Source: Comamonadaceae bacterium
GTDB lineage: Bacteria > Pseudomonadota > Gammaproteobacteria > Burkholderiales > Burkholderiaceae_C
NCBI GenBank assembly: GCA_947372865.1
Contig: CANBVJ010000011.1
Coordinates: forward strand, 1 to 64,000
DNA length: 64,000 bases
Direction: 5' to 3'
Under the pieces are notes generated by a model, which was given only the letters and a program-made list of their open reading frames with translations, had not been told where the DNA came from and searched no databases. This document shows positions 1 to 64,000 of the stretch, piece after piece. Numbering within the stretch: position 1 is the first letter of the stretch; each line of letters begins with the position of its first letter. The translations under genes and the position numbers were made by a program.

Positions 1-719
1 GCGGCGGGGCGGCCATGCCGCAAGCTGTGGCCCAGCGTTTGTTGGAGCAGTACGGTCTGCCTTATATCGAAGGTTACGGCTTGACAGAAACCGCAGGCCC
101 CTCGCACACCAACCCGCCCGATGCACCCAAGCAGCAGTGTCTGGGCATCCCCTTCATAAGCACCGATTCACGCGTGATCGACCCCGAGACGCTGGCAGAG
201 TTGCCCGTGGGCGAGGCGGGCGAGATCATCACTCACGGCCCCGAGGTGTTTGCGGGCTACTGGAAGCAGCCGCAGGCCAGTGCTGACGCGTTCATTGAGC
301 TGGACGGTCAGCGATTCTTTCGCACCGGTGACATGGGCCGCGTCGATGAGGATGGCTACTTCTTCATGGTCGATCGGCTCAAACGCATGATCAACGCATC
401 GGGCTTCAAGGTATGGCCCGCCGAGGTGGAGGCGCTGATGTTCAAGCACCCTGCTATTCAAGAGGCCTGCATCATCGCCACCCACGACAGCTACCGGGGC
501 GAATCTGTCAAGGCGGTGGTGGTGCTGCGCGCCAGCCACCGGGGCACGGTTAGCGAGCAGGAGCTGATCGACTGGTGCCGCGAGAACATGGCGGTCTACA
601 AGGTGCCTCGCGCGGTGCAGTTTGTCGATGCCCTGCCCAAAAGCGGCGCAGGCAAAGTGATGTGGCGCCTGCTGCAAGAACAAGAGGCTGCTCCCGCCGC
701 GCCCCAGAAACCCACTTGA
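1..719 (+). CDS. Acyl-CoA ligase (AMP-binding), C-terminal part, cut by window start
   Basis: C-terminal portion of a class I adenylate-forming acyl-CoA ligase, which activates a carboxylic acid to its acyl-CoA through an acyl-AMP. The frame is open to base 3, where it reads GGAA before the ATG at 15, so that ATG is internal and the true start lies outside the window. Visible motifs: YGLTETAGP (family motif A5 region), then RTGDMGRVDEDGYFFMVDR with the ATP-ribose-binding Asp and the hinge, and near the end PKSGAGKVMWR, which holds the catalytic lysine of the mobile C-terminal domain. The stop codon overlaps the start of the next gene (TGATG), suggesting co-translation. Chain-length specificity cannot be read from this fragment; a medium- or long-chain fatty acid ligase is likely. 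Confidence 0.9.
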   Translation, partial: GGAAMPQAVAQRLLEQYGLPYIEGYGLTETAGPSHTNPPDAPKQQCLGIPFISTDSRVIDPETLAELPVGEAGEIITHGPEVFAGYWKQPQASADAFIELDGQRFFRTGDMGRVDEDGYFFMVDRLKRMINASGFKVWPAEVEALMFKHPAIQEACIIATHDSYRGESVKAVVVLRASHRGTVSEQELIDWCRENMAVYKVPRAVQFVDALPKSGAGKVMWRLLQEQEAAPAAPQKPT

Positions 720-1936
720 TGAAAGCGCCCCGCATGTCCCCAGATGCCCTGCCCACCGCGTTGCCCCAAACCCTGGGCTTTGATACCCAACGCACCCAGA
801 ACATCACCCGCGTTTTGCAGCGCGAGGTGGATACGGGCCGCCTGCCCGGCGCCGTGGTGCTGGTGGCGCGCCACGGGCAGGTGCTGCTGCACCAGGCCCT
901 GGGCCAGCAAGACCCGCAGGCCGCCAAGCCCATGGGCCTGGACGCGATCTTTCGTATTTATTCCATGACAAAACCCATCGTCTCGGTGGCGGTGATGCAG
1001 CTTCTGGAGCGCGGGCAGTTGCTGCTGAGCGACGCCGTAGCCAAGCATTTGCCCGAGTTTGCGGATGTCAAGGTGGCGCACTTCGAGGGCGAGACCATGC
1101 ACCTGCGCCCTCCCCGGCGCACGCCCACGGTGCAAGATTTGCTGTGCCACACCGCAGGCCTGACCTACGAGATCACCGGCAGCGCGCCAGTGCAGCGCAT
1201 GTATGCAACGGCCAAGCTGGGTTCGCGCGAGCGCAGCAACCGCGAGTTTTCACGCGCGCTGGCGGAGATGCCCTTGATGTTTGAGCCCGGTAGCATTTGG
1301 GCCTATAGCCGCGCCACCGATTTGCTCGGCGCCCTGGTTGAGGCCGTGAGCGGCCAGACCCTGGGCGCTTATTTGCAGGAACACATTTTGGGGCCGCTGG
1401 GCATGGTGGACACCGGCTTTAGCGTGCCGCCCGACCAGCAGCACCGCATTGCCGAGCCTTTTGCCCTTGATCCGGATGGCGGCACGCAAATGGCATTGAT
1501 CGACCTGCGCGTGGTGCCCCGCATGGAAGCCGGAGGCATGGGCCTGGCGTCCACCGCCCAAGACTACGCGCGTTTTGTGCAGTGCCTGAGCAATGGAGGC
1601 GAGTTGCTGGGCCACCGCATCCTGAGCCCGGCCTCGCTGCGGCTGATGACGGCCGACCACCTGGGCGGTCTTGGCCAGCAAACCACCGAACGCTCGGGCG
1701 ACATGCTGGGGCGCGGCACCGGCTTTGGCCTGGGCTTTTCGGTGCGCCTGCACGAGGGTCTGGAAACCCTGTCGGGTTCGGTTGGGCTGTATTCGTGGGG
1801 CGGTATTGCGGGCACCACCTTTTGGGTGGACCCGGCCAATGGCTTTTTTGCCATCCTCATGGCGCAGGCGCCCAACCAGCGCGACTACTTTCGGCCCATG
1901 TTCCGCAACCTGGTCTACGCGGCGTTTACCGAATAG
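719..1936 (+). CDS. Serine hydrolase, beta-lactamase/family VIII esterase type
   Basis: A 405-residue protein of the beta-lactamase (class C/penicillin-binding-protein-like) fold, typical of family VIII carboxylesterases. The nucleophile motif SMTK is at about residues 82-85 (SxxK), a YSR motif that fits the second catalytic tyrosine lies in WAYSRATDLLGALVE, and the C-terminal GGIAGTTFWVDP fits the third (KTG/HxG-like) motif. No signal peptide is evident, so it is probably cytoplasmic. The ATG at 719 overlaps the TGA of the upstream ligase; longer frames starting upstream would run into that gene and are unlikely. Its partner suggests release or turnover of an acyl ester that the ligase then activates, but that is inference; true beta-lactamase activity is not expected. 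Confidence 0.85.
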   Translation: MKAPRMSPDALPTALPQTLGFDTQRTQNITRVLQREVDTGRLPGAVVLVARHGQVLLHQALGQQDPQAAKPMGLDAIFRIYSMTKPIVSVAVMQLLERGQLLLSDAVAKHLPEFADVKVAHFEGETMHLRPPRRTPTVQDLLCHTAGLTYEITGSAPVQRMYATAKLGSRERSNREFSRALAEMPLMFEPGSIWAYSRATDLLGALVEAVSGQTLGAYLQEHILGPLGMVDTGFSVPPDQQHRIAEPFALDPDGGTQMALIDLRVVPRMEAGGMGLASTAQDYARFVQCLSNGGELLGHRILSPASLRLMTADHLGGLGQQTTERSGDMLGRGTGFGLGFSVRLHEGLETLSGSVGLYSWGGIAGTTFWVDPANGFFAILMAQAPNQRDYFRPMFRNLVYAAFTE

Positions 1937-1951
1937 ACCAGGGCTTGGCGC

Positions 1952-3001
1952 TCAGGCGCTGGCGACTTCAAGCACCAGCTTGCCAAAGTTTTCGCCGTTA
2001 AAGAGCTTGAGCAAGGCGGCAGGGAAGTGGTCAAGGCCCTGGACCACGTCTTCCTTGCTCTTCATGCGGCCGTCTTTCAGGTAGCCCGCCATCTCAGCCA
2101 CAGCCAGGTGGTAGCGATCGGCGTAGTCGAACACCACAATGCCTTCCATGCGCGCGCGGTTGACCAGCAGGCTCAGGTAGTTTTTCGGGCCGGCAATAGC
2201 GGTGGTGGCGTTGTACTGGCTGATCGCGCCGCAAATCACGATGCGCGCCTTGCGGTTGATGCGGGCCAGCACCGCGTCCAAAATGTCGCCGCCCACGTTG
2301 TCAAAGTAAATGTCCACGCCTTGCGGGCAATGGGCCTTGAGGCCTTCGCGCACCGCGCTGGGGCCAGCCTTGTAGTCGATGCAGGCGTCAAAGCCCAGTT
2401 CCTTGACCACCCAGTCGCATTTGGCCTGGCCTCCGGCAATACCCACCACGCGGCAGCCGCGGATCTTGGCCATTTGTCCTACGGTCTGGCCCACCGCGCC
2501 TGCGGCGCCCGACACCACCAGGGTTTCACCGGCTTGCGGCTGGCCCACGTCCATCAGGCCAAAGTAGCCCGTCATGCCGGGCATGCCCAGCACATTGAGC
2601 CACTGGGTGAGCGAGCCCACGCCCAGGTCAATCTTGACCAGGCCGTTGCGCCGCATGTCGGCGGCTTCCACGCTCAGGTATTCCTGCACGCCAAAGCTGG
2701 CGCTCACATAGTCGCCCACGGCGTACTTGGCGTTCTTGGACGCAATCACGCGGCCCACGCCGCCTGCGCGCATCACTTCGCCAATGGCCACCGGCGGGAT
2801 GTAGCTTTTGCCCTCGTTCATCCAGCCGCGCATGGCCGGGTCCAGTGATAGCGCCAGGGTTTGCAAGACCACGGCGCCGTCGGCCGGTTCGGCCACGGCC
2901 TCTGTGGTGCGGCTCCAATTGGCCTCAGTTGGCAGGCCCACGGGGCGCGCGGCCAGGCGGATTTGGTGGTTGACGAGAGAGTTCAGGGCGATCTGGGTCA
3001 T
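1952..3001 (-). CDS. NADP-dependent oxidoreductase, zinc-free MDR (CurA/leukotriene B4 dehydrogenase type)
   Basis: A 349-residue medium-chain reductase of the zinc-independent branch that reduces the C=C bond of enones and alkenals with NADPH. The N-terminal GroES-like domain starts IALNSLVNHQIRLAARPVG. The Rossmann motif SGAAGAVGQTVGQMAK is at about residues 165-178, and the family-typical GGDILDAVLARIN follows further on. No zinc-binding cysteines or histidines of the alcohol dehydrogenase branch are seen. It converges with the upstream serine hydrolase gene, with only 15 bases between them. The substrate is unknown; detoxification of reactive carbonyls is the usual assignment. Confidence 0.9.
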   Translation of the reverse strand: MTQIALNSLVNHQIRLAARPVGLPTEANWSRTTEAVAEPADGAVVLQTLALSLDPAMRGWMNEGKSYIPPVAIGEVMRAGGVGRVIASKNAKYAVGDYVSASFGVQEYLSVEAADMRRNGLVKIDLGVGSLTQWLNVLGMPGMTGYFGLMDVGQPQAGETLVVSGAAGAVGQTVGQMAKIRGCRVVGIAGGQAKCDWVVKELGFDACIDYKAGPSAVREGLKAHCPQGVDIYFDNVGGDILDAVLARINRKARIVICGAISQYNATTAIAGPKNYLSLLVNRARMEGIVVFDYADRYHLAVAEMAGYLKDGRMKSKEDVVQGLDHFPAALLKLFNGENFGKLVLEVASA

Positions 3002-3250
3002 GGTGCGTGCATCAAGGCAGTGGATGGTTGTGGCCCCAGCGCCGGTGGTGGCGCGGCAGGGATAGGGCGCAGATGCTAGCGCCAGATACGCTGCGCGGCA
3101 GTTGCACAGGCGACAAAAGCCTTAAGGCGCGGTCCCAGGTGCGCTGGCGCACCCAGGCAAACCCCGGCGCAGGCCCGGTAGATGCCGATAATGAAGCTCT
3201 GTCGCGCGGGGGCTTTTTACAGCCCGCGCCAGGCCACAACATTCACCACC

Positions 3251-4036
3251 ATGCCGCCCTCTACTTTTGCCTCTCACCTCGCCACCCCTGCGCCCTCGGG
3301 CCCGCCAGAGCTGCTGGCCCCGCCCCTGACGCCACCGGCCACGTTTGCTGCGACCTTGCAATCCCTGGGCACGGCGGTGCTGGGCGCCGCCGATGTCTGC
3401 GCTCTGGCTGGCGTGGGCATCGCGTCCCTGCAAGCCTGGACGCCGCTGTGGAACGATTTGCCGCCCGACGCCTATCTGCGCGACGGCGGGCGCTATCGGC
3501 ACCGGCGCCATTCCAGCTTTGTGGTGGACGGGGCCAAGGTGACACAAGCGCCGCACCGCGCGCACTGGCAGCCGGTGGAGTACAACGCCTTGCACGGCGG
3601 CATGGAGCGGCATTTCGCGCCCATGGAGCCTGCCATGGTGCAAAGCGCGGCCTGGGGTGCGCTGCTGCGCTGGCTGGCGCAGGTGTGCTCGGGCCTCAAA
3701 GGCGCGCAGCCCTGGTTTGTGGAGGCGCACCAGTTCCGCATTGACACGGCCGACGGCATTGGCCGGCCCACGCCTGAGGGCGCGCACCGCGACGGCGTGG
3801 ACATGGTGGCGGTGTTTATGGTGGCGCGCCACGCTATCAAGGGCGGCGAAACCCGGGTGTTTGACGCCCACGGCCCCCAGGGCCAGCGCTTTACCTTGTC
3901 GGAGCCCTGGTCGGTGTTGCTGCTTGATGATGCGCGGGTGATCCACGAGTCCACGCCCATTCAGCCCCTGCAGGCCGGAGGCTACCGCGACACGCTGGTG
4001 GTGACCCTGCGCGCAGGCGCGTTTCAGGACGCCTAA
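3251..4036 (+). CDS. 2-oxoglutarate/Fe(II) dioxygenase family protein
   Basis: A 261-residue protein resembling the 2OG-Fe dioxygenase family (Pfam 2OG-Fe_Oxy_2), whose known members include hydroxylases of free amino acids. The putative metal triad is visible: H179 and D181 in GAHRDGVDMVAVFM, and H232 in DDARVIHESTPI, with R246 in GYRDTLVVTLR placed to hold 2-oxoglutarate. The ATG at 3251 was preferred because the family core begins shortly after; an in-frame ATG at 3182 would add 23 residues. Neither start has a good ribosome-binding site. The gene stands alone between opposite-strand genes, so context does not indicate the substrate. Confidence 0.75.
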   Translation: MPPSTFASHLATPAPSGPPELLAPPLTPPATFAATLQSLGTAVLGAADVCALAGVGIASLQAWTPLWNDLPPDAYLRDGGRYRHRRHSSFVVDGAKVTQAPHRAHWQPVEYNALHGGMERHFAPMEPAMVQSAAWGALLRWLAQVCSGLKGAQPWFVEAHQFRIDTADGIGRPTPEGAHRDGVDMVAVFMVARHAIKGGETRVFDAHGPQGQRFTLSEPWSVLLLDDARVIHESTPIQPLQAGGYRDTLVVTLRAGAFQDA

Positions 4037-4041
4037 AACGC

Positions 4042-4073
4042 AAAAACCGCGCAAATCTCAGCGATTTGCGCGG
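4042..4073 (-). terminator. Rho-independent terminator after bktB
   Basis: A perfect 11-bp stem (4047-4057 with 4063-4073) and 5-base loop. On the minus strand it is followed by a run of five U (4046-4042). It lies about 55 bases downstream of the bktB stop. Because it also follows the dioxygenase stop at 4036 on the plus strand, the hairpin may help separate the two convergent units, but the U-tract fits only the minus strand. Confidence 0.8.
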
Positions 4074-4126
4074 CAATAGGGCACAAAGGGCAGGGCGACC
4101 GCAGCCGCCCCTTGGCCCGTAAGCGC

Positions 4127-5314
4127 TTAGCGCTGGCGCTCAAAAATCGCCGCAATACCCTGGCCGCCGCCAATGCACATGGTTACCAGCGCGTAGCGGC
4201 CGTTGATCCGCTCCAACTCATACAGCGCCTTGACGGTAATCAGCGCGCCGGTGGCACCAATGGGGTGGCCCAGCGAAATGCCGGAACCATTGGGGTTGAC
4301 CTTGGCCGGATCCAGGCCCAGGTCGTGGCTCACGGCGCAGGCTTGGGCGGCAAAGGCTTCGTTGGCCTCGATCACGTCCAGGTCCTTGATGGTCAGACCG
4401 GCTTTTTGCAAGGCCAGCTTGGTGGCGGGTACGGGGCCAATGCCCATGTATTTGGGGTCCACACCGGCGTGCGCATAGGCCACCAGGCGCGCCAGGGGCT
4501 TGAGTCCGCGCGCTTTGGCCACGCTGGCTTCCATCAGCACCACTGCAGCGGCGGCGTCGTTGATGCCTGAGGCGTTGCCCGCCGTTACTGTGCCGTTTTC
4601 CTTGATGAACACGGGCTTGAGCTTGGCCATGTCGGCCAGGGTGCAGTTGGGGCGGAAGTGTTCGTCAGTGGCATAAGCCACGTCGCCTTTTTTGCTCTTG
4701 AGCGTGACGGGCACGATCTGGCTCTTGAAGTAGCCGGCGTCGCTGGCGTGCTGGGCACGGTTATGGCTTTGCACGGCCAGCGCGTCTTGCTGTTCGCGGG
4801 TGATGCCCCACTTGGCGGCGATGTTCTCGGCAGTCACACCCATGTGGATGGTGTGGAAGGGGTCGTGCAATGCGCCCACCACCATGTCCACCATCTTGGT
4901 GTCACCCATGCGCGCGCCCCAGCGCATATTGAGCGAGGCGTAGGGCGCGCGGCTCATGTTCTCAGCCCCGCCGCCAATGGCCACGTCCGCGTCGCCCAGC
5001 AAAATGCTTTGGCTCGCGCTGATGATGGCCTGCAAGCCCGAGCCGCACAGGCGGTTGACGTTAAAAGCCGGCGTGCCTTCGGCGCAGCCGCCGTTGATGG
5101 CCGCCACGCGGCACAAATACATGTCTTTGGGTTCGGTGTTGACCACATGGCCAAACACCACATGGCCCACGTCCTTGCCTTCGACCTGGGCGCGCGACAG
5201 CGACTCGCGCACCACTTGGGCGGCCAGGTCGGTGGGGGCGATATCTTTCAAACTGCCGCCAAAAGTGCCAATGGCGGTGCGAACGGCGCTGACGACTACA
5301 ACTTCACGGGACAT
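4127..5314 (-). CDS. bktB: Acetyl-CoA acetyltransferase / beta-ketothiolase BktB
   Basis: A 395-residue thiolase that condenses or cleaves 3-ketoacyl-CoA. The start MSREVVVVSAVRTAIGTFGG and the motif ALHDPFHTIHMGVTAEN match from memory the Cupriavidus BktB pattern more closely than PhaA. The nucleophilic cysteine is C90 in VNRLCGSGLQAI; the base histidine is in SLGHPIGATGA and the second cysteine in MCIGGGQGI. The start at 5314 was chosen over an upstream in-frame start at 5386 because AAGGAAAC lies just upstream and the family begins here. BktB accepts C4 and C5 chains, so roles in beta-oxidation and in polyhydroxyalkanoate precursor supply are both possible; no phaB or phaC lies nearby. A terminator follows at 4042-4073. 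Confidence 0.93.
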   Translation of the reverse strand: MSREVVVVSAVRTAIGTFGGSLKDIAPTDLAAQVVRESLSRAQVEGKDVGHVVFGHVVNTEPKDMYLCRVAAINGGCAEGTPAFNVNRLCGSGLQAIISASQSILLGDADVAIGGGAENMSRAPYASLNMRWGARMGDTKMVDMVVGALHDPFHTIHMGVTAENIAAKWGITREQQDALAVQSHNRAQHASDAGYFKSQIVPVTLKSKKGDVAYATDEHFRPNCTLADMAKLKPVFIKENGTVTAGNASGINDAAAAVVLMEASVAKARGLKPLARLVAYAHAGVDPKYMGIGPVPATKLALQKAGLTIKDLDVIEANEAFAAQACAVSHDLGLDPAKVNPNGSGISLGHPIGATGALITVKALYELERINGRYALVTMCIGGGQGIAAIFERQR

Positions 5315-5497
5315 GGTCTTGTTTCCTTTAATGGGTGGTTTATGCAGCAGGCGCCCGGCGCCAAGCCTGCGCAGTGTGGCGGTCAATCGCTACATCGGGC
5401 TTACGCGCACGGGCAAGGCCCGGTCATTTGCATGACACGAATTTGAAATATTTGGGCGTTAGCCTGCTTGCCAACGCGTATTTGACTGGAAAAGCCC

Positions 5498-6400
5498 ATG
5501 ACCAAGCCCTCCGACGAATTGATCCGCCGCATCCGCAGTGACATGCTCGACAGCTTTGACGAAGAGCTGGAGATGGAGCTCGACGACGGCCACTCCAGCG
5601 GCTTGGACGCGCCCACGCAGGCTGACCACGATGCCCGAAAAATGTATTTTCGCGAGCTGTTTCGCTTGCAGGGCGAACTGGTCAAGCTGCAAGACTGGGT
5701 CATGCACACCGGCCACAAGGTGGTGGTGTTGTTTGAGGGGCGCGACGCCGCAGGCAAGGGTGGCGCCATCAAGCGCATCACCCAGCGGCTCAATCCGCGC
5801 GTGTGCCGCGTGGCGGCGCTGCCTGCGCCCAATGACCGCGAACGCACGCAGTGGTACTTCCAGCGCTACGTGTCGCACCTGCCTGCGGCGGGCGAAATCG
5901 TGCTGTTTGACCGCAGTTGGTACAACCGCGCAGGCGTAGAGCGAGTGATGGGCTTTTGCAACGACGAGCAGTACGAAGAGTTTTTCCGCACCGTGCCCGA
6001 GTTTGAAAAAATGCTGGTGCGCTCGGGCATCCAGGTCATCAAATACTGGTTCTCTATCTCCGACGACGAACAGTATTCGCGCTTTTTGGGCCGCATCCAC
6101 GACCCGCTCAAGCAATGGAAGCTCAGCCCCATGGACCTGGAGTCCCGCAGCCGCTGGGAAGACTACACCCGCGCCAAAGAGGTGATGCTCGAACGCACCC
6201 ACATTCCCGAGGCGCCCTGGTGGATCGTCCAAGCCGTGGACAAGAAAAAAGCGCGCCTGAACTGCATTCACCACCTCTTGCAGCAAATGCCTTACGAAGA
6301 AGTTGAACATCCCCAGGTGGTGGTGCCGGAGCGCGTGCGCCATGAGGACTACGAGCGCCACCCTGTGCCGCAGACCATGGTGGTGCCCGAGGTTTACTAG
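5498..6400 (+). CDS. ppk2: Polyphosphate kinase 2 family protein
   Basis: A 300-residue PPK2-family kinase that transfers phosphate between inorganic polyphosphate and nucleotides, typically making GTP or ATP from the diphosphate. Walker A is FEGRDAAGKGGAIKRI (core at 81-89), followed by the second conserved block LFDRSWYNRAGVERVMGF, with lid residues between them (NPRVCRVAALPAP). The single-domain length and the sequence WKLSPMDLESRSRW fit class I PPK2. The N-terminal 45 residues are acidic and poorly conserved. It is transcribed divergently from bktB across 183 bases, with no neighbour that would narrow its role. Confidence 0.93.
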   Translation: MTKPSDELIRRIRSDMLDSFDEELEMELDDGHSSGLDAPTQADHDARKMYFRELFRLQGELVKLQDWVMHTGHKVVVLFEGRDAAGKGGAIKRITQRLNPRVCRVAALPAPNDRERTQWYFQRYVSHLPAAGEIVLFDRSWYNRAGVERVMGFCNDEQYEEFFRTVPEFEKMLVRSGIQVIKYWFSISDDEQYSRFLGRIHDPLKQWKLSPMDLESRSRWEDYTRAKEVMLERTHIPEAPWWIVQAVDKKKARLNCIHHLLQQMPYEEVEHPQVVVPERVRHEDYERHPVPQTMVVPEVY

Positions 6401-6410
6401 GCCTTATCCC

Positions 6411-7169
6411 TTAATCTCGCACGTCGGCCACCGGGTTCGCACCAAAATCGGCGCGCACCAGATAGGCCAATACCCGCTGCGCCGCAAGCGCAGGGCTGGC
6501 GAGCTGGCCTTGGGCGTGCAGACCGGCAAAGTTGCCCAAGTCCGGAAAAGCCTGGGGGTCGGCGCCGCGCAGTTGCACCTGCATGTCGGTGTCAATCACG
6601 CCGGGCGCCAGCGAGCAAACCCGGGCGCCGTTGGCTTGCAAGGCCTCGTCCAGCGCCAGGCAGCGCGTGAAATGGTCCATGCCCGCCTTGGCCGCGCAAT
6701 AGGGCGCCGACGACGCCATGGCCCGGCGACCCAAACCTGACGAGATATTGAGCACCTTGCGGGGTATTTGCCAGCCTTGGGTCGCGCGCAAGAACGCGGC
6801 GCACAGTTGCATGGGCGCCTCCAAGCCCACGCGCAGCGCGTTGGCCAGATCGGCCGATGTGTTGTCGCGCAGCGGCGTGATGGCGGGAATGACGCCAGCG
6901 TTGTTGATCAGCGTGGCACTTTTCACCGAAGCCGGGTCTAGCGCCGCGAGCCAGGCGGCCAGGCGCTGAGCCACTGGGGCGGCGTCACCCAGATCGGCGC
7001 TCCACTGCGCCAGCACGGCGCCACGGGCCTGGGCCAGTGCGGTCAACTCGGGGCTGGTTTTGCGCGAAATGCACAAGAGATGGGCGCCTCTTTGCAGCAG
7101 TTGTTCGGCCATGGCGTGGCCCATGCCGCGCGAGGCGCCAGTCAAAATCGTGAGCGTGTGTTGGGTCAT
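6411..7169 (-). CDS. Short-chain dehydrogenase/reductase
   Basis: A 252-residue classical SDR. The cofactor motif TGASRGMGHAMAEQLL is at residues 10-25, NNAGV marks the stabilising motif, and the catalytic SSGLG plus YCAAKAGMDHF gives Ser-Tyr-Lys. The TGASRGMG pattern and the following basic residues favour NADP(H). The overall look, with a short C-terminus ending in ADVRD, resembles the benzil reductase/sepiapterin reductase-like branch. It converges with ppk2 (10-base gap). The substrate is not identifiable from the sequence. Confidence 0.88.
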   Translation of the reverse strand: MTQHTLTILTGASRGMGHAMAEQLLQRGAHLLCISRKTSPELTALAQARGAVLAQWSADLGDAAPVAQRLAAWLAALDPASVKSATLINNAGVIPAITPLRDNTSADLANALRVGLEAPMQLCAAFLRATQGWQIPRKVLNISSGLGRRAMASSAPYCAAKAGMDHFTRCLALDEALQANGARVCSLAPGVIDTDMQVQLRGADPQAFPDLGNFAGLHAQGQLASPALAAQRVLAYLVRADFGANPVADVRD

Positions 7170-7277
7170 GGTGGGTTTTGGGGCGGGGGTGAAAACAAAG
7201 GGGCAGGCAGGGTGGCGCTATTCTGACAGTGGCATCGCGGTGGAGGCGGCGCCAAAGCCATCCGTCACAATCGAACT

Positions 7278-7838
7278 ATGGCCATTAAATCAACAATCTT
7301 CAAAGCCCATCTGCAAATTGCAGACATCGACCACAGTTACTACGCCGACCACGCCATGATGCTGGCGCGCCACCCCAGCGAAACCGATGAACGCATGATG
7401 GTGCGCCTGGTTGCCCTGGCGCTGCATGCGCACGAGTTGCAAACCGTGTGCGGCGGCGACGGCACGCTGGCCTTTGGCGCCGGCCTGTCTGACGTGGACG
7501 AGCCCGATGTCTGGCTGCGCGACTTTACCGGCCAGATCAAGCTATGGATGGAAGTGGGCCAGCCCGAGGACAAGCCGCTCATCAAAGCCTGCGGTAAAGC
7601 CGACCAGGTGGTCTTGTACTGCTTCAACCACGCTGCAGAAGTCTGGTGGCGCACCATGGAGGCCAAACTCAGCCGTCCCAAAAACCTGCGCGTTTACCGT
7701 ATTCCCACCCTGGCGTCCCAAGCCCTGATTCCCCTGGCCCAGCGCAGCATGCAACTGCAAGCCACGGTGCAAGAAGGCGCCCTGACGCTCAGCGACGACC
7801 GCAACACAGTGGAGATTGAGCCGGTTCGCTGGAAGTAG
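7278..7838 (+). CDS. yaeQ: YaeQ family protein
   Basis: A 186-residue YaeQ-family protein, beginning MAIKSTIFKAHLQIADIDHSY as is usual. Conserved blocks ARHPSETDERMMVRLVALAL and LWMEVGQPEDKPLIKAC are present. Family structures show a PD-(D/E)XK nuclease-like fold, but the biochemical function remains unsettled; an anti-termination role was once proposed in enterobacteria. Full length for the family. It starts 108 bases from the divergent SDR and ends 30 bases before the recJ stop on the opposite strand. Confidence 0.9.
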   Translation: MAIKSTIFKAHLQIADIDHSYYADHAMMLARHPSETDERMMVRLVALALHAHELQTVCGGDGTLAFGAGLSDVDEPDVWLRDFTGQIKLWMEVGQPEDKPLIKACGKADQVVLYCFNHAAEVWWRTMEAKLSRPKNLRVYRIPTLASQALIPLAQRSMQLQATVQEGALTLSDDRNTVEIEPVRWK

Positions 7839-7868
7839 CGCCTTTCCTCGGCGCCCGACTGGCGCCGC

Positions 7869-9668
7869 TCAGTCCTGCACGCCTTCGACAAAGAACTTCA
7901 CCCGCCGCACGCCGTTCCATTCGTCTGCGTCCAGGCGAAAGGCCATGGTCACTTTGGCGGGCAAGGGCTCGGTGTGGCCGAACCAGATGGCGTCCACCGG
8001 TTCGCCCTGGTGCTTGAGTTTGAGTGACAGGTGTTTTTCACCCACCAGGCGCTGCGAAATCACTTCGACTTCTTCGCTGAAGGTGGGGGCGGCAAAGCCC
8101 TGGCCCCAGACGGCTTCGTGCAAGGTGTCTACCAAATCCACGCGGCGGTAGGCGGGCAGGAGCGGGCCGTCGGTGGCCAGGCGGCGCTGCAGGGTGGCGG
8201 CGTCCAGCCATTCGTGTGCGACTTCATTCAGGCCTTGCTCAAAGGTGTCGAAATGCTCCTCGGCTACGGTGCAGCCCGCCGCCATGGCGTGGCCGCCAAA
8301 GCGCAGCAGCACGCCGGGGTAGCGCTTGGCCACCAGGTCCAGCGCGTCGCGCAGGTGAAATCCGGGAATCGAGCGGCCCGAGCCCTTGAGCTCGTGTTCC
8401 TTACCCGGCGCCTGGCTGGCAGCAAACACAAAGGTGGGGCGGTGCAGCTTGTCCTTGATGCGCGAAGCCACGATGCCGACCACGCCTTCATGAAAATCGG
8501 GGTCAAACACGCAAATGGCTGGCGGCGGCTCGTCGCCCTCGTCAAACAGCGACTCGGCCACCAGCATGGCTTGTTCGCGCATGTCGCCTTCAATGACGCG
8601 GCGTTCGCGGTTGATGCCGTCCAGCGTGCGCGCCAGCTCATCTGCGCGCGCAGGGTCGTCGGTTAGCAGGCATTCGATGCCCAGCGTCATGTCCGACAGG
8701 CGCCCGGCGGCATTGATGCGCGGCCCCAGGGCAAAGCCAAAGTCAAAAGTCGTGGCCTTGGCCGCTTGGCGGCCCGAAGCCACAAACAGCGCAGCCAGCC
8801 CCTGGGGCATGGCCAGTGCCCGCACGCGCTTGAGCCCTTGGGCTACCAGGCGGCGGTTGTTGGCGTCCAGGCGCACCACGTCGGCCACGGTGCCCAGGGC
8901 GACCAGCGGTAGCAGTGCGTCAAGTTTGGGTTGAGCCCCCACGCTCGTCGCTGCGCGTACTTCGCTGCCCCCCGAGGGGGCTAATTTCCCTTGGGGCGGC
9001 CCGGCGGGAAATTGGGTCTGTGTTGGCGAAGCCTCAAACACGCCGCGCGTGCGCAATTCGCTGCGAAGCGCCAGCAGCACATAAAACATCACGCCCACGC
9101 CGGCCATGGCCTTGCTCTCAAAAGTGCAGCCGGGCTGGTTGGGGTTGACGATGACGTCGGCTGCGGGCAGGGCGCTGCCCGGCAGGTGGTGGTCGGTCAC
9201 CAGCACCTGCAGGCCCAGGGCTTTGGCGCGGGCTACACCGTCCAGACTGGCGATGCCGTTGTCCACGGTAATCAGCACGTCGGCGCCCTGGTCAAACACG
9301 CGTTGTGAAATCGGCGCGGTCAGGCCATAGCCGTCCACCACGCGGTCGGGTACCAGGTAGCTGACGTGCTGCGCGCCCAGCAGGCGCAGGCCGCGCACCG
9401 CCACGGCGCAGGCGGTGGCGCCGTCGCAGTCGTAGTCGGCCACGATGCACAGGCGTTTTTGCGCGGCAATGGCGTCGGCCAGCAAGACGGCGGCCTCACG
9501 CACGCCCTTCAATCCGTCGGGCGGCAGGAGTTTGGACAGGGCGTTGTCCAGTTCGTCAGGCTGGGTCACACCGCGCGCGGCGTAGAGCTGCGCCAAAAGC
9601 GGGTGCACGCCGGCCTGTTCGAGCGCCCAAACGCTGCGGGGAGGAATGTCGCGGGGGGTGATGTTCAT
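7869..9668 (-). CDS. recJ: Single-stranded-DNA-specific exonuclease RecJ, with an in-frame repeat insertion
   Basis: A 599-residue RecJ, the 5'-to-3' single-strand exonuclease used in recombination and mismatch repair. DHH phosphoesterase motifs are clear: DYDCDG at 78-83, VDNG near 136 and DHH at 159-161; the DHHA1 motif GGHAMAAGC follows further on, then the OB-type domain. Between FEAS and LVALGTVADVV, about residues 214-247 form an unusual Pro/Gly/Ala-rich stretch encoded by a palindromic repeat (separate entry). E. coli RecJ is about 577 residues and has only a short linker here. The ATG at 9668 overlaps the stop of the upstream gene (ATGA), so the two are translationally coupled. The frame is intact and the catalytic motifs are preserved, so activity is likely retained. 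Confidence 0.93.
   Translation of the reverse strand: MNITPRDIPPRSVWALEQAGVHPLLAQLYAARGVTQPDELDNALSKLLPPDGLKGVREAAVLLADAIAAQKRLCIVADYDCDGATACAVAVRGLRLLGAQHVSYLVPDRVVDGYGLTAPISQRVFDQGADVLITVDNGIASLDGVARAKALGLQVLVTDHHLPGSALPAADVIVNPNQPGCTFESKAMAGVGVMFYVLLALRSELRTRGVFEASPTQTQFPAGPPQGKLAPSGGSEVRAATSVGAQPKLDALLPLVALGTVADVVRLDANNRRLVAQGLKRVRALAMPQGLAALFVASGRQAAKATTFDFGFALGPRINAAGRLSDMTLGIECLLTDDPARADELARTLDGINRERRVIEGDMREQAMLVAESLFDEGDEPPPAICVFDPDFHEGVVGIVASRIKDKLHRPTFVFAASQAPGKEHELKGSGRSIPGFHLRDALDLVAKRYPGVLLRFGGHAMAAGCTVAEEHFDTFEQGLNEVAHEWLDAATLQRRLATDGPLLPAYRRVDLVDTLHEAVWGQGFAAPTFSEEVEVISQRLVGEKHLSLKLKHQGEPVDAIWFGHTEPLPAKVTMAFRLDADEWNGVRRVKFFVEGVQD
8931..9029. repeat. Palindromic repeat element inserted in recJ
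   Basis: A G+C-rich patch with two nested inverted repeats: agccccc at 8934-8940 with gggggct at 8976-8982, and aatttccc at 8983-8990 with gggaaatt at 9006-9013. It corresponds to an insertion of about 33 codons in recJ. Its pattern resembles, from memory, a dispersed short repeat seen between and within genes of Comamonadaceae. No second copy was found in this window. Confidence 0.6.
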
Positions 9669-10609
9669 AGGTTTTTCAAAAGGGCGGTGGGGGGCGTGCC
9701 GCGCAGGGCGGCGCCGATGCGCTGCAAAAGGCTGCGCGGCTGCTGGCGCCAGGTGCGGGCCGTGTGGCGGCCGCACAGGGTCAGGGTTGCGACTTCGGCG
9801 TCGGCGGAGTGGTCGCGCTGGCCTAGCGCCCGCGTCATGTCTGCCAGGGGGCCGCCATCCAGCGCTTGCCAGGCTTGCGCCCAGGCTGCAGCGTCATCGC
9901 GCAGCGCGGGTGCCCGCAAGGCGTCAAGCACGGTGGCTTGCAAAAATGGTGGTGCGTCTGCGGGTAGATCGCCAGTGCCGCTGAGCCAAAACGAGTTCAC
10001 CATCGGCGCGCCGCGCGCCACCCGAGCGTCGTTGATGGGGTGGGTGTAAAGCAGCATCTGCATCTCGTTTTGCAGGCGGCGCACCAAGCGGGCGGCCTCA
10101 GTGCGCGGCATCCACGGGTCTACTTTCTGCCCGCGCACGCGCTCCAAGGACGCAGTGGGCAGGCCGCGCAGCACGTCCCCTTGCACCAGCCAGGTGTCGG
10201 CTTGCAAAAAGTGCAGCACCAAGCCGTCTTCCAGAAAATACGGGGCCATGGCCTGCAGCAGCCTAAGCGACTCATCCGCTTCCAGGCGCAAGGTTGCTGG
10301 GTCGTGCATGGCGATGTGGTCGGCGTGCACCGCCAGGTGGCAGGGGCTGATCAGTCCCCAGGCCGCACCCAGTGCCACTTCGGGTAGCGCACGGGAGCGC
10401 AGCGCGGCCCAGGGGATCAGGCCGTCGGTAAAGGCGTTTTGGCTCAACACGCGCTCCGCCAGGGGCGACAGATCATTGGCCTGGCCCTGCAGTTCGCCGT
10501 GGGGCGTTAGGGTACGCAACAGCGTTTTCAGGTGCGGCAGTTCCAGCCGTTCCAGCGCCGCCTGGCATTGGGGGCCGGCGGGCGCGGCAAAGGGAATCAC
10601 AAGGTGCAT
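9665..10609 (-). CDS. RpfE-like conserved protein upstream of recJ
   Basis: A 314-residue protein starting MHLVIPFAAPAGPQCQAALE. It resembles the conserved family sometimes annotated as RpfE-type regulatory or phosphoglycerate mutase-like, which sits next to recJ in Xanthomonas and many Betaproteobacteria. Recognisable blocks are HLAVHADHIAMHDPATL, FLQADTWLVQGDVLRGLP and MLLYTHPINDARVARGAP followed by NSFWLSGTGDLP. No signal peptide or membrane segment. Its biochemical function is not established. The start at 10609 is preferred to in-frame starts further upstream, which would run through the small lipoprotein gene. It overlaps recJ by four bases. Confidence 0.75.
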   Translation of the reverse strand: MHLVIPFAAPAGPQCQAALERLELPHLKTLLRTLTPHGELQGQANDLSPLAERVLSQNAFTDGLIPWAALRSRALPEVALGAAWGLISPCHLAVHADHIAMHDPATLRLEADESLRLLQAMAPYFLEDGLVLHFLQADTWLVQGDVLRGLPTASLERVRGQKVDPWMPRTEAARLVRRLQNEMQMLLYTHPINDARVARGAPMVNSFWLSGTGDLPADAPPFLQATVLDALRAPALRDDAAAWAQAWQALDGGPLADMTRALGQRDHSADAEVATLTLCGRHTARTWRQQPRSLLQRIGAALRGTPPTALLKNL

Positions 10610-10702
10610 GGGGCGATTGTCTCGCACCTGCGCCGCTCGAGCCGCGCCGGGCTGCCCCGCGCCCCTGCGACAATCGGCCCCTAAGACTTGTAAGGATTCG
10701 CA

Positions 10703-10855
10703 ATGAAGTGGTTTTTTATGCTGGCCGTGGCTTCCGCGTGCACTGGCTGCGCCGTGGTGGCGGTGGCTGACGCGGTGGTGACCACTGGGGCGGTGGTGGT
10801 CAAAACTGGCGTCAAAGCGGCCGGTGCGGTCGTGGGCGCGGTGCTGCCTGACTAA
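10703..10855 (+). CDS. Small putative lipoprotein (50 residues)
   Basis: A 50-residue open frame with ATG at 10703, preceded by AAGGATT at proper spacing. The N-terminus MKWFFMLAVASACTGCAVV has a lysine, a hydrophobic run and cysteines suited to lipid attachment, although the lipobox is imperfect. The rest is an Ala/Val/Gly-rich stretch ending VLPD. Very small lipoproteins of this composition are common in Proteobacteria. It ends five bases before the lolC start, so it is probably co-transcribed with the lipoprotein-export genes, a fitting neighbour. Function unknown. Confidence 0.65.
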   Translation: MKWFFMLAVASACTGCAVVAVADAVVTTGAVVVKTGVKAAGAVVGAVLPD

Positions 10856-10860
10856 CTGCA

Positions 10861-12129
10861 ATGTCTATGCTGCAAAACTTGCCCTTTGAACTGCGTATTG
10901 GCTGGCGCTACACCCGTGCGGGGCGCTCGACGCGGCGCAATGGCTTTATCTCCTTTATCTCGGGCGTGTCCATGCTGGGCATTGCACTGGGAGTTGCGGC
11001 GCTGATCATCGTGCTCAGCGTGATGAACGGCTTTCAGAAAGAGGTGCGCGACCGCATGCTCAGCGTGGTCTCGCACATTGAGATTTACGCCCTGGGCGGC
11101 GCCGCTTTGCTGGACCCGGCGCAAACGCTGCTGCAGGCCCGCGCGCATCCCCAAGTGGTTGGCGCGGCCCCCTTTATTGCCGCCCAAGCGCTGCTGGCGC
11201 GCGGCGAGGACATGAAAGGCGTGATGGTGCGCGGCATTGACCCCGCGCTCGAGCCCGAGGTGAGCGACTTGGCCACGCCGGGGCAGCAGGCCGTGTTGCG
11301 GCAACTGCAGCCCGGCGGCTTTGGTGTGGTGCTGGGGGCTGAGTTGGCCCGCTCCATGGGCGTGCACCTGGGCGATGTGGTGACCTTGGTGGCGCCCAGC
11401 GGGCAGGTGACGCCGGCTGGCGTGGTGCCGCGCCTCAAACAAATGACGGTGGTGGGCACCTTTGACTCGGGTCATTTTGAATACGACTCCACGCTGGCGC
11501 TGGTGCATTGGCAAGACGCGGCCAAGATATTCCGCCTGGAAGGCCCCACCGGCGTGCGCCTGAAGCTGCGCGACTTGCACCAGGCGCGTGAGGTAGCGCA
11601 AGACCTGAGCCGCCGCCTTTCGGGCGAGCTGCTCGTGCGCGACTGGACGCAGCAGAACCGCAGTTGGTTTGCCGCCGTGCAGGTGGAAAAACGCATGATG
11701 TTCATCATCCTCACCCTGATCGTGGCGGTGGCCGCCTTTAACCTGGTCAGCACCTTGGTGATGACGGTGACCGACAAACGTGCGGATATTGCGATATTGC
11801 GCACCCTGGGCGCGAGCCCGGCCAGCATCATGGGCATTTTTATGGTGCAAGGCGCGATGGTCGGGGTGATTGGCACCGGCGCCGGGCTGTTGCTGGGCCT
11901 GGGCGTGGCTTTCAATATTGACGTCATCGTGCCCGCGCTGGAGCATTTGCTGGGCGCCACCTTTTTGCCGCAAGACATTTACCTGATCAGCCGTATGCCC
12001 AGCGACCCGCAGCAGGCCGACATCTTGCCGGTGGCGCTGATCAGCCTGCTCATGGCCTTTGTTGCCACGCTCTACCCGAGCTGGCGTGCCTCGCAAATCA
12101 ACCCCGCCGAGGCGCTGCGCTATGAGTAA
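10861..12129 (+). CDS. lolC: Lipoprotein-releasing ABC transporter permease LolC/LolE
   Basis: A 422-residue inner-membrane permease that, with LolD, extracts outer-membrane lipoproteins and hands them to LolA. The N-terminal anchor region [20 protein letters not shown] is followed by a large periplasmic (MacB_PCD-like) domain and a C-terminal FtsX-type block of three membrane segments. These include the typical [19 protein letters not shown] and a carboxy end [17 protein letters not shown] single permease gene is present instead of separate lolC and lolE, so the complex may be a LolF-type homodimer unless a second permease is encoded elsewhere. Its end overlaps lolD by eight bases. Confidence 0.93.
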
Positions 12130-12817
12130 TTCCAAGGCTATCCTGCAATGCACCGGTTTGCGCAAGCGCTTTACCGAGGGGCGGCTGGACGTGACCGTGC
12201 TGCAAGGCGTTGATCTGGCGGTGCACCGCGGCGAGACGGTGGCCATTGTGGGCAGCTCGGGCTCGGGCAAATCGACCCTGCTGCATTTGCTAGGCGGCCT
12301 GGATGCGCCCAGTGCTGGCAGCGTCAGCCTGTGCGGTGAGCCGCTGGCGGGGTTGGACGCGGGGGCCCAAGGCCGGCTGCGCAACCGCCATCTGGGCTTT
12401 GTCTACCAGTTTCACCACCTGCTGCCCGAGTTCAGCGCGCTGGAAAACGTGGCCATGCCGCTGACGATTCGGCGTGCGGCGCCAGCGCTGGCCAGTGCCA
12501 AGGCGCGCGCCATGCTGGAGCGCGTGGGCCTGGCCGAGCGCCTGCACCACCGCCCGGCCGAACTCTCGGGCGGCGAACGCCAGCGCGTGGCCATTGCCCG
12601 GGCCCTGGTCACCCAGCCCGATTGCGTGCTGGCCGACGAGCCCACCGGCAACCTGGACCGCAACACCGCCGACGGCGTGTTTGACCTGATGCTCAGCCTG
12701 GCCCGCGAACACGGCACCGCTTTTGTGCTGGTGACCCACGATGCCAGCCTGGCGCAGCGCTGCAGCCGGCAATTGCGCATAGAGCAAGGTCAACTCCAGC
12801 AACTGTTGACCGAATAA
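12122..12817 (+). CDS. lolD: Lipoprotein-releasing ABC transporter ATP-binding protein LolD
   Basis: A 231-residue ABC ATPase. Walker [10 protein letters not shown] is at about 44-52, the Q-loop in [16 protein letters not shown], the signature [15 protein letters not shown], and Walker [13 protein letters not shown] followed by the H-loop VTHD. The [14 protein letters not shown] stretch is characteristic of LolD. The start at 12122 lies inside the 3' end of lolC (8-base overlap), giving translational coupling; longer upstream frames would lie within lolC. Confidence 0.95.
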
Positions 12818-12844
12818 AGAAACGCCTGAAGAAAGGGCAAAGTG

Positions 12845-13666
12845 ATGCGTTGGATCCGTATTCTGTTGTGCGTTTGTGTTTTCTTGCCCTCGGTGCGCGC
12901 CGCCGACTTGACGCAGGGTTTAACGGAGGCGCAAATGGCGCCGGGTCGGCTTCAGCGCGTAGCCTCCGCCCGCGAAGGGGCTGAAATTCCGGTGTACCTG
13001 CGCGCCACGCCCGGCGCCCAGGCGACTTTGGTGCTGCTGCCTGGCGGCAGTGGCGGCATTGGCAAGATCGGGCCGCAGGGCTGGCCCGATGGCGCGAACT
13101 TTTTGGTGCGAAGCGCGCCCCTGTTTGCGGCCAAGGGCTTTAACCTGGCCATCGTGGCCCGCCCGAGCGACCAAACCGATATGGACTACCCGTTTCGCAT
13201 AAGCGCACCGGCCATGGACGATTTGCGCCGCGTGCTGCGCCAGGTGCGAAGCAGTTTTGCCGGCCCCGTGTGGTTAGTGGGCACCAGCCGGGGCACGGTC
13301 TCAGGCACCGCAGCGGCCATCGCCATGCGTGAAGAAGGCTTGATTGACGGCCTGGTGCTCACGTCCAGCGTCACGGCTGCCAAAACGATTGGCGCGGTGC
13401 CGATGCAGGCGCTGGACAAGATCAGCATTCCGGTGCTGGTGGTGCACCATGAAAAAGACGCCTGCCGCGTGTGCCGCCCCGACGACGCGCCAGCCATAGA
13501 CCGGGGCTTGGTCAACAGCCGCAGGCACGCCTTGGTCATGTTCACGGGCGGCGAGGGTGAAAGCGGTAACCCCTGCGAGGCTTTGCATTTTCACGGCTTT
13601 ATTGGCGCGGAGCCGCAGGCGGTCGAGCGCATTGCCGATTGGATTGCGGGCACGCCGCTGCCATGA
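12845..13666 (+). CDS. Secreted alpha/beta hydrolase-like protein
   Basis: A 273-residue protein with an N-terminal signal peptide (MRWIRILLCVCVFLPSVRA, probable cleavage before ADL), so periplasmic or secreted. An alpha/beta hydrolase pattern is visible: LLPGGSGGIG as oxyanion region, GTSRGTVSG carrying the nucleophile serine, the conserved VLVVHHEKDACRVC, and a C-terminal LHFHGFIG histidine. Two cysteines (CRVC) could form a disulfide. A GTG directly before the ATG could also be used. It overlaps the next gene by four bases (ATGA). Substrate unknown. Confidence 0.72.
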   Translation: MRWIRILLCVCVFLPSVRAADLTQGLTEAQMAPGRLQRVASAREGAEIPVYLRATPGAQATLVLLPGGSGGIGKIGPQGWPDGANFLVRSAPLFAAKGFNLAIVARPSDQTDMDYPFRISAPAMDDLRRVLRQVRSSFAGPVWLVGTSRGTVSGTAAAIAMREEGLIDGLVLTSSVTAAKTIGAVPMQALDKISIPVLVVHHEKDACRVCRPDDAPAIDRGLVNSRRHALVMFTGGEGESGNPCEALHFHGFIGAEPQAVERIADWIAGTPLP

Positions 13667-14514
13667 CGGCGGCCTGGATCGACACCCATTGCCACCTGGA
13701 CGCGGCAGAGTTTGGCGCCCTGTACCAGGCCGACGCCGTGCGCTTGGGTGCGCGCGAAGCGGGGGTGCACCACTGCGTGCTGCCAGCGGTAGAGGCTTCG
13801 AACTGGGACACGGTGCGCTTGCTCGCGCAGCGCTGGGGCGACAGTTATTGCCTCGGAATCCACCCTTTGTATGTGCCGCGCGCCAGCGACGCGGATTTGC
13901 AGGCGTTGCAAGCGCAAATCGCGCTTCACCAAGACGACCCGCGCTTAGTGGCGGTGGGTGAAATCGGCCTGGACTTTTTTGTGCCCGCCCTTTGCACGCC
14001 CGCCCTTCGGGAGAAGCAGGAACGCTTTTACTGCGCCCAACTGCAAATGGCCGCGCAAGCCCATTTGCCCGTGGTGCTGCATGTGCGGCGAAGCGCCGAC
14101 CGCCTGCTCAAGCACCTGCGCGCTTTGCGCCCCGCCTCTGGTTGGCGCGGCATTGCGCACGCTTTTAATGGCAGCGCGGTGCAGGCGCAGGCCTTTGTCG
14201 CATTGGGCTTCAAGCTGGGGTTTGGCGGCGCGCTCACCTTTGAGCGCGCCTTGCAACTGCGCCGCCTGGCGCAAACCCTGCCGCTGGACGCGATTGTTTT
14301 AGAGACCGACGCCCCCGACATTCCGCCCCATTGGCTCTACGCCACCGCCCAGGCCCGCCAAAGTGGCGCTGCGCAGGCGCCCAACACGCCGGCAGAAATT
14401 CCGCGCATCGCCCAAGTGCTGGCGCAATTACGGGGCATTGAATTAGAAGAACTCCAAGCTGCCGTTTGGCGCAACGCCCAAAGCGCGCTGCCCAAGCTGG
14501 CGGCGCTGCTATAA
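13663..14514 (+). CDS. TatD family metal-dependent hydrolase (deoxyribonuclease type)
   Basis: A 283-residue TatD-family TIM-barrel enzyme. Metal ligands are visible in order: HCH in DTHCHLD (residues 8-10), Glu in AVGEIGLDFF, His in PVVLHVRRS, His in GIAHAFNGS, and Asp in LETDAPDIPP. TatD relatives are 3'-5' exonucleases or related phosphodiesterases acting in DNA repair and turnover. Because several paralogues (TatD, YcfH, YjjV) share these motifs, the exact subgroup is not assigned; the short N-terminus and LYATAQARQSG insertion look like YjjV. The start overlaps the upstream hydrolase stop by four bases. Confidence 0.9.
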   Translation: MTAAWIDTHCHLDAAEFGALYQADAVRLGAREAGVHHCVLPAVEASNWDTVRLLAQRWGDSYCLGIHPLYVPRASDADLQALQAQIALHQDDPRLVAVGEIGLDFFVPALCTPALREKQERFYCAQLQMAAQAHLPVVLHVRRSADRLLKHLRALRPASGWRGIAHAFNGSAVQAQAFVALGFKLGFGGALTFERALQLRRLAQTLPLDAIVLETDAPDIPPHWLYATAQARQSGAAQAPNTPAEIPRIAQVLAQLRGIELEELQAAVWRNAQSALPKLAALL

Positions 14515-14520
14515 CCCACT

Positions 14521-15285
14521 ATGATTAAACAAATGACGACTGAAAACACCTTGCCCGAAGTGAACTTTTCTGAAGAAGGGCCGGTGCGCCACCTGCATTT
14601 GGGCAGCGAATGGATCCAGGGCTCCATGCTGCTGGACGCGCCCTACGAGCTGGTGCATGAATACATCCAGCGCATGATGGCCTGGCTGCTTTTGATGGAC
14701 CCCGCCACCGCGCCCCAGCGCCAGGCGCTGCAGCTCGGTCTGGGCGCCGGGTCGCTCACCAAGTTTTGCCACAAAGAAATCCGCATGCAAACCACCGCCA
14801 TTGAACTCAACCCCCAAGTGCTACACGCCTGCCGGGGGTGGTTCAAGCTGCCAGCGGACAACCCTCGCATGCAAGTGATCTTGGCCGACGCCGCGCGTGA
14901 AATCACCCAAGCGCGCTGGCTGGGCACGGTGGACGCCTTGCAAGTGGATTTGTACGACGAAGAAGCCGCCGCCCCGGTGTTAGACAGCCCCGACTTTTAC
15001 GCCGACTGCCGCAATGTGCTGACCGACGAGGGCTGCATGACGGTCAATTTATTTGGCCGCAGCTCCAGTTTCGATCGCAGTGTTGAGCGCATCGCCGCTG
15101 CCTTTGGCCGCGACGCCATCTGGGCTTTCAAGTCCACGCGCGAGGGCAACACCGTGGTGCTGGCCCAGCGCACGCCCAGCCGACCCAGCCGCGCCGTATT
15201 GGCCGAACGCGCGCAGTACATTGAAACCCACTGGGGCCTGCCCGCGACCAAGTGGATACGCGCCTTCAAACCCATCGCTCCATGA
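14521..15285 (+). CDS. Spermidine synthase-like methyltransferase-fold protein
   Basis: A 254-residue Rossmann-fold protein of the spermidine synthase superfamily. The nucleotide loop ALQLGLGAGSLTKFCHK and the acidic residue at the end of the next strand (AIELNPQV) are visible, as is VDALQVDLYDEEAAAPVLDS in the place of the catalytic Asp region. The overall sequence differs from true SpeE: the substrate-gating GGGDG motif is replaced by GLGAG. It may act on something other than putrescine. It lies 6 bases after the TatD gene and overlaps the start of the gspE-like gene (ATGA). Confidence 0.75.
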   Translation: MIKQMTTENTLPEVNFSEEGPVRHLHLGSEWIQGSMLLDAPYELVHEYIQRMMAWLLLMDPATAPQRQALQLGLGAGSLTKFCHKEIRMQTTAIELNPQVLHACRGWFKLPADNPRMQVILADAAREITQARWLGTVDALQVDLYDEEAAAPVLDSPDFYADCRNVLTDEGCMTVNLFGRSSSFDRSVERIAAAFGRDAIWAFKSTREGNTVVLAQRTPSRPSRAVLAERAQYIETHWGLPATKWIRAFKPIAP

Positions 15286-17078
15286 ACACTTTAGCCGCAC
15301 CAGCCTTACACCCCATCAACCACCGGGGTCCCTTGGACTGGCAGCGGCTGATTGCCTGGTTGCAGGCGGACGGTACGGTGTCTGCCGACGAAGCCGCACG
15401 CGCCAGCGCGCGCTGTGCCCAAGGCGAGAGCGCACAGCACCCTGTGCTGCGCTTGGCCAGCTTGGGCATGCGCCGCGCCGTCGATCAAAAAATCTTGGAC
15501 GCCGAGGCCCTGTTGGCCTGGCTGGCGCCGCGCGCCGGTCTGGCTCATTTGCGCATTGACCCGCTCAAGGTGGATGTGAGCAAGGTGGCCGAAGCCTTTA
15601 CTGCCGCTTACGCCCAGCGCCACAAAGTGCTGCCGGTGGCCATTACGGCCGCGGAGATTGTGGTGGCTACCGGCGAGCCCTTCGCCACCGACTGGCTCGC
15701 CGAGGTGGAACGCCAGTCGCGCCGCCGGGTGCGGCTGGTGCTGTCCAACCCGCAGGACATTGCGCGCTATACCGCCGAGTTTTATGCCCTGGCGCACTCG
15801 GTACGCGCGGCGCTGAAAAACGGCAGCCAGACGCGCGTGAGCTTTGAGCAGCTCGTCGAACTGGGAAAAACCAACAAACAGCTCGACGCCAACGACCAAA
15901 GCGTGGTGATGGTGGTGGACTGGCTCTGGCAGTACGCCTTTGACATGCGCGCCAGCGACATCCACCTAGAGCCCCGGCGCGAGCAGTGCGTCATCCGCTT
16001 TCGCATTGACGGCGTGCTGCACCCGGTGTACCAGTTGCCGCCTGCCGTGATGCTGGCCATGACCTCGCGCATCAAGATTTTGGCGCGCATGGACGTGATC
16101 GAGCGCCGCCGCCCGCAGGACGGCCGCATCAAGACCCGCGACGCCAAAGGCAATGAGATTGAAATGCGCCTGTCGACGCTGCCCACGGCCTTTGGCGAAA
16201 AGATGGTGATGCGCATTTTTGACCCCGAAAACACGGTCAAAGACCTCGACGCCCTGGGTTTTTCTTCGCATGACGCCCAGCGCTGGGAGGCGCTGCTGAA
16301 AAAGCCACACGGCATCATTTTGGTGACCGGCCCCACGGGCTCGGGCAAGACCACCACGCTGTATTCCACCCTCAAGCGCGTGGCCACCGAAGAAATCAAC
16401 GTCAGCACCGTGGAAGACCCGATCGAGATGATTGAGCCGTCCTTTAACCAGACGCAGGTGCAGCCGCAGCTCGATTTCAGCTTTGCCCAGGGCGTGCGCG
16501 CCTTGATGCGCCAGGACCCGGACGTTATCATGGTGGGTGAAATCCGCGATTTGGAGACCGCCGAGATGGCGGTGCAGGCCGCGCTGACCGGCCACCTGGT
16601 GTTTTCTACCTTGCACACCAACGACGCGCCTTCGGCCATAACGCGCCTGATCGAGCTGGGCATTCCCCCCTATTTGATTAACGCCACGCTCTTGGGCGTG
16701 CTGGCCCAGCGCCTGGTGCGCACGCTGTGCGCGAGTTGCAGCGTGGCCGACCCCGACGCCTCGGTCAATGACCTACTGGCGGCGGTGAAACCGTGGTCTT
16801 TGAACGGCAGCTACCGGCCTTTCAAGGCCGTGGGCTGCGTCGAATGCCGCATGACAGGGTTTCGTGGGCGCATGGGTTTGTATGAGTTACTGGTGGTGTC
16901 CGATCCGCTGAAAGCATTAGTCAACGCCCAACCTGATATTGGTGCGCTGCACCGCCAGGCGGTGGCCGACGGCATGCAGCCGCTGCGCCTGGCCGGCGCG
17001 CTACGGGTGGCCGAGGGGCGCACAGTGCTGGAAGAGGTGCTGAGCGCAACACCCAATGTGAGCGACGCGAAGTCGTGA
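15282..17078 (+). CDS. GspE/PilB-type secretion ATPase, solitary
   Basis: A 598-residue ATPase of the type II secretion/type IV pilus assembly family. The N-terminal GspE_N-type domain is followed by the hexameric ATPase core: Walker A GPTGSGKTTT (350-359), the Asp box around VSTVEDPIEM, Walker B LMRQDPDVIMVGEIRD, and the His box HLVFSTLHTNDA. A CxxC pair (LCASC and CVEC) forms the zinc-binding region typical of GspE/PilB. No gspF, gspG, pilC or other partner lies in this window, so it must work with components encoded elsewhere or have become independent. It starts inside the previous gene's stop (ATGA). Confidence 0.88.
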   Translation: MNTLAAPALHPINHRGPLDWQRLIAWLQADGTVSADEAARASARCAQGESAQHPVLRLASLGMRRAVDQKILDAEALLAWLAPRAGLAHLRIDPLKVDVSKVAEAFTAAYAQRHKVLPVAITAAEIVVATGEPFATDWLAEVERQSRRRVRLVLSNPQDIARYTAEFYALAHSVRAALKNGSQTRVSFEQLVELGKTNKQLDANDQSVVMVVDWLWQYAFDMRASDIHLEPRREQCVIRFRIDGVLHPVYQLPPAVMLAMTSRIKILARMDVIERRRPQDGRIKTRDAKGNEIEMRLSTLPTAFGEKMVMRIFDPENTVKDLDALGFSSHDAQRWEALLKKPHGIILVTGPTGSGKTTTLYSTLKRVATEEINVSTVEDPIEMIEPSFNQTQVQPQLDFSFAQGVRALMRQDPDVIMVGEIRDLETAEMAVQAALTGHLVFSTLHTNDAPSAITRLIELGIPPYLINATLLGVLAQRLVRTLCASCSVADPDASVNDLLAAVKPWSLNGSYRPFKAVGCVECRMTGFRGRMGLYELLVVSDPLKALVNAQPDIGALHRQAVADGMQPLRLAGALRVAEGRTVLEEVLSATPNVSDAKS

Positions 17079-17128
17079 TGGTTTTCAGTGCAAAATTGCT
17101 CAACTTTGATAAGACTTGGAGAGAATTT

Positions 17129-17617
17129 GTGAATATTAAAAGCCAGAAGGACTTTTTCTCCGGACTGATGTTTATGACGGTGGGGGTGACTTTTGCCTGG
17201 GGTGCCAGCGGCTACACCCTCGGTAAGGGTGCGCGGATGGGTCCCGGTTACTTTCCGCTCGTACTTGGCGTGTTGCTTGCGCTGCTAGGAGCGATGATTA
17301 CCTTCACTGCGCTGGTGGTGGAAACGATGGATGGTGAAAAGATCGGCAGCATCGCCTGGAAGCCTCTGATTTTCATTATTGCTGCCAATTTGGTGTTTGG
17401 TGCTGCCTTGGGCGGATTGCCGAGCATCGGGCTGCCGCCCATGGGCTTGATCGTGGGCATTTTTGCGCTTACTTTCATCGCCAGCAACGCAGGCGAGGAG
17501 TTCAACTTCAAGGAAGTAACTATTCTTGCCACCATTTTGGCGGTCATGAGCTATGCAGCATTTATCTTGCTGCTCAAGCTGCAGTTCCCCGTCTGGCCTG
17601 AATTTATAAAAGTCTGA
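17129..17617 (+). CDS. tctB: Tripartite tricarboxylate transporter TctB family, first copy
   Basis: A 162-residue small membrane subunit of a TctCBA carboxylate importer, with four predicted membrane segments (for example GLMFMTVGVTFAWGASGYTL). A GTG start at 17129 is preferred because GGAGAG lies just upstream and family members begin NIKSQKDFFSG; an ATG at 17078 in the same frame overlaps the gspE-like stop and would add 17 residues. The conserved GARMGPGYFPLVLG block is clear. Followed after 12 bases by tctA. No solute-binding tctC is present. Confidence 0.88.
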   Translation: MNIKSQKDFFSGLMFMTVGVTFAWGASGYTLGKGARMGPGYFPLVLGVLLALLGAMITFTALVVETMDGEKIGSIAWKPLIFIIAANLVFGAALGGLPSIGLPPMGLIVGIFALTFIASNAGEEFNFKEVTILATILAVMSYAAFILLLKLQFPVWPEFIKV

Positions 17618-17629
17618 GGAGCGCAATCC

Positions 17630-19141
17630 ATGGATTTGTTCAACAACTTGGCGCTCGGCTTTGGCGTTGCATTCACGATGCAAAACCTGATCTATGCGTT
17701 TGTGGGCTGCCTGCTGGGCACCCTTATTGGGGTCTTGCCCGGCATTGGCCCGCTGGCGACCATTGCCATGCTTTTGCCTGCGACATATTCCTTGCCACCC
17801 GTGGCGGCGCTGATCATGCTGGCTGGCATTTATTACGGCGCCCAATATGGCGGCTCGACCACTGCGATCTTGGTCAACTTACCCGGTGAGTCTTCGTCCG
17901 TGGTGACAGTGATTGACGGCTACCAGATGGCACGCCAGGGAAGAGCCGGCCCGGCGCTGGCGGCCGCTGGCCTAGGCTCATTTTTTGCGGGTTGTGTGGG
18001 CACGCTGATCCTGGCGGCCTTCGCGGCACCGTTGACTGAGCTGGCCTTCAAGTTCGGACCGGCAGAGTACTTCTCTTTGATGATTTTGGGTCTGATTGGC
18101 GCCGTAGTACTTGCTTCGGGTTCCTTGCTTAAGGCAGTGGCCATGATTGTTCTGGGTCTGCTGATGGGCATGGTTGGTACCGATGTGAACTCGGGTGTGG
18201 CACGCTTTAGCTTCGATGTGGCCGAACTGACCGACGGCATCGGCTTTATCGTGATTGCCATGGGCGTGTTCGGCTACGGCGAGATCATCAGCAACCTGTC
18301 CAAGCACGAGAGTGAGCGCGAGGTGTTTACCGCCTCCGTCTCTGGCCTGATGCCGACCAAGGAAGACTTCCGAAACATGGTTCCTGCTGTGTTGCGCGGC
18401 ACGGCCTTGGGTTCCTTGTTGGGTATTTTGCCTGGCGGCGGCGCGGTAATGGCGGCATTTGCCGCCTACACGCTGGAGAAGAAAACCAAGCTGCGCCCGG
18501 GTGAAGTGCCTTTTGGCAAGGGCAATATCCGCGGCGTGGCTGCTCCTGAGGCGGCCAACAATGCTGGCGCGCAAACCTCTTTCATCCCGCTGCTGACCTT
18601 GGGCATTCCGCCCAACGCGGTGATGGCCTTGATGGTGGGCGCGATGACCATCCACAATATCCAGCCCGGCCCGCAGGTGATGACCAGCAACCCCGAGTTG
18701 TTTTGGGGCCTGATTGCCTCCATGTGGATTGGTAACCTGATGCTGGTGGTTCTGAATCTGCCGTTGATCGGCATCTGGATCAAGTTGCTCAGCGTGCCTT
18801 ACCGCTGGCTGTTTCCGTCTATCGTCCTGTTTTGCGCTATCGGGGTGTATTCGACCAACAACACCACGTTTGACATCTGGATGGTGGGTATTTTTGGATT
18901 CATCGGCTATATCTTCATCAAGCTGGGGGCCGAACCTGCGCCACTGTTGCTAGGTTTCATCCTAGGGCCGATGATGGAAGAGTACTTGCGCCGCGCGCTT
19001 TTGCTATCGAGGGGCGATTGGAGCGTGCTTGTGACACGGCCCCTTTCGGCAAGCTTGCTCTTGGCGGCCGCCATTTTGCTGGCGGTGGTGCTGATGCCCT
19101 CGGTCAAGGCCAAACGCGAAGAAGCATTCGTCGAAGACTAA
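17630..19141 (+). CDS. tctA: Tripartite tricarboxylate transporter permease TctA, first copy
   Basis: A 503-residue large membrane subunit, about 11-12 segments, that moves citrate or other di- and tricarboxylates with sodium. Family signatures are intact: IGVLPGIGPLATIAMLLP, IYYGAQYGGSTTAIL followed by NLPGESSSVVTVIDGYQM, and the C-terminal PLLLGFILGPMMEEYLRRAL. It pairs with tctB upstream. The binding protein (TctC, Bug family) is missing locally, which is usual in Betaproteobacteria where many unlinked bug genes exist. Substrate cannot be inferred. Confidence 0.93.
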   Translation: MDLFNNLALGFGVAFTMQNLIYAFVGCLLGTLIGVLPGIGPLATIAMLLPATYSLPPVAALIMLAGIYYGAQYGGSTTAILVNLPGESSSVVTVIDGYQMARQGRAGPALAAAGLGSFFAGCVGTLILAAFAAPLTELAFKFGPAEYFSLMILGLIGAVVLASGSLLKAVAMIVLGLLMGMVGTDVNSGVARFSFDVAELTDGIGFIVIAMGVFGYGEIISNLSKHESEREVFTASVSGLMPTKEDFRNMVPAVLRGTALGSLLGILPGGGAVMAAFAAYTLEKKTKLRPGEVPFGKGNIRGVAAPEAANNAGAQTSFIPLLTLGIPPNAVMALMVGAMTIHNIQPGPQVMTSNPELFWGLIASMWIGNLMLVVLNLPLIGIWIKLLSVPYRWLFPSIVLFCAIGVYSTNNTTFDIWMVGIFGFIGYIFIKLGAEPAPLLLGFILGPMMEEYLRRALLLSRGDWSVLVTRPLSASLLLAAAILLAVVLMPSVKAKREEAFVED

Positions 19142-19157
19142 GGCGCAAGCCCACCTT

Positions 19158-19181
19158 TTCCCGGCGCGCGGGTGCCGGGAA
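19158..19181 (+). terminator. Possible terminator after tctA
   Basis: A perfect 8-bp stem (ttcccggc at 19158-19165 with gccgggaa at 19174-19181), 17 bases after the tctA stop. The following run is only ataggttttgg, so if it terminates it is weak or Rho-assisted. Confidence 0.35.
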
Positions 19182-19245
19182 TAGGTTTTGGCAATCGGAC
19201 CCATTGAATCAATCAACCCGTTGCATGGCTGAACCGCCCTAGAAT
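19181..19245 (+). promoter_or_regulatory. Candidate OxyR site and promoter of ahpC
   Basis: ATAGGTTTTGGCAAT (19181-19195) fits the OxyR half-site pattern ATAGnTnnnAnCTAT closely. After exactly 7 bases follows a weaker second half (19203-19217). A -10-like TAGAAT lies at 19240-19245, placing the -35 region right at the edge of the second half-site, as in OxyR-activated promoters. The -35 itself is poor. Confidence 0.4.
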
Positions 19246-19290
19246 TTGGCTTGTCCATTCACCGAAATCCAACTTTTAGAGGAAATCACC

Positions 19291-19854
19291 ATGTCTTTGA
19301 TCAATACCGCAGTTCAGGCTTTCAAGAACGAAGCATTTCACAACGGCAAGTTTGTCACCGTTACCAACGAGTCCATCAAGGGCAAGTGGAACGTGTTCAT
19401 TTTTATGCCTGCGGCATTTACCTTCAACTGCCCGACCGAAGTCGAAGACGCAGCCGACAACTACGCCGAATTCCAAAAAGCGGGCGCCGATGTCTACATC
19501 GTCACCACCGACACGCATTTCGCCCACAAGGTGTGGCACGAAACGTCTCCCGCCGTTGGCAAAGCCAAGTTCGCCTTGATCGGTGACCCAACCCACGCGC
19601 TGACTCGTGCATTTGACGTGCATATCGACGAAGAAGGCCTGGCATTGCGCGGCACCTTCATCATCAACCCCGAGGGTCACATCAAGACCATGGAAGTGCA
19701 TTCCAACGAAATCGCCCGTGACGTCAAGGAAACCCTGCGCAAGCTCAAGGCCGCCCAGTACACCGCCGCCCACCCCGGCCAGGTGTGCCCCGCCAAGTGG
19801 AACGAAGGCGCCAAGACCATCACCCCGTCGCTGGACCTGGTCGGCAAGATCTAA
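19291..19854 (+). CDS. ahpC: Alkyl hydroperoxide reductase subunit C (peroxiredoxin)
   Basis: A 187-residue typical 2-Cys peroxiredoxin that reduces H2O2 and organic hydroperoxides. The peroxidatic cysteine is C47 in PAAFTFNCPTE; the PxxxTxxC motif is kept although the usual FYPADFTFVCP reads FMPAAFTFNCP. The resolving cysteine is C166 in GQVCPAKW, and the C-terminal SLDLVGKI matches AhpC. The ATG follows AGAGGAAATCACC. It is followed by a terminator and then ahpF, its NADH-dependent reductase. The 63-base-plus promoter contains a candidate OxyR site. Confidence 0.95.
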   Translation: MSLINTAVQAFKNEAFHNGKFVTVTNESIKGKWNVFIFMPAAFTFNCPTEVEDAADNYAEFQKAGADVYIVTTDTHFAHKVWHETSPAVGKAKFALIGDPTHALTRAFDVHIDEEGLALRGTFIINPEGHIKTMEVHSNEIARDVKETLRKLKAAQYTAAHPGQVCPAKWNEGAKTITPSLDLVGKI

Positions 19855-19896
19855 GCCACAGGCTGACAACCGCAAGGCGCCCTAGAGCGCCTGCTG

Positions 19897-19941
19897 GCCG
19901 GACAGCGTCCTGCGATGCGCAGCGGGCCGTCCGGCTTTTTT
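19897..19941 (+). terminator. Terminator between ahpC and ahpF
   Basis: A stem of gccggac (19897-19903) with gtccggc (19929-19935), followed directly by six T (19936-19941). The loop is 25 bases and could form an additional small stem. It would make ahpC the more abundant transcript, as commonly seen. Confidence 0.7.
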
Positions 19942-20010
19942 ATGCCCAAAATCGGCGCCACTTGCGGCAAATGCGCGTAAGTTGCACCTTCAGTATCCAA
20001 AGGAACCACC

Positions 20011-21597
20011 ATGCTTGACGACACACTCCAATCCCAGCTCGCCGCTTACCTCGAACGCGTGACGCTCCCGATGGAGATCGTGGCGTCCTTGGGGGATGAC
20101 AGCAACTCTGCCGAAATGCGCGAACTGCTCGACACCATTGGGCGTCTGCGCAGCGACAAGATCAGCGTGCGCTACGACGGACAAGACGCGCGCAAGCCCT
20201 CTTTTTCGCTCAAGCGCACGGGGTCTGACACCAGCTTGCGCTTTGCCGGGCTGCCCCTGGGCCACGAATTCACCTCGCTGGTGTTGGCGCTCTTGTGGAC
20301 CGGCGGCCACCCGCCCAAGGTGGAACAAGACGTGATCGAGCAGATCAAGGCCTTGCGACCTGCGCCGGGCAGTGACTTCAATTTTGAGGTCTACATGAGC
20401 CTGACCTGCCACAACTGCCCCGACGTGGTGCAGGCCCTGAGCCTGATGGCCATTCAGAACCCCCACGTCAAGACCACGGTGATCGAAGGCGGCGCCTTCC
20501 AGGACGAGGTGAACGCCCGCGAAATCATGGCGGTGCCCAGTATTTACCTCAACGGCGCGTTGTTTGGCAACGGCCGCATGCTGGTCGAAGAAATTGTGGC
20601 CAAGCTCGACGCGGGCGCCGCTGACAAGGACGCCGCCAAGTTGTCGGCGAAAGACCCGTTTGACGTGTTGATCGTCGGCGGCGGGCCTGCGGGCGCGGCC
20701 GCTGCCGTGTACGCCGCGCGCAAAGGCATTCGCGTAGGCGTGGTGGCAGCGCGCTTTGGCGGGCAGGTGAACGACACGCTGGCGATTGAGAACTACATCT
20801 CGGTGCTGGAAACCGACGGCCCCAAGTTTGCTGCGGCCATGGAAGCCCAAACCCGCGCCTATGGCGTGGACATCATGAACCTGCAAGAGGCCGCCAAGCT
20901 GGTGCCCGCCACCCAGCCCGGCGGCTTGACCGAAGTGGTGCTGGCCAACGGTGGCAGCCTGAAAGCCAAGACCGTCATCTTGTCCACCGGCGCGCGCTGG
21001 CGCAATGTCAACGTGCCTGGAGAATCCGAGTACAAAAACAAGGGCGTGGCCTATTGCCCGCATTGCGATGGCCCCTTGTTCAAGGGCAAGCGCACGGCGG
21101 TGATCGGTGGCGGCAACTCGGGCGTCGAAGCTGCCATCGACCTGGCCGGTATCGTGGCGCACGTGACGCTGGTGGAGTTTGCCGACCAGCTCAAGGCGGA
21201 CGCGGTGTTGGTGAACAAGCTCAAGAGCCTGCCCAATGTCACCATACACGCAAACGCCCAAACGACGGAAGTCACCGGAGCCGAAGGCAAGGTCAACGGC
21301 CTGCGCTTCAAGGACCGTGCCACCGGCGCCGAGCACTTGGTGGACCTGGAAGGCGTGTTTGTGCAAATTGGCCTGATTCCCAACACCGAGTGGCTCAAAG
21401 GCACGGTTGAATTGAGCAAGTTTGGCGAAATTTTGGTGGACGCCAAGGGCCACACCAATGTGCCCGGCGTGTTTGCCGCCGGCGACTGCACCACCGTGCC
21501 TTTCAAGCAAATCGTCATTGCTGCAGGCGAGGGCGCCAAGGCGGCGCTCAGCGCCTTTGACCACCTGATCCGCTCGCCGCTGCCCGTGGCGGCTTAA
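20011..21597 (+). CDS. ahpF: Alkyl hydroperoxide reductase subunit F
   Basis: A 528-residue flavoprotein disulfide reductase that passes electrons from NADH to AhpC. The N-terminal tandem thioredoxin-like domain carries the CHNC dithiol (C133-C136) in [13 protein letters not shown]. The FAD motif [21 protein letters not shown] comes next, then the thioredoxin-reductase-like active site CPHC (C349-C352), the NAD motif [12 protein letters not shown], and a final FAD motif FAAGDCT. Full length for the family. An AAAGGAACC ribosome-binding site precedes the ATG. Confidence 0.96.
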
Positions 21598-21608
21598 AAC
21601 CCAGACGC

Positions 21609-22463
21609 TTAGGCGAAAAGCGCTTCAAAGCCACCTTCGGGCTCGAAGCGCTTGTTGCGCCAGAACAGGCGTGAAGGGCCGGGCATGGCACGCGCGCGCA
21701 CCGAGTGCTGCGCGTCGCCGGGGTAGCAGATCACCCGTTCGCCGTCTTGGTTAAAGGCCTCGGGCATGATGACCGGGGGCGGGCGGCTGGCGGCCTCAGT
21801 CAGTGCGCTGGCCACGCTGGTGTGGCGCGAGAGCTGCGCCAAACTCATGATCTGCGGCGGAGCTAGCTCGATCTCGCGGCCCCAATATTGCTCAAGCGCG
21901 GTGCGCGGCTGCAGCCAGGCGCTCTCAGTGGCTTCGATGTTGTCGTGTGCGGCCAACTGCCCCTCGGGCATGGCGGCGATAAAAAACCGGGTGTCAAAGC
22001 GCTTGTTGGTGACCGAGGGCATAAGCGGCGTGATCCAGCGTGTCCAAGGTTGCACCGCGCTGGTGTGCAGGCGCAGTTGCTGTGCGGCAAGCCGGGCATG
22101 AAACTCTGGCGCAGTCGCAGCAGTGCTCGCCCCCGTGGCGCTGGCAAACAGCACGCCGGACTCTTCAAACGTCTCGCGCAAGGCAGCTACAAACAGGCCG
22201 CAGGCGGTGGCCTGGTCGGTGCCAGCCTCGCCCAGCGCTGCGTGCAGTTGTGCTGCGTCGCGGTCAAAGTGCGCGTGGTGGGCGGCGTCGCAGTCGGCGG
22301 CGTCGAGCTTGCCGCCCGGAAAAACATAGGCCCCGCCCAGCACGTCCGACAAGCCGTGGCGCTTGACCAAAAACACTTCCAGCCCATGGGCGCCGTCGCG
22401 CAGCATCACGACGGTGGCCGCGTCGCGCGGAGGCAGGGTGGGTATTTCGGAGTTGAGTTCCAT
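21609..22463 (-). CDS. Nudix hydrolase family protein
   Basis: A 284-residue protein with an N-terminal Nudix-like domain starting PRDAATVVMLRDG and the loop GGAYVFPGGKLDAAD, continuing to ALRETFEESGVLF, which together give the Nudix-box pattern GX5EX7REUXEEXGU with a longer insertion between the Gly and the RETFEE. The insertion and C-terminal extension resemble the NUDT19/NUDT7-like CoA diphosphatase branch, so cleavage of CoA or acyl-CoA is plausible. Start at the ATG 22463; a GTG at 22472 would add three residues. Convergent with ahpF (11-base gap). Confidence 0.8.
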   Translation of the reverse strand: MELNSEIPTLPPRDAATVVMLRDGAHGLEVFLVKRHGLSDVLGGAYVFPGGKLDAADCDAAHHAHFDRDAAQLHAALGEAGTDQATACGLFVAALRETFEESGVLFASATGASTAATAPEFHARLAAQQLRLHTSAVQPWTRWITPLMPSVTNKRFDTRFFIAAMPEGQLAAHDNIEATESAWLQPRTALEQYWGREIELAPPQIMSLAQLSRHTSVASALTEAASRPPPVIMPEAFNQDGERVICYPGDAQHSVRARAMPGPSRLFWRNKRFEPEGGFEALFA

Positions 22464-22573
22464 GCGTGTCACATTCGTTGCGTGGGTGAAAGAGGCGCTC
22501 GCTGGCGTGCAGTAGAGTCAGCCTTTAGTTTTGGTGGCTGCGGCTGCCTTTTACAACCTGATTGGAGAATTTT

Positions 22574-23482
22574 ATGGCCCTGGACTTTAAAGACCGTGTA
22601 GCAATTGTGACCGGTGCCGGTGGTGGACTTGGCCGCCTGCACGCGCTGGCGCTGGCCAAGCGCGGCGCCAAGGTGGTGGTCAATGACCTGGGCGGCGCGC
22701 GTGACGGCTCTGGCGGCTCGGTGTCGGCCGCGCAGGCGGTGGTGGCAGAGATTGAGGCCGCTGGTGGCGTGGCCATGGCCAACGGGGCGTCAGTGACCGA
22801 CTACGCGGCAGTGCAAGCCATGGTTCAAGCGGCGGTGGACGCCTGGGGCCGGGTAGATATTTTGGTGAATAACGCAGGCATCCTGCGCGACAAAAGCTTT
22901 GCCAAGATGGAGATCGACGACTTCCGCCTGGTGCTGGACGTGCACCTGATGGGCGCCGTGCATTGCACCAAGGCGGTCTGGCCGCACATGGTGGCGCAAA
23001 AATACGGCCGTATTTTGATGACCACGTCGAGCAGCGGCTTGTATGGCAACTTTGGCCAAAGCAACTATGGCGCGGCCAAGATGGCGTTGGTCGGGCTGAT
23101 GCAAACCCTGTCGATTGAGGGCGCAAAAAGCAATATCCACGTCAACTGCCTGGCGCCCACGGCCGCCACGCGCATGACCGAAGACCTGATGCCGCCCCAG
23201 ATTCTGGAAGCCCTCAAGCCCGAAGCCGTGGTGCCCGCCATGCTGGTGCTGGTGGCCCAGGACGCGCCCACCCGCACGATTTTGTGCGCAGGCGCGGGCA
23301 GCGTGGAGGCGGCACAAGTCACGCTAACCCAGGGCGTCTGGATGGGCTTGGGTAGCGACGCGCCCGAGCAACTGCAAGCGCAGTTGGCGCAGGTAAGCGA
23401 CGGCAGCCATGCCACCGTGCCCGCCAGCGGCGCCGCCCAGGGCGCCCTTGAGATTGGCCGCGCCAGCAAGCATCTGGCCTGA
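22574..23482 (+). CDS. SDR family oxidoreductase, MFE-2-like 3-hydroxyacyl-CoA dehydrogenase
   Basis: A 302-residue SDR whose N-terminal block VVNDLGGARDGSGGS matches the dehydrogenase domain of peroxisomal MFE-2 and bacterial relatives that oxidise (3R)-hydroxyacyl-CoA. Cofactor motif TGAGGGLGRLHALALA, NNAGIL, and catalytic Ser (TSSSGLYG) with YGAAKMALVGL. There is no hydratase domain, so it is the stand-alone dehydrogenase. The ATG at 22574 follows TTGGAGAAT. The last 60 residues include a variable tail ending ASKHLA. Confidence 0.85.
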   Translation: MALDFKDRVAIVTGAGGGLGRLHALALAKRGAKVVVNDLGGARDGSGGSVSAAQAVVAEIEAAGGVAMANGASVTDYAAVQAMVQAAVDAWGRVDILVNNAGILRDKSFAKMEIDDFRLVLDVHLMGAVHCTKAVWPHMVAQKYGRILMTTSSSGLYGNFGQSNYGAAKMALVGLMQTLSIEGAKSNIHVNCLAPTAATRMTEDLMPPQILEALKPEAVVPAMLVLVAQDAPTRTILCAGAGSVEAAQVTLTQGVWMGLGSDAPEQLQAQLAQVSDGSHATVPASGAAQGALEIGRASKHLA

Positions 23483-23585
23483 AGCGGTGCGCGCGTGAGG
23501 GGCGGGCGCTTGTAAAAACCCGCAAGCCCCCCACCTACACGCCACTGTGCTAAGTTCACAGCCGTTTGATGGATCGAGAGGGCCT

Positions 23586-25115
23586 ATGGGCATGACAGAA
23601 AGCAATACCGCCCTGGACGGCATAAACACGCAAAGCCTGCTGAGTATCCGCCGGGGCATTGAAAAAGAAAGCCTGCGCTGCGACCCAGACGGCGCTTTGG
23701 TACGCACGCCGCACCCGGCCGCATTGGGCTCGGCGCTGACGCACCCGCACATCACCACCGATTTCAGTGAATCCCAGGTGGAGCTGATTACCGGCGTGCA
23801 CGCGGGCGTGCAAAGCTGTATTGATGAGCTACGCCAGGTGCAAAAGTTCACTTTTCAATCTATGGGCGACGAGCTGCTGTGGGTGTCGAGCATGCCTTGC
23901 AAGCTGCCAGCGGACGATGCTATTCCGCTGGGCCAGTACGGCAGTTCCAACGTAGGCCAGGCCAAAACCGTGTACCGCAGTGGTCTGGGCTACCGCTACG
24001 GGCGGCGCATGCAAACCATCTCGGGCATCCACTACAACTGGTCCATGCCGGGCTTGTCCAGCGAAGCCTATTTCGGGCTGATTCGCAATTTCCGCCGGCA
24101 CGCGTTTTTGCTCTTGTACCTGTTTGGCGCCTCGCCCGCAGTGTGCGAGTCTTTTGTGGCTGGTCGCACCCACTCGTTGCAAGCCTTGCACCCCGGCACC
24201 ATGGGCCTGCCCTATGCCACCTCGCTGCGCATGGGCCGCCTGGGCTACCAGAGCGACGCCCAAAGCGCGCTGGCCGTGAGCTACAACAGCCTGGAAGGCT
24301 ACGCCGCGTCCCTGCACCAGGCGCTGACCGTGCCCTACGCCCCGTACGAAGCCATTGGCGTGCAGGCGCCAGACGGCCACTTTCGCCAATTGACCACCAG
24401 TTTGCTGCAGATCGAGAACGAGTTTTACGGCACCATCCGCCCCAAGCGGGTGATTTTTCAGGGCGAACGCCCCTTGCACGCGCTGCGCGAGCGCGGAGTG
24501 GAATATGTGGAAGTGCGCCTGATGGACCTCGATCCATTTGAGCCGGTCGGAATCAACGCCCGCACCCTGCGCTTTTTGGACGTGTTTTTGCTCCATTGCC
24601 TGAGCCAGCCAAGTCCCGACGATTCGCCGCAAGAGATTGCCGCCATGGCGCGCAACCAGCAGTGCGTGGCCGAACGCGGGCGTGAGCCCGGGCTGCAGTT
24701 GCAGCGCGGCGACGCCCAGGCGGCGCTGACCGACTGGGGTCTGGATTTGGTGCGCCAATTCGCGCCCCTGGCCAGCGCGCTGGACGCAGCGCACGCTTGC
24801 ACCGACTACACCAAGGCGATAGCGCACGCCGAACACGCCTTGCACCACCCTGAGACGCTGCCCTCGGCGCGCGTCTTGCGGTCCATGGCGCAAGATTTTG
24901 GCGGATCGTTTTCTGCTTTTGCCAAGGCGCACTCTGCGCAAACCAAGGCGCAAGAACTGTCCGAACCGCTGCAGGCGCACGAGCTGGCCCACTTCCAGCA
25001 GCTGGCCGAGGCTTCTTTGGCCCAGCAGCATGCGATCGAGGCCGCCGACAGCCTGCCCTTTGACCGCTACCTGGCGCAGTACCTGTCGCCGGATCGGCTG
25101 GGGCGCGCGGCCTGA
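23586..25115 (+). CDS. gshA: Glutamate-cysteine ligase
   Basis: A 509-residue gamma-glutamylcysteine synthetase, first enzyme of glutathione synthesis, of the E. coli-type family. Motifs: IRRGIEKESLRCDPDGAL, ALTHPHITTDFSESQVELIT, MGDELLWVSSMPCKLP, YGSSNVGQAKTVYRSGL and RYGRRMQTISGIHYNWS. The start 23586 is suggested by GAGAGG a few bases upstream; a second ATG at 23592 and a GTG at 23547 are alternatives. GSH made here would serve the neighbouring frmA and the GST at 37.5 kb. Confidence 0.95.
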   Translation: MGMTESNTALDGINTQSLLSIRRGIEKESLRCDPDGALVRTPHPAALGSALTHPHITTDFSESQVELITGVHAGVQSCIDELRQVQKFTFQSMGDELLWVSSMPCKLPADDAIPLGQYGSSNVGQAKTVYRSGLGYRYGRRMQTISGIHYNWSMPGLSSEAYFGLIRNFRRHAFLLLYLFGASPAVCESFVAGRTHSLQALHPGTMGLPYATSLRMGRLGYQSDAQSALAVSYNSLEGYAASLHQALTVPYAPYEAIGVQAPDGHFRQLTTSLLQIENEFYGTIRPKRVIFQGERPLHALRERGVEYVEVRLMDLDPFEPVGINARTLRFLDVFLLHCLSQPSPDDSPQEIAAMARNQQCVAERGREPGLQLQRGDAQAALTDWGLDLVRQFAPLASALDAAHACTDYTKAIAHAEHALHHPETLPSARVLRSMAQDFGGSFSAFAKAHSAQTKAQELSEPLQAHELAHFQQLAEASLAQQHAIEAADSLPFDRYLAQYLSPDRLGRAA

Positions 25116-25246
25116 GCCTGCACGTTTTCGGGCGGAAGGCTGCGATTGGCGGCGGTGGGATGCCCGTTTTGCGTCATGCGCCGGGGCGTGGACGTAAAGT
25201 GCCGGACAATCGGGGGCCCTGACACCGATTGAAAGAATAAAAATAT

Positions 25247-26233
25247 ATGGCGATCCAATGGTTTCCCGGCCACATGCACCTCACGCGCAAGGCCATTGGC
25301 GAGCGCATCAAAGACATTGACGTGGTGATCGAGCTGCTCGACGCCCGCCTGCCCGGCTCCAGCGCCAACCCCATGCTGGCCGAGATCACCAGTGGCAAGC
25401 CCGCGCTCAAGGTGCTCAACAAACAAGACCTGGCCGACCCGGCGCGCACCGAACAGTGGCTGGCGCACTACAACGCACTGCCCGGCGTGCGCGCCCTGGG
25501 GCTTGATGCCAGCATGAGTACGCCCGCCCGCGCGCTGGTGGCCGCCTGCCACACCCTGGCGCCCAACCGTGGCGGCATGGCCAAACCCATGCGGGTGCTG
25601 ATTTGCGGCATTCCCAATGTGGGCAAGTCCACGCTGATCAACACCTTGAAGGGCAAGCGCTCCGCCAAAACGGGCGACGAGGCGGGCGTCACCAAAATCG
25701 AGCAACGCATCACCATTGCCGACGACTTTTACCTTTACGACACGCCTGGCGTGCTGTGGCCGCGCATCATCGTGGCCAAGAGCGGCTACAACCTGGCCGC
25801 CAGTGGCGCTATCGGCCGCAATGCGTTTAACGAAGAAGAAGTGGCGCTGGAGTTGCTGGACTACCTGCGCCAGCACTACGCCCACGAGATTGAGACCCGC
25901 TACAAGCTAGAAGGTGTGGCTGCCATGAGCGACGAAGACATTCTGGTCGCTATTGGCAAAAAGCGTGGCGCTTTGCAGTCAGGCGGACGCATCAATTTGC
26001 AAAAAGCGGCCGAAATTGCGATTTACGACTTTCGCGCTTGCAGCCTAGGCCGCGTGACGCTGGAAACGCCCGAACAATTTACCCAGTGGCTGGCCGTGGG
26101 CCAAAAGATCGACGCCGAGCGGCAAATCAAGAAAGACGACATTGAACACAGCCGCCTGGTGCGCCTGAAAAAGATCGCACGCCCGGCCACGCGCGCCGAA
26201 CGCGATGCGCAGGAAGACAAGCACGGCGACTAA
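25247..26233 (+). CDS. rbgA: Ribosome biogenesis GTPase RbgA/YlqF
   Basis: A 328-residue circularly permuted GTPase that helps late 50S subunit assembly. The motif order is permuted: G4 NKQDLAD comes first, then G1 GIPNVGKST and the G3-type DTPGVLWPR. The N-terminus IQWFPGHMHLTRKAI is diagnostic. The C-terminal domain ends with a basic tail. It starts 131 bases after gshA and appears to be transcribed on its own. Confidence 0.94.
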   Translation: MAIQWFPGHMHLTRKAIGERIKDIDVVIELLDARLPGSSANPMLAEITSGKPALKVLNKQDLADPARTEQWLAHYNALPGVRALGLDASMSTPARALVAACHTLAPNRGGMAKPMRVLICGIPNVGKSTLINTLKGKRSAKTGDEAGVTKIEQRITIADDFYLYDTPGVLWPRIIVAKSGYNLAASGAIGRNAFNEEEVALELLDYLRQHYAHEIETRYKLEGVAAMSDEDILVAIGKKRGALQSGGRINLQKAAEIAIYDFRACSLGRVTLETPEQFTQWLAVGQKIDAERQIKKDDIEHSRLVRLKKIARPATRAERDAQEDKHGD

Positions 26234-26281
26234 GGCGGGAGCCTCCGGGCGGGCCTTGGGGTGTGGACGGGCCCTAAGCGC

Positions 26282-26458
26282 CTAAGCGACAAATTGGGTA
26301 TACAAATAACCCAAGCCGACAAGCAGGCACACGGCCAGAATGGCGACAACCCAGCGGCGGCCCATGCGGTCCAACTTTTCGTCGCTCATCAGGGGCGCGG
26401 GGCTGCCTTTGAGTTTCATTTTTCTTCGCAGGAGGACTTGTGTAACAACGGGTAGCAT
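26282..26458 (-). CDS. Small single-span membrane protein (58 residues)
   Basis: An open frame of 58 codons from ATG 26458, preceded by AGGAAAAACC as a ribosome-binding site; an internal ATG at 26419 would give 45 residues. The C-terminal part RRWVVAILAVCLLVGLGYLY is one predicted membrane segment preceded by basic residues, with a short exposed end TQFVA. It lies 55 bases downstream of frmA on the same strand and may share its transcript. Homologues were not recognised; similar tiny unannotated proteins are common. Confidence 0.55.
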   Translation of the reverse strand: MLPVVTQVLLRRKMKLKGSPAPLMSDEKLDRMGRRWVVAILAVCLLVGLGYLYTQFVA

Positions 26459-26513
26459 GGTTTTTCCTGTGACAAAGTCAGTGGCTTGGGTGCGTTGAGC
26501 TTACACGACCCAC

Positions 26514-27632
26514 TTAAAAAAGCACCACGCCGCGGATCGATTCGCCGCTTTTCATCAGATCAAAGCCCTTGTTGATGTCCTCAATCGGCATGGTGTGGGT
26601 GATCAGGTCGTCAATGTTGATCTTGCCTTCCATGTACCAGTCCACGATTTTGGGTACATCGGTGCGACCGCGCGCGCCGCCAAAGGCTGAACCTTCCCAT
26701 TTGCGCCCCGTGACCAACTGAAACGGCCGGGTGCTGATCTCGGCGCCAGCTTCGGCCACGCCGATGATGATGCTGCGGCCCCAGCCCTTGTGCGTGCATT
26801 CCAGCGCCTGGCGCATGACCTTGGTGTTGCCGATGCATTCAAAGCTGTAGTCGGCCCCGCCGTCGGTGAGTTGCACGATGGCGTCGACCAGGTTGCCGCC
26901 TGCAGCCTCGATTTCTTTGGGGTTTAGAAAGTGGGTCATGCCAAACTTGCGCGCCATGGCCTGGCGCGCGGGGTTGATGTCCACACCGATGATCTTGTCC
27001 GCGCCCACCATTTTTGCGCCCTGGATTACGTTCAGGCCAATGCCGCCCAGGCCAAACACCACCACGTTGGCGCCGGCCTCGACCTTGGCGGTAAACAACA
27101 CCGCGCCAATGCCGGTGGTCACGCCGCAGCCGATGTAGCAGACCTTGTCAAAAGGCGCGTCTTCGCGGATTTTTGCCAGGGCGATCTCGGGTACCACGGT
27201 GTAGTTGCTAAAGGTGCTGGTGCCCATGTAATGAAAAATCGGCTTGCCGTCCAGGCTAAAACGGCTGCTGGCGTCGGGCATCAAGCCCTTGCCCTGGGTG
27301 CTGCGGATGCGCTGGCACAGGTTGGTCTTGCGGCTCAGGCAAAACTTGCATTCCCGGCATTCGGGGGTGTAGAGCGGAATGACGTGGTCGCCCTTTTTGA
27401 GGGTGGTCACGCCAGGCCCCACGTCCACCACAATGCCCGCGCCCTCGTGGCCCAGGATGGCCGGGAAAATGCCTTCCGGGTCTGCGCCTGACAGGGTGTA
27501 GTAGTCGGTGTGGCAAATGCCGGTGGCCTTGATCTCGACCAGCACCTCGCCAAATTTGGGCCCTTGCAGGTCCACGGTTTCAATGGTCAGGGGCTGGCCT
27601 GCTTTCCAGGCGACGGCGGCTTTGGTTTTCAT
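26514..27632 (-). CDS. frmA: S-(hydroxymethyl)glutathione dehydrogenase / class III alcohol dehydrogenase
   Basis: A 372-residue zinc alcohol dehydrogenase that oxidises the glutathione adduct of formaldehyde to S-formylglutathione. Catalytic zinc ligands lie in [13 protein letters not shown] and LGHEGAG; the structural zinc cluster [15 protein letters not shown] is visible; the class III fold continues with [12 protein letters not shown] and [20 protein letters not shown]. No frmB (S-formylglutathione hydrolase) or frmR repressor is adjacent, so the rest of the pathway must be elsewhere. Confidence 0.95.
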
Positions 27633-27828
27633 GGGGTGTGGCGTCTGCGTTAGCTAAATAGGCGGCATCGTAACTTCATTCAGGGCGTGCCGGGAATAAC
27701 CGGCACTGCGGCGACGACGCCCCACCATCGACGTAGGCGAGGGTCGGTGTCAGGGTTTCCACCTACCGTGCGAACACCTGATAAGCTGTAGGGCTGAAAA
27801 CTATTGTTGGACTATTCGCTGCAATCTT

Positions 27829-28251
27829 ATGAAAAATATGAATCTAGTCAGGGGGGTATTCCTCATTGCAATATCGTTGTTGTTTGGCCTAACAGCAATG
27901 ACCTATTCAATAGGCAAGTTTGGCAAGGCCGGCCCCGGCATGTTTCCGCTGCTCGTCAGTGGCATGCTTTTGGTCATTGGCGTAGTAACGGTCATTGGAG
28001 CACACTACAAACCACCGGTTCCTATCAGCTACAACTTTAAAAACATCACACTCGTGCTGCTGGGTTTGTGTGGATTTGCGATTATTTCCCAGTACCTGAA
28101 TATGATTCTCGGAATTGTATTTTTGGTATTTTCCACTGCTTATGCGGCGTCCTCGTTTACGGTCGTACGTAACCTCAAAATATCGGCATGCCTTGTTGCT
28201 ATTGCCTTTGCCTTCAAATACTTACTTGGCCTTAATCTGCCCCTGATCTAA
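27829..28251 (+). CDS. tctB: Tripartite tricarboxylate transporter TctB family, second copy
   Basis: A 140-residue small membrane subunit with four membrane segments. The family block GKAGPGMFPLLVSGMLLVIG is present. The DNA is visibly richer in A+T than the neighbours: bases 28081-28140 contain only about one third G+C. Its stop shares one base with the start of the following tctA (TAATG), so the two are coupled. No solute-binding protein gene is adjacent. Confidence 0.85.
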   Translation: MKNMNLVRGVFLIAISLLFGLTAMTYSIGKFGKAGPGMFPLLVSGMLLVIGVVTVIGAHYKPPVPISYNFKNITLVLLGLCGFAIISQYLNMILGIVFLVFSTAYAASSFTVVRNLKISACLVAIAFAFKYLLGLNLPLI

Positions 28252-29741
28252 TGGACTTAATACACAATCTCGCTTTCGGTTTTGAGCATGCTCTGACGTG
28301 GCAAAACCTGTTGTATTGCGCAATTGGTTGCGTAGTCGGTACATTGGTCGGATTGCTTCCTGGCTTGGGTCCGTTGTCGACCATTAGCTTGCTGCTTCCG
28401 TTGACGTACTCCATACCAACCGATGGCTCCATCATCATGCTTGCCGGAATTTATTACGGTGCGCAATACGGGGACAGCGTTAGCGCCATCACCATGAAGA
28501 TACCGCATGCCAGCAGCATTGTTGCCTGCATTGACGGTTATCAGATGACGCTCAAAGGCAAAACAGGCTTGGCCTTGTTTACTGCGGGTATTTCAAGCTT
28601 TATTGGCGGAACCGTAGCCATACTCGTGTTGGCCACTTTGGCGCCCACCTTGGGCGAGGTCGCACTTTTGTTTGGCCCCGCGGATTACTGTGCGCTGATG
28701 TTGCTCGGATTTGTCTGCGTGAGTTTTGTCACCACGGGCAGCATGCTCAATGGCCTGGCAATGACATTGATCGGCGTGCTTCTGGGCTTGGTCGGGACCG
28801 ATGTCAACAGTGGTGTGCCAAGGTTTACGATGGACCTGGGCTTTCTTGCGGATGGCGTTGGTCTGATCAGCGTGGCCTTGGGCTGCTTCGGCATCGCTGA
28901 AATTGTGAAAAACCTGGACAGCGGCGGACAGGTAACCCCTTTCAACGGCCAGATCAAGCTGATGCCAACCTGGCCCGAGTTCAAACGGATTATTCCAAGC
29001 GCGCTTCGCGGCAGTGTTATTGGTTCGGTTCTTGGTTTGTTGCCGGGCGGCGGGCCTGTTATTGCCCAATTCGCGGCCTACGCGGCAGACAAGCGATTCA
29101 GCAAGTACCGGGACGAGATTGGCGATGGTGCTATTGAAGGCGTAGCCGGCCAAGCGGCCGCCGACGAAGCTGCTGCGCGCACCAGTTTTATTCCACTGAT
29201 GAGTATTGGCATTCCAGAAAATGCGGTCATGGCTTTGATGATGGCCGCTTTTATTGTGAAGGGCGTACAGCCTGGACCAAATATGATCGCCAATCACCCT
29301 GATTTATTTTGGGGTCTGGTTGCGAGTATGTGGGTGGGAAATTGCTTTTTGGTTATTTTGAACGTTCCATTGGTCCGTTACTGGCTTTCGGTATTCAAGA
29401 TTCCTTTTAGCGTCTTGTTTCCGGCGATTCTTTTCTTTTGCTGCATCGGTACATATAGCATTAACAATAACCTAGACGACGTCTACATCACGGCGACATT
29501 TGGTTTTATTGGTTATATGTTTATGCGTCTCGGTCTGGAAGCAGCGCCGTTGATGCTGGGCTTTATTCTGGGGCCCATGCTGGAGGAATATTTCCGTCGG
29601 CAACTGCTCATCAGCCGGGGCGATTTCACCTCTTTCTTTACCCGGCCCATCAGCGGAAGCTTACTGGCCTTGATCGGGTTTTTCATTGTCTGGCAACTGG
29701 TTTCTTTCCTGCGCCAGGTTAGGAAAACTCCGGCGGTTTAA
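28251..29741 (+). CDS. tctA: Tripartite tricarboxylate transporter permease TctA, second copy
   Basis: A 496-residue large permease subunit paralogous to the one at 17.6 kb. Topology and the blocks LVGLLPGLGPLSTISLLLPL, MLAGIYYGAQYG, VGTDVNSGVPRF and the end AAPLMLGFILGPMLEEYFRR are kept. The highly conserved GGSTTAILxNxPGE stretch of the first copy reads GDSVSAITMKIPHASS here, so the substrate-contacting loop has changed and a different substrate is likely. Codon composition is less G+C-rich than the flanking genes. Confidence 0.9.
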   Translation: MDLIHNLAFGFEHALTWQNLLYCAIGCVVGTLVGLLPGLGPLSTISLLLPLTYSIPTDGSIIMLAGIYYGAQYGDSVSAITMKIPHASSIVACIDGYQMTLKGKTGLALFTAGISSFIGGTVAILVLATLAPTLGEVALLFGPADYCALMLLGFVCVSFVTTGSMLNGLAMTLIGVLLGLVGTDVNSGVPRFTMDLGFLADGVGLISVALGCFGIAEIVKNLDSGGQVTPFNGQIKLMPTWPEFKRIIPSALRGSVIGSVLGLLPGGGPVIAQFAAYAADKRFSKYRDEIGDGAIEGVAGQAAADEAAARTSFIPLMSIGIPENAVMALMMAAFIVKGVQPGPNMIANHPDLFWGLVASMWVGNCFLVILNVPLVRYWLSVFKIPFSVLFPAILFFCCIGTYSINNNLDDVYITATFGFIGYMFMRLGLEAAPLMLGFILGPMLEEYFRRQLLISRGDFTSFFTRPISGSLLALIGFFIVWQLVSFLRQVRKTPAV

Positions 29742-29933
29742 CCTAGATGTGCCATCCTGGCCTTGGCTGGGATGGCGGGTTGATGCCGCAACCACGCGGC
29801 CTAAAGAGCGAATGTGCAAGCGTTACCGCGTCGCTCTGGTAATCGCACAGATGAACCTGTCGCGCAAAGCAATCCACCCCCGCCGCGCGCTCACCTAAAC
29901 TCGCGCCGCGCCGCGCTCTGCGGCATAAACTAG

Positions 29934-32447
<2,514 letters not shown>

Positions 32448-32468
32448 CTTTTTAACCTGAGCAAACCG

Positions 32469-33278
32469 ATGACCGACAACTTCAAAAATCTCTTTTCCAT
32501 CCAGGGCAAAACCGCGCTGGTGACTGGCGGCTCGCGCGGCATTGGCGAAATGATCGCGGCCGGCTTTTTGTCGCAGGGCGCCAAGGTCTATATCTCTTCG
32601 CGCAAGGCCGACACCTGCCAGGCCACAGCAGAGCGCCTGAGCCAAACTTATGGCGGCGAATGCATTGCGCTGCCCGCCGACCTGTCCAAGCTCTCGGGCG
32701 TGGAAAGCCTGGCAGCACAACTCGCCGCGCACGAGGCCAAGCTCGACATTTTGGTCAACAACGCTGGCGCGTCTTGGGGCGCGCCCCTGGATCAATTTCC
32801 GGAAGTGGGCTGGGACAAGGTGATGGACACCAACGTCAAGGGCGTGTTCTTTTTGACGCAAAAACTATTGCCGCTACTGCGCGCGGCCGGCCAGGGCGCA
32901 AGCCCGGCGCGGGTGATCAACATTGGCTCGATTGACGGCATTAAAAGCTCGGCTTTTGATGCTTTCTCGTATGGCGCGTCCAAGGCGGCGGTGCACCACC
33001 TGACCCGTTTCATGGCCACACACCTGACCAAAGAACGCATTTTGTTCAACGCCATTGCACCCGGGCCGTTCCCGACCTGGATGCTGAGTACCGGGGTGGG
33101 TTTTGGCGGCGAGACCGAGGGCGTGGACTGGGACAAGGTCGGCCAATCCAACCCCAGCGGACGTGTGGGTACCGCCCAAGACATCGCCGGGCTGGCTATA
33201 TTCCTGTGCTCGCGGGCGGGTGAATACGTGGTGGGCCAAACCATTGCCTGCGACGGCGGCGTGGTCGGCACAGCCTAA
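32469..33278 (+). CDS. SDR family oxidoreductase (3-oxoacyl reductase-like)
   Basis: A 269-residue classical SDR with TGGSRGIGEMIAAGFLSQGA (NADP-type cofactor loop, followed by SSRKAD), LVNNAGASWG, and the catalytic NIGSIDG plus YGASKAAVHHL. The C-terminus EYVVGQTIACDGG is typical of FabG-like proteins. It starts 21 bases after the FadH-like fusion and 68 bases before the ligase, so the three form a likely operon. A role in 3-keto or 3-hydroxyacyl conversion is inferred from the neighbours. Confidence 0.88.
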   Translation: MTDNFKNLFSIQGKTALVTGGSRGIGEMIAAGFLSQGAKVYISSRKADTCQATAERLSQTYGGECIALPADLSKLSGVESLAAQLAAHEAKLDILVNNAGASWGAPLDQFPEVGWDKVMDTNVKGVFFLTQKLLPLLRAAGQGASPARVINIGSIDGIKSSAFDAFSYGASKAAVHHLTRFMATHLTKERILFNAIAPGPFPTWMLSTGVGFGGETEGVDWDKVGQSNPSGRVGTAQDIAGLAIFLCSRAGEYVVGQTIACDGGVVGTA

Positions 33279-33346
33279 AACCTGCGGTAACGCGACTACT
33301 ATCCCTCGCTTGCCAACCCCCCTATAAATTCCAAGGAGACACCCTC

Positions 33347-35029
33347 ATGACAAGCCCCAAGCTGATGCTGGACTACATCTACGAACATGAAAAGCAGATC
33401 GCCGACACGGTGTTCCTGACCCAGCCCTTGGGCAATGGCCAGGTGGCCGACTACACCTGGGGCCAGACCATGGACCAGGCGCGGCGCATGGCCACGCACC
33501 TGCAAAGCTATGGCTTTGCACCGGGCGCGCGCATTGCCATTCTGTCGAAAAACTGCGCGCACTTCTTCATGGCCGAATTGGCCATCTGGATGGCGGGCTA
33601 CACCACGGTGGCCATTTTCCCGACCGAGGCGGCCTCCAACGTGCGCTTTGTGCTCGAACACAGCGAGGCCAGCTTGCTGTTTGTCGGCAAGCTCGACACC
33701 TGGCCCGAGCAAATTCCCGGCGTGCCCGAGCAAATGCCGCGTATCGCCTTTCCTCTGGCACCGGCCACGCCCTACGACACCTGGGACGCGATTACCGCAC
33801 GCACGGCGCCGATTGCCGGTTTCCCGCAGCGCGCAGGCACCGACCTGGCCATGCTGATTTACACCTCGGGCTCCACCGGCCAGCCCAAGGGCGTGATGCA
33901 CAGCTTTGAGCGCATTACCGCGTCCACCGAATACTCGGTGGCGCAAAACATGAGTGACGCGGTGCGGGCAGGCCAGGAATACCGCGTGTTGTCTTATCTG
34001 CCGCTGGCGCACGTGTTTGAGCGCGCCGTGATTGAATGCAACGCCTTGGTCGTGGGCAGGGTCCACGTCTTTTTTGCTGAATCGCTGGACACGTTTGCCG
34101 CTGATTTGCAGCGCGCCCGCCCCACGCTGTTTGTGTCCGTGCCCCGCCTGTGGCTCAAGTTCCAGCAGGCCGTGTTTGCCAAAATGCCGGCACGCAAACT
34201 GGCACTAATGTTGCGTATTCCGATACTGAACAAAATTGTGGCGCGCAAGATTTTGACCAACCTGGGCCTGGACCAGGCGGTGTTGGCCTTCAGTGGCTCG
34301 GCGCCTCTGCCCGCAGACCTGATTCGCTGGTACCGCAGCCTGGGCCTGCAACTGCTTGAAGGCTTGGGCATGACCGAAGACTTTGCCTATTCTCATACCG
34401 CTACCCCCGCGTTCAGCGAACCCGGCTACGTGGGTATTGCCAACCCCGGTGTGCAGGTGCGCATCAGCCCCGAGGGTGAAATCCTGATCAAGTCCCCCGG
34501 CCAGATGGTGGGCTACTACAAGCGCCCTGATCTGGACGCCGAGAGCTTTACCGCCGATGGCTTTTTCCATACTGGCGACTTGGGTTCCCTGCGCGCAGAC
34601 GGCCAGCTCAAGGTCACAGGCCGCCTGAAAGAATTGTTCAAGACCTCCAAAGGCAAGTACGTGGCGCCCGCGCCGATTGAGAACCTGCTCAACATCCACC
34701 CGCTGGTCGAGAGCAGCATGGTGTCCGGCCTGGGCCAGCCCGCCGCCTATGCTGTGGTGGTGCTGGGCGAGGAGTTCCGCCCCAAGCAAAACGACCCGGC
34801 CTTTCGTGCTGATGCGCAGACGCAGTTGGAACAGTTGCTCAAAGAGGTCAACGCCCAGGTCGCGGACTACGAAAAGCTGCAGATGATCGTGGTGGCCAAA
34901 GACCCCTGGTCGATCGAGAACGGCTGCCTGACCCCGACCATGAAGATCCGGCGCAGCCGCATCGAAAGCGCGGTGGAGCCCAAGGTTGAAGGCTGGTACG
35001 CCAACAAAAGTCCCGTTCAATGGGCCTAA
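33347..35029 (+). CDS. AMP-dependent acyl-CoA ligase (long-chain fatty acid type)
   Basis: A 560-residue adenylate-forming ligase. P-loop LIYTSGSTGQPKGVMHSFE at about 170-190, the FACS-type block YLPLAHVFERAV, the A5-like EGLGMTEDFAYS, HTGDLGSLRADGQLKVTGRL, and the C-terminal lysine region NGCLTPTMKIRR, which is the Lys motif of bacterial and eukaryotic long-chain ligases. Final step of a catabolic set with the SDR and the FadH-like enzyme. The AAGGAGACACC site precedes the ATG. Confidence 0.9.
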   Translation: MTSPKLMLDYIYEHEKQIADTVFLTQPLGNGQVADYTWGQTMDQARRMATHLQSYGFAPGARIAILSKNCAHFFMAELAIWMAGYTTVAIFPTEAASNVRFVLEHSEASLLFVGKLDTWPEQIPGVPEQMPRIAFPLAPATPYDTWDAITARTAPIAGFPQRAGTDLAMLIYTSGSTGQPKGVMHSFERITASTEYSVAQNMSDAVRAGQEYRVLSYLPLAHVFERAVIECNALVVGRVHVFFAESLDTFAADLQRARPTLFVSVPRLWLKFQQAVFAKMPARKLALMLRIPILNKIVARKILTNLGLDQAVLAFSGSAPLPADLIRWYRSLGLQLLEGLGMTEDFAYSHTATPAFSEPGYVGIANPGVQVRISPEGEILIKSPGQMVGYYKRPDLDAESFTADGFFHTGDLGSLRADGQLKVTGRLKELFKTSKGKYVAPAPIENLLNIHPLVESSMVSGLGQPAAYAVVVLGEEFRPKQNDPAFRADAQTQLEQLLKEVNAQVADYEKLQMIVVAKDPWSIENGCLTPTMKIRRSRIESAVEPKVEGWYANKSPVQWA

Positions 35030-35084
35030 GCGCTTAGCGCGCGGCCGGGCGGGGCGCCTGAGCCTGCACTCGCGGGCGATACGT

Positions 35085-35934
35085 TTAAGCCCGTAGCACG
35101 CGGGCGATAAAGTCCGCTGTCTGGCGCAGTGCGTCACGCGCCTCGGGCAGCAGCCGGGCCATTACCGGAAAAGCGTGGGGCGTGTGCTTCCATTGCAGGC
35201 AAGTGCTGCTGCTGCCTAGCGCTTGCAGCTTCTCGTGCAGGCGCAGCGCGTCGTCCTGCAATATTTCTGATTGGCTTACCACCGTCAAACACGGTGGGCG
35301 CGTACATGGCCAGCGCGTCGTCGAGCAACTGGCGGTGCAGCATGGCGTCTGAATCGGCATTGCCCGTGATGGACGCGCCTTGGTGCGTCAAATCTAGCCA
35401 GGGTGAAAAAAGCAGCATGGCGCGCGGCAGGGGTAGATGGGCATCGCGCACGGCTTGGGCGGTGGCCAGCGCCAGATTGCCGCCCGCGCTGTCGCCGCCC
35501 AGCAGCATTTGCCCTGCGTCCACGCCTTGCGCCAGCAGCGCCTGGTACACCGCCATCGCATCCTCATGCGCTGCGGGAAATGGATGCTCGGGCGCGAGCC
35601 GGTAGTCCACCATCAGCATGCGCACTTGCGCCCGATGCGCCAGGGTGCGGGCCATGTCGCGGTGACTGCTCAGGCTGCCTGCGATATAGCCGCCCCCGTG
35701 AAAGTAGACGCAGATGGGCGCGCGCGCGTCGCCCATCAAGGCTTTGGGCTGCACCCATTCCACCGGTATACCGCCCATTACGTCGGCGCGCACATCAATT
35801 TGGGGCCGGGGTTTGCTGTAGTCGCGGCTCAGGATTTTGCGTCCTTGGCGCAAGCGCTGCTCGGGCGAAAGCTGCAGGCTGGCCGCCCGGCGGGATTTCA
35901 AAAACCGGTTGATGAAGAAGTTTTGAATACTCAT
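35085..35934 (-). pseudogene. Alpha/beta hydrolase (HSL family), broken by deletion and frameshift
   Basis: The 5' part (start 35934) is a good hormone-sensitive-lipase family hydrolase: YFHGGGYIAGS oxyanion motif, GGDSAGGN with the nucleophile serine (about residue 149), and LDDALAMYAPTV. At about 35278-35285 the frame departs from the family: it reads KPIRNIAGRR and runs on with unrelated sequence to a stop at about 35134. The other minus frame then supplies the family-like VSQSEILQDDALRLHEKLQAL and HTPHAFPVMARLLPE, which carry the expected catalytic Asp and His. About 20 codons that normally lie between the two parts are also absent. This is best explained by a deletion that also shifted the frame. 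Confidence 0.8.
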
Positions 35935-35948
35935 GGAGGGGTTTTCGT

Positions 35949-37439
35949 TTAAGGCTTGCGGGTTTCGGTCACAAAGTCTTGCACCACAAAGCGGGCCAGG
36001 CGCCGGCGCATGGTGAAGGTGGTCCAGGGCCAGTTGGTGCTGTTGCGGCCATTTTTGTCCAGAAAATAGCTGGTGCAGCCGCTGTTCCACACCGTGGTTT
36101 GCAACGCCGCCTGGATTTTTTGGTTGTAGCTGGCGTAGCGCGCCGGGTCCACTGCGATGCTGGTGATCCCCTGCCGCCGTGCCGTGGTGATGGCAGAGAC
36201 GATGAACTTGAGCTGGGCCTCAATGATCACAAAGGCCGATGAAAAGGTATACAAATTGGGGCCAAAGGTGAGAAACAGGTTGGGGCAATCCTGCGTCATA
36301 GTGCCCAGATAGGCGGCGGGCGAACCTTGCCACTGCGCCGCCAGGGTGCTGCCACTTTGGCCAACAACGCAGTGGGCAATGGGCGGGTTGGCCACTTCAA
36401 AACCGGTGGCAAAGACGATGGCGTCTACCTCGCAGGTGCTGCCGTCGCTGGCGGTGACCGAGTTGCCGTTGATGTTGACCACGTCGGGCACGACTTGCAC
36501 ATGGGCTTGGGCCAGCGCGCGGTACCAGGTGTTGGACAGCAAGATGCGTTTGCAGCCCACCGAATGGTCGGGCACGAGCTTGGCGCGCAGGGCGGGGTCT
36601 TTCACACCCCGGGCAATGTTTTTCAGGCCCTGGGCCTGGATGCGCTTGAGCAGCCAGGGGTAATTCAAGCTGGCGTTGAGCAGCTCAAACTGCAAATACA
36701 GCGCGGTGCGAAACAGCGACTGCGTCCACGGGTGTTTGGCAAACAAAGCTTGCCAGCGTGGGGCAATGGTTGCGTCCAACTTGGGCAAGACCCAGGGCGC
36801 GGTGCGCTGAAACAGCGTGAGCTGGCTCACCTGTTGTGCGATATGCGGCAGAAACTGAATGGCCGATGCGCCCGAGCCAATCACCGCCACTCGTTTGCCC
36901 TGCAGGTCAAAACTGTGGTCCCAGCGGGAGGAATGGAAATGCACGCCGGTAAAAGTGTCCAGGCCGGGTATGGGCGGCAGCACCGGCACATGCATGGGGC
37001 CGCAGGCCATGACCACAAAGCGCGCCCAAAACACGCAGGCACTGGTTTGCAGGCGCCAGCGCTGGTGCGTCGCATCCCAGCGCGCCTCGGTCAATTCGTG
37101 GCGCACGCGCACGCAGTCCAGCACGCCAAACTTTTCGGCGGTGTCACGCGTGTAGTTTTTGATCTCGTCTTGTTTGGCAAACAGACGGCTCCAGCGCGGA
37201 TTGGGGGCGAAGGAGTAGGAATACAGCGCCGACGGCACATCGCAACCGCAACCGGGATAGGTGTTGTCGCGCCAGACGCCGCCGATCTCGCTGCCTTTTT
37301 CCAGCACCACGCATTCAACCCCCGCCTGGCGCAAGCGGATGGCCGCGCCGATACCGGCAAAGCCAGCGCCGACCACCACCACCTCGTGCACTTCGGCTGG
37401 GGCAGAGTCGCTGGTCTCTGCTTGCAGCGGGGCGGACAC
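35949..37439 (-). CDS. Flavin-dependent monooxygenase, Baeyer-Villiger type
   Basis: A 496-residue FAD/NADPH monooxygenase. The FAD motif VVVGAGFAGIGAAIRLRQAG is at 21-40. The Baeyer-Villiger fingerprint FxGxxxHxxxW(P/D) is present as F163, G165, H169, W173, D174 (FTGVHFHSSRWD), followed by the NADPH motif VAVIGSGASA. The block GGVWRDNTYPGCGCDVPS is typical of the family. It would insert oxygen next to a ketone, or oxidise S or N. It is 14 bases downstream of the GST start region on the same strand, and next to the broken hydrolase, which could once have cleaved the ester product. Confidence 0.88.
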   Translation of the reverse strand: MSAPLQAETSDSAPAEVHEVVVVGAGFAGIGAAIRLRQAGVECVVLEKGSEIGGVWRDNTYPGCGCDVPSALYSYSFAPNPRWSRLFAKQDEIKNYTRDTAEKFGVLDCVRVRHELTEARWDATHQRWRLQTSACVFWARFVVMACGPMHVPVLPPIPGLDTFTGVHFHSSRWDHSFDLQGKRVAVIGSGASAIQFLPHIAQQVSQLTLFQRTAPWVLPKLDATIAPRWQALFAKHPWTQSLFRTALYLQFELLNASLNYPWLLKRIQAQGLKNIARGVKDPALRAKLVPDHSVGCKRILLSNTWYRALAQAHVQVVPDVVNINGNSVTASDGSTCEVDAIVFATGFEVANPPIAHCVVGQSGSTLAAQWQGSPAAYLGTMTQDCPNLFLTFGPNLYTFSSAFVIIEAQLKFIVSAITTARRQGITSIAVDPARYASYNQKIQAALQTTVWNSGCTSYFLDKNGRNSTNWPWTTFTMRRRLARFVVQDFVTETRKP

Positions 37440-37454
37440 CGGGCGTGTTGCCGC

Positions 37455-38096
37455 TTAGGGTTTGGTGAGCGCCGCTTTGCGGTCAGCGTTGATCTTTTGC
37501 GAGCTGGCGCGCTCGCCCAGCATCTTGACATAGGGCTTGTAGTCCACGCCACCGGCTACCAACAGGTCTTCGCCATACACCGCGCGGGTAGCCAAGCCGA
37601 CCAGAGGCAGGTTGCTAAACGCCACGCAATCGGCCAGAGTAAAGGTATCACCGCCGATGTAAGGAGAAAACTTCACCATGCGTTTCAAGGCCGCAATGTT
37701 TTTCTCCAGCCGCTTGCGCACCGCCGCCTGCGTGTCCTCGCTCACCGTGCCGCCAAAAAACGCCTGCGCGTACAGCTCGCGCGCGACCAGTTCGAGGTGC
37801 AGGTTGATAAAGGTAACGAGTTCGCGCAGCTTGGCCGCAGCAAAGGGATCGCTTGGCAGCAGCGGGTGCGCGGGGTACTGGGCTTCGAGGTAGTCCAATA
37901 TCACGGCGCTCTCGCACAAGCCGCCCTGGGGCGTGCGGATGAAGGGAATTTTGGCGAGCGGTGAGTCGGCCAGCACGGCCTCGTCTTTGCTGCCGGTGAC
38001 GACGTGTTCCTCGGCGAACGGGATCTCTTTTTCAAGCAAGACTTGCTTGACGATGTTGTAGTAGTTGGAAACGGCAAAGCCGCAAAGCGTGATCAT
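37455..38096 (-). CDS. Glutathione S-transferase family protein
   Basis: A 213-residue GST: thioredoxin-like N-terminal half (MITLCGFAVSNYYNIVKQVL with a GSH-site residue near position 10, and TPQGGLCESAVILDYLEAQYP, the ESxAI motif) and an all-alpha C-terminal half. It is 15 bases upstream of the monooxygenase and likely co-transcribed. It may detoxify reactive intermediates of the same pathway; the real acceptor is unknown. Confidence 0.85.
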   Translation of the reverse strand: MITLCGFAVSNYYNIVKQVLLEKEIPFAEEHVVTGSKDEAVLADSPLAKIPFIRTPQGGLCESAVILDYLEAQYPAHPLLPSDPFAAAKLRELVTFINLHLELVARELYAQAFFGGTVSEDTQAAVRKRLEKNIAALKRMVKFSPYIGGDTFTLADCVAFSNLPLVGLATRAVYGEDLLVAGGVDYKPYVKMLGERASSQKINADRKAALTKP

Positions 38097-38171
38097 GGTG
38101 CAAAGGCTCCTGGGTTGTTTGCCCCAGTGTAAATTGCCCGACCCACGCCGCCGTGCCGCGTGGGTGACAAG

Positions 38172-38450
38172 CTAGGTGGCCACGCGCTCGGTGGCCTTTT
38201 GCAGCCACATATCCAGGTTGTCCAGCAGCGCGGACTGACTGAAGGAGCAGCTTTCTTCGGAAAACAGTGCGCTGGATTCCAGCCGGTCCAGCAAACCCAG
38301 CCACACCTCGCCGTAGCGCGGGGGCAGGGCGGCCAGTAGCGGCTCTTGCGCCCGGGCCCGGGCGCAAAAGGCCGCCACGCCAAGGGCGCCAGCGCGCAAC
38401 TGGACCAAAGACTGGCACAGAGCGCTCAGCTTGCTGGCGTGGCTTGGCAT
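38172..38450 (-). CDS. Conserved-looking hypothetical protein (92 residues)
   Basis: A 92-residue soluble, helix-rich protein beginning MPSHASKLSALCQSLVQLRA. It has the pattern ALFSEESCSFSQSALLDNLD, which looks constrained, and no signal peptide or membrane span. I think related small proteins occur in Comamonadaceae, but no function is known to me. It lies 21 bases after the nitroreductase gene on the same strand, so it may be part of that transcript. Confidence 0.6.
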   Translation of the reverse strand: MPSHASKLSALCQSLVQLRAGALGVAAFCARARAQEPLLAALPPRYGEVWLGLLDRLESSALFSEESCSFSQSALLDNLDMWLQKATERVAT

Positions 38451-38471
38451 GTGCGCAGGGCCGTGCAGGTC

Positions 38472-39110
38472 TTACTTGACCTCGGTGACGAACTCGGCGC
38501 TGGGGCGGCGCACTTTGGGCAGGTTGACCAACCAGTCTTTGTCCGCTTCGCGGTATCCCAGAGGCATTATGGCCACGCTGCGCAGGCCACGGGCCGACAG
38601 GTTGAGGATCTTGTCGAGCGCGGCGGGGTCAAAACCTTCCATGGGCGTGCTGTCGACTTCTTCAGACGCTGCCGCCACCAGCGCTACGCCCAGGCCAATA
38701 TAGGCTTGGCGCGCGGCGTGTTCAAAGTTCACTTGCGGCTCGCGCACGGTGTAGCTGGCCAGCAGGTTTTTGCGGTAGGCGTCGCCCGCCTCGGTGCTGC
38801 CGCCACGCTTGGCGTTGGTGAAGTCAAACATCTGGTTGATGCGGTCTGCGGTGTAGTTGTCCCAAGCGGCAAACACCAGCAGGTGCGAGCCGTCGGTAAT
38901 TTGCGCTTGGCCCCAGGCAATGGGCTTGATCTGCTCGCGAACGGCAGGGTTGGTGACCACAATCACTTCATAAGGCTGCAGGCCGCTGGAGCTGGGCGCC
39001 AGGCGCACGGCTTCCAGAATCCGGTCTACTTTTTCTTGTGGCACCGCTTTGGCGGCGTCCATTTTTTTGGTGGCGTAGCGCCATTCGAGTTGCTGTTGCA
39101 AAGTTGACAT
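38472..39110 (-). CDS. Nitroreductase family NAD(P)H oxidoreductase
   Basis: A 212-residue FMN-dependent nitroreductase-fold enzyme: WRYATKKMD start block, LAPSSSGLQPYEVIVV, and PMEGFDPAALDKIL toward the end. The block SVAIMPLGYREADKDW is the usual dinucleotide-binding end. Such enzymes reduce nitro groups, quinones or flavins. The start at 39110 is used although a longer frame extends upstream. It sits after a 231-base spacer that holds no gene I can support. Confidence 0.85.
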   Translation of the reverse strand: MSTLQQQLEWRYATKKMDAAKAVPQEKVDRILEAVRLAPSSSGLQPYEVIVVTNPAVREQIKPIAWGQAQITDGSHLLVFAAWDNYTADRINQMFDFTNAKRGGSTEAGDAYRKNLLASYTVREPQVNFEHAARQAYIGLGVALVAAASEEVDSTPMEGFDPAALDKILNLSARGLRSVAIMPLGYREADKDWLVNLPKVRRPSAEFVTEVK

Positions 39111-39341
39111 GGTGTTTGGGTCCAGATGAATGTTCAAGAAGTGCTGCGCGAGCCAGGGCGTTAGCCAAAGTGTGCGACACGCTGGATTATCGCGAAACGA
39201 TGCGTCTGCCCGGCGTGGCGCCCAAATGCCCTTGGCGACGCTGGCTTTCACCGCGGGTCCTGGGCCAATGCGAGCTTGCGGAAGGCAGCGTTGCCCCGCC
39301 AGAGGCCTCGCATAAAATCGGTGCAATATTTGAAAGAAACA

Positions 39342-39599
39342 ATGTTTGATAAAACCGGTGAGTGGATTCCCCTGCAGTCGTTTGACGATTTTGACAACGG
39401 CTTGTCCGACCTGATTGACCTGTGGTCGAGCACGGGCCGGTCGCCCACCAAAACCGTCAAAAAAGCCGCGCTGGCGCACTTCAAGGCAGACCTGGAAGCC
39501 GCCACTCTGGAATGGGCCGACAACAAAGCCAAGTCCAAAAAATACGCTGCCATTGCGGCGGAGCTGGCTGAGTTTGAAGAAGCGCTGCAAGACGTCTGA
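39342..39599 (+). CDS. Hypothetical acidic small protein (85 residues)
   Basis: An 85-residue protein starting MFDKTGEWIPLQSFDDFD, with alternating acidic and basic residues in the second half (KKAALAHFKADLEAATLEW) that suggests an amphipathic helix or coiled coil. No signal peptide. It ends just before rluE and may share a transcript. I do not recognise a family. Confidence 0.5.
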   Translation: MFDKTGEWIPLQSFDDFDNGLSDLIDLWSSTGRSPTKTVKKAALAHFKADLEAATLEWADNKAKSKKYAAIAAELAEFEEALQDV

Positions 39600-39608
39600 T
39601 CCACGGCT

Positions 39609-40169
39609 TTGCCCCCTGAGCGGTGCCCCTTGATTTGCTTCAACAAACCCTATGGCGTGCTCAGCCAGTTCACGCCTGAGGGGCGCTGGCGCGGTCTGAA
39701 AGACTTCATCGACATTCCCCACGTGTACGCCGCCGGTCGCCTGGACGCCGACAGCGAAGGTCTGCTCTTGCTGACCGGCGACGGCCAGGCCCAGGCCCGC
39801 ATTGCCGACCCGCGCTTCAAGATGGAAAAAACCTATTGGGTGCAAGTGGACGGCGTGCCCACCGAGGCCGCGCTGGCCGCCTTGCGCCAGGGCGTGCTGC
39901 TTAAAGACGGCCCCACGCTGCCCGCCCGCGCCCGCACCATAGACCCGCCACCCGGCCTGTGGGAGCGCGACCCGCCCATCCGCGTGCGTCAAAACAAACC
40001 CACCGCCTGGATCGAACTGGCCATCAAAGAAGGCCGCAACCGCCAGGTGCGGCGCATGACCGCCGCCGTGGGACTGCCCACGCTGCGCTTGATACGGGCA
40101 GCTATTGGCCCCTATGCGCTGGAGGGTCTGGCGCCGGGGTGTTGGCGGCACACGGTATGCGTTGAATAG
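39609..40169 (+). CDS. rluE: 23S rRNA pseudouridine synthase, RluE type
   Basis: A 186-residue RsuA/RluE-family synthase. The catalytic Asp is in GRLDADSEGLLLLTGDG, preceded by the LICFNKPYGVLSQF start of the family and followed by KTYWVQVDG and GRNRQVRRMTAAVG. E. coli RluE modifies U2457 of 23S rRNA. There is no S4-type RNA-binding domain, as in RluE. A TTG start at 39609 is the first possible; an ATG is lacking, and another TTG at about 39630 is an alternative. A long hairpin follows at 40207. Confidence 0.85.
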   Translation: MPPERCPLICFNKPYGVLSQFTPEGRWRGLKDFIDIPHVYAAGRLDADSEGLLLLTGDGQAQARIADPRFKMEKTYWVQVDGVPTEAALAALRQGVLLKDGPTLPARARTIDPPPGLWERDPPIRVRQNKPTAWIELAIKEGRNRQVRRMTAAVGLPTLRLIRAAIGPYALEGLAPGCWRHTVCVE

Positions 40170-40577
40170 ATTTTTGTAGCGGCGCTCCTGTGCAAGCTCC
40201 ATGGGAATTGCGCTGGCCTTTGACGCCTAAGCTAGGTGTCAAAGGCCAGCGCAATGGTTTAAATGGTATTTCTCATGCAATCAAAGTTACCGGCGCAACG
40301 GCCACCTGATCCGTGCGACCGTGACGCATTAGTAGAACGATCAAGGTTCAGAACCGTTACCTGGCGGTTTGAGCTTTGTGCTCTTAACCAACCCGTAAGT
40401 TTCCGCTGTGTCACCGCCCGATTTTGAGGAGCCTTTTTGTAATTATGAAAAATCACCGTAACTCAAATAAGGTGAAGTACCAATGGTAGATGCCTTCGCA
40501 CTAGCTTCATAATCGACTGCGAGCGTATCGGTTCGCGTGCTCCCAACCGGGGGGCTAGGTGCTGTTTTATTTTTTTC
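40170..40577. other. 408-base stretch without a recognised gene
   Basis: Between rluE and the HDAC-like gene. It holds the hairpin at 40207-40255 (separate entry). The remainder is visibly A+T-richer than the neighbours. Short open frames exist on both strands, but none shows a family motif. A T-rich run lies just before the HDAC start, which has no clear ribosome-binding site. I see no RNA gene or element that would explain the sequence. Confidence 0.5.
40207..40255. repeat. 21-bp near-perfect hairpin after rluE
   Basis: The arms 40207-40227 and 40235-40255 are complementary at 20 of 21 positions, the exception being a G-T that becomes G-U in RNA, around a 7-base loop. No T-run follows on either strand closely (ggttt follows), so it is not a textbook Rho-independent terminator; it may still act as an mRNA end or attenuation hairpin. 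Confidence 0.85.
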
Positions 40578-41516
40578 ATGCAGGCTTTTTACAGCGACAA
40601 CTTCGTCCTCCCTTTGCCGCCGGGCCATCGCTTCCCGATGGCCAAGTACCAGTTGCTGCGCGACGCGCTCACAGCCCACTTGCCTCAAGTGCAGTTTGTG
40701 CAGGCCCCAGCCGCCATAAACGCCGAGCTGGCCTTTGCCCACCACCCGGCCTATATCGGGGCCATTGCCGACGGCTCGGTAGACGCCAAAATCTTGCGCG
40801 ACATTGGGTTTCCGTGGAGCCCGGCCATGGCTGAGCGGGCACGGCGCTCGGTGGGCGGCACCTTGGCTGCGGCGCGCGTGGCGCTGGCACAGGGCGTGTC
40901 CGCCAACCTAGCCGGGGGCACGCACCACGCTTATTCTGAGCGGGGTGGCGGCTTTTGTGTGTTCAACGACCTGGCCGTTACCGCCCGGGTGTTGCAAGCC
41001 GAATGGGGCCGCGTGCGCCCACCCCCGGGCCAGCGCCGCTTGCCGCTCAACGTGGCCATCATTGATTTGGACGTGCACCAGGGCAACGGCACGGCGCGCA
41101 TTTTTGCTGCAGACGATTCGGTGTTCACGCTGTCCGTCCACGGCGCCAATAACTTTCCGTTCACCAAGGAAACCAGTGACCTGGACGTAGCCTTGCCGGA
41201 TGGCTGCACGGATGACGGCTATCTGGCCGCGCTCGAACACGCCTTGCAAACTCTGCAAGACCGCTTTACACCGGGCTTGGTGCTGTACCTGGCTGGCGCC
41301 GACCCGCACGAAGGCGACCGCCTGGGCCGCCTCAAACTCAGCTTTGACGGCCTGCAAGCGCGTGACCGGCGGGTGTTTGACTGGTGTTTTCAGCGCAAGA
41401 TCCCCCTGGCCTTTGCCATGGGCGGAGGCTATGGCCACGACATTGCGCAAACCGTGAAGGTGCAGGTCAACACCTACTGCGTGGCGCTGGAGTATTGGCG
41501 ACGCTGGCAAAAATAG
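40578..41516 (+). CDS. Histone deacetylase-family (acetoin utilisation/AphA-like) deacetylase
   Basis: A 312-residue member of the arginase/deacetylase superfamily. Start MQAFYSDNFVLPLPPGHRFP matches the family. Zinc and catalytic motifs: GGTHHAYSERGGGFCVFND (the paired His), IDLDVHQGNGTARIF (Asp and His), and AGADPHEGDRLG (Asp). Bacterial members deacetylate polyamines or other acetylated small molecules, more rarely proteins. Partners that would name the substrate are not adjacent. Confidence 0.88.
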   Translation: MQAFYSDNFVLPLPPGHRFPMAKYQLLRDALTAHLPQVQFVQAPAAINAELAFAHHPAYIGAIADGSVDAKILRDIGFPWSPAMAERARRSVGGTLAAARVALAQGVSANLAGGTHHAYSERGGGFCVFNDLAVTARVLQAEWGRVRPPPGQRRLPLNVAIIDLDVHQGNGTARIFAADDSVFTLSVHGANNFPFTKETSDLDVALPDGCTDDGYLAALEHALQTLQDRFTPGLVLYLAGADPHEGDRLGRLKLSFDGLQARDRRVFDWCFQRKIPLAFAMGGGYGHDIAQTVKVQVNTYCVALEYWRRWQK

Positions 41517-41530
41517 GCGCGTGATGCGCT

Positions 41531-41845
41531 TTAGGGGCTGACGACGATCTCGTTTTTGACCGACTTCACGCCCTTCACGCCCCGGGCCAGGGTTTCTGCC
41601 GTGTTGCGTTCCTGCGAGCTCTTGGCAAACCCCGAGAGCAACACCGTGCCATTAAGAGTTTCCACGCTGATCGAGGTGCCCGCAACGCTTTTGTCCTCAA
41701 AAAAACGCGATTTGACGCTGGCCGTAATGGCGGAGTCGTCCACGTAGGCGCCCAGGGTTTCCTGGTCTCGGGTCACCGCGCAGCCCGAGGCGGCCAGCAG
41801 GGCCAACGAGACGAGTCCAGCAAATAAGCGTTTGCGAGTCTTCAT
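41531..41845 (-). CDS. BON-domain lipoprotein
   Basis: A 104-residue lipoprotein: signal LVSLALLAASGC with lipobox AASGC, then one BON domain (DSAITASVKSRFFEDK, NGTVLLSGFAKSS, VKGVKSVKNEIV). BON domains bind phospholipid or stabilise the envelope (OsmY, DolP). It is exported and probably attached to the outer membrane. It is divergent from the hydrolase at 42.1 kb, with 233 bases between, and convergent with the HDAC-like gene. Confidence 0.88.
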   Translation of the reverse strand: MKTRKRLFAGLVSLALLAASGCAVTRDQETLGAYVDDSAITASVKSRFFEDKSVAGTSISVETLNGTVLLSGFAKSSQERNTAETLARGVKGVKSVKNEIVVSP

Positions 41846-42078
41846 GAAATTCTCCGGTTAAAAAAAAGGTAGGGCGAGGCTAGTGCGTTTTTTTCGGTGC
41901 CGTCGTGCGCTGGCGCAGGGTTTGCGCACCCCGGTGCACTTGCCCATTTCATGATCTGGCGCCTTGTGCGTGCCGCACAGGCCCGGTTCAATAACGCAGA
42001 CGTTTTCTGATTGGCCACGACCGTCTTGGGCCTGTTTCGGCAAACCATTCACCAATAAATCCACAGGGAGTACACGCC

Positions 42079-42849
42079 ATGATCGCCAGCCACCACATCA
42101 GCAGAAGCAGCCCCGCCGATTCAAGTCCGCGTTTTAGCTGCACGCAGGCTGGTGCGGCACCAGCCGATTCCGACCTGTCGGTACACGAGGCGGTGGAGCT
42201 TGAGGTGGACGGCGTGACGCTGTTTGGCGACTTGGTGCTGCCCCCGCATGCGCACGGCGCGGTAGTGTTTGCCCATGGCAGTGGCAGCGGCCGCCACAGT
42301 CCGCGCAATCGAAGGGTGGCCCAGGCCTTGCAGACCTCGGGGCAGGGTACGCTTTTGTTTGACTTGCTGACCACGCGCGAAGAGCTTGCCGACGCGCGTG
42401 ACGGGCATTTGCGCTTCAACATTGCATTTTTGGCCCGGCGCCTGGTGGCCGTGACCCGCTGGTTGGCCGAGGCGCCGCACACCCGCCACCTTGGCATGGG
42501 CTACTTTGGTGCCAGCACGGGTGCGGCGGCGGCCTTGGTCGCGGCTGCCGAAATGGGCGCCTTGGTTGAGGCCATTGTTTGCCGCGGCGGGCGCCCGGAC
42601 CTGGCCGCCGACGCCGTGCCCGCCGTGGTGGCGCCCACTTTGCTGATTGTGGGCGGGCAAGACGCGCATGTGCTGCGGCTCAACCAAAAAGTTCTGGCGC
42701 AGTTGCGCTGCGACAAAGAACTGCTGGTCGTGCCCGGCGCCACCCACCTGTTTGAAGAAGTCGGTGCGCTGGAAGCGGTGGCCCACCACGCAGGCCTGTG
42801 GTTTGGCCGGTACCTCAAACCCAACACGCTTTCGAAACAGTCCCAATAA
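42079..42849 (+). CDS. Alpha/beta hydrolase, dienelactone hydrolase-like
   Basis: A 256-residue alpha/beta hydrolase: oxyanion segment FAHGSGSGRHSPRN, nucleophile in YFGASTGAAAALVAA (GASTG), acid in LIVGGQDAHVL and His in GATHLFEE. It is followed after 19 bases by a phosphoribosyltransferase; this pair, with an erythromycin esterase, recurs in many bacteria (from memory), and the remnants of that esterase follow here. Function of the pair is not known; detoxification or stress response has been suggested for relatives. Confidence 0.8.
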   Translation: MIASHHISRSSPADSSPRFSCTQAGAAPADSDLSVHEAVELEVDGVTLFGDLVLPPHAHGAVVFAHGSGSGRHSPRNRRVAQALQTSGQGTLLFDLLTTREELADARDGHLRFNIAFLARRLVAVTRWLAEAPHTRHLGMGYFGASTGAAAALVAAAEMGALVEAIVCRGGRPDLAADAVPAVVAPTLLIVGGQDAHVLRLNQKVLAQLRCDKELLVVPGATHLFEEVGALEAVAHHAGLWFGRYLKPNTLSKQSQ

Positions 42850-42868
42850 TTTACCTGAGGCAGTCGCC

Positions 42869-43612
42869 ATGAATTTCGCATTTGAAAACCGTATTGCCGC
42901 AGGCAAGGCCTTGGCCGATTTGCTGCCCCAGTACGCCAACTTGCCGGGTTTGCTGGTGCTGGCGTTGCCCCGTGGCGGAGTGCCGGTCGCCTTTGAAGTG
43001 GCCCAAGCGCTGGGCGCCGAGCTTGATGTGATGGTGGTGCGCAAACTGGGCGTGCCGGGGCAGGAAGAGCTGGCTTTCGGGGCCATTGCCAGCGGTGGCA
43101 TACAGGTTCTCAACGACGATATGGTGGCCGAACTCGAACTCACCGAGGAAGACATGGCCCCGGTGGTGGAACGCCAGCGCCATGAACTCTTGCGCCGCGA
43201 ACGCCTGTACCGCAGTGGCCGCCCCGCCCTGAATGTGGCGGGCCGCACCGTGATTTTGGTGGACGACGGCATTGCCACAGGTGCCACTATGCGTGCTGCC
43301 ATGCACGCCCTGCGCGAGCGCCATGTGGGCCGCCTGGTGGTAGCCGTGCCCGTGGTCGCGCTGCAAACGGCCAGAAAACTGCAGCCAGAGGTGGACGAGT
43401 GGGTCGCCGCCCTCACGCCCACCCATTTTTGGGGCGTGGCCCGCTGGTACTACGATTTCTCGCAAACCACAGACCAAGAAGTCACCGAAATCTTGGCCCA
43501 AGCGGCGCGCGCGGCCCACCCGTCGGCTTCCACCTCGGCGCCTTCGGCCCACTTGCCAGGGCGTGGTGCAGCGGCGCAGGCCACCTCCAACGCCGCCGCC
43601 CTGCCTCTGTGA
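42869..43612 (+). CDS. Phosphoribosyltransferase family protein
   Basis: A 247-residue PRTase-fold protein. The PRPP-binding loop is VILVDDGIATGATMRAA, and ALPRGGVPVAFEVAQALGAE is the N-terminal family block that recurs in the predicted-PRTase group (COG1926). The substrate nucleobase is unknown, and some relatives are not true transferases. C-terminal residues 210-247 are low-complexity Ala/Ser/Pro. Its stop overlaps the ATG of the broken erythromycin esterase gene (TGATG), so the ancestral unit was a coupled operon. Confidence 0.85.
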   Translation: MNFAFENRIAAGKALADLLPQYANLPGLLVLALPRGGVPVAFEVAQALGAELDVMVVRKLGVPGQEELAFGAIASGGIQVLNDDMVAELELTEEDMAPVVERQRHELLRRERLYRSGRPALNVAGRTVILVDDGIATGATMRAAMHALRERHVGRLVVAVPVVALQTARKLQPEVDEWVAALTPTHFWGVARWYYDFSQTTDQEVTEILAQAARAAHPSASTSAPSAHLPGRGAAAQATSNAAALPL

Positions 43613-44035
43613 TGAACGTGGGTCAACCGCTGCGCGCCGCCGCCCATCCACTCACCGGCGCTGCCCACGTCTACGACCCGCTCATGCGGGTGGTGGGCAA
43701 CGCCCGCCTGGTGCTGGGTGCGCCGTAAGACGGCGAAGCGGTGGACGCGCAGGGGGGCTACGGGCGTTTCCCGCAATGGCTGTGGCGCAACCACAATGAC
43801 CGGCAGCCTGCGTCCGAGGGAAAAACCGGCTTTTACGGTCTGTATTCGTACAGCCTGCAGGCCTTCAGTGCAGCCGTTATCGCTTACTTGGAACAGGTCG
43901 ATCCGGCGTCTGCCCGGCGCGCGCGCAAGCACTACGCGTACTTTGACCATTTTGGAGATAGCTTGCAGTCCTACGGCATGGCGACCGGCTTGGGGCTGGC
44001 GCCTTCTTGCGAGGACGGCGTCGTGCGGGCGTTGA
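43612..44035 (+). pseudogene. Erythromycin esterase-family gene, decayed
   Basis: A reading frame starts at 43612 (MNVGQPLRAAAHPLTGAAHVY, typical N-terminus) and stops at 43726-43728 after GNARLVLGAP, where the family would continue with its catalytic GEASHGTxEF motif. In the same frame a stretch from about 43741 resumes with GYGRFPQWLWRNHND and GFYGLYSYSLQAFSAAV, then DPASARRARKHYAYFDHFGD and GLAPSCEDGVVRAL, all typical of the middle of such enzymes. It then ends in unrelated sequence at about 44035. So the gene has lost the active-site segment through deletion, gained a stop, and lost its 3' end. Not functional as an esterase. Confidence 0.82.
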
Positions 44036-44100
44036 GCCCCAAGACACAAAGGTGCAGGAGACTTTTCCTACCGGCTTCTGACCTGTTCCTGCTTGCTTAC

Positions 44101-45141
44101 TTAGTTGGCAACGGCCCGGTTTCTGCCTTGCGCTTTGGCACTGGCCAGCGCCGCCTGGGCCCGCAGCACCAAGGCGTTGGACGCCAAGGACTGTTGGGTT
44201 TTGACCGTGGCCACGCCAATGCTGATGGATACGCGACCGCAGGGAGTATCTTGGTGTGGCAGCGCAAGTCGAAGAACTTCTTGGCACAGGTAATTGGCGA
44301 TGGAGAGAATGCCGTTTTCATCGGTGTTGGGCGCCAGCAGCACAAAGGCGCTGCCGCTAAAGCGGGCGATCAGGTCGCCGCTGCGCATAACTCCGCTTTC
44401 CAGCACACGGGCCAGTTTGCACAGGCAGGCGTCGCCGCTTTCGTGCCCGTAGCGCGCGTTGAATTGGGTGAACCAGTCCACATCAATCAAGGCAATAGAC
44501 AGCGGCTGGCGCGAACGCGCCGCGCGGCCCCACTCGACTTTGAGCATCTCGTCAAAGCGGCGCCGGTTGGCAACGCTGGTCAGACCGTCTTGGGCGCTGA
44601 GCGCCTCGATTTGCTGCACTGCCAGGTGCAACTCGTGCGTGCGCTGCGAGACCTTGGCTTCCAGGGCAATTTCAGTGGCCTGGAGTGTCTCCAGCGCGCT
44701 GCGTTGGGTTTCATTGTGTGCGATCTGTGCCTGCGACGCCCTGGCCGCCTGCTGTTGCTCGCGTTCCGTCAGCCACCATGCTGCAGCCACCAGAACCACC
44801 ACAAACAGCATTTGCGCCGTCGCCAGCGATATTGCCCCATCTAACGGCATGGCGAACCGCGTCGGCCCGAGTTCCTGTAGCGCCCAGGCACCGGCGCAGG
44901 CTGCTGCCACATAAAGCAGGTACACCTTGCGCCCGGTTTGCAGCAGGCGCTGCAAGTGCAATACGACGAGCACGACCACCCCTCCCAACCAGGCAGGCGC
45001 CCCCATGCTCACCGTTTGGCCGCAAGCGGGGGCCGCCACGCCTGCCAAGGCGGTAAAAACAACCAAGGCAAGCGATAGCGTTAAAGGCGCGCGGGCAAGG
45101 CCCTGGGCGCAAGGGGCACAGGAGGAACGGTCAAACCACAT
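44101..45141 (-). CDS. GGDEF-domain membrane protein with degenerate active site
   Basis: A 346-residue protein with about four membrane segments in residues 20-125, a coiled region at 125-180, and a GGDEF domain from about 183 (SAQDGLTSVANRRRFDEML). The metal-binding Asp is kept in ALIDVDWFTQFN and the YGHESGDACL block is kept, but the signature reads SGSAF (262-266) instead of GGDEF/GGEEF, which should abolish cyclase activity. The inhibitory site RxxD (R253, D256) just before it is intact, so the domain might bind c-di-GMP. The gene lies next to the decayed esterase; its stop at 44101 is 65 bases from the remnant. Confidence 0.88.
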   Translation of the reverse strand: MWFDRSSCAPCAQGLARAPLTLSLALVVFTALAGVAAPACGQTVSMGAPAWLGGVVVLVVLHLQRLLQTGRKVYLLYVAAACAGAWALQELGPTRFAMPLDGAISLATAQMLFVVVLVAAAWWLTEREQQQAARASQAQIAHNETQRSALETLQATEIALEAKVSQRTHELHLAVQQIEALSAQDGLTSVANRRRFDEMLKVEWGRAARSRQPLSIALIDVDWFTQFNARYGHESGDACLCKLARVLESGVMRSGDLIARFSGSAFVLLAPNTDENGILSIANYLCQEVLRLALPHQDTPCGRVSISIGVATVKTQQSLASNALVLRAQAALASAKAQGRNRAVAN

Positions 45142-45275
45142 GAGTGTTTAAACAAAAGATAACGATTGCCAAGTTTAACAAGTGCGTGCAGGGACCTACC
45201 CGCCCCTTTGTCGCAGAGGGCAGGGGCCAGGCGCAGCGAAATGTTAAAGTCACCCCCTACAAACGAAAGCACACC

Positions 45276-45470
45276 TTGGCAACTCCCAATTACGGTTACG
45301 AAAAGCGTCAAAAAGAACTGGCCAAGAAGCGCAAGAAAGAAGACAAGCTCAAGAGCAAGAGCGAGCGCAAAGGCCCCGGTGAAGAAGACGCTTCGGTAGA
45401 AGGCCAGGACGCACCCGTTACAGACGACGCTGCGCAAGCCGGGCCCGACGCTACCGCCCCAAGCGCCTGA
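45276..45470 (+). CDS. Small Lys/Arg-rich conserved-looking protein (64 residues), TTG start
   Basis: A 64-residue protein starting at TTG 45276 (ATPNYGYEKRQKELAKKRKK), with a highly charged N-terminal half and an acidic, Ala/Pro-rich tail. GAAAG lies a few bases upstream as a possible ribosome-binding site. The frame is open further upstream but without conserved-looking sequence. A similar family of short basic proteins occurs in Betaproteobacteria, as far as I recall; no function known. Confidence 0.55.
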   Translation: MATPNYGYEKRQKELAKKRKKEDKLKSKSERKGPGEEDASVEGQDAPVTDDAAQAGPDATAPSA

Positions 45471-45511
45471 ACTCAAACCGGATTTCCCACGCCAGACGCT
45501 CCCGCCGGGAC

Positions 45512-46567
45512 TTAAACGCTGTGCAGCGCCCTGGCTAATGCCTGCATGCTGGCCACCGAACGGTCAGCGGGCGAAAGCGTGTCGGCTTGTGCAAACTGCA
45601 CAAAGTTGCGTTCCATGGATTGCAGGTAAACCGGGTCGTAGTGCGCAACCAGCAGTTCTTGCACCACCGGACGCAATTCCCCCCGGCGCACCCAATCTTT
45701 CCAGGCCTCAATCACCACCTTGCCGCGCTGCGCGGTCAGGGCGTCCAGGCGGTTGCAAAACTGCTCGGGGTTGGCGGTGAAGTAGGCGTAGTCTTCCATG
45801 AGCAGCTCCACGCGCTGTTCCAGTGACAGATCCACCACGCTGCACGGGCTGGTGCGCATGGCGTCCACCAACGCCGGGTGCACGGACACATTGCCCACTT
45901 TTTTGCTTTCGCTCTCCACAAACACCACGCGCTGCGGGTCAAACTGGCGCAGTTGCTCCCACACCAGGGTGTCAAAACGCTTTTGCGTGGGCTGGGCGAT
46001 GCCGGGCAGGGCGCCGAGCACCGAGCTGCGGTGGCGGGCCAGGTCTTCCAGGTCCAGCACCTGGGCGCCCGCGCCGCGCAAGGCCTGCAAGAGCCGGGTT
46101 TTGCCCGAGCCGGTGGTGCCGCATATCACCTGAAACTGCAGTCGCGCTGCGCAAACTTCCATGTCTAGCAGCATGGCTGCGCGAAAGGCCTTGTAGCCGC
46201 CCTCAATGAGCGACATGCGAAAGCCGATTTGGTCCAGCACCAGTGACAAAGAACCGCTGCGCTTGCCGCCGCGCCAGCAATAGGCCAGCGGTGCCCAGTC
46301 GCGCGGCTTGTCCAGCACATGGGCTTCGATGTGGGTCGATATATTGCGCGCCGCCAGCGCGGCACCGCGCTTTTTTGCCTCAAAAGCATTGACCTGCTTG
46401 TACAGCGTGCCGATGCTTTTGCGCTCTTCGTCGTGCAGCGTGGGCCAGTTGACGGCGCCGGGCAGATGGTCTTCGGCGTATTCGCCTTCACTGCGGGCGT
46501 CGATCAGGGTGTCAAATTCGCTATAGCGGGCGATCACGTCGCTCGCGCTTATCAGAGTCAGGCTCAT
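45512..46567 (-). CDS. mnmH: tRNA 2-selenouridine synthase
   Basis: A 351-residue SelU/MnmH. An N-terminal rhodanese domain (LIDARSEGEYAEDHLPGAVN) has the active cysteine C97 in AYCWRGGKRSG. The C-terminal P-loop domain has CGTTGSGKTRLLQ at about 149-161, and FVESESKKVGNV. The enzyme geranylates and then selenates the wobble 2-thiouridine, using selenophosphate. A selD gene is needed, and none is in the window. Its start overlaps the tesA stop by four bases (ATGA). Confidence 0.93.
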   Translation of the reverse strand: MSLTLISASDVIARYSEFDTLIDARSEGEYAEDHLPGAVNWPTLHDEERKSIGTLYKQVNAFEAKKRGAALAARNISTHIEAHVLDKPRDWAPLAYCWRGGKRSGSLSLVLDQIGFRMSLIEGGYKAFRAAMLLDMEVCAARLQFQVICGTTGSGKTRLLQALRGAGAQVLDLEDLARHRSSVLGALPGIAQPTQKRFDTLVWEQLRQFDPQRVVFVESESKKVGNVSVHPALVDAMRTSPCSVVDLSLEQRVELLMEDYAYFTANPEQFCNRLDALTAQRGKVVIEAWKDWVRRGELRPVVQELLVAHYDPVYLQSMERNFVQFAQADTLSPADRSVASMQALARALHSV

Positions 46568-47208
46568 GCAATCATTTTCAAAAGGGTGGGCCAGACGTTG
46601 TCAAGCAGCGTGGGGTGGGCTGCTTCCAGCGGATGAATGCGGTCGCTTTGGAACAAGGTGTCAGCTTGCGGCACATCGGCCACGCCCTTGAGGAAAAAAG
46701 GCACCAGCGCCACGCCCTTGCCCTTGGCCACGCTGGCGTACATGGCGGCAAACTGGGTGCCGTATTCGGGCCCGTAGTTGGGCGGCATTTGCATGCCCAG
46801 CAGCAGCACTTTGGCGTGCGCACCCAGGCAGGCTTGCACCATGGCTTGCAAATTGTCCTGGCTGGTTTTGAGCGGCAGGCCGCGCAGCGCGTCGTTGCCA
46901 CCGAGCTCAATCACCACCAATTGCGGCTGGTGCTGGGCCAGCAGCGCGGGCAGGCGCGAGCGCCCGCCTGAGGTGGTGTCGCCGCTGATGCTGGCGTTGA
47001 CCACTGCGATTTGCGGGCCTTTCTGGCGCAGGCGCTGCTCCAACAGTGCTACCCAGCCGCTGCCGCGCTTGAGGCCGTATTCGGCGCTGAGCGAGTCACC
47101 CACCACCAAAATCGGGCCCCGGGGCTTGGCCCAGGCGTCCAAAGCCGTAGCCAGCGTCAGGGCGCAGGCGGCTGCGTTAAAGTGTCTGCGATTCAAAGAA
47201 AGTCCCAT
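46564..47208 (-). CDS. tesA: Arylesterase / acyl-CoA thioesterase I-like SGNH hydrolase
   Basis: A 214-residue SGNH hydrolase with a signal peptide (NRRHFNAAACALTLATALD, ending AWA), so periplasmic. Block I VVGDSLSAEYGL (nucleophile Ser), block III GGNDALRG (Asn), and block V SDRIHPLEAAH (Asp and His). TesA of E. coli hydrolyses acyl thioesters and arylesters, lysophospholipids and peptides. It is translated divergently from ybbA with overlapping start codons, and overlaps mnmH at its end. Confidence 0.9.
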   Translation of the reverse strand: MGLSLNRRHFNAAACALTLATALDAWAKPRGPILVVGDSLSAEYGLKRGSGWVALLEQRLRQKGPQIAVVNASISGDTTSGGRSRLPALLAQHQPQLVVIELGGNDALRGLPLKTSQDNLQAMVQACLGAHAKVLLLGMQMPPNYGPEYGTQFAAMYASVAKGKGVALVPFFLKGVADVPQADTLFQSDRIHPLEAAHPTLLDNVWPTLLKMIA

Positions 47209-47899
47209 GTCTGAATTCATTATTTCCGTCGAACACCTCTGCAAATCGGTCAGCGACTCGACCGGCACCCTCGACATCCTGAAAAACATCGATTTTGCGC
47301 TAAAAGCCTGCGAGACCGCCGCCATCGTGGGCGCCTCGGGCTCGGGCAAGAGCACATTGCTGTCCATCATCGCTGGGCTGGACACGCCCACCAGTGGCAC
47401 GGTGCGCTTAGGGCAACAAGATTTGTTCGCCCTGGACGAAGACGCACGCGCTGCGCTGCGCGCCCACCAGGTGGGTTTTGTGTTCCAGAGTTTTCAGTTG
47501 CTGGGCAACCTGACCGCGCTGGAAAACGTGATGCTGCCGCTTGAACTCGATGGCCGCAAAGACGCGCGCAAGCTGGCTACCGAGATGCTGGAGCGCGTAG
47601 GCCTGTCGCAGCGCCTGGGCTCTTACCCCAAGGTGCTCAGTGGCGGCGAGCAGCAGCGCGTAGCGCTGGCGCGCGCCTTTGTAGTCAAGCCCGCCGTGCT
47701 GCTGGCCGATGAACCCACGGGCAGCCTGGACTTTGCCACCGGCGAGACCATCATGGCCCTGATGTTTGACCTCAACCGCGAGCAAGGCACGACCCTGGTG
47801 CTCGTCACCCACGACCCGGCCATTGCCGCGCGCTGCGACCGGCGCATCACCATCGAGGCCGGGCGCATCGTGGCCAATTCCACGCACGCCGAGCACTAA
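47207..47899 (+). CDS. ybbA: ABC transporter ATP-binding protein, YbbA/LolD type
   Basis: A 230-residue ATPase: Walker [14 protein letters not shown]-loop FVFQSFQLLGNLTALENV, signature LSGGEQQRVALARAF, and Walker B VLLADEPTGSLD with VTHD. The match to YbbA, whose partner permease YbbP (4 + large domain) normally lies next to it, is supported by its divergent position from tesA as in enterobacteria. Here no permease gene follows; rlmB comes next. So either the permease is elsewhere or the ATPase serves another system. Confidence 0.88.
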   Translation: MSEFIISVEHLCKSVSDSTGTLDILKNIDFALKACETAAIVGASGSGKSTLLSIIAGLDTPTSGTVRLGQQDLFALDEDARAALRAHQVGFVFQSFQLLGNLTALENVMLPLELDGRKDARKLATEMLERVGLSQRLGSYPKVLSGGEQQRVALARAFVVKPAVLLADEPTGSLDFATGETIMALMFDLNREQGTTLVLVTHDPAIAARCDRRITIEAGRIVANSTHAEH

Positions 47900-47946
47900 G
47901 GCCGGGCTGCAGGCGCCGCCTGCGCCCCACGGGCGATAATCGCGCT

Positions 47947-48717
47947 ATGTCATCTCAAGTTCTTTTCGGCTTTCATGCCGTGGGCGTTCGCCTGAAAACC
48001 GCCCCCAAATCCATCGTCGAAATTTATTTCGAACCCACCCGGCGCGACGCGCGCATGCGCCAATTCATTGACAAGGTCAAGGAAGCCGGGGTACGCCTGA
48101 TTGAGGCCGACAGCATGCGCTTGTCCAAGCTCTGCGGCGGCCATGGCCACCAGGGGGTAGCTGCTCGGGTGCAGGCGCTGACCCAAGTGCATTCGCTGGA
48201 CGAATTGCTGGAAAACCTGGAAGCCACGCAAAGCGCGCTGCCGACCGACCAGCGCTTCAACCCGCTCATCTTGGTGCTCGACGGCGTGACCGACCCGCAC
48301 AACCTGGGCGCTTGCCTGCGTGTGGCGGACGGCGCGGGCGTGCACGCGGTGATTGCCCCCAAAGACCACGCAGCCGGCATCAATGCCACCGTGGCCAAGG
48401 TGGCCAGCGGCGCGGCAGAAACTGTGCCGTATTTCATGGTGACCAATCTGGCGCGCACCTTAGGCGAGCTCAAGGAACGCAACATCTGGATCATCGGCAC
48501 CAGCGATACGGCCACCCAAACCCTGTACCAGGCCGATTTGACTGGTCCGGTAGCCTTGGTCTTGGGTGCCGAGGGAGACGGCATGCGCCAGCTCACCGCC
48601 AAAACCTGCGACCAACTGGTGCGCATCCCCATGCGCGGCGCGGTGGAAAGCCTGAACGTGTCGGTTGCCAGCGGCGTGTGTTTGTACGAAGCGCTGCGCC
48701 AACGCGGCGGCGCCTGA
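47947..48717 (+). CDS. rlmB: 23S rRNA (guanosine-2251-2'-O)-methyltransferase
   Basis: A 256-residue SpoU/TrmH-type SPOUT methyltransferase. N-terminal RNA-binding start QVLFGFHAVGVRLKT and GHGHQGVAARV. The knot motifs are ILVLDGVTDPHNLGACLRVA, LVLGAEGDGMRQLT and IPMRGAVESLNVSVA, which is the SAM-binding end. RlmB modifies G2251 in the peptidyl transferase region. It lies 47 bases after ybbA. Confidence 0.94.
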   Translation: MSSQVLFGFHAVGVRLKTAPKSIVEIYFEPTRRDARMRQFIDKVKEAGVRLIEADSMRLSKLCGGHGHQGVAARVQALTQVHSLDELLENLEATQSALPTDQRFNPLILVLDGVTDPHNLGACLRVADGAGVHAVIAPKDHAAGINATVAKVASGAAETVPYFMVTNLARTLGELKERNIWIIGTSDTATQTLYQADLTGPVALVLGAEGDGMRQLTAKTCDQLVRIPMRGAVESLNVSVASGVCLYEALRQRGGA

Positions 48718-48736
48718 ATTTGCCCTAGGAGCGCTT

Positions 48737-49093
48737 ATGTCCCTGTTCAATCGCCGTATTGCCGTTGTCGCGCTGGCCGCGATCAGTGCCTTGGGCCTGG
48801 TGTCTTGCACGCAAGAGCAGCAAAACAAGGTGGGCCGGGAAATCCAGAACTGGACCGGCACCAACGGCGTGCTGGAGGTGTATGCCGGGGATAAGCTGGT
48901 GCGTCGCTTTATCAAAATCGACAAACTGAGCACCGCCATGGGCACCGACGACAACAAGCCCCGGCCTTACCGCTTTGGCTACGGCGTGCTGGACGAAAAC
49001 CTGAACCTGCAAGCCGATCCCGGCGAGAAAAAAGTCTACTTCGAGATCAGCGACTACGCCACCAATTACGTGTTTTTCGAGAATCCGCGCTAA
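48737..49093 (+). CDS. Small lipoprotein, hypothetical
   Basis: A 118-residue protein with a signal ending in the lipobox LVSC (MSLFNRRIAVVALAAISALG), so probably lipidated. The mature part TNGVLEVYAGDKLVRRFIKIDKL shows beta-rich character, and KKVYFEISDYATNYVFFEN ends it. I do not recognise a family. It lies 19 bases after rlmB, so a shared transcript is likely. Confidence 0.75.
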   Translation: MSLFNRRIAVVALAAISALGLVSCTQEQQNKVGREIQNWTGTNGVLEVYAGDKLVRRFIKIDKLSTAMGTDDNKPRPYRFGYGVLDENLNLQADPGEKKVYFEISDYATNYVFFENPR

Positions 49094-49112
49094 GCCGCAG
49101 CGCGCAAGGGCC

Positions 49113-49706
49113 TCAAACCCAGCCCATCACTCCGGCCAAGGCGCCGACACCCAGGATCCACAAGAGGTGAATGCGGTTGTGCCACACCAGCAGCGCACTG
49201 GCTGCCGTGACGACGTAGGCGCCGGGGTTAACGCCCCAACTGCCGTGGGAGCCCGCCAAAATCCAGCCCGTTGCCACCAGCAAGGCCACCACAATCGGCG
49301 CCATGGCCAGCTTGAAGGCGCGCACCGTGGGCCGCTCGCGGTTGCGGTGGCCCCAGCGGGCGGCAAAAAACGTCAGGGTCGCGCTGGGCAAGACGATGCC
49401 CATCATGGTGGCAAACACGCAGGCGCTGGCCAGCGCCCAGGCCGCCGCGCCAGCCGCTGTTCCACCGGCCGCGTTCATCCCCACGGTCCAGCCCAAGATC
49501 GCAACAAACAACACATTGGGTCCGGGCGCCGCCTGCGCCAGCGCAATGGCGTTGCTGAACTGGACCTCGCTCAGCCAGGCCTGGTCGTTGACCAGAAAAC
49601 GGTGCATCTCGGGCACGGTGGTGATTGCCCCACCTACCGACATCAGCGAGAGCGACACAAAGTGCAAAAACAGCGTGGAGAGCTCATGCCATCCCCAGGA
49701 GTTCAT
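49113..49706 (-). CDS. Chromate transporter, C-terminal-type half
   Basis: A 197-residue ChrA half with about five to six membrane segments. The pattern ELSTLFLHFVSLSLMSVGGA and FSNAIALAQAAPGPNVLFVAI resembles the Chr domain, as does TVPEMHRFLVND. It forms a pair with the next gene and is the second gene of the pair, as in short-chain (SCHR) systems made of two half-size proteins that insert in opposite directions. Role in chromate efflux is by family only; the usual regulator ChrB is not in the window. Starts within the stop of its partner (ATGA). Confidence 0.85.
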   Translation of the reverse strand: MNSWGWHELSTLFLHFVSLSLMSVGGAITTVPEMHRFLVNDQAWLSEVQFSNAIALAQAAPGPNVLFVAILGWTVGMNAAGGTAAGAAAWALASACVFATMMGIVLPSATLTFFAARWGHRNRERPTVRAFKLAMAPIVVALLVATGWILAGSHGSWGVNPGAYVVTAASALLVWHNRIHLLWILGVGALAGVMGWV

Positions 49707-50290
49707 GTGCGCGTCCCCTTGTGTTGCGCCAGCAGGCAGTAATAAGCCCAGGCCATGCCCGGCGCACCCAGCCCCAGCAGCACCCACACCAGCGGAATGC
49801 GCAGCACGCCAATGGCAACAAAGGTCAGCAGCGCCAGTGCGGCGCAGACGGGCTTGCCCATGGCGTTTTTGCGCAGCGCCGCCATGAGTTTGAAGCCGGT
49901 GCCTGCAATCAGGCCGGCGGACACGGCGCCCATGCCGCGCAACGCACCCTGCACCACGGGCAGGTCTGCCACACCGGACAAGCTGATGGTGAGCACCAAT
50001 ACCACCGCCAAGGGCAGCGCCAACATGCCCGAGAGCGCCGCCAGCGCGCCGCGCCAGCCAAAGTAGCGGTCGCCCACGATGAGCGACAGATTGACCACGT
50101 TGGCGCCGGGCATGATTTGCGCCACCGCCCAGTCTTCAACAAATTCTTCTTGCGTGAGCCACTGTTTTTTATCGACCAGCTCGCGCTGCACCACGGCCAG
50201 CACGCCGCCAAAGCCCTGCAGGGCCAGCCAGGAAAACGCCCAAAACAGCGCGCGCACCGATGCTGGGCGCTGTGCGGCTGCCTTGTTCAT
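49703..50290 (-). CDS. Chromate transporter, N-terminal-type half
   Basis: A 195-residue ChrA half: FWAFSWLALQGFGGVLAVVQ at the start, FVEDWAVAQIMPGANVVNLS, and GDRYFGWRGALAALSGMLAL. The PGANVVNLS block is the Chr motif. It overlaps the upstream lipase-like gene's stop by four bases and the following half by four, so the pair is a single translational unit within the six-gene operon. Confidence 0.85.
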   Translation of the reverse strand: MNKAAAQRPASVRALFWAFSWLALQGFGGVLAVVQRELVDKKQWLTQEEFVEDWAVAQIMPGANVVNLSLIVGDRYFGWRGALAALSGMLALPLAVVLVLTISLSGVADLPVVQGALRGMGAVSAGLIAGTGFKLMAALRKNAMGKPVCAALALLTFVAIGVLRIPLVWVLLGLGAPGMAWAYYCLLAQHKGTRT

Positions 50291-51180
50291 GCGTGGGCGC
50301 CGGCCAGTTGCTCGGCGACCCAGTCCATCACATGGGGGTTACTGCACAACTGCACATGGCCCATGCCGTCAAATACCTGGGGCACCACACCGGGCAAGAC
50401 CTGCTCGCGCTGGGGAAAGACGATGGCGTCTTGGGGCGTGATGGCAATGCGAAACAGATTGCGGGTCGCTGCGTTTTCGCCGGCGGCCAGCGCGGCCAAC
50501 CAAGCGCTTTGCCAAACCATTTGTTTGCCATTGGGCGCGCGGGCGTGGGGCGCAACCTGGGTGCCTTGGTGGGGCGTGCCCAGGGTCACAGCCAGCGCCG
50601 CGCGCGCGGTGCCGTGGGCGCGCATCCAGGCGCGAATGGCCAGCCCGCCCATGCTGTGACCGACCAGCGCCACTTCTTGGACGCCCGTGTGCTTGCACAG
50701 GCTTTGCACCGCGTGCTCTATGGCAGCGGCATAGTCGTCAATCGAGGCAAACACCGGCTCCAGGTCCACAGCAAACACCGCATGTCCCCGCGCGCGCAGG
50801 CGCTGCGCCATGTCGTCCCAGACGCGGTGGTTGCACACAAAGCCGTGCACCAGAACCACACCAATGCGCGCTTGCGACCCCATTGCAGGCTGCAACTGTG
50901 GCGCACGCCAAGCCCAGGGCAGGCGGGTGACGAAAAAGCGGTAGGCCCAAAAGGATTCGCCCAAACTGGCGCGGATGATGCTGGGCCAATGGGCTTGGCC
51001 CTGGCTGGCGTGGATGGTGCTTTTCAGCATCCATATCGCGACCAGTACCAGCGGCAGCACGGCAAAAATCACCAGCCCAGCCCACATCGGCCAGCCTGCA
51101 AGCCAGGTCACGGCCGCCGAACCCATGGCAAAAAATGCCGCCTGAAGCAGCAGAATCTTGCGCAGCATGCGAGCGAGCAT
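50287..51180 (-). CDS. Membrane-anchored lipase-like alpha/beta hydrolase
   Basis: A 297-residue protein with one or two N-terminal membrane segments (ILLLQAAFFAMGSAAVTWLA, AGLVIFAVLPLVLVAIWML), then an alpha/beta hydrolase: VVLVHGFVCNHRVW oxyanion block, LVGHSMGGLAIRAW with GHSMG nucleophile, and FDGMGHVQLC with the catalytic His. Triacylglycerol lipase or esterase type. The start at 51180 is used; an ATG at 51168 is also possible. Fourth gene of the minus-strand operon, overlapping the chromate-transporter gene by four bases. Confidence 0.8.
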   Translation of the reverse strand: MLARMLRKILLLQAAFFAMGSAAVTWLAGWPMWAGLVIFAVLPLVLVAIWMLKSTIHASQGQAHWPSIIRASLGESFWAYRFFVTRLPWAWRAPQLQPAMGSQARIGVVLVHGFVCNHRVWDDMAQRLRARGHAVFAVDLEPVFASIDDYAAAIEHAVQSLCKHTGVQEVALVGHSMGGLAIRAWMRAHGTARAALAVTLGTPHQGTQVAPHARAPNGKQMVWQSAWLAALAAGENAATRNLFRIAITPQDAIVFPQREQVLPGVVPQVFDGMGHVQLCSNPHVMDWVAEQLAGAHA

Positions 51181-51188
51181 GGCGCGGC

Positions 51189-51752
51189 CTAGCCCTGGCT
51201 GCACTGCAGCGTGCGCCGCGCAGGCTCCACTACGGCTTGTTCCGCCTGGTAGTCGGTGGTCAGCACGCGCATGAGCAAAAAGCCGGTGCTGCTGGGGCTT
51301 ACCACCACTTCGGCGCCGGACGGGGGTGGCTTTTGCTGCGGGTCGCCGCCGGGCGGCACCAGCCACAAGTCCACGGGGTGGCCTTGGGCCTGGCGGTCGT
51401 TGCGCACAAAGAAGTTGTCGCTGTTGGCCGCGTACAGCGCCACCGACCAGTAATTGGCCAGCGCCGGGGCGGTACGCACCCGAATCGGGCCGTCGCGCAA
51501 GTCATAAGCGCAGACCGAATACAGCATGTCCGGACTGGGCATGACCACCGAGCGAGACTTGGCGGTGACGGCCTCGGGAAAGGCCGCCTGGTTGTGCATG
51601 TTCATTTTTTGTGCGGCCGGACCGTGCATCAGCACCTGCATGATGAGGCGCGGCGCAGCCCAGACCGCCAGCAGGTGCGCCAACAAGGCGGTCACAAGCA
51701 GGGTGAGCAGGCGGTAAAACCACAGGCGCTGGTGTTCGCTGAAGTTTTTCAT
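51189..51752 (-). CDS. DUF1254-domain membrane-anchored protein
   Basis: A 187-residue protein with an N-terminal membrane anchor (RLLTLLVTALLAHLLAVWAA) and a single DUF1254 domain (FPEAVTAKSRSVVMPSPDML, YDLRDGPIRVRTAPALANYW). DUF1254 usually forms the N-terminal part of larger proteins that also carry DUF1214. Here the two halves are separate genes, with this one downstream of the DUF1214 gene. Function unknown. It overlaps the DUF1214 gene by four bases and ends eight bases before the lipase-like gene. Confidence 0.85.
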   Translation of the reverse strand: MKNFSEHQRLWFYRLLTLLVTALLAHLLAVWAAPRLIMQVLMHGPAAQKMNMHNQAAFPEAVTAKSRSVVMPSPDMLYSVCAYDLRDGPIRVRTAPALANYWSVALYAANSDNFFVRNDRQAQGHPVDLWLVPPGGDPQQKPPPSGAEVVVSPSSTGFLLMRVLTTDYQAEQAVVEPARRTLQCSQG

Positions 51753-52363
51753 GCGCAGTCCCCGATTTGTTGCACGGCGGGCGCCACCAGCGATTGCGGC
51801 GCGGCTTGCAGGGCGGGCGTGGGGTTGTACAGGCGCAGCGTCAGGATCAGCCCGCGCTTGCCCGGCGTGGGCAGCCAGTACAGGCCCGCCTGTTCGGTAG
51901 GGCCTGTGCCCAGCGAAAACGCCCCGGCGGCGTCGAGCTTGGCGGTGCTGCCGTTGAGGCTGTAGTGGCCATTGGGCGCGTCAAACAAAAACATGTCGTC
52001 GGCATAGGCGGTAATGCTCCACCAGCGCGCCTGGGGCGGCACGCCAGTAATGCGGTAGCTGCACTGCGAGCGCAATGCGTGCCCTGCGTCGTCGCGGATA
52101 GCCACGAAATACATGGTCTCGTCGCGGCCCAATGCCAAGAGCGCGTTGACGGCGATGGTGGCACGGGTGTACATGCCGGCGTCCTGGCTACCGGCTTGCA
52201 GATTGGTGCGCCACGCGCCCACTTCTACTGAAGGGTTAAGCCAGGGTGATTTTTTGAGCACCCACCAGGCGGACCCCAGGCCCAGCGCCACCGCGCCCAG
52301 GTACAGCAGGGCGGCAACCGCGATGCGCTTGGCGCGCGCGCTCCAGTGGGTTTTGGCGTTCAT
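51749..52363 (-). CDS. DUF1214-domain membrane-anchored protein
   Basis: A 204-residue protein with an N-terminal membrane anchor (RIAVAALLYLGAVALGLGSA) and a DUF1214 domain (ITGVPPQARWWSITAYADDM, NGHYSLNGS, RGLILTLRLYNP). DUF1214 is the C-terminal partner of DUF1254 in fused relatives. Start MNAKTHWSARAKRIAV at 52363 is used, which overlaps the upstream gene's stop by four bases (ATGA). Function unknown; an envelope location is indicated by the anchors. Confidence 0.85.
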   Translation of the reverse strand: MNAKTHWSARAKRIAVAALLYLGAVALGLGSAWWVLKKSPWLNPSVEVGAWRTNLQAGSQDAGMYTRATIAVNALLALGRDETMYFVAIRDDAGHALRSQCSYRITGVPPQARWWSITAYADDMFLFDAPNGHYSLNGSTAKLDAAGAFSLGTGPTEQAGLYWLPTPGKRGLILTLRLYNPTPALQAAPQSLVAPAVQQIGDCA

Positions 52364-52644
52364 GGGGCTGCTTGGTCGGCGTTGGCCAGACGGGCCGCTT
52401 TGGCCAGCGGCATCCAGTGCAGCAAACCAAAGAGCAAGGCCAGCAGCACGCTGACCCACAGCGCACCGGGATAACTTTTGACGTATTTGAACGCCAACAG
52501 GCATTCAAGCACGTGCACAGCCAGCAAGGCCAGCGCCAACTTTTGCACCACTGGGGTGGCACCCATGGGCAGCACGATGAACAGGCTGGCCAGCGCCAGT
52601 AGGTAGGTGGCGCTTAAAAGCGCTTTGGACAGGGTGTTGAACAT
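52360..52644 (-). CDS. Small integral membrane protein, DUF1145-like (YhhL-like)
   Basis: A 94-residue protein with three predicted membrane segments (LLSATYLLALASLFIVLPMG, LALALLAVHVLECLLAF, WVSVLLALLFGLLHWMPL). The HVLECLLAFKYV block resembles DUF1145 proteins. First gene of the six-gene operon (52644 to 49113), each pair overlapping by four bases except one 8-base gap. Function unknown. Confidence 0.7.
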   Translation of the reverse strand: MFNTLSKALLSATYLLALASLFIVLPMGATPVVQKLALALLAVHVLECLLAFKYVKSYPGALWVSVLLALLFGLLHWMPLAKAARLANADQAAP

Positions 52645-52681
52645 GGGCTACTTGGGTTTGGAAGAGTGGGGCGCAGTGCGC

Positions 52682-53779
52682 TTACATCAGGCGCTTTTTG
52701 TCAATTGCCGTAGAGTTTGCAGGCAGGGTGAACAGCATACCGTCTTCCCCCACCGTGATCGGACCGCCAAAGAACTGGGCGGCATTACCCACAAAGGCCG
52801 GGTAGGCAAATTTGACAGGCAGCGGCGGCACGATGTGGTTGAACACCAGTTGCTTTACCTGGGCCGTGCTGGCCTGGGCGGCGGCCTGTTCCGGCGTGGT
52901 GTGGTAGTTCAGGATGTCTTGCATCACATGGGCCAGGTTGCCCATGTTTTTTCCCTCAAACTCAGACTCCAGAATCTTCACCAGTTTGGGCTGCAATGCT
53001 TCGTGCACCAAAATATCTGCGCCTTGGGCGGCGGCCACCAGCGAGGGCGTGGGAGTCGTGTCGCCGCTGATTACCACCGAGCGGCCCTTGTAGTCAAAGC
53101 GGTAGCCCACCGCCGGCTCGATGGGCGCATGGTTGACGCGAAAGGCAGTGATCTTGAGGCCCTTGTCGTCCAGCACGACCACCGTGTCGCCCTGGCCCAC
53201 CGGTGGTAAGGCGAACGGCATGCCCTTGCCGCCGCTGCCGTTTGAGGGCATGACTTTTTCGCTATGGTGTTTCACGCGGTAGCCATAGTCCAGCACATAG
53301 GCGGCCCGAAAGCCGTCCACCACCTGCACCACACCGGTAGGCCCGTAGATGGGCAGCGGCGCAGTGGCCGTGGCCATGCCCCAGTGCTGCAGCATGAAGG
53401 GCCCCAGGCCGTCAATGTGGTCGGAGTGGAAATGGGTTATCAGCAAGGCTTCCATCTTGCCCAGGGGCAAACCCATGTAGCCCATGTTGCGGGCCGAGCC
53501 TTCGCCCGCGTCCACCACAAACAGGCGCTCGCCCGCGATGATGGCGGTGCACGGCCCGGCGCGCGTGGGGTCAGGAAAGGGTGAACCCGTGCCGCACAGC
53601 GCCACATGCAAACCATCGGGCAGGGTGGGGATGATGTTGCGTCCCACATTGGCATGGGCCACGCGTTGCAGTAGGGCGGTTCCTACTTGCTTTTGGAAGA
53701 CCCAGACCCCGGCTGCCGCCACCAGCGCCAGACCCACCAAGCCCACCAAGCCCACCAAAGCCTTTTTCAGCATGCGCAT
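52682..53779 (-). CDS. MBL-fold metallo-hydrolase, membrane-anchored
   Basis: A 365-residue protein. An N-terminal single membrane segment (KALVGLVGLVGLALVAAAGV) is followed by a metallo-beta-lactamase domain with the zinc motif THFHSDHIDG (H116, H118, D120, H121), DTTPTPS, and FNHIVPP. The domain order and GTGSPFPDPTRAGP start block resemble the RNase Z/arylsulfatase-like branch. Possibly periplasmic and anchored. The 9-base unit cccaccaag is repeated about three times within the anchor (53733-53759). It starts downstream of the FadB-like gene, with a 12-bp palindrome between. Confidence 0.85.
   Translation of the reverse strand: MRMLKKALVGLVGLVGLALVAAAGVWVFQKQVGTALLQRVAHANVGRNIIPTLPDGLHVALCGTGSPFPDPTRAGPCTAIIAGERLFVVDAGEGSARNMGYMGLPLGKMEALLITHFHSDHIDGLGPFMLQHWGMATATAPLPIYGPTGVVQVVDGFRAAYVLDYGYRVKHHSEKVMPSNGSGGKGMPFALPPVGQGDTVVVLDDKGLKITAFRVNHAPIEPAVGYRFDYKGRSVVISGDTTPTPSLVAAAQGADILVHEALQPKLVKILESEFEGKNMGNLAHVMQDILNYHTTPEQAAAQASTAQVKQLVFNHIVPPLPVKFAYPAFVGNAAQFFGGPITVGEDGMLFTLPANSTAIDKKRLM
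53733..53759. repeat. Triplicate 9-bp direct repeat in the membrane anchor of the MBL protein
   Basis: Units cccaccaag, cccaccaag and cccaccaaa, end to end, encode three Leu-Val-Gly repeats on the minus strand. Copy-number change would lengthen or shorten the anchor by three residues without a frameshift. Confidence 0.9.
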
Positions 53780-53816
53780 ACGCCACCCCTCAGAATGTCA
53801 AAAATCCATTGTCGCA

Positions 53817-53828
53817 TACACATGTGTA
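53817..53828. promoter_or_regulatory. 12-bp perfect palindrome before the MBL gene
   Basis: tacacatgtgta, 38-49 bases upstream of the MBL start and 57 bases after the FadB-like stop. Fits a dimeric regulator site in position; no regulator is encoded nearby. Confidence 0.3.
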
Positions 53829-53885
53829 CGGAGCCTTCGGGTTTCCCCTTGGGCGCCGCACTTTCCATACAGCTTAGGCCGCGCT

Positions 53886-56045
53886 TCAGTACACCGGTTC
53901 GAACTTGCGGATGGCGGCTTTTACCGCGTCCGTCAGCGCAAATCCGGGGCCATAGTGGCTTGCCAATTCGGCGCAGCGGGATTCAAAAGCGTCTATGCCC
54001 ATGCCGTAAATAAACTGCATGGCGCCGCCAGTCCAAGCGGGAAAACCAATGGCGAAGATGGAGCCGATGTTGGCGTCGTGTACCGTGGTGAGCACGTTCT
54101 CGCTCAGGCAGCGCGCGGTTTCCACCGCTTGGCGGTAGAGCAGGCGGTCTTTGAGGTCGGTGATGGTCCAGGCCACGTCCGGCTTTTCGTACAAAGCTTT
54201 GAGCTGGGGCCACAGCTGCTTTTTGGCGCCTTTTTCCGTGGGGTAGTCGTAAAAGCCGCCGCCCCCGGCGCGTCCGGGGCGCTGGTGCTGGCGCACCATT
54301 TGTGCCACAAGCGCTTCACCAGGCGTGGGCACATAGGTTTTTCCATCGGCGGCAAAGTCGGCAATGGTTTGGTCCATCACGTGCACGCTTAAAGTGAGTG
54401 CGGTCTCGTCCAGCACGGCCAGTGGCCCCACGGGCATGCCGCATTGCATACCAGCGTTCTCGATGGCGGCCGCCGGAATGCCTTCGCCCAGCATGGCCGC
54501 ACCTTCCATCACAAAGGTGCCAAACACCCGGCTGGTGAAAAAGCCGCGCGAGTCGTTCACCACAATCGGAATCTTGCCAATGGCCTGCACATAGTCAAAA
54601 GCGCGCGCCACGGTCTCGTCGTCCGTGGCCTTGCCGCGGATGATTTCTACCAGTTTCATCTTGTCCACCGGGCTGAAGAAGTGGATGCCGACAAACTTAT
54701 TCGGCGCCGTGGACGCCTTGGCCAGCCCGCTGATGGGCAAGGTGGAGGTGTTGGACGCAAAAAAGCCGCCCGCCTTGAGCAGCGGCTCGGCCTCTTGCGT
54801 GACACGGGCCTTGAGTTCACGGTTTTCGAAAACGGCTTCGATGATGAGGTCGCAGTCTTGCAGGTCGTGCAGCGCGGCGGTGGGGTGAATCAGTGCCAGC
54901 AGTTTCTCTTGGGCGGCGGGTGCCATGCGGCCCTTGTCCACCAGGCCTTGGCTGATCTTGGCGCTGTAGGCTTTGCCCGCGTCTGCCTTTTCCTGGCTCA
55001 CGTCTTTGAGCACCGAGGTGATGCTCTTGCTGGCTTGCACGTAGGCAATGCCCGCACCCATCATGCCCGCGCCCAACAGCCCGACCTTGGTCGGTTTGAA
55101 GCGCGCCGCCGTGCCGGGGCGCGACTGGCCGCTTTTGATGGCGTTCATGTTGAAGAAGAAGGTGTTGATCATGGCGCGGGCGTTCACGCCGGTCATGAGC
55201 TTGGCCAAGTAGCGGCTCTCAATACGCAGCGCGGTGGGCAGATCGACCTGCAGGCCTTCGACCATGCAGGACAAAATGGCCTCGGGCGCGGGGTAATCGC
55301 CGCGCGTTTGCTTGGCCAGCATGGCCGGTGCGATTGACAACATGCCCGCCACCTTGGGGCTGGACGGCAGGCCGCCGGGCACTTTGTAGTCTTTGGCTTC
55401 CCAGGGGTGCTGGGCGCTGGGGTTCGCGGCAATCCAGGCCAGGGCTTGGGTGCGCATTTCCGCGTGGGCGTTTTCACCGGGGGCCACCAGCGCGTGCACC
55501 AGGCCGAGTTCTTTGGCCTGCGCGGGACCAAAGGTTTTGCCTTCCACCAAATAGGGCTGCGCGCCCATCAGGCCCAGGTGGCGGGTCATTTTGGTCACGC
55601 CGCTGGCGCCGGGCAACAGGCCCAAGGTCACCTCGGGCAAACCAAACTGGATCTTGCGGTCGTCAATGGCAATGCGGTGATGGCCAATCAGCGCCACTTC
55701 CCAGCCGCCGCCCAGCGCCGTGCCGCCCAAGAGGCTGACCACGGGCTTGCCCAGGGTCTCCAAGGTGCGAAAGTCATGCTTGATCTGCTCTATTTGGGCA
55801 AACACCGCAGCCGCGTCCTTGGGGCGAATGCGCATGGTGGCTTTGAGGTCGGCACCGGCAAAAAAGGTGGATTTGGCCGAGGTCAGCAAAATGCCGCGAA
55901 TCGCATCCTTGTCCTGCAGCACCTGCGCAGCAAGCGCGTGCATGTCGTCGTTCCACTGCGCGCACATGGTGTTGACCGGCGAGCCCGGCTCGTCAAAGGT
56001 GACGGTGGCAATGCCGTCCTGGAGTTGGTATTGAATCGTTTTCAT
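53886..56045 (-). CDS. 3-hydroxyacyl-CoA dehydrogenase/enoyl-CoA hydratase fusion (FadB/FadJ-like)
   Basis: A 719-residue trifunctional-like enzyme. Enoyl-CoA hydratase/isomerase N-terminal domain with FDEPGSPVNTMCAQWNDDMH and SLLGGTALGGGWEVALIGHH. The NAD-binding domain begins KVGLLGAGMMGAGIAYVQAS at about residue 323, followed by the catalytic NTSTLPISGLA and GIHFFSPVDKMKLVEIIRG. It oxidises fatty acids with the thiolase of the next gene, two bases upstream. An in-frame upstream start would read into the thiolase gene and was not used. Confidence 0.92.
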   Translation of the reverse strand: MKTIQYQLQDGIATVTFDEPGSPVNTMCAQWNDDMHALAAQVLQDKDAIRGILLTSAKSTFFAGADLKATMRIRPKDAAAVFAQIEQIKHDFRTLETLGKPVVSLLGGTALGGGWEVALIGHHRIAIDDRKIQFGLPEVTLGLLPGASGVTKMTRHLGLMGAQPYLVEGKTFGPAQAKELGLVHALVAPGENAHAEMRTQALAWIAANPSAQHPWEAKDYKVPGGLPSSPKVAGMLSIAPAMLAKQTRGDYPAPEAILSCMVEGLQVDLPTALRIESRYLAKLMTGVNARAMINTFFFNMNAIKSGQSRPGTAARFKPTKVGLLGAGMMGAGIAYVQASKSITSVLKDVSQEKADAGKAYSAKISQGLVDKGRMAPAAQEKLLALIHPTAALHDLQDCDLIIEAVFENRELKARVTQEAEPLLKAGGFFASNTSTLPISGLAKASTAPNKFVGIHFFSPVDKMKLVEIIRGKATDDETVARAFDYVQAIGKIPIVVNDSRGFFTSRVFGTFVMEGAAMLGEGIPAAAIENAGMQCGMPVGPLAVLDETALTLSVHVMDQTIADFAADGKTYVPTPGEALVAQMVRQHQRPGRAGGGGFYDYPTEKGAKKQLWPQLKALYEKPDVAWTITDLKDRLLYRQAVETARCLSENVLTTVHDANIGSIFAIGFPAWTGGAMQFIYGMGIDAFESRCAELASHYGPGFALTDAVKAAIRKFEPVY

Positions 56046-56047
56046 GC

Positions 56048-57253
56048 TCACACTCTTTCCACAATGGTTGCAATGCCCATGCCGCCGCCCACGCACAGCG
56101 TGGCCAGGCCGTAACGCAGGCCCCGGCGGTGCAGTTCGTCAATCAGGGTTCCCAAAATCATGGCGCCGGTGGCGCCCAGCGGGTGGCCCATGGCAATGGC
56201 GCCGCCGTTGACGTTGACTTTGTCGTGCGGCACCTGCATCTCTTTCATGAAGCGCATCACCACGGCGGCGAAGGCTTCGTTCACCTCAAACAGGTCAATC
56301 TGGTCAATGCGCAAACCGGCTTTGGCCAGCGCCTTGCGCGCGGCAGGCATGGGGCCGGTGAGCATGATGGTCGGGTCGGCGCCACTCAGGGCCGTGGCCA
56401 CAATGCGGGCGCGGGGCGTGAGGCCGTGGGTTTTGGCGGCCGATTCAGAGCCGATCAGCACGGCAGCCGCACCGTCCACAATGCCCGAAGAGTTACCCGC
56501 GTGGTGCACGTGCACGATGCGTTCAACCTGCGGGTAGCGGGTGAGCGCCACTTGGTCAAAACCCATGGCGCCCATTTGCTCGAACGCGGGCTTGAGTCCG
56601 CCCAGGCCTTCGAGCGTGGTGTTGGGCTTGATGAATTCGTCGCGGCCCAAAATGACATTGCCAATGGCGTCGCGCACCGGCATGACCGAGCGCTCAAAGT
56701 AGCCTTGCGCCTGCGCGTGGGTGGCGCGGCGCTGCGATTCCAGCGCAAAGGCGTCCACGTCGTGGCGGCTAAAGCCTTCTAGCGTGGCGATCAGGTCGGC
56801 GCCAATGCCTTGGGGCACAAATGCGGTTTGCAGATTGGTCTCGGGGTCTTGCGCCCAGGCGCCGCCGTCTGAGCCAATGGGCACGCGGCTCATGCTCTCA
56901 AGTCCACCGGCCACCACAAGGTCTTCCCAGCCCGAGCGCACTTTTTGTGCTGCCATGTTTACCGCTTCCAGGCCCGAGGCGCAAAAGCGGTTGATCTGCA
57001 CGCCGGCGCAGCGGAAATCCCAGCCTGCTTTGAGGGCGGCCACTTTGGGAATCACGCTGCCCTGTTCGCCCACGGGCGAGACCACGCCCATCACCACGTC
57101 GTCCACCTGCGAGGTATCAAACTGGTGGCGCTGCTGCAGGTCGGTCAGCAGGCCCGCGAGCAGGTTGATCGGCTTGACCTCGTACAGGCTGCCGTCCTTC
57201 TTTCCCTTGCCACGCGGCGTTCGCAAGGCGTCAAACACATAGGCTTCGGTCAT
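56048..57253 (-). CDS. fadA: Acetyl-CoA C-acyltransferase (thiolase)
   Basis: A 401-residue thiolase: active cysteine C91 in [13 protein letters not shown], base His in [14 protein letters not shown], and [11 protein letters not shown] at the end. The beginning [20 protein letters not shown] is typical of FadA/FadI-type enzymes adjacent to a FadB-like fusion, and the two-base gap to that gene marks an operon. The start at 57253 gives the family N-terminus; the longer frame from 57361 extends through the promoter. Confidence 0.92.
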
Positions 57254-57337
57254 GGGTGTTTCTCCGGTTAAACAGGTGGGGATGCCAAAAAAAGCGTGCT
57301 TCTCGCGCAACTGTGCGCGTTTGCCGCTTGCGTTTAC

Positions 57338-57370
57338 AGTATATTGTTTTTTACCAAGCAAGCGCTTTGC
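57338..57370. promoter_or_regulatory. Candidate regulator site between thiolase and acyl-CoA dehydrogenase genes
   Basis: An imperfect inverted repeat, accaagcaagcgctttgc at 57353-57370, with the core aagcgctt perfectly palindromic. A -10-like TATACT on the minus strand lies at 57343-57338 just beside it, toward the thiolase gene. Position fits a repressor controlling both divergent units; TetR-type regulators of beta-oxidation are common, but none is encoded here. Confidence 0.35.
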
Positions 57371-57417
57371 AAAAATAGCCTGCTTGTCCCCTTATCGACA
57401 TCCTGAAAGCCCACGCC

Positions 57418-58581
57418 ATGATTGACAGAACCCTTTTCTCCGCTGAGCACGAAGCCTTTCGCGACAGTTTTCGCCGCTTTATGGACAAGGAAATCGCCCC
57501 CTTTCACGCCCAGTGGGAGGAACAAGGCTACGTGGACCGCGCGGTGTGGAACAAGGCGGGCGACAACGGCTTTTTGTGCATGACCATGCCCGAGGAATTT
57601 GGCGGCGCAGGCGCCGATAAGCTGTATTCGATCGTGCAAATGGAAGAACTTGGCCGCGCGGGGTTCTCGGGCATCGGCTACAGCCTGCACAGCGAAATCG
57701 TGGCGCCTTACATTGAGCACTACGGCACGCCCGAACAAAAAGCCCGCTACCTGCCGCGCCTGGCCAGCGGCGAGATGATTGGCGCCATTGCCATGAGCGA
57801 GCCCGCTGCCGGATCAGACCTGCAAGGCATCAAAACCACCGCCACCGTGCAGCCCGACGGCAGCTATGTGCTCAAAGGCAGCAAAACCTTTATCACCAAC
57901 GGCTGGCACGCTGACCTGGTGATCGTGGTGGCCAAAACCAACCCGGCGGCCGGGGCCAAGGGCACCAGCTTGCTGCTGGTGGAGCGCGGCATGCCCGGCT
58001 TTTCGGTGGGCAAGCGCCTGAACAAATTGGGCCTGAAGGCGCAAGACACCTCCGAGCTGTTTTTTGACGATGTGCGCGTGCCCGCGGAAAACCTGCTGGG
58101 TGGCGCCGCGCTGGAAAATCGGGGCTTTATCTGCCTGATGGAGCAGCTGCCCTGGGAACGTCTGCAAATTGCCATTGGCGCCGTGGCCGCCGCGCAAGCC
58201 GCCATCGGCTGGACGCTGGACTATGTGAAAGAGCGCAAGGTCTTTGGCCAAGCGGTTGCGGCCTTTCAGAACACCCGCTACAAGCTCGCGGAGATGCAGA
58301 CCGAAGTGCAAGTGGCGCGCGTGTTTGTGGACAAATGCACCGAGCTGCTGCTGCAAGACAAGCTCGACACCGCCACCGCCAGCATGGCCAAGTATTGGTG
58401 CTCGGACCTGCAATGCAAGGTGATGGACGAATGCGTGCAGCTCTTTGGCGGCTACGGCTATATGTGGGAATACCCCATCACCCGCGCGTATGCTGACGCC
58501 CGCGTGCAGCGCATTTATGGCGGCACGAATGAGATCATGAAAGAGGTGATCTCGCGGTCTATGGGTCTGGGCGGGAAGTAG
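57418..58581 (+). CDS. Acyl-CoA dehydrogenase
   Basis: A 387-residue FAD acyl-CoA dehydrogenase: FAD/substrate contacts GAIAMSEPAAGSDLQGIKT and the signature LFGGYGYMWEYPITRAYADA, with RIYGGTNEIMKEVI. The catalytic glutamate is expected in the YGGTNEIM region, as in most family members. The chain-length class cannot be told. It is divergently transcribed from the thiolase/FadB-like operon, and together they supply a full beta-oxidation cycle, with the candidate operator between. Confidence 0.93.
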   Translation: MIDRTLFSAEHEAFRDSFRRFMDKEIAPFHAQWEEQGYVDRAVWNKAGDNGFLCMTMPEEFGGAGADKLYSIVQMEELGRAGFSGIGYSLHSEIVAPYIEHYGTPEQKARYLPRLASGEMIGAIAMSEPAAGSDLQGIKTTATVQPDGSYVLKGSKTFITNGWHADLVIVVAKTNPAAGAKGTSLLLVERGMPGFSVGKRLNKLGLKAQDTSELFFDDVRVPAENLLGGAALENRGFICLMEQLPWERLQIAIGAVAAAQAAIGWTLDYVKERKVFGQAVAAFQNTRYKLAEMQTEVQVARVFVDKCTELLLQDKLDTATASMAKYWCSDLQCKVMDECVQLFGGYGYMWEYPITRAYADARVQRIYGGTNEIMKEVISRSMGLGGK

Positions 58582-58662
58582 GGCGGTTCACCGCAGCGAG
58601 CCAACGCGCACAAATAAGGGGTTGGCATCATCGGCGGGCTTAGCGAACTGAAACTCTGAGCA

Positions 58663-60477
58663 TCAGGGCTTGCGTACCAGCCGCACATTTAGAGTTTCGG
58701 TGTTTCCCGTGTAACTGACAAAGCCGTTATAGAAGTTAACGATCCATGTTTGACCGCTGTAGGCTGCATTGGGCGTTGATGACCAGACGGTGGTGGTGTA
58801 CTTTGGCTGCGCAAACGTCGTGAGGTTCAAGGCACCATCGACATTTTTGTCCAGGGCGCCAAGTGTGCCGCGCACAAAGCGCGAGCTGCATTTTCTCTCG
58901 ACCAAACTCGCTAGTTCATTTTTAGTGGGCAGTCGCCATCCATTGCCGACGCTTTGCGCATCGAGCACCGCGTCAGCCAGTGTTCGCCGTGCCGGGTTTC
59001 CCTGGTCACATTGCGCGCCGCTCACGCCCATGACGCATCGCTGCCAAACCAGACCGTTAATCTGGTCCAGCACGGTCGTGTCGGTAACGGTGTAGCGACT
59101 GTCCGGACGGCTGGCGGGAATATTGGTCAGGGGTGGATTTGCAGTGCCGCTCAACGCGCTGTCGCAAGTTATCAGGGATTTGCGGTTTACTGTAGTCGCT
59201 GCTACTCCACGGACCAAGCGAAGTGGCCTGGCGCTCGACTTCAAACCGTCTTCAACCACTCCGCTGCCGAAACTCACATGCCAAGCGTACGCCGTGTTGT
59301 TCGCACTGGGTGAGCTGGACCAATAGGCAATATCTGAAACTGTGCCCGAGCGCGTGTTCGGAAAGAAATTGGAGTCAATCATGGGGCCCGCCGGCGTGTC
59401 CTTGAGCAAGCCTTGCAAGGTATCGGCATCGGGAACAACCCAATCACGAAAACCGCACAAAGCCGAGGAGTTGACGGCATCGACATAACTGCTTGTGTTG
59501 CACTTTCCCGCGTTGGCGACTCCTTTGCAGGAGTTCAATATTCCACTGGACTCAGAACCAGAACTGCCGCCAGTGATGTTCACATAGACAGGGTTCGTCG
59601 GTGTTGACAACTTGTCGTCGAGCCATTGGGCAGGGTCGTACCATGAGTACAAATGGCCCTGGTGACGCAGATGGGTGGGGTCGTTGCGTTTTACCTCCCA
59701 GTACAGGCCCGTCTTTGTGTCATGAACGCAGTCCCATGCGCTGCCACGCGCAGCACTACCACCGTCCACCCAGTCTCCTGCCTGTATGGCTAAGGCCGTT
59801 CCTGTCCCATCTAATTTTACGAAGGTGCTGCCGCCGGCCATGAGGTACAGGTTAGCGGGCGGCAAACTCAGGGTGTTGATGTCGTCCAGCAATTTGTCAT
59901 AGGCGTTGCCCTGACCGACAGCAGACGCAGACAAGGTCGCAGTCGTGGGTTCGGTGGTAATGCCAGCCACATCGAGACCTTTGCTTGCCAACGCGGCCCT
60001 GACGGTGGTCCACGCGGCACTCACGGTGATGGCATTAACCTTTTTCTCTATTGCGCTAAGCAAGGACGCGTCCAAGCCTGTGAACAACGCGGAGAGGTCC
60101 TGCTGGTTCAATACAGCTCCCGCCAGCGCTTCAGTCAAAGGTGTGATGTTCGCCACACCCGTGAGGTCATTTGAAACGGCGTGCAGCACTGCTCCGCTTG
60201 CAGCAGTCAGTTCCAATAAACACGGTTTTTGTGCGCCAGCCATGGCAATGACATACCGTCCGTCCGAGTCCGTAGTGGTCGTGCCCGTCGCTACCAAACC
60301 GGTGCTTCCAAGACACTTCACTTGCAGCACAGTATTGGCAATTGGTGCGCCGGTAGCGGCAGTGCCAGACAAAGAAACGGACGCAGGCGCCAATGCCGCG
60401 TCAGAAGATCCACTCGCGCCGCCGCACGCCACGATGAGAGCGCAGAGGCAGAACACCAGCGTCGTGCGCAAAATCAT
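58663..60477 (-). CDS. Large lipoprotein with two DUF1566 (Lcl C-terminal-type) domains
   Basis: A 604-residue lipoprotein: signal LVFCLCALIVAC with lipobox IVAC, a carboxypeptidase-regulatory-like Ig domain (ATGAPIANTVLQVKCLGS), then helical segments, and two DUF1566 domains. The first (from about 250) contains WDCVHDTKTGLYWEVKR, GFRDWVVPDADTLQGLL, IAYWSSSPSANNTAYAWHVSF and RPLRLVRG; the second (from about 445) contains INGLVWQRCVMG, NGWRLPTKNELASLV, TVWSSTPNAAYSGQTWIVNF and NVRLVRKP. DUF1566 has the FGE/C-type-lectin-like fold used in adhesion. An outer membrane or surface location is likely. The promoter is strikingly A+T-rich. No obvious ribosome-binding site precedes the ATG. Confidence 0.82.
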   Translation of the reverse strand: MILRTTLVFCLCALIVACGGASGSSDAALAPASVSLSGTAATGAPIANTVLQVKCLGSTGLVATGTTTTDSDGRYVIAMAGAQKPCLLELTAASGAVLHAVSNDLTGVANITPLTEALAGAVLNQQDLSALFTGLDASLLSAIEKKVNAITVSAAWTTVRAALASKGLDVAGITTEPTTATLSASAVGQGNAYDKLLDDINTLSLPPANLYLMAGGSTFVKLDGTGTALAIQAGDWVDGGSAARGSAWDCVHDTKTGLYWEVKRNDPTHLRHQGHLYSWYDPAQWLDDKLSTPTNPVYVNITGGSSGSESSGILNSCKGVANAGKCNTSSYVDAVNSSALCGFRDWVVPDADTLQGLLKDTPAGPMIDSNFFPNTRSGTVSDIAYWSSSPSANNTAYAWHVSFGSGVVEDGLKSSARPLRLVRGVAATTVNRKSLITCDSALSGTANPPLTNIPASRPDSRYTVTDTTVLDQINGLVWQRCVMGVSGAQCDQGNPARRTLADAVLDAQSVGNGWRLPTKNELASLVERKCSSRFVRGTLGALDKNVDGALNLTTFAQPKYTTTVWSSTPNAAYSGQTWIVNFYNGFVSYTGNTETLNVRLVRKP

Positions 60478-60482
60478 TAAAA

Positions 60483-60515
60483 AGTGTAAAAATTACAAAA
60501 AATGCACTTTACACT
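60483..60515 (-). promoter_or_regulatory. Inverted repeat in the A+T-rich upstream region of the DUF1566 lipoprotein
   Basis: Arms agtgtaaa (60483-60490) and tttacact (60508-60515), 17 bases apart, placed 6-38 bases before the ATG. The surrounding bases 60478-60550 are mostly A and T. It could be an operator or a leader hairpin in the mRNA covering the start region. Confidence 0.4.
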
Positions 60516-60612
60516 AAATTATTCATTAATTTAAGTAATTAAATTCGTATTGATGCGAGAGGCCGCCGCCATTCAAACGCAACAGGCCGCGTCACGTCAC
60601 TCGGCTGCATCC

Positions 60613-61415
<803 letters not shown>

Positions 61416-61416
<1 letters not shown>

Positions 61417-62546
61417 CAGTCCCCCAGAAGTTTGCCGGTGCGAAAGGGCGTGGCACCGGCAATTTTGCCGATCTCGCAGCCTGCGGTGACGTAGCGGTCG
61501 CGAATCCGGGCGTACAGCACGCCGTCCACTCCGGCGACGACGTGCTGTACGGTGTTCTCAATCGGGTCAATGACTTCGGCCACCAGGTCACCAGCGCGCA
61601 TCGGTTGACCGGGATCGGCGGCAAACACCAGCACGCCGGGGCCGCTGGCGCGCAAGGTTTCGGATCCGGCCAAGGGCGTGGGCGTGCAGCGCGGCGCGGG
61701 CACTGGGGGCAGGGCGTCCGTATGCAGCACACCGATGTGCTGCAAAAAGTGCACTATGGCATGTGCATCGGCCCGTGCCCAGGCATGGCTTACGTCCAAC
61801 TCGCCGCGCAGCTCAATGGTCGTGCTGCAGCAACCCTGGGGCAGCGGTGCGCTGTTGCCCTGGGTGCGCAACTGGGCGGCGAGTTGCCACCAGACGCCCG
61901 ACAAACATTCGTCAATGGGCCCGCCGCCTGAGTTTTTGGCAATCAGGGTGGCTTCGCTGCCCAAAAAGAGGGACAAGGCTTCGAGCTGGGGCCAGCAGGG
62001 TTCTTCGCAATAAAAGTGCAGCACGCCTTCGCAGTCGCAGTGCAGGTCTAAAAAGTAGTCGGCATCAAAGGCCAGTTGCATCAGGGTGCGGCGCAGGCTT
62101 TGCAACTCGGTCGTGGCTTTCCAATCATTGAGGTACTGGCCAATGGCGGCGCGCACGGTGCGCACATTGGCGGCGGCGTCCGGGCCCAGGGCCGGCAGCA
62201 CTTGGCCAGACACGGCGGCGGCCAGGTTGGGGTAATTGCGGTTGAAGTTCTCGGACGTGTCGAGTTCAAAGCGTCCCATGGGCTTGTGGTCCAGGCGCTG
62301 CGCCAGGCCGATCGGGTTGGCCACTGGCACCAGCACCACTTCGCCACGCAGCAGGCCCGCGGCTTCGGCGGCTTCGAGCAGGGGGCGCAGGTGGTGGGCG
62401 GCCAGCATGCCAGGCAGCTCTTCGGCGTGCAGGCTGGCCTGGATATAGACCTTGGTGCCGCCTCCGGGCGTGCCAAAGTGAAAGCTGCTCACGCTCTTGT
62501 GGCTGCCCAGGCTGGGGGAGAGAAGCGGGTGGTCAATGCGTTGCAT
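61416..62546 (-). CDS. Succinylglutamate desuccinylase/aspartoacylase-family hydrolase
   Basis: A 376-residue zinc hydrolase of the M14-like AstE/AspA family. Zinc ligands: H40 and E43 in [14 protein letters not shown] and H169 in [11 protein letters not shown]. The catalytic pattern [12 protein letters not shown] and the C-terminal biotin/lipoyl-like domain ([31 protein letters not shown]) are also present. It probably removes an acyl group from an N-acyl amino acid or similar compound after import. It lies in the middle of the ABC transporter operon, between permease and ATPase genes. Confidence 0.88.
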
Positions 62547-62560
62547 GGCGGGTATTGCTC

Positions 62561-63274
62561 TTAGTTTTCGCGCGGAGCGAGGTAGGCCAAAAAGTGGCGC
62601 TCGGCGATTTTGAAAAAGCCAATCAGCACAAAAGTTGCCAGCAAATAGATGCCGGCGGCAAACAAATAGGCTTCAAACGGCAGGTAATAGTCGGAATACA
62701 CGCGGCTGGCGGCGGCGGTGACGTCCAGCATGCTGGGCACTGCGCTGGCCAGGCTGGTGCTTTGCAGCATCATGACCACTTCGTTGCTGTAGGCGGGCAG
62801 GCTGCGGCGCATCGCGCTGGGCAACACAATGCGCCACAGCACCTGCCAGCGGCCCATACCATAGGCCTGGGCGGCTTCCAACTCGCCTGGGCTGGTTTCG
62901 CGAATGGCGCCAGCCAGCATTTCGGCGGTGTAGCCGGCCGTGTTCAGGCTAAAGGCCAGCAGGGCGCAAAAAAACGGTTCCTTGAAGTTCGTCCAGGGCC
63001 ACACATCGTCCCAGCGCGCCTGAATCCATTCCAGTTGGCCCAGGCCGTAATAAATCAGATACACCTGAATCAAGAGCGGCGTGCCGCGCACCACATAGGT
63101 ATAGGCGCCCACCACCGCACGCAACGGCGCCGAGCGGCTGGTCAGCGCCAGCGCAAACACCAGGGCCAGCACCGCGCCCACGCCCAGGCTGGAAAACAGC
63201 AGGCCCAGCGTGGTCAGAATCCCCTCGCCGTACAAGGCCAGGTTCTTGGCCTGAAAGATGACGTCCCATTTCAT
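62561..63274 (-). CDS. Amino acid ABC transporter permease, HisM-type
   Basis: A 237-residue permease with about five membrane segments. The binding-protein-dependent motif with EAA box is visible (AYGMGRWQVLWRIVLPSAMRR). It starts at the stop of its partner permease (TGATG). The pair with HisQ-type suggests a heterodimeric channel for a polar amino acid or an amino acid derivative. The gap to the hydrolase is 14 bases. Confidence 0.92.
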   Translation of the reverse strand: MKWDVIFQAKNLALYGEGILTTLGLLFSSLGVGAVLALVFALALTSRSAPLRAVVGAYTYVVRGTPLLIQVYLIYYGLGQLEWIQARWDDVWPWTNFKEPFFCALLAFSLNTAGYTAEMLAGAIRETSPGELEAAQAYGMGRWQVLWRIVLPSAMRRSLPAYSNEVVMMLQSTSLASAVPSMLDVTAAASRVYSDYYLPFEAYLFAAGIYLLATFVLIGFFKIAERHFLAYLAPREN

Positions 63275-63960
63275 CAGAGCTGCCCCCTGCGCGTGCCCAG
63301 GCTGTAGCGGGCGTTCACCTTGCGCAGCACATACAAAGATGCGCTGGTAAAGACCAAAAACAAGGCCGCAGAGAACAGGAAAAACTCAAACGGCGAACGC
63401 GTCGCGGCGCTGGCCTGCTTGGAGATGTAGGTCATTTCCTTGAGCCCGATCAGGCTCACCAGCGCGGTGGATTTGATCAACACCAGCCAATTATTGGTAA
63501 AGCCGGGCAGGGCGTAGCGCACCATTTGCGGCGCAATGATGCGCAAAAAGGTTTGGGTGCGGCCCATGCCAAAAGCCCAGGCGGCCTCGGACTGGCCCTT
63601 GGGAATGGCCAAAATGGCGCCCCGAAAGGTCTCGGTCATGTAGGCGCCGTAAATAAAACCCAGCGTCAGCACGCCGGCCACAAAGGGGTTGATGTCCACG
63701 GTGCGCTTGCTGCCCATGAGCTCCATCAGGTGGTTCAGCCCCATGGTGCCGCCATAAAACACCAGCAACATCACCACCAAATCGGGGATGCCGCGGATCA
63801 CACTTGTATATGCGGTGCCCAAAGCCACCGCCACCGGGCGGCCCGAGAGGCGGGCCGCCGCCCCCAGCAAACCCAACACGACTGCCACCGCCAGCGAGCA
63901 CAGCGACACCGCTACGGTGAGCAGCGAGCCTTGCAAGATACCGAGGTAGTAGGCGTTCAT
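63274..63960 (-). CDS. Amino acid ABC transporter permease, HisQ-type
   Basis: A 228-residue permease with about five membrane segments and the EAA-type loop AFGMGRTQTFLRIIAPQMVRYA. First gene of the operon within the window; the solute-binding protein is expected just upstream, beyond the window end (bases 63961-64000 hold no recognisable gene). The TGA overlaps the ATG of the next permease. Confidence 0.92.
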   Translation of the reverse strand: MNAYYLGILQGSLLTVAVSLCSLAVAVVLGLLGAAARLSGRPVAVALGTAYTSVIRGIPDLVVMLLVFYGGTMGLNHLMELMGSKRTVDINPFVAGVLTLGFIYGAYMTETFRGAILAIPKGQSEAAWAFGMGRTQTFLRIIAPQMVRYALPGFTNNWLVLIKSTALVSLIGLKEMTYISKQASAATRSPFEFFLFSAALFLVFTSASLYVLRKVNARYSLGTRRGQL

Positions 63961-64000
63961 GGTTTAGGTATAAAAAAATCGGCGTGCAGCCAAGGCCGTA

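Follow-up and report, generated by a model that had tools for sequence, protein, structure and literature searches.

A non-autonomous, dispersed hairpin repeat very probably entered a loop between two helices of RecJ in the lineage of the window genome (G000) and two relatives (G094 and G088), where, judging from sequence comparison, it would be read as a flexible linker of 30 residues. The window is the whole stretch of 64,000 nucleotides that was analysed. Copies of the repeat are dispersed, the corresponding sites in sister genes are empty, the copy in recJ is open and in frame, and the same linker was entered repeatedly in other lineages. The in-gene copies that could be scored fall in just two frames, one on each strand, and the arms of the hairpins vary in a compensatory manner.

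The recJ gene and its 30-residue insert

The recJ gene lies on the minus strand (7872–9668) and encodes a protein of 599 residues, starting at an ATG with MNITPR and ending before a stop codon at 7869–7871. A profile search identifies the open reading frame as RecJ (TIGR00644; score 430.4 bits, cut-off 396.9). Its alignment with the RecJ 8y30 is interrupted between residues 201 and 252. The nearest relatives (L025–L028), with 89–90% identity, are 569 residues long and carry DA(A/S)T at the position of EASPTQTQFPAGPPQGKLAPSGGSEVRAATSVGA in the window. Alignment with them leaves 30 residues, 215–244 (PTQTQFPAGPPQGKLAPSGGSEVRAATSVG; minus strand, 8937–9026), without counterpart. This place, after residue 214, is referred to as site B. 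Site A (after residue 165; minus strand, 9171–9176) is empty in the window, whereas six other RecJ sequences have a copy of this repeat there.

A preliminary description had placed extra codons between two RecJ motifs exactly where a palindromic repeat sits. The coincidence holds, with a copy of the repeat (8935–9013) at the extra residues, and the comparison with sister species that it proposed finds RecJ relatives of about 90% identity without the insert; its count of about 33 codons comes down to 30. Its wording of RecJ as essential was too strong. E. coli tolerates deletion of recJ, and leuS, murD and dnaG, which also hold the repeat here, are essential in model bacteria.

In an AlphaFold2 model built with 40 RecJ sequences, residues 215–244 have pLDDT below 50 and lie between helices 190–207 and 249–263. 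The model is moderate overall (mean 67.5, pTM 0.62) and was used only for the well-modelled N-terminal surroundings of the insert. The low model confidence at the insert suggests disorder.

The insert is identical letter for letter in G000, G094 and G088, the recJ genes of which differ by about 6% in nucleotides, and the site is empty in G011 and G024, which are interleaved with G094 and G088 on the tree. This distribution fits one gain and two losses, and it also fits local recombination. It is possible, though we lean against it, that the window owes its insert not to descent but to sister species exchanging a short tract of recJ by homologous recombination; the identity in three genomes and the absence from the two interleaved ones speak for such an exchange. 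However, the 100-bp blocks of recJ around the insert still differ among the three genomes, and two losses explain this six-tip clade as well.

The genome of the window is a draft of 3.0 Mb in 84 contigs, and those of G094 and G088 are likewise draft assemblies. Repeats break assemblies, but it is hardly conceivable that the repeat was joined into recJ during assembly: the insert is present in three assemblies, its reading frame and flanks are intact, and site A is likewise filled in the named strain Rhodoferax lacus IMCC26218 (L056).

Anatomy, distribution and movement of the repeat

The repeat (minus strand, 8935–9013) is about 79 bp long and comprises three hairpins, an anatomy derived from aligned copies. 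Further copies, for which the preliminary description had asked the genome to be searched, do exist: counting the one in recJ, the genome has 24 matches at E≤0.01, of which 22 reach E≤1e-6, and some form tandem pairs. The 25-bp core occurs once in the window when up to 3 mismatches are allowed, with 0.00 occurrences expected by chance. These many copies, together with the absence from sisters, back the earlier suggestion that a mobile non-coding element may have become protein sequence.

Judged from the 24 copies of the window genome and 91 distinct copies, the typical unit begins with H1, which has a variable stem and the near-constant loop GCCGGGCCGCCCCAA, and continues through H2 (GCCCCC-TCG-GGGGGC) and a small H3 to a terminal GGGGGC. 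The 91 copies were chosen by a pattern for the parts of the unit, which excludes degenerate copies. In the window, H1 (minus strand, 8983–9013) has an 8-bp stem, AATTTCCC/GGGAAATT, closing the constant 15-nt loop, as indicated by covariation in the 91 copies and by the predicted fold. H2 (minus strand, 8967–8981) is evident from sequence and predicted folds, which pair its GCCCCC arm with the terminal GGGGGC (8935–8940) as an alternative. H3 (minus strand, 8947–8960; GT[A]CGC-GCA-GCGAC) is drawn from covariation in 64 copies.

The left arm of H1 takes 40 distinct 6-nt forms among the 91 copies, and several positions show all four Watson-Crick pairs. At the seven variable positions the arms pair, G-T included, in a fraction of 0.79–0.98 of the copies, against 0.41–0.75 with shuffled partners; since the copies are related, the shuffling controls for H1 and H3 overstate significance. 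Three of the five H3 pairs covary, for instance in 63 of 64 copies against 38.5 after shuffling, and the other two (56 vs 56.0 and 56 vs 53.6) hardly vary and carry little information. For its composition, one copy taken alone folds no better than ordinary sequence (z of −1.30 as DNA and −0.72 as RNA). The evidence for the structure is the covariation across copies. No Rfam match above the gathering score was found in the 10 of the 24 own loci that were scanned; two matches below it both fall in L016, and one of these shares two bases with the copy, at its end.

DNA matches at E≤1e-6 occur in 28 of the 41 genomes of the genus, and a peptide query matches 68 of 103 genus genomes at E≤0.001. The genus includes Rhodoferax lacus, as the RecJ of G043 is identical to that of strain IMCC26218. 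In a sample at the level of the order, at least 30 of 399 genomes match, a lower bound since at most two candidates were scored per genome, and the strongest matches are in the same family. The link to Comamonadaceae drawn in the preliminary description agrees with these counts. A phage or plasmid origin was considered and rejected: none of 50,697 phage records matches, and the 6 matches among 72,556 plasmid records (two from Variovorax and one each from Acidovorax, Azoarcus, Paraburkholderia and Burkholderia) have no listed gene under them.

The flanks hint at a target duplication in places. Past the repeat in the window, CAACCCAA (minus strand, 8926–8933) resembles CAGACCCAA (9012–9020) ahead of it, a possible local target duplication, and CATCTAG is apparently duplicated at the copy L005. 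Over the 91 copies no target-site duplication emerges, with 50 flank matches observed against a control mean of 50.1, and this candidate was dropped.

The hairpins and the lack of target duplication are what an ordinary REP element would display, and the window genome carries one Y1_Tnp gene; an element moved by a RAYT-type Y1 transposase, in genes by chance, is nevertheless unlikely. The GTAG foot was found at neither side of the hairpin in any of the 91 copies, and the CGTC foot at none on the left and two on the right. The presence of Y1_Tnp does not track the repeat among genomes, and the RAYT association was rejected on this ground: the gene is found in 96 of 103 genomes, among them 13 of the 13 genomes without a DNA match to the repeat (of the 41 genus genomes), and it was not found in the repeat-bearing G011, G031, G063, G068 and G069, three of which are less than 80% complete. 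The single Y1_Tnp gene of the window genome (C18:4553) is not flanked by repeats; the nearest of the 24 copies is about 1.9 kb away, inside gltB.

Linkers of RecJ and Mpl across relatives

The 173 RecJ loci compared comprise 143 distinct sequences. Eighty named loci are the best 80 of at least 537 confirmed, and the other 93 come from 92 of the 103 genus genomes, 11 genomes being without a match. Site B holds the present repeat in 7 of the 143 (the window, L106, L107, L033, L037, L040 and L058), and site A in 6 (L195, L197, L069, L198, L056 and L092). In three sequences (L067, L092 and L111) site B is filled in frame by a different repeat with a VRAELVEA/RPEPVEG peptide, which resembles a common dispersed repeat. 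No insert longer than 15 residues is present at either site in 128 of the 143. L092 carries one repeat at each site. At residue 165, several lineages have inserts of 5–9 residues that read differently (RDGAI, NRKTGAV and others) and may be what is left of decayed repeats.

A quick RecJ DNA tree, made with the insert columns left out and with many weak forks, requires at the fewest 7 changes for site B, 6 for site A and 3 for the other repeat. A single gain would require 35 losses at site B and 26 at site A (outgroup L190). Outside the clade of the window, the nearest neighbours of the filled tips are empty at that site, as in the filled and empty pairs L058/L078, L040/L087, L033/L047, L037/L187, L195/L032 and L092/L072; L056 and L197 are in unresolved forks with empty rows.

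For the comparison of insert identities, the RecJ inserts of L037 and L198 were added by hand. The site-B inserts have a mean identity of 0.774, against 0.778 for random sets of copies, and 1071 of 2000 random sets are as alike. The RecJ insert of G006 shares 92% identity with another copy in that genome, and no more than 82% with any other RecJ insert. Site B thus appears to have been hit repeatedly, since its inserts are as diverse as random copies and that of G006 is nearer to a copy outside RecJ than to the other RecJ inserts; these comparisons support repeated insertion from within genomes, about five times. The inserts of L033 and L040 are 96% alike, and each matches a copy outside RecJ in G046 (L240) at 95% identity. 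At site A the inserts other than L056 are similar in H3, and they are somewhat more alike than random (98 of 2000 sets for five, 344 of 2000 for all six with L056). Some of them may share one origin, and the case for repeated insertion is weaker there than at site B.

Whether the insert was recruited, with selection keeping a linker that improves or regulates RecJ, can be judged from the same data. In its favour, several lineages have this linker filled, some of them by a different repeat, and the element is identical in nucleotides in three genomes whose recJ genes differ by about 6%. Such a role is nonetheless very unlikely: the filled RecJ are scattered tips with empty neighbours, the site-B inserts are mutually as different as random copies, the low model confidence suggests disorder, and ten other genes of the same genome hold the same repeat.

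The linker of Mpl offers a parallel case. The mpl loci (L278–L307) are the best 30 of 97 matching genomes, and the query carried an insert, so that filled sites are over-represented among them. Within these best 30 of 97 loci, the linker holds the peptide of the present repeat in G000, G046 and G043 (in G043 it is degenerate and was recognized by eye), and another palindromic repeat in 25.

In 21 of these best 30 mpl genes the different coding insert reads SAQVKEEPAKRAGDTEQ or close to it (for example L290:1651-1749 and L297:1651-1746), and the repeat of this type is itself dispersed, with 47, 22 and 29 matches in G059, G045 and G007. In L297, L300, L301 and L306 the peptide of the reversed DNA stands at the same place, as if flipped within the hairpin; the letters were compared for L297 and L300. 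The mpl of G018 (L284) has a shortened repeat peptide, ASTLPDVAVLPWGGPAAKR, which suggests that inserts erode in frame.

Copies in other genes and known palindromic elements

Open reading frames over the repeat were surveyed at 24 loci of the window genome and at 30 of the 41 repeat matches of the relative G046, the genome of which is a single contig. Requiring at least 50 codons before the repeat and at least 20 after it gave 53 frames. According to profile searches, 12 of the 24 copies in G000 lie within 11 conserved genes, namely recJ, mpl, pyrR (two copies), putA, hrpA, gltB, murD, ppc, a DUF2126 gene, leuS and dnaG. In G046, 5 of 30 loci lie in conserved genes: a Competence/ComEC-type gene, an APH-family kinase, a Mur ligase (mpl by its likeness to L002), a FemAB-like gene and an AidB-N/acyl-CoA dehydrogenase. 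This difference in share between genomes, 12 of 24 copies against 5 of 30 loci, counts against the explanation preferred here. The Pfam scan covered all but 14 of the 53 frames, those 14 being shadow frames of confirmed genes. Among 23 further frames that span the repeat, 22 matched no Pfam family; the remaining one is guaA-like, with the repeat upstream of its likely start.

All 15 in-gene cases scored by script use sense frame 0 or antisense frame 1 of the six frames. The sense frame reads ..GPPQG..APSGGSE..SVGA and the antisense frame ..SLPPEGA..WGGPA. H1 may sit in a different frame where the spacing differs, for instance at RecJ site A. The copy in dnaG (L024), in which H2 and H3 are altered, received no frame from the script and is in the antisense frame by eye; a second match in the DUF2126 gene, at residue 169, was taken as a chance match of the loose pattern. 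Of the 91 copies, 85 are free of stops in sense 0, 78 in sense 2, 88 in antisense 1 and 81 in antisense 2. Because four frames are mostly open and two are used, stop codons alone are insufficient to account for the choice. The share of Pro, Gly, Ser, Ala, Gln, Glu, Lys, Asp, Asn and Thr is highest in the two used frames (0.80 and 0.74), the latter value tied with sense frame 1, a frame that stays open in just 31 of 91 copies. Survival of the least harmful peptide would account for the frame choice.

Under the preferred explanation, copies would enter genes in any phase and at any place, and the survivors would mainly be those that sit in loops and are read in either of the two frames with many small flexible residues. 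The repeat may persist as a single strand that folds, and an enzyme or a replication process may copy or move it without leaving a duplication. The insert in RecJ would be roughly neutral and lost over longer times. A stronger version, that the repeat is adapted to genes, each strand keeping one benign linker frame for cheap spread into coding sequence, with loops such as RecJ site B and the Mpl linker as recurrent landing pads for several families of palindromic repeats, strikes us as somewhat improbable.

The kind of element is already known from Rickettsia palindromic elements (RPE) and intragenic REPs. RPE (Ogata et al. 2000) are 105–146 bp long, occur between genes and in frame within conserved proteins, and have an effect given as neutral or slightly detrimental (PMC2229807). 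By that description, the present repeat is alike in being dispersed, palindromic, and both intergenic and in frame in conserved proteins, here of 11 genes in its own genome; the recJ insert is also absent from close homologues, as is asked of RPE. It differs in its length of about 79 bp (H1 arm to GGGGGC), outside the range of 105–146 bp, in its constant-loop hairpin, in its use of one frame per strand and of the same linkers repeatedly, and in its hosts, which are Rhodoferax-type betaproteobacteria. The repeat works like RPE, by analogy, and is not filed as one.

GTAG/CGTC REPs likewise lie inside many proteins, often of DNA synthesis or repair, and in recB of two Xanthomonas species an intragenic REP is at about the same site (PMC3733652); unlike them, the present repeat has no GTAG or CGTC foot, a longer unit and three hairpins. 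Some bacterial MITEs, namely ERIC, RU-1 and the Correia 107-bp element, have open frames and are described in PMC2229807 as small, non-autonomous and fused in frame to genes, as is the present repeat, which however lacks target duplication in 91 copies. The palindromes of PMC2755013, which are CRISPR, are not a match.

What is added is a repeat family in Rhodoferax-type bacteria for which a literature search, thin on subscription journals, returned no recognised description, with half of one genome's copies in conserved genes, one frame per strand and parallel linker hits across species. Filled and empty alleles of the same linkers in close relatives make it possible to test what coding palindromes cost in fitness, how they turn over and how they move, and provide a many-species system for watching the conversion of repeat to protein. 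They also call for caution, as core genes of the group (leuS, murD, dnaG and recJ) can hold repeat-derived residues.

In pyrR of the window genome (L003, C37:11567-11724), two tandem copies stand at the N terminus in the same sense frame. They would add about 50 residues if translated, although the gene may in fact begin at a GTG within the repeat.
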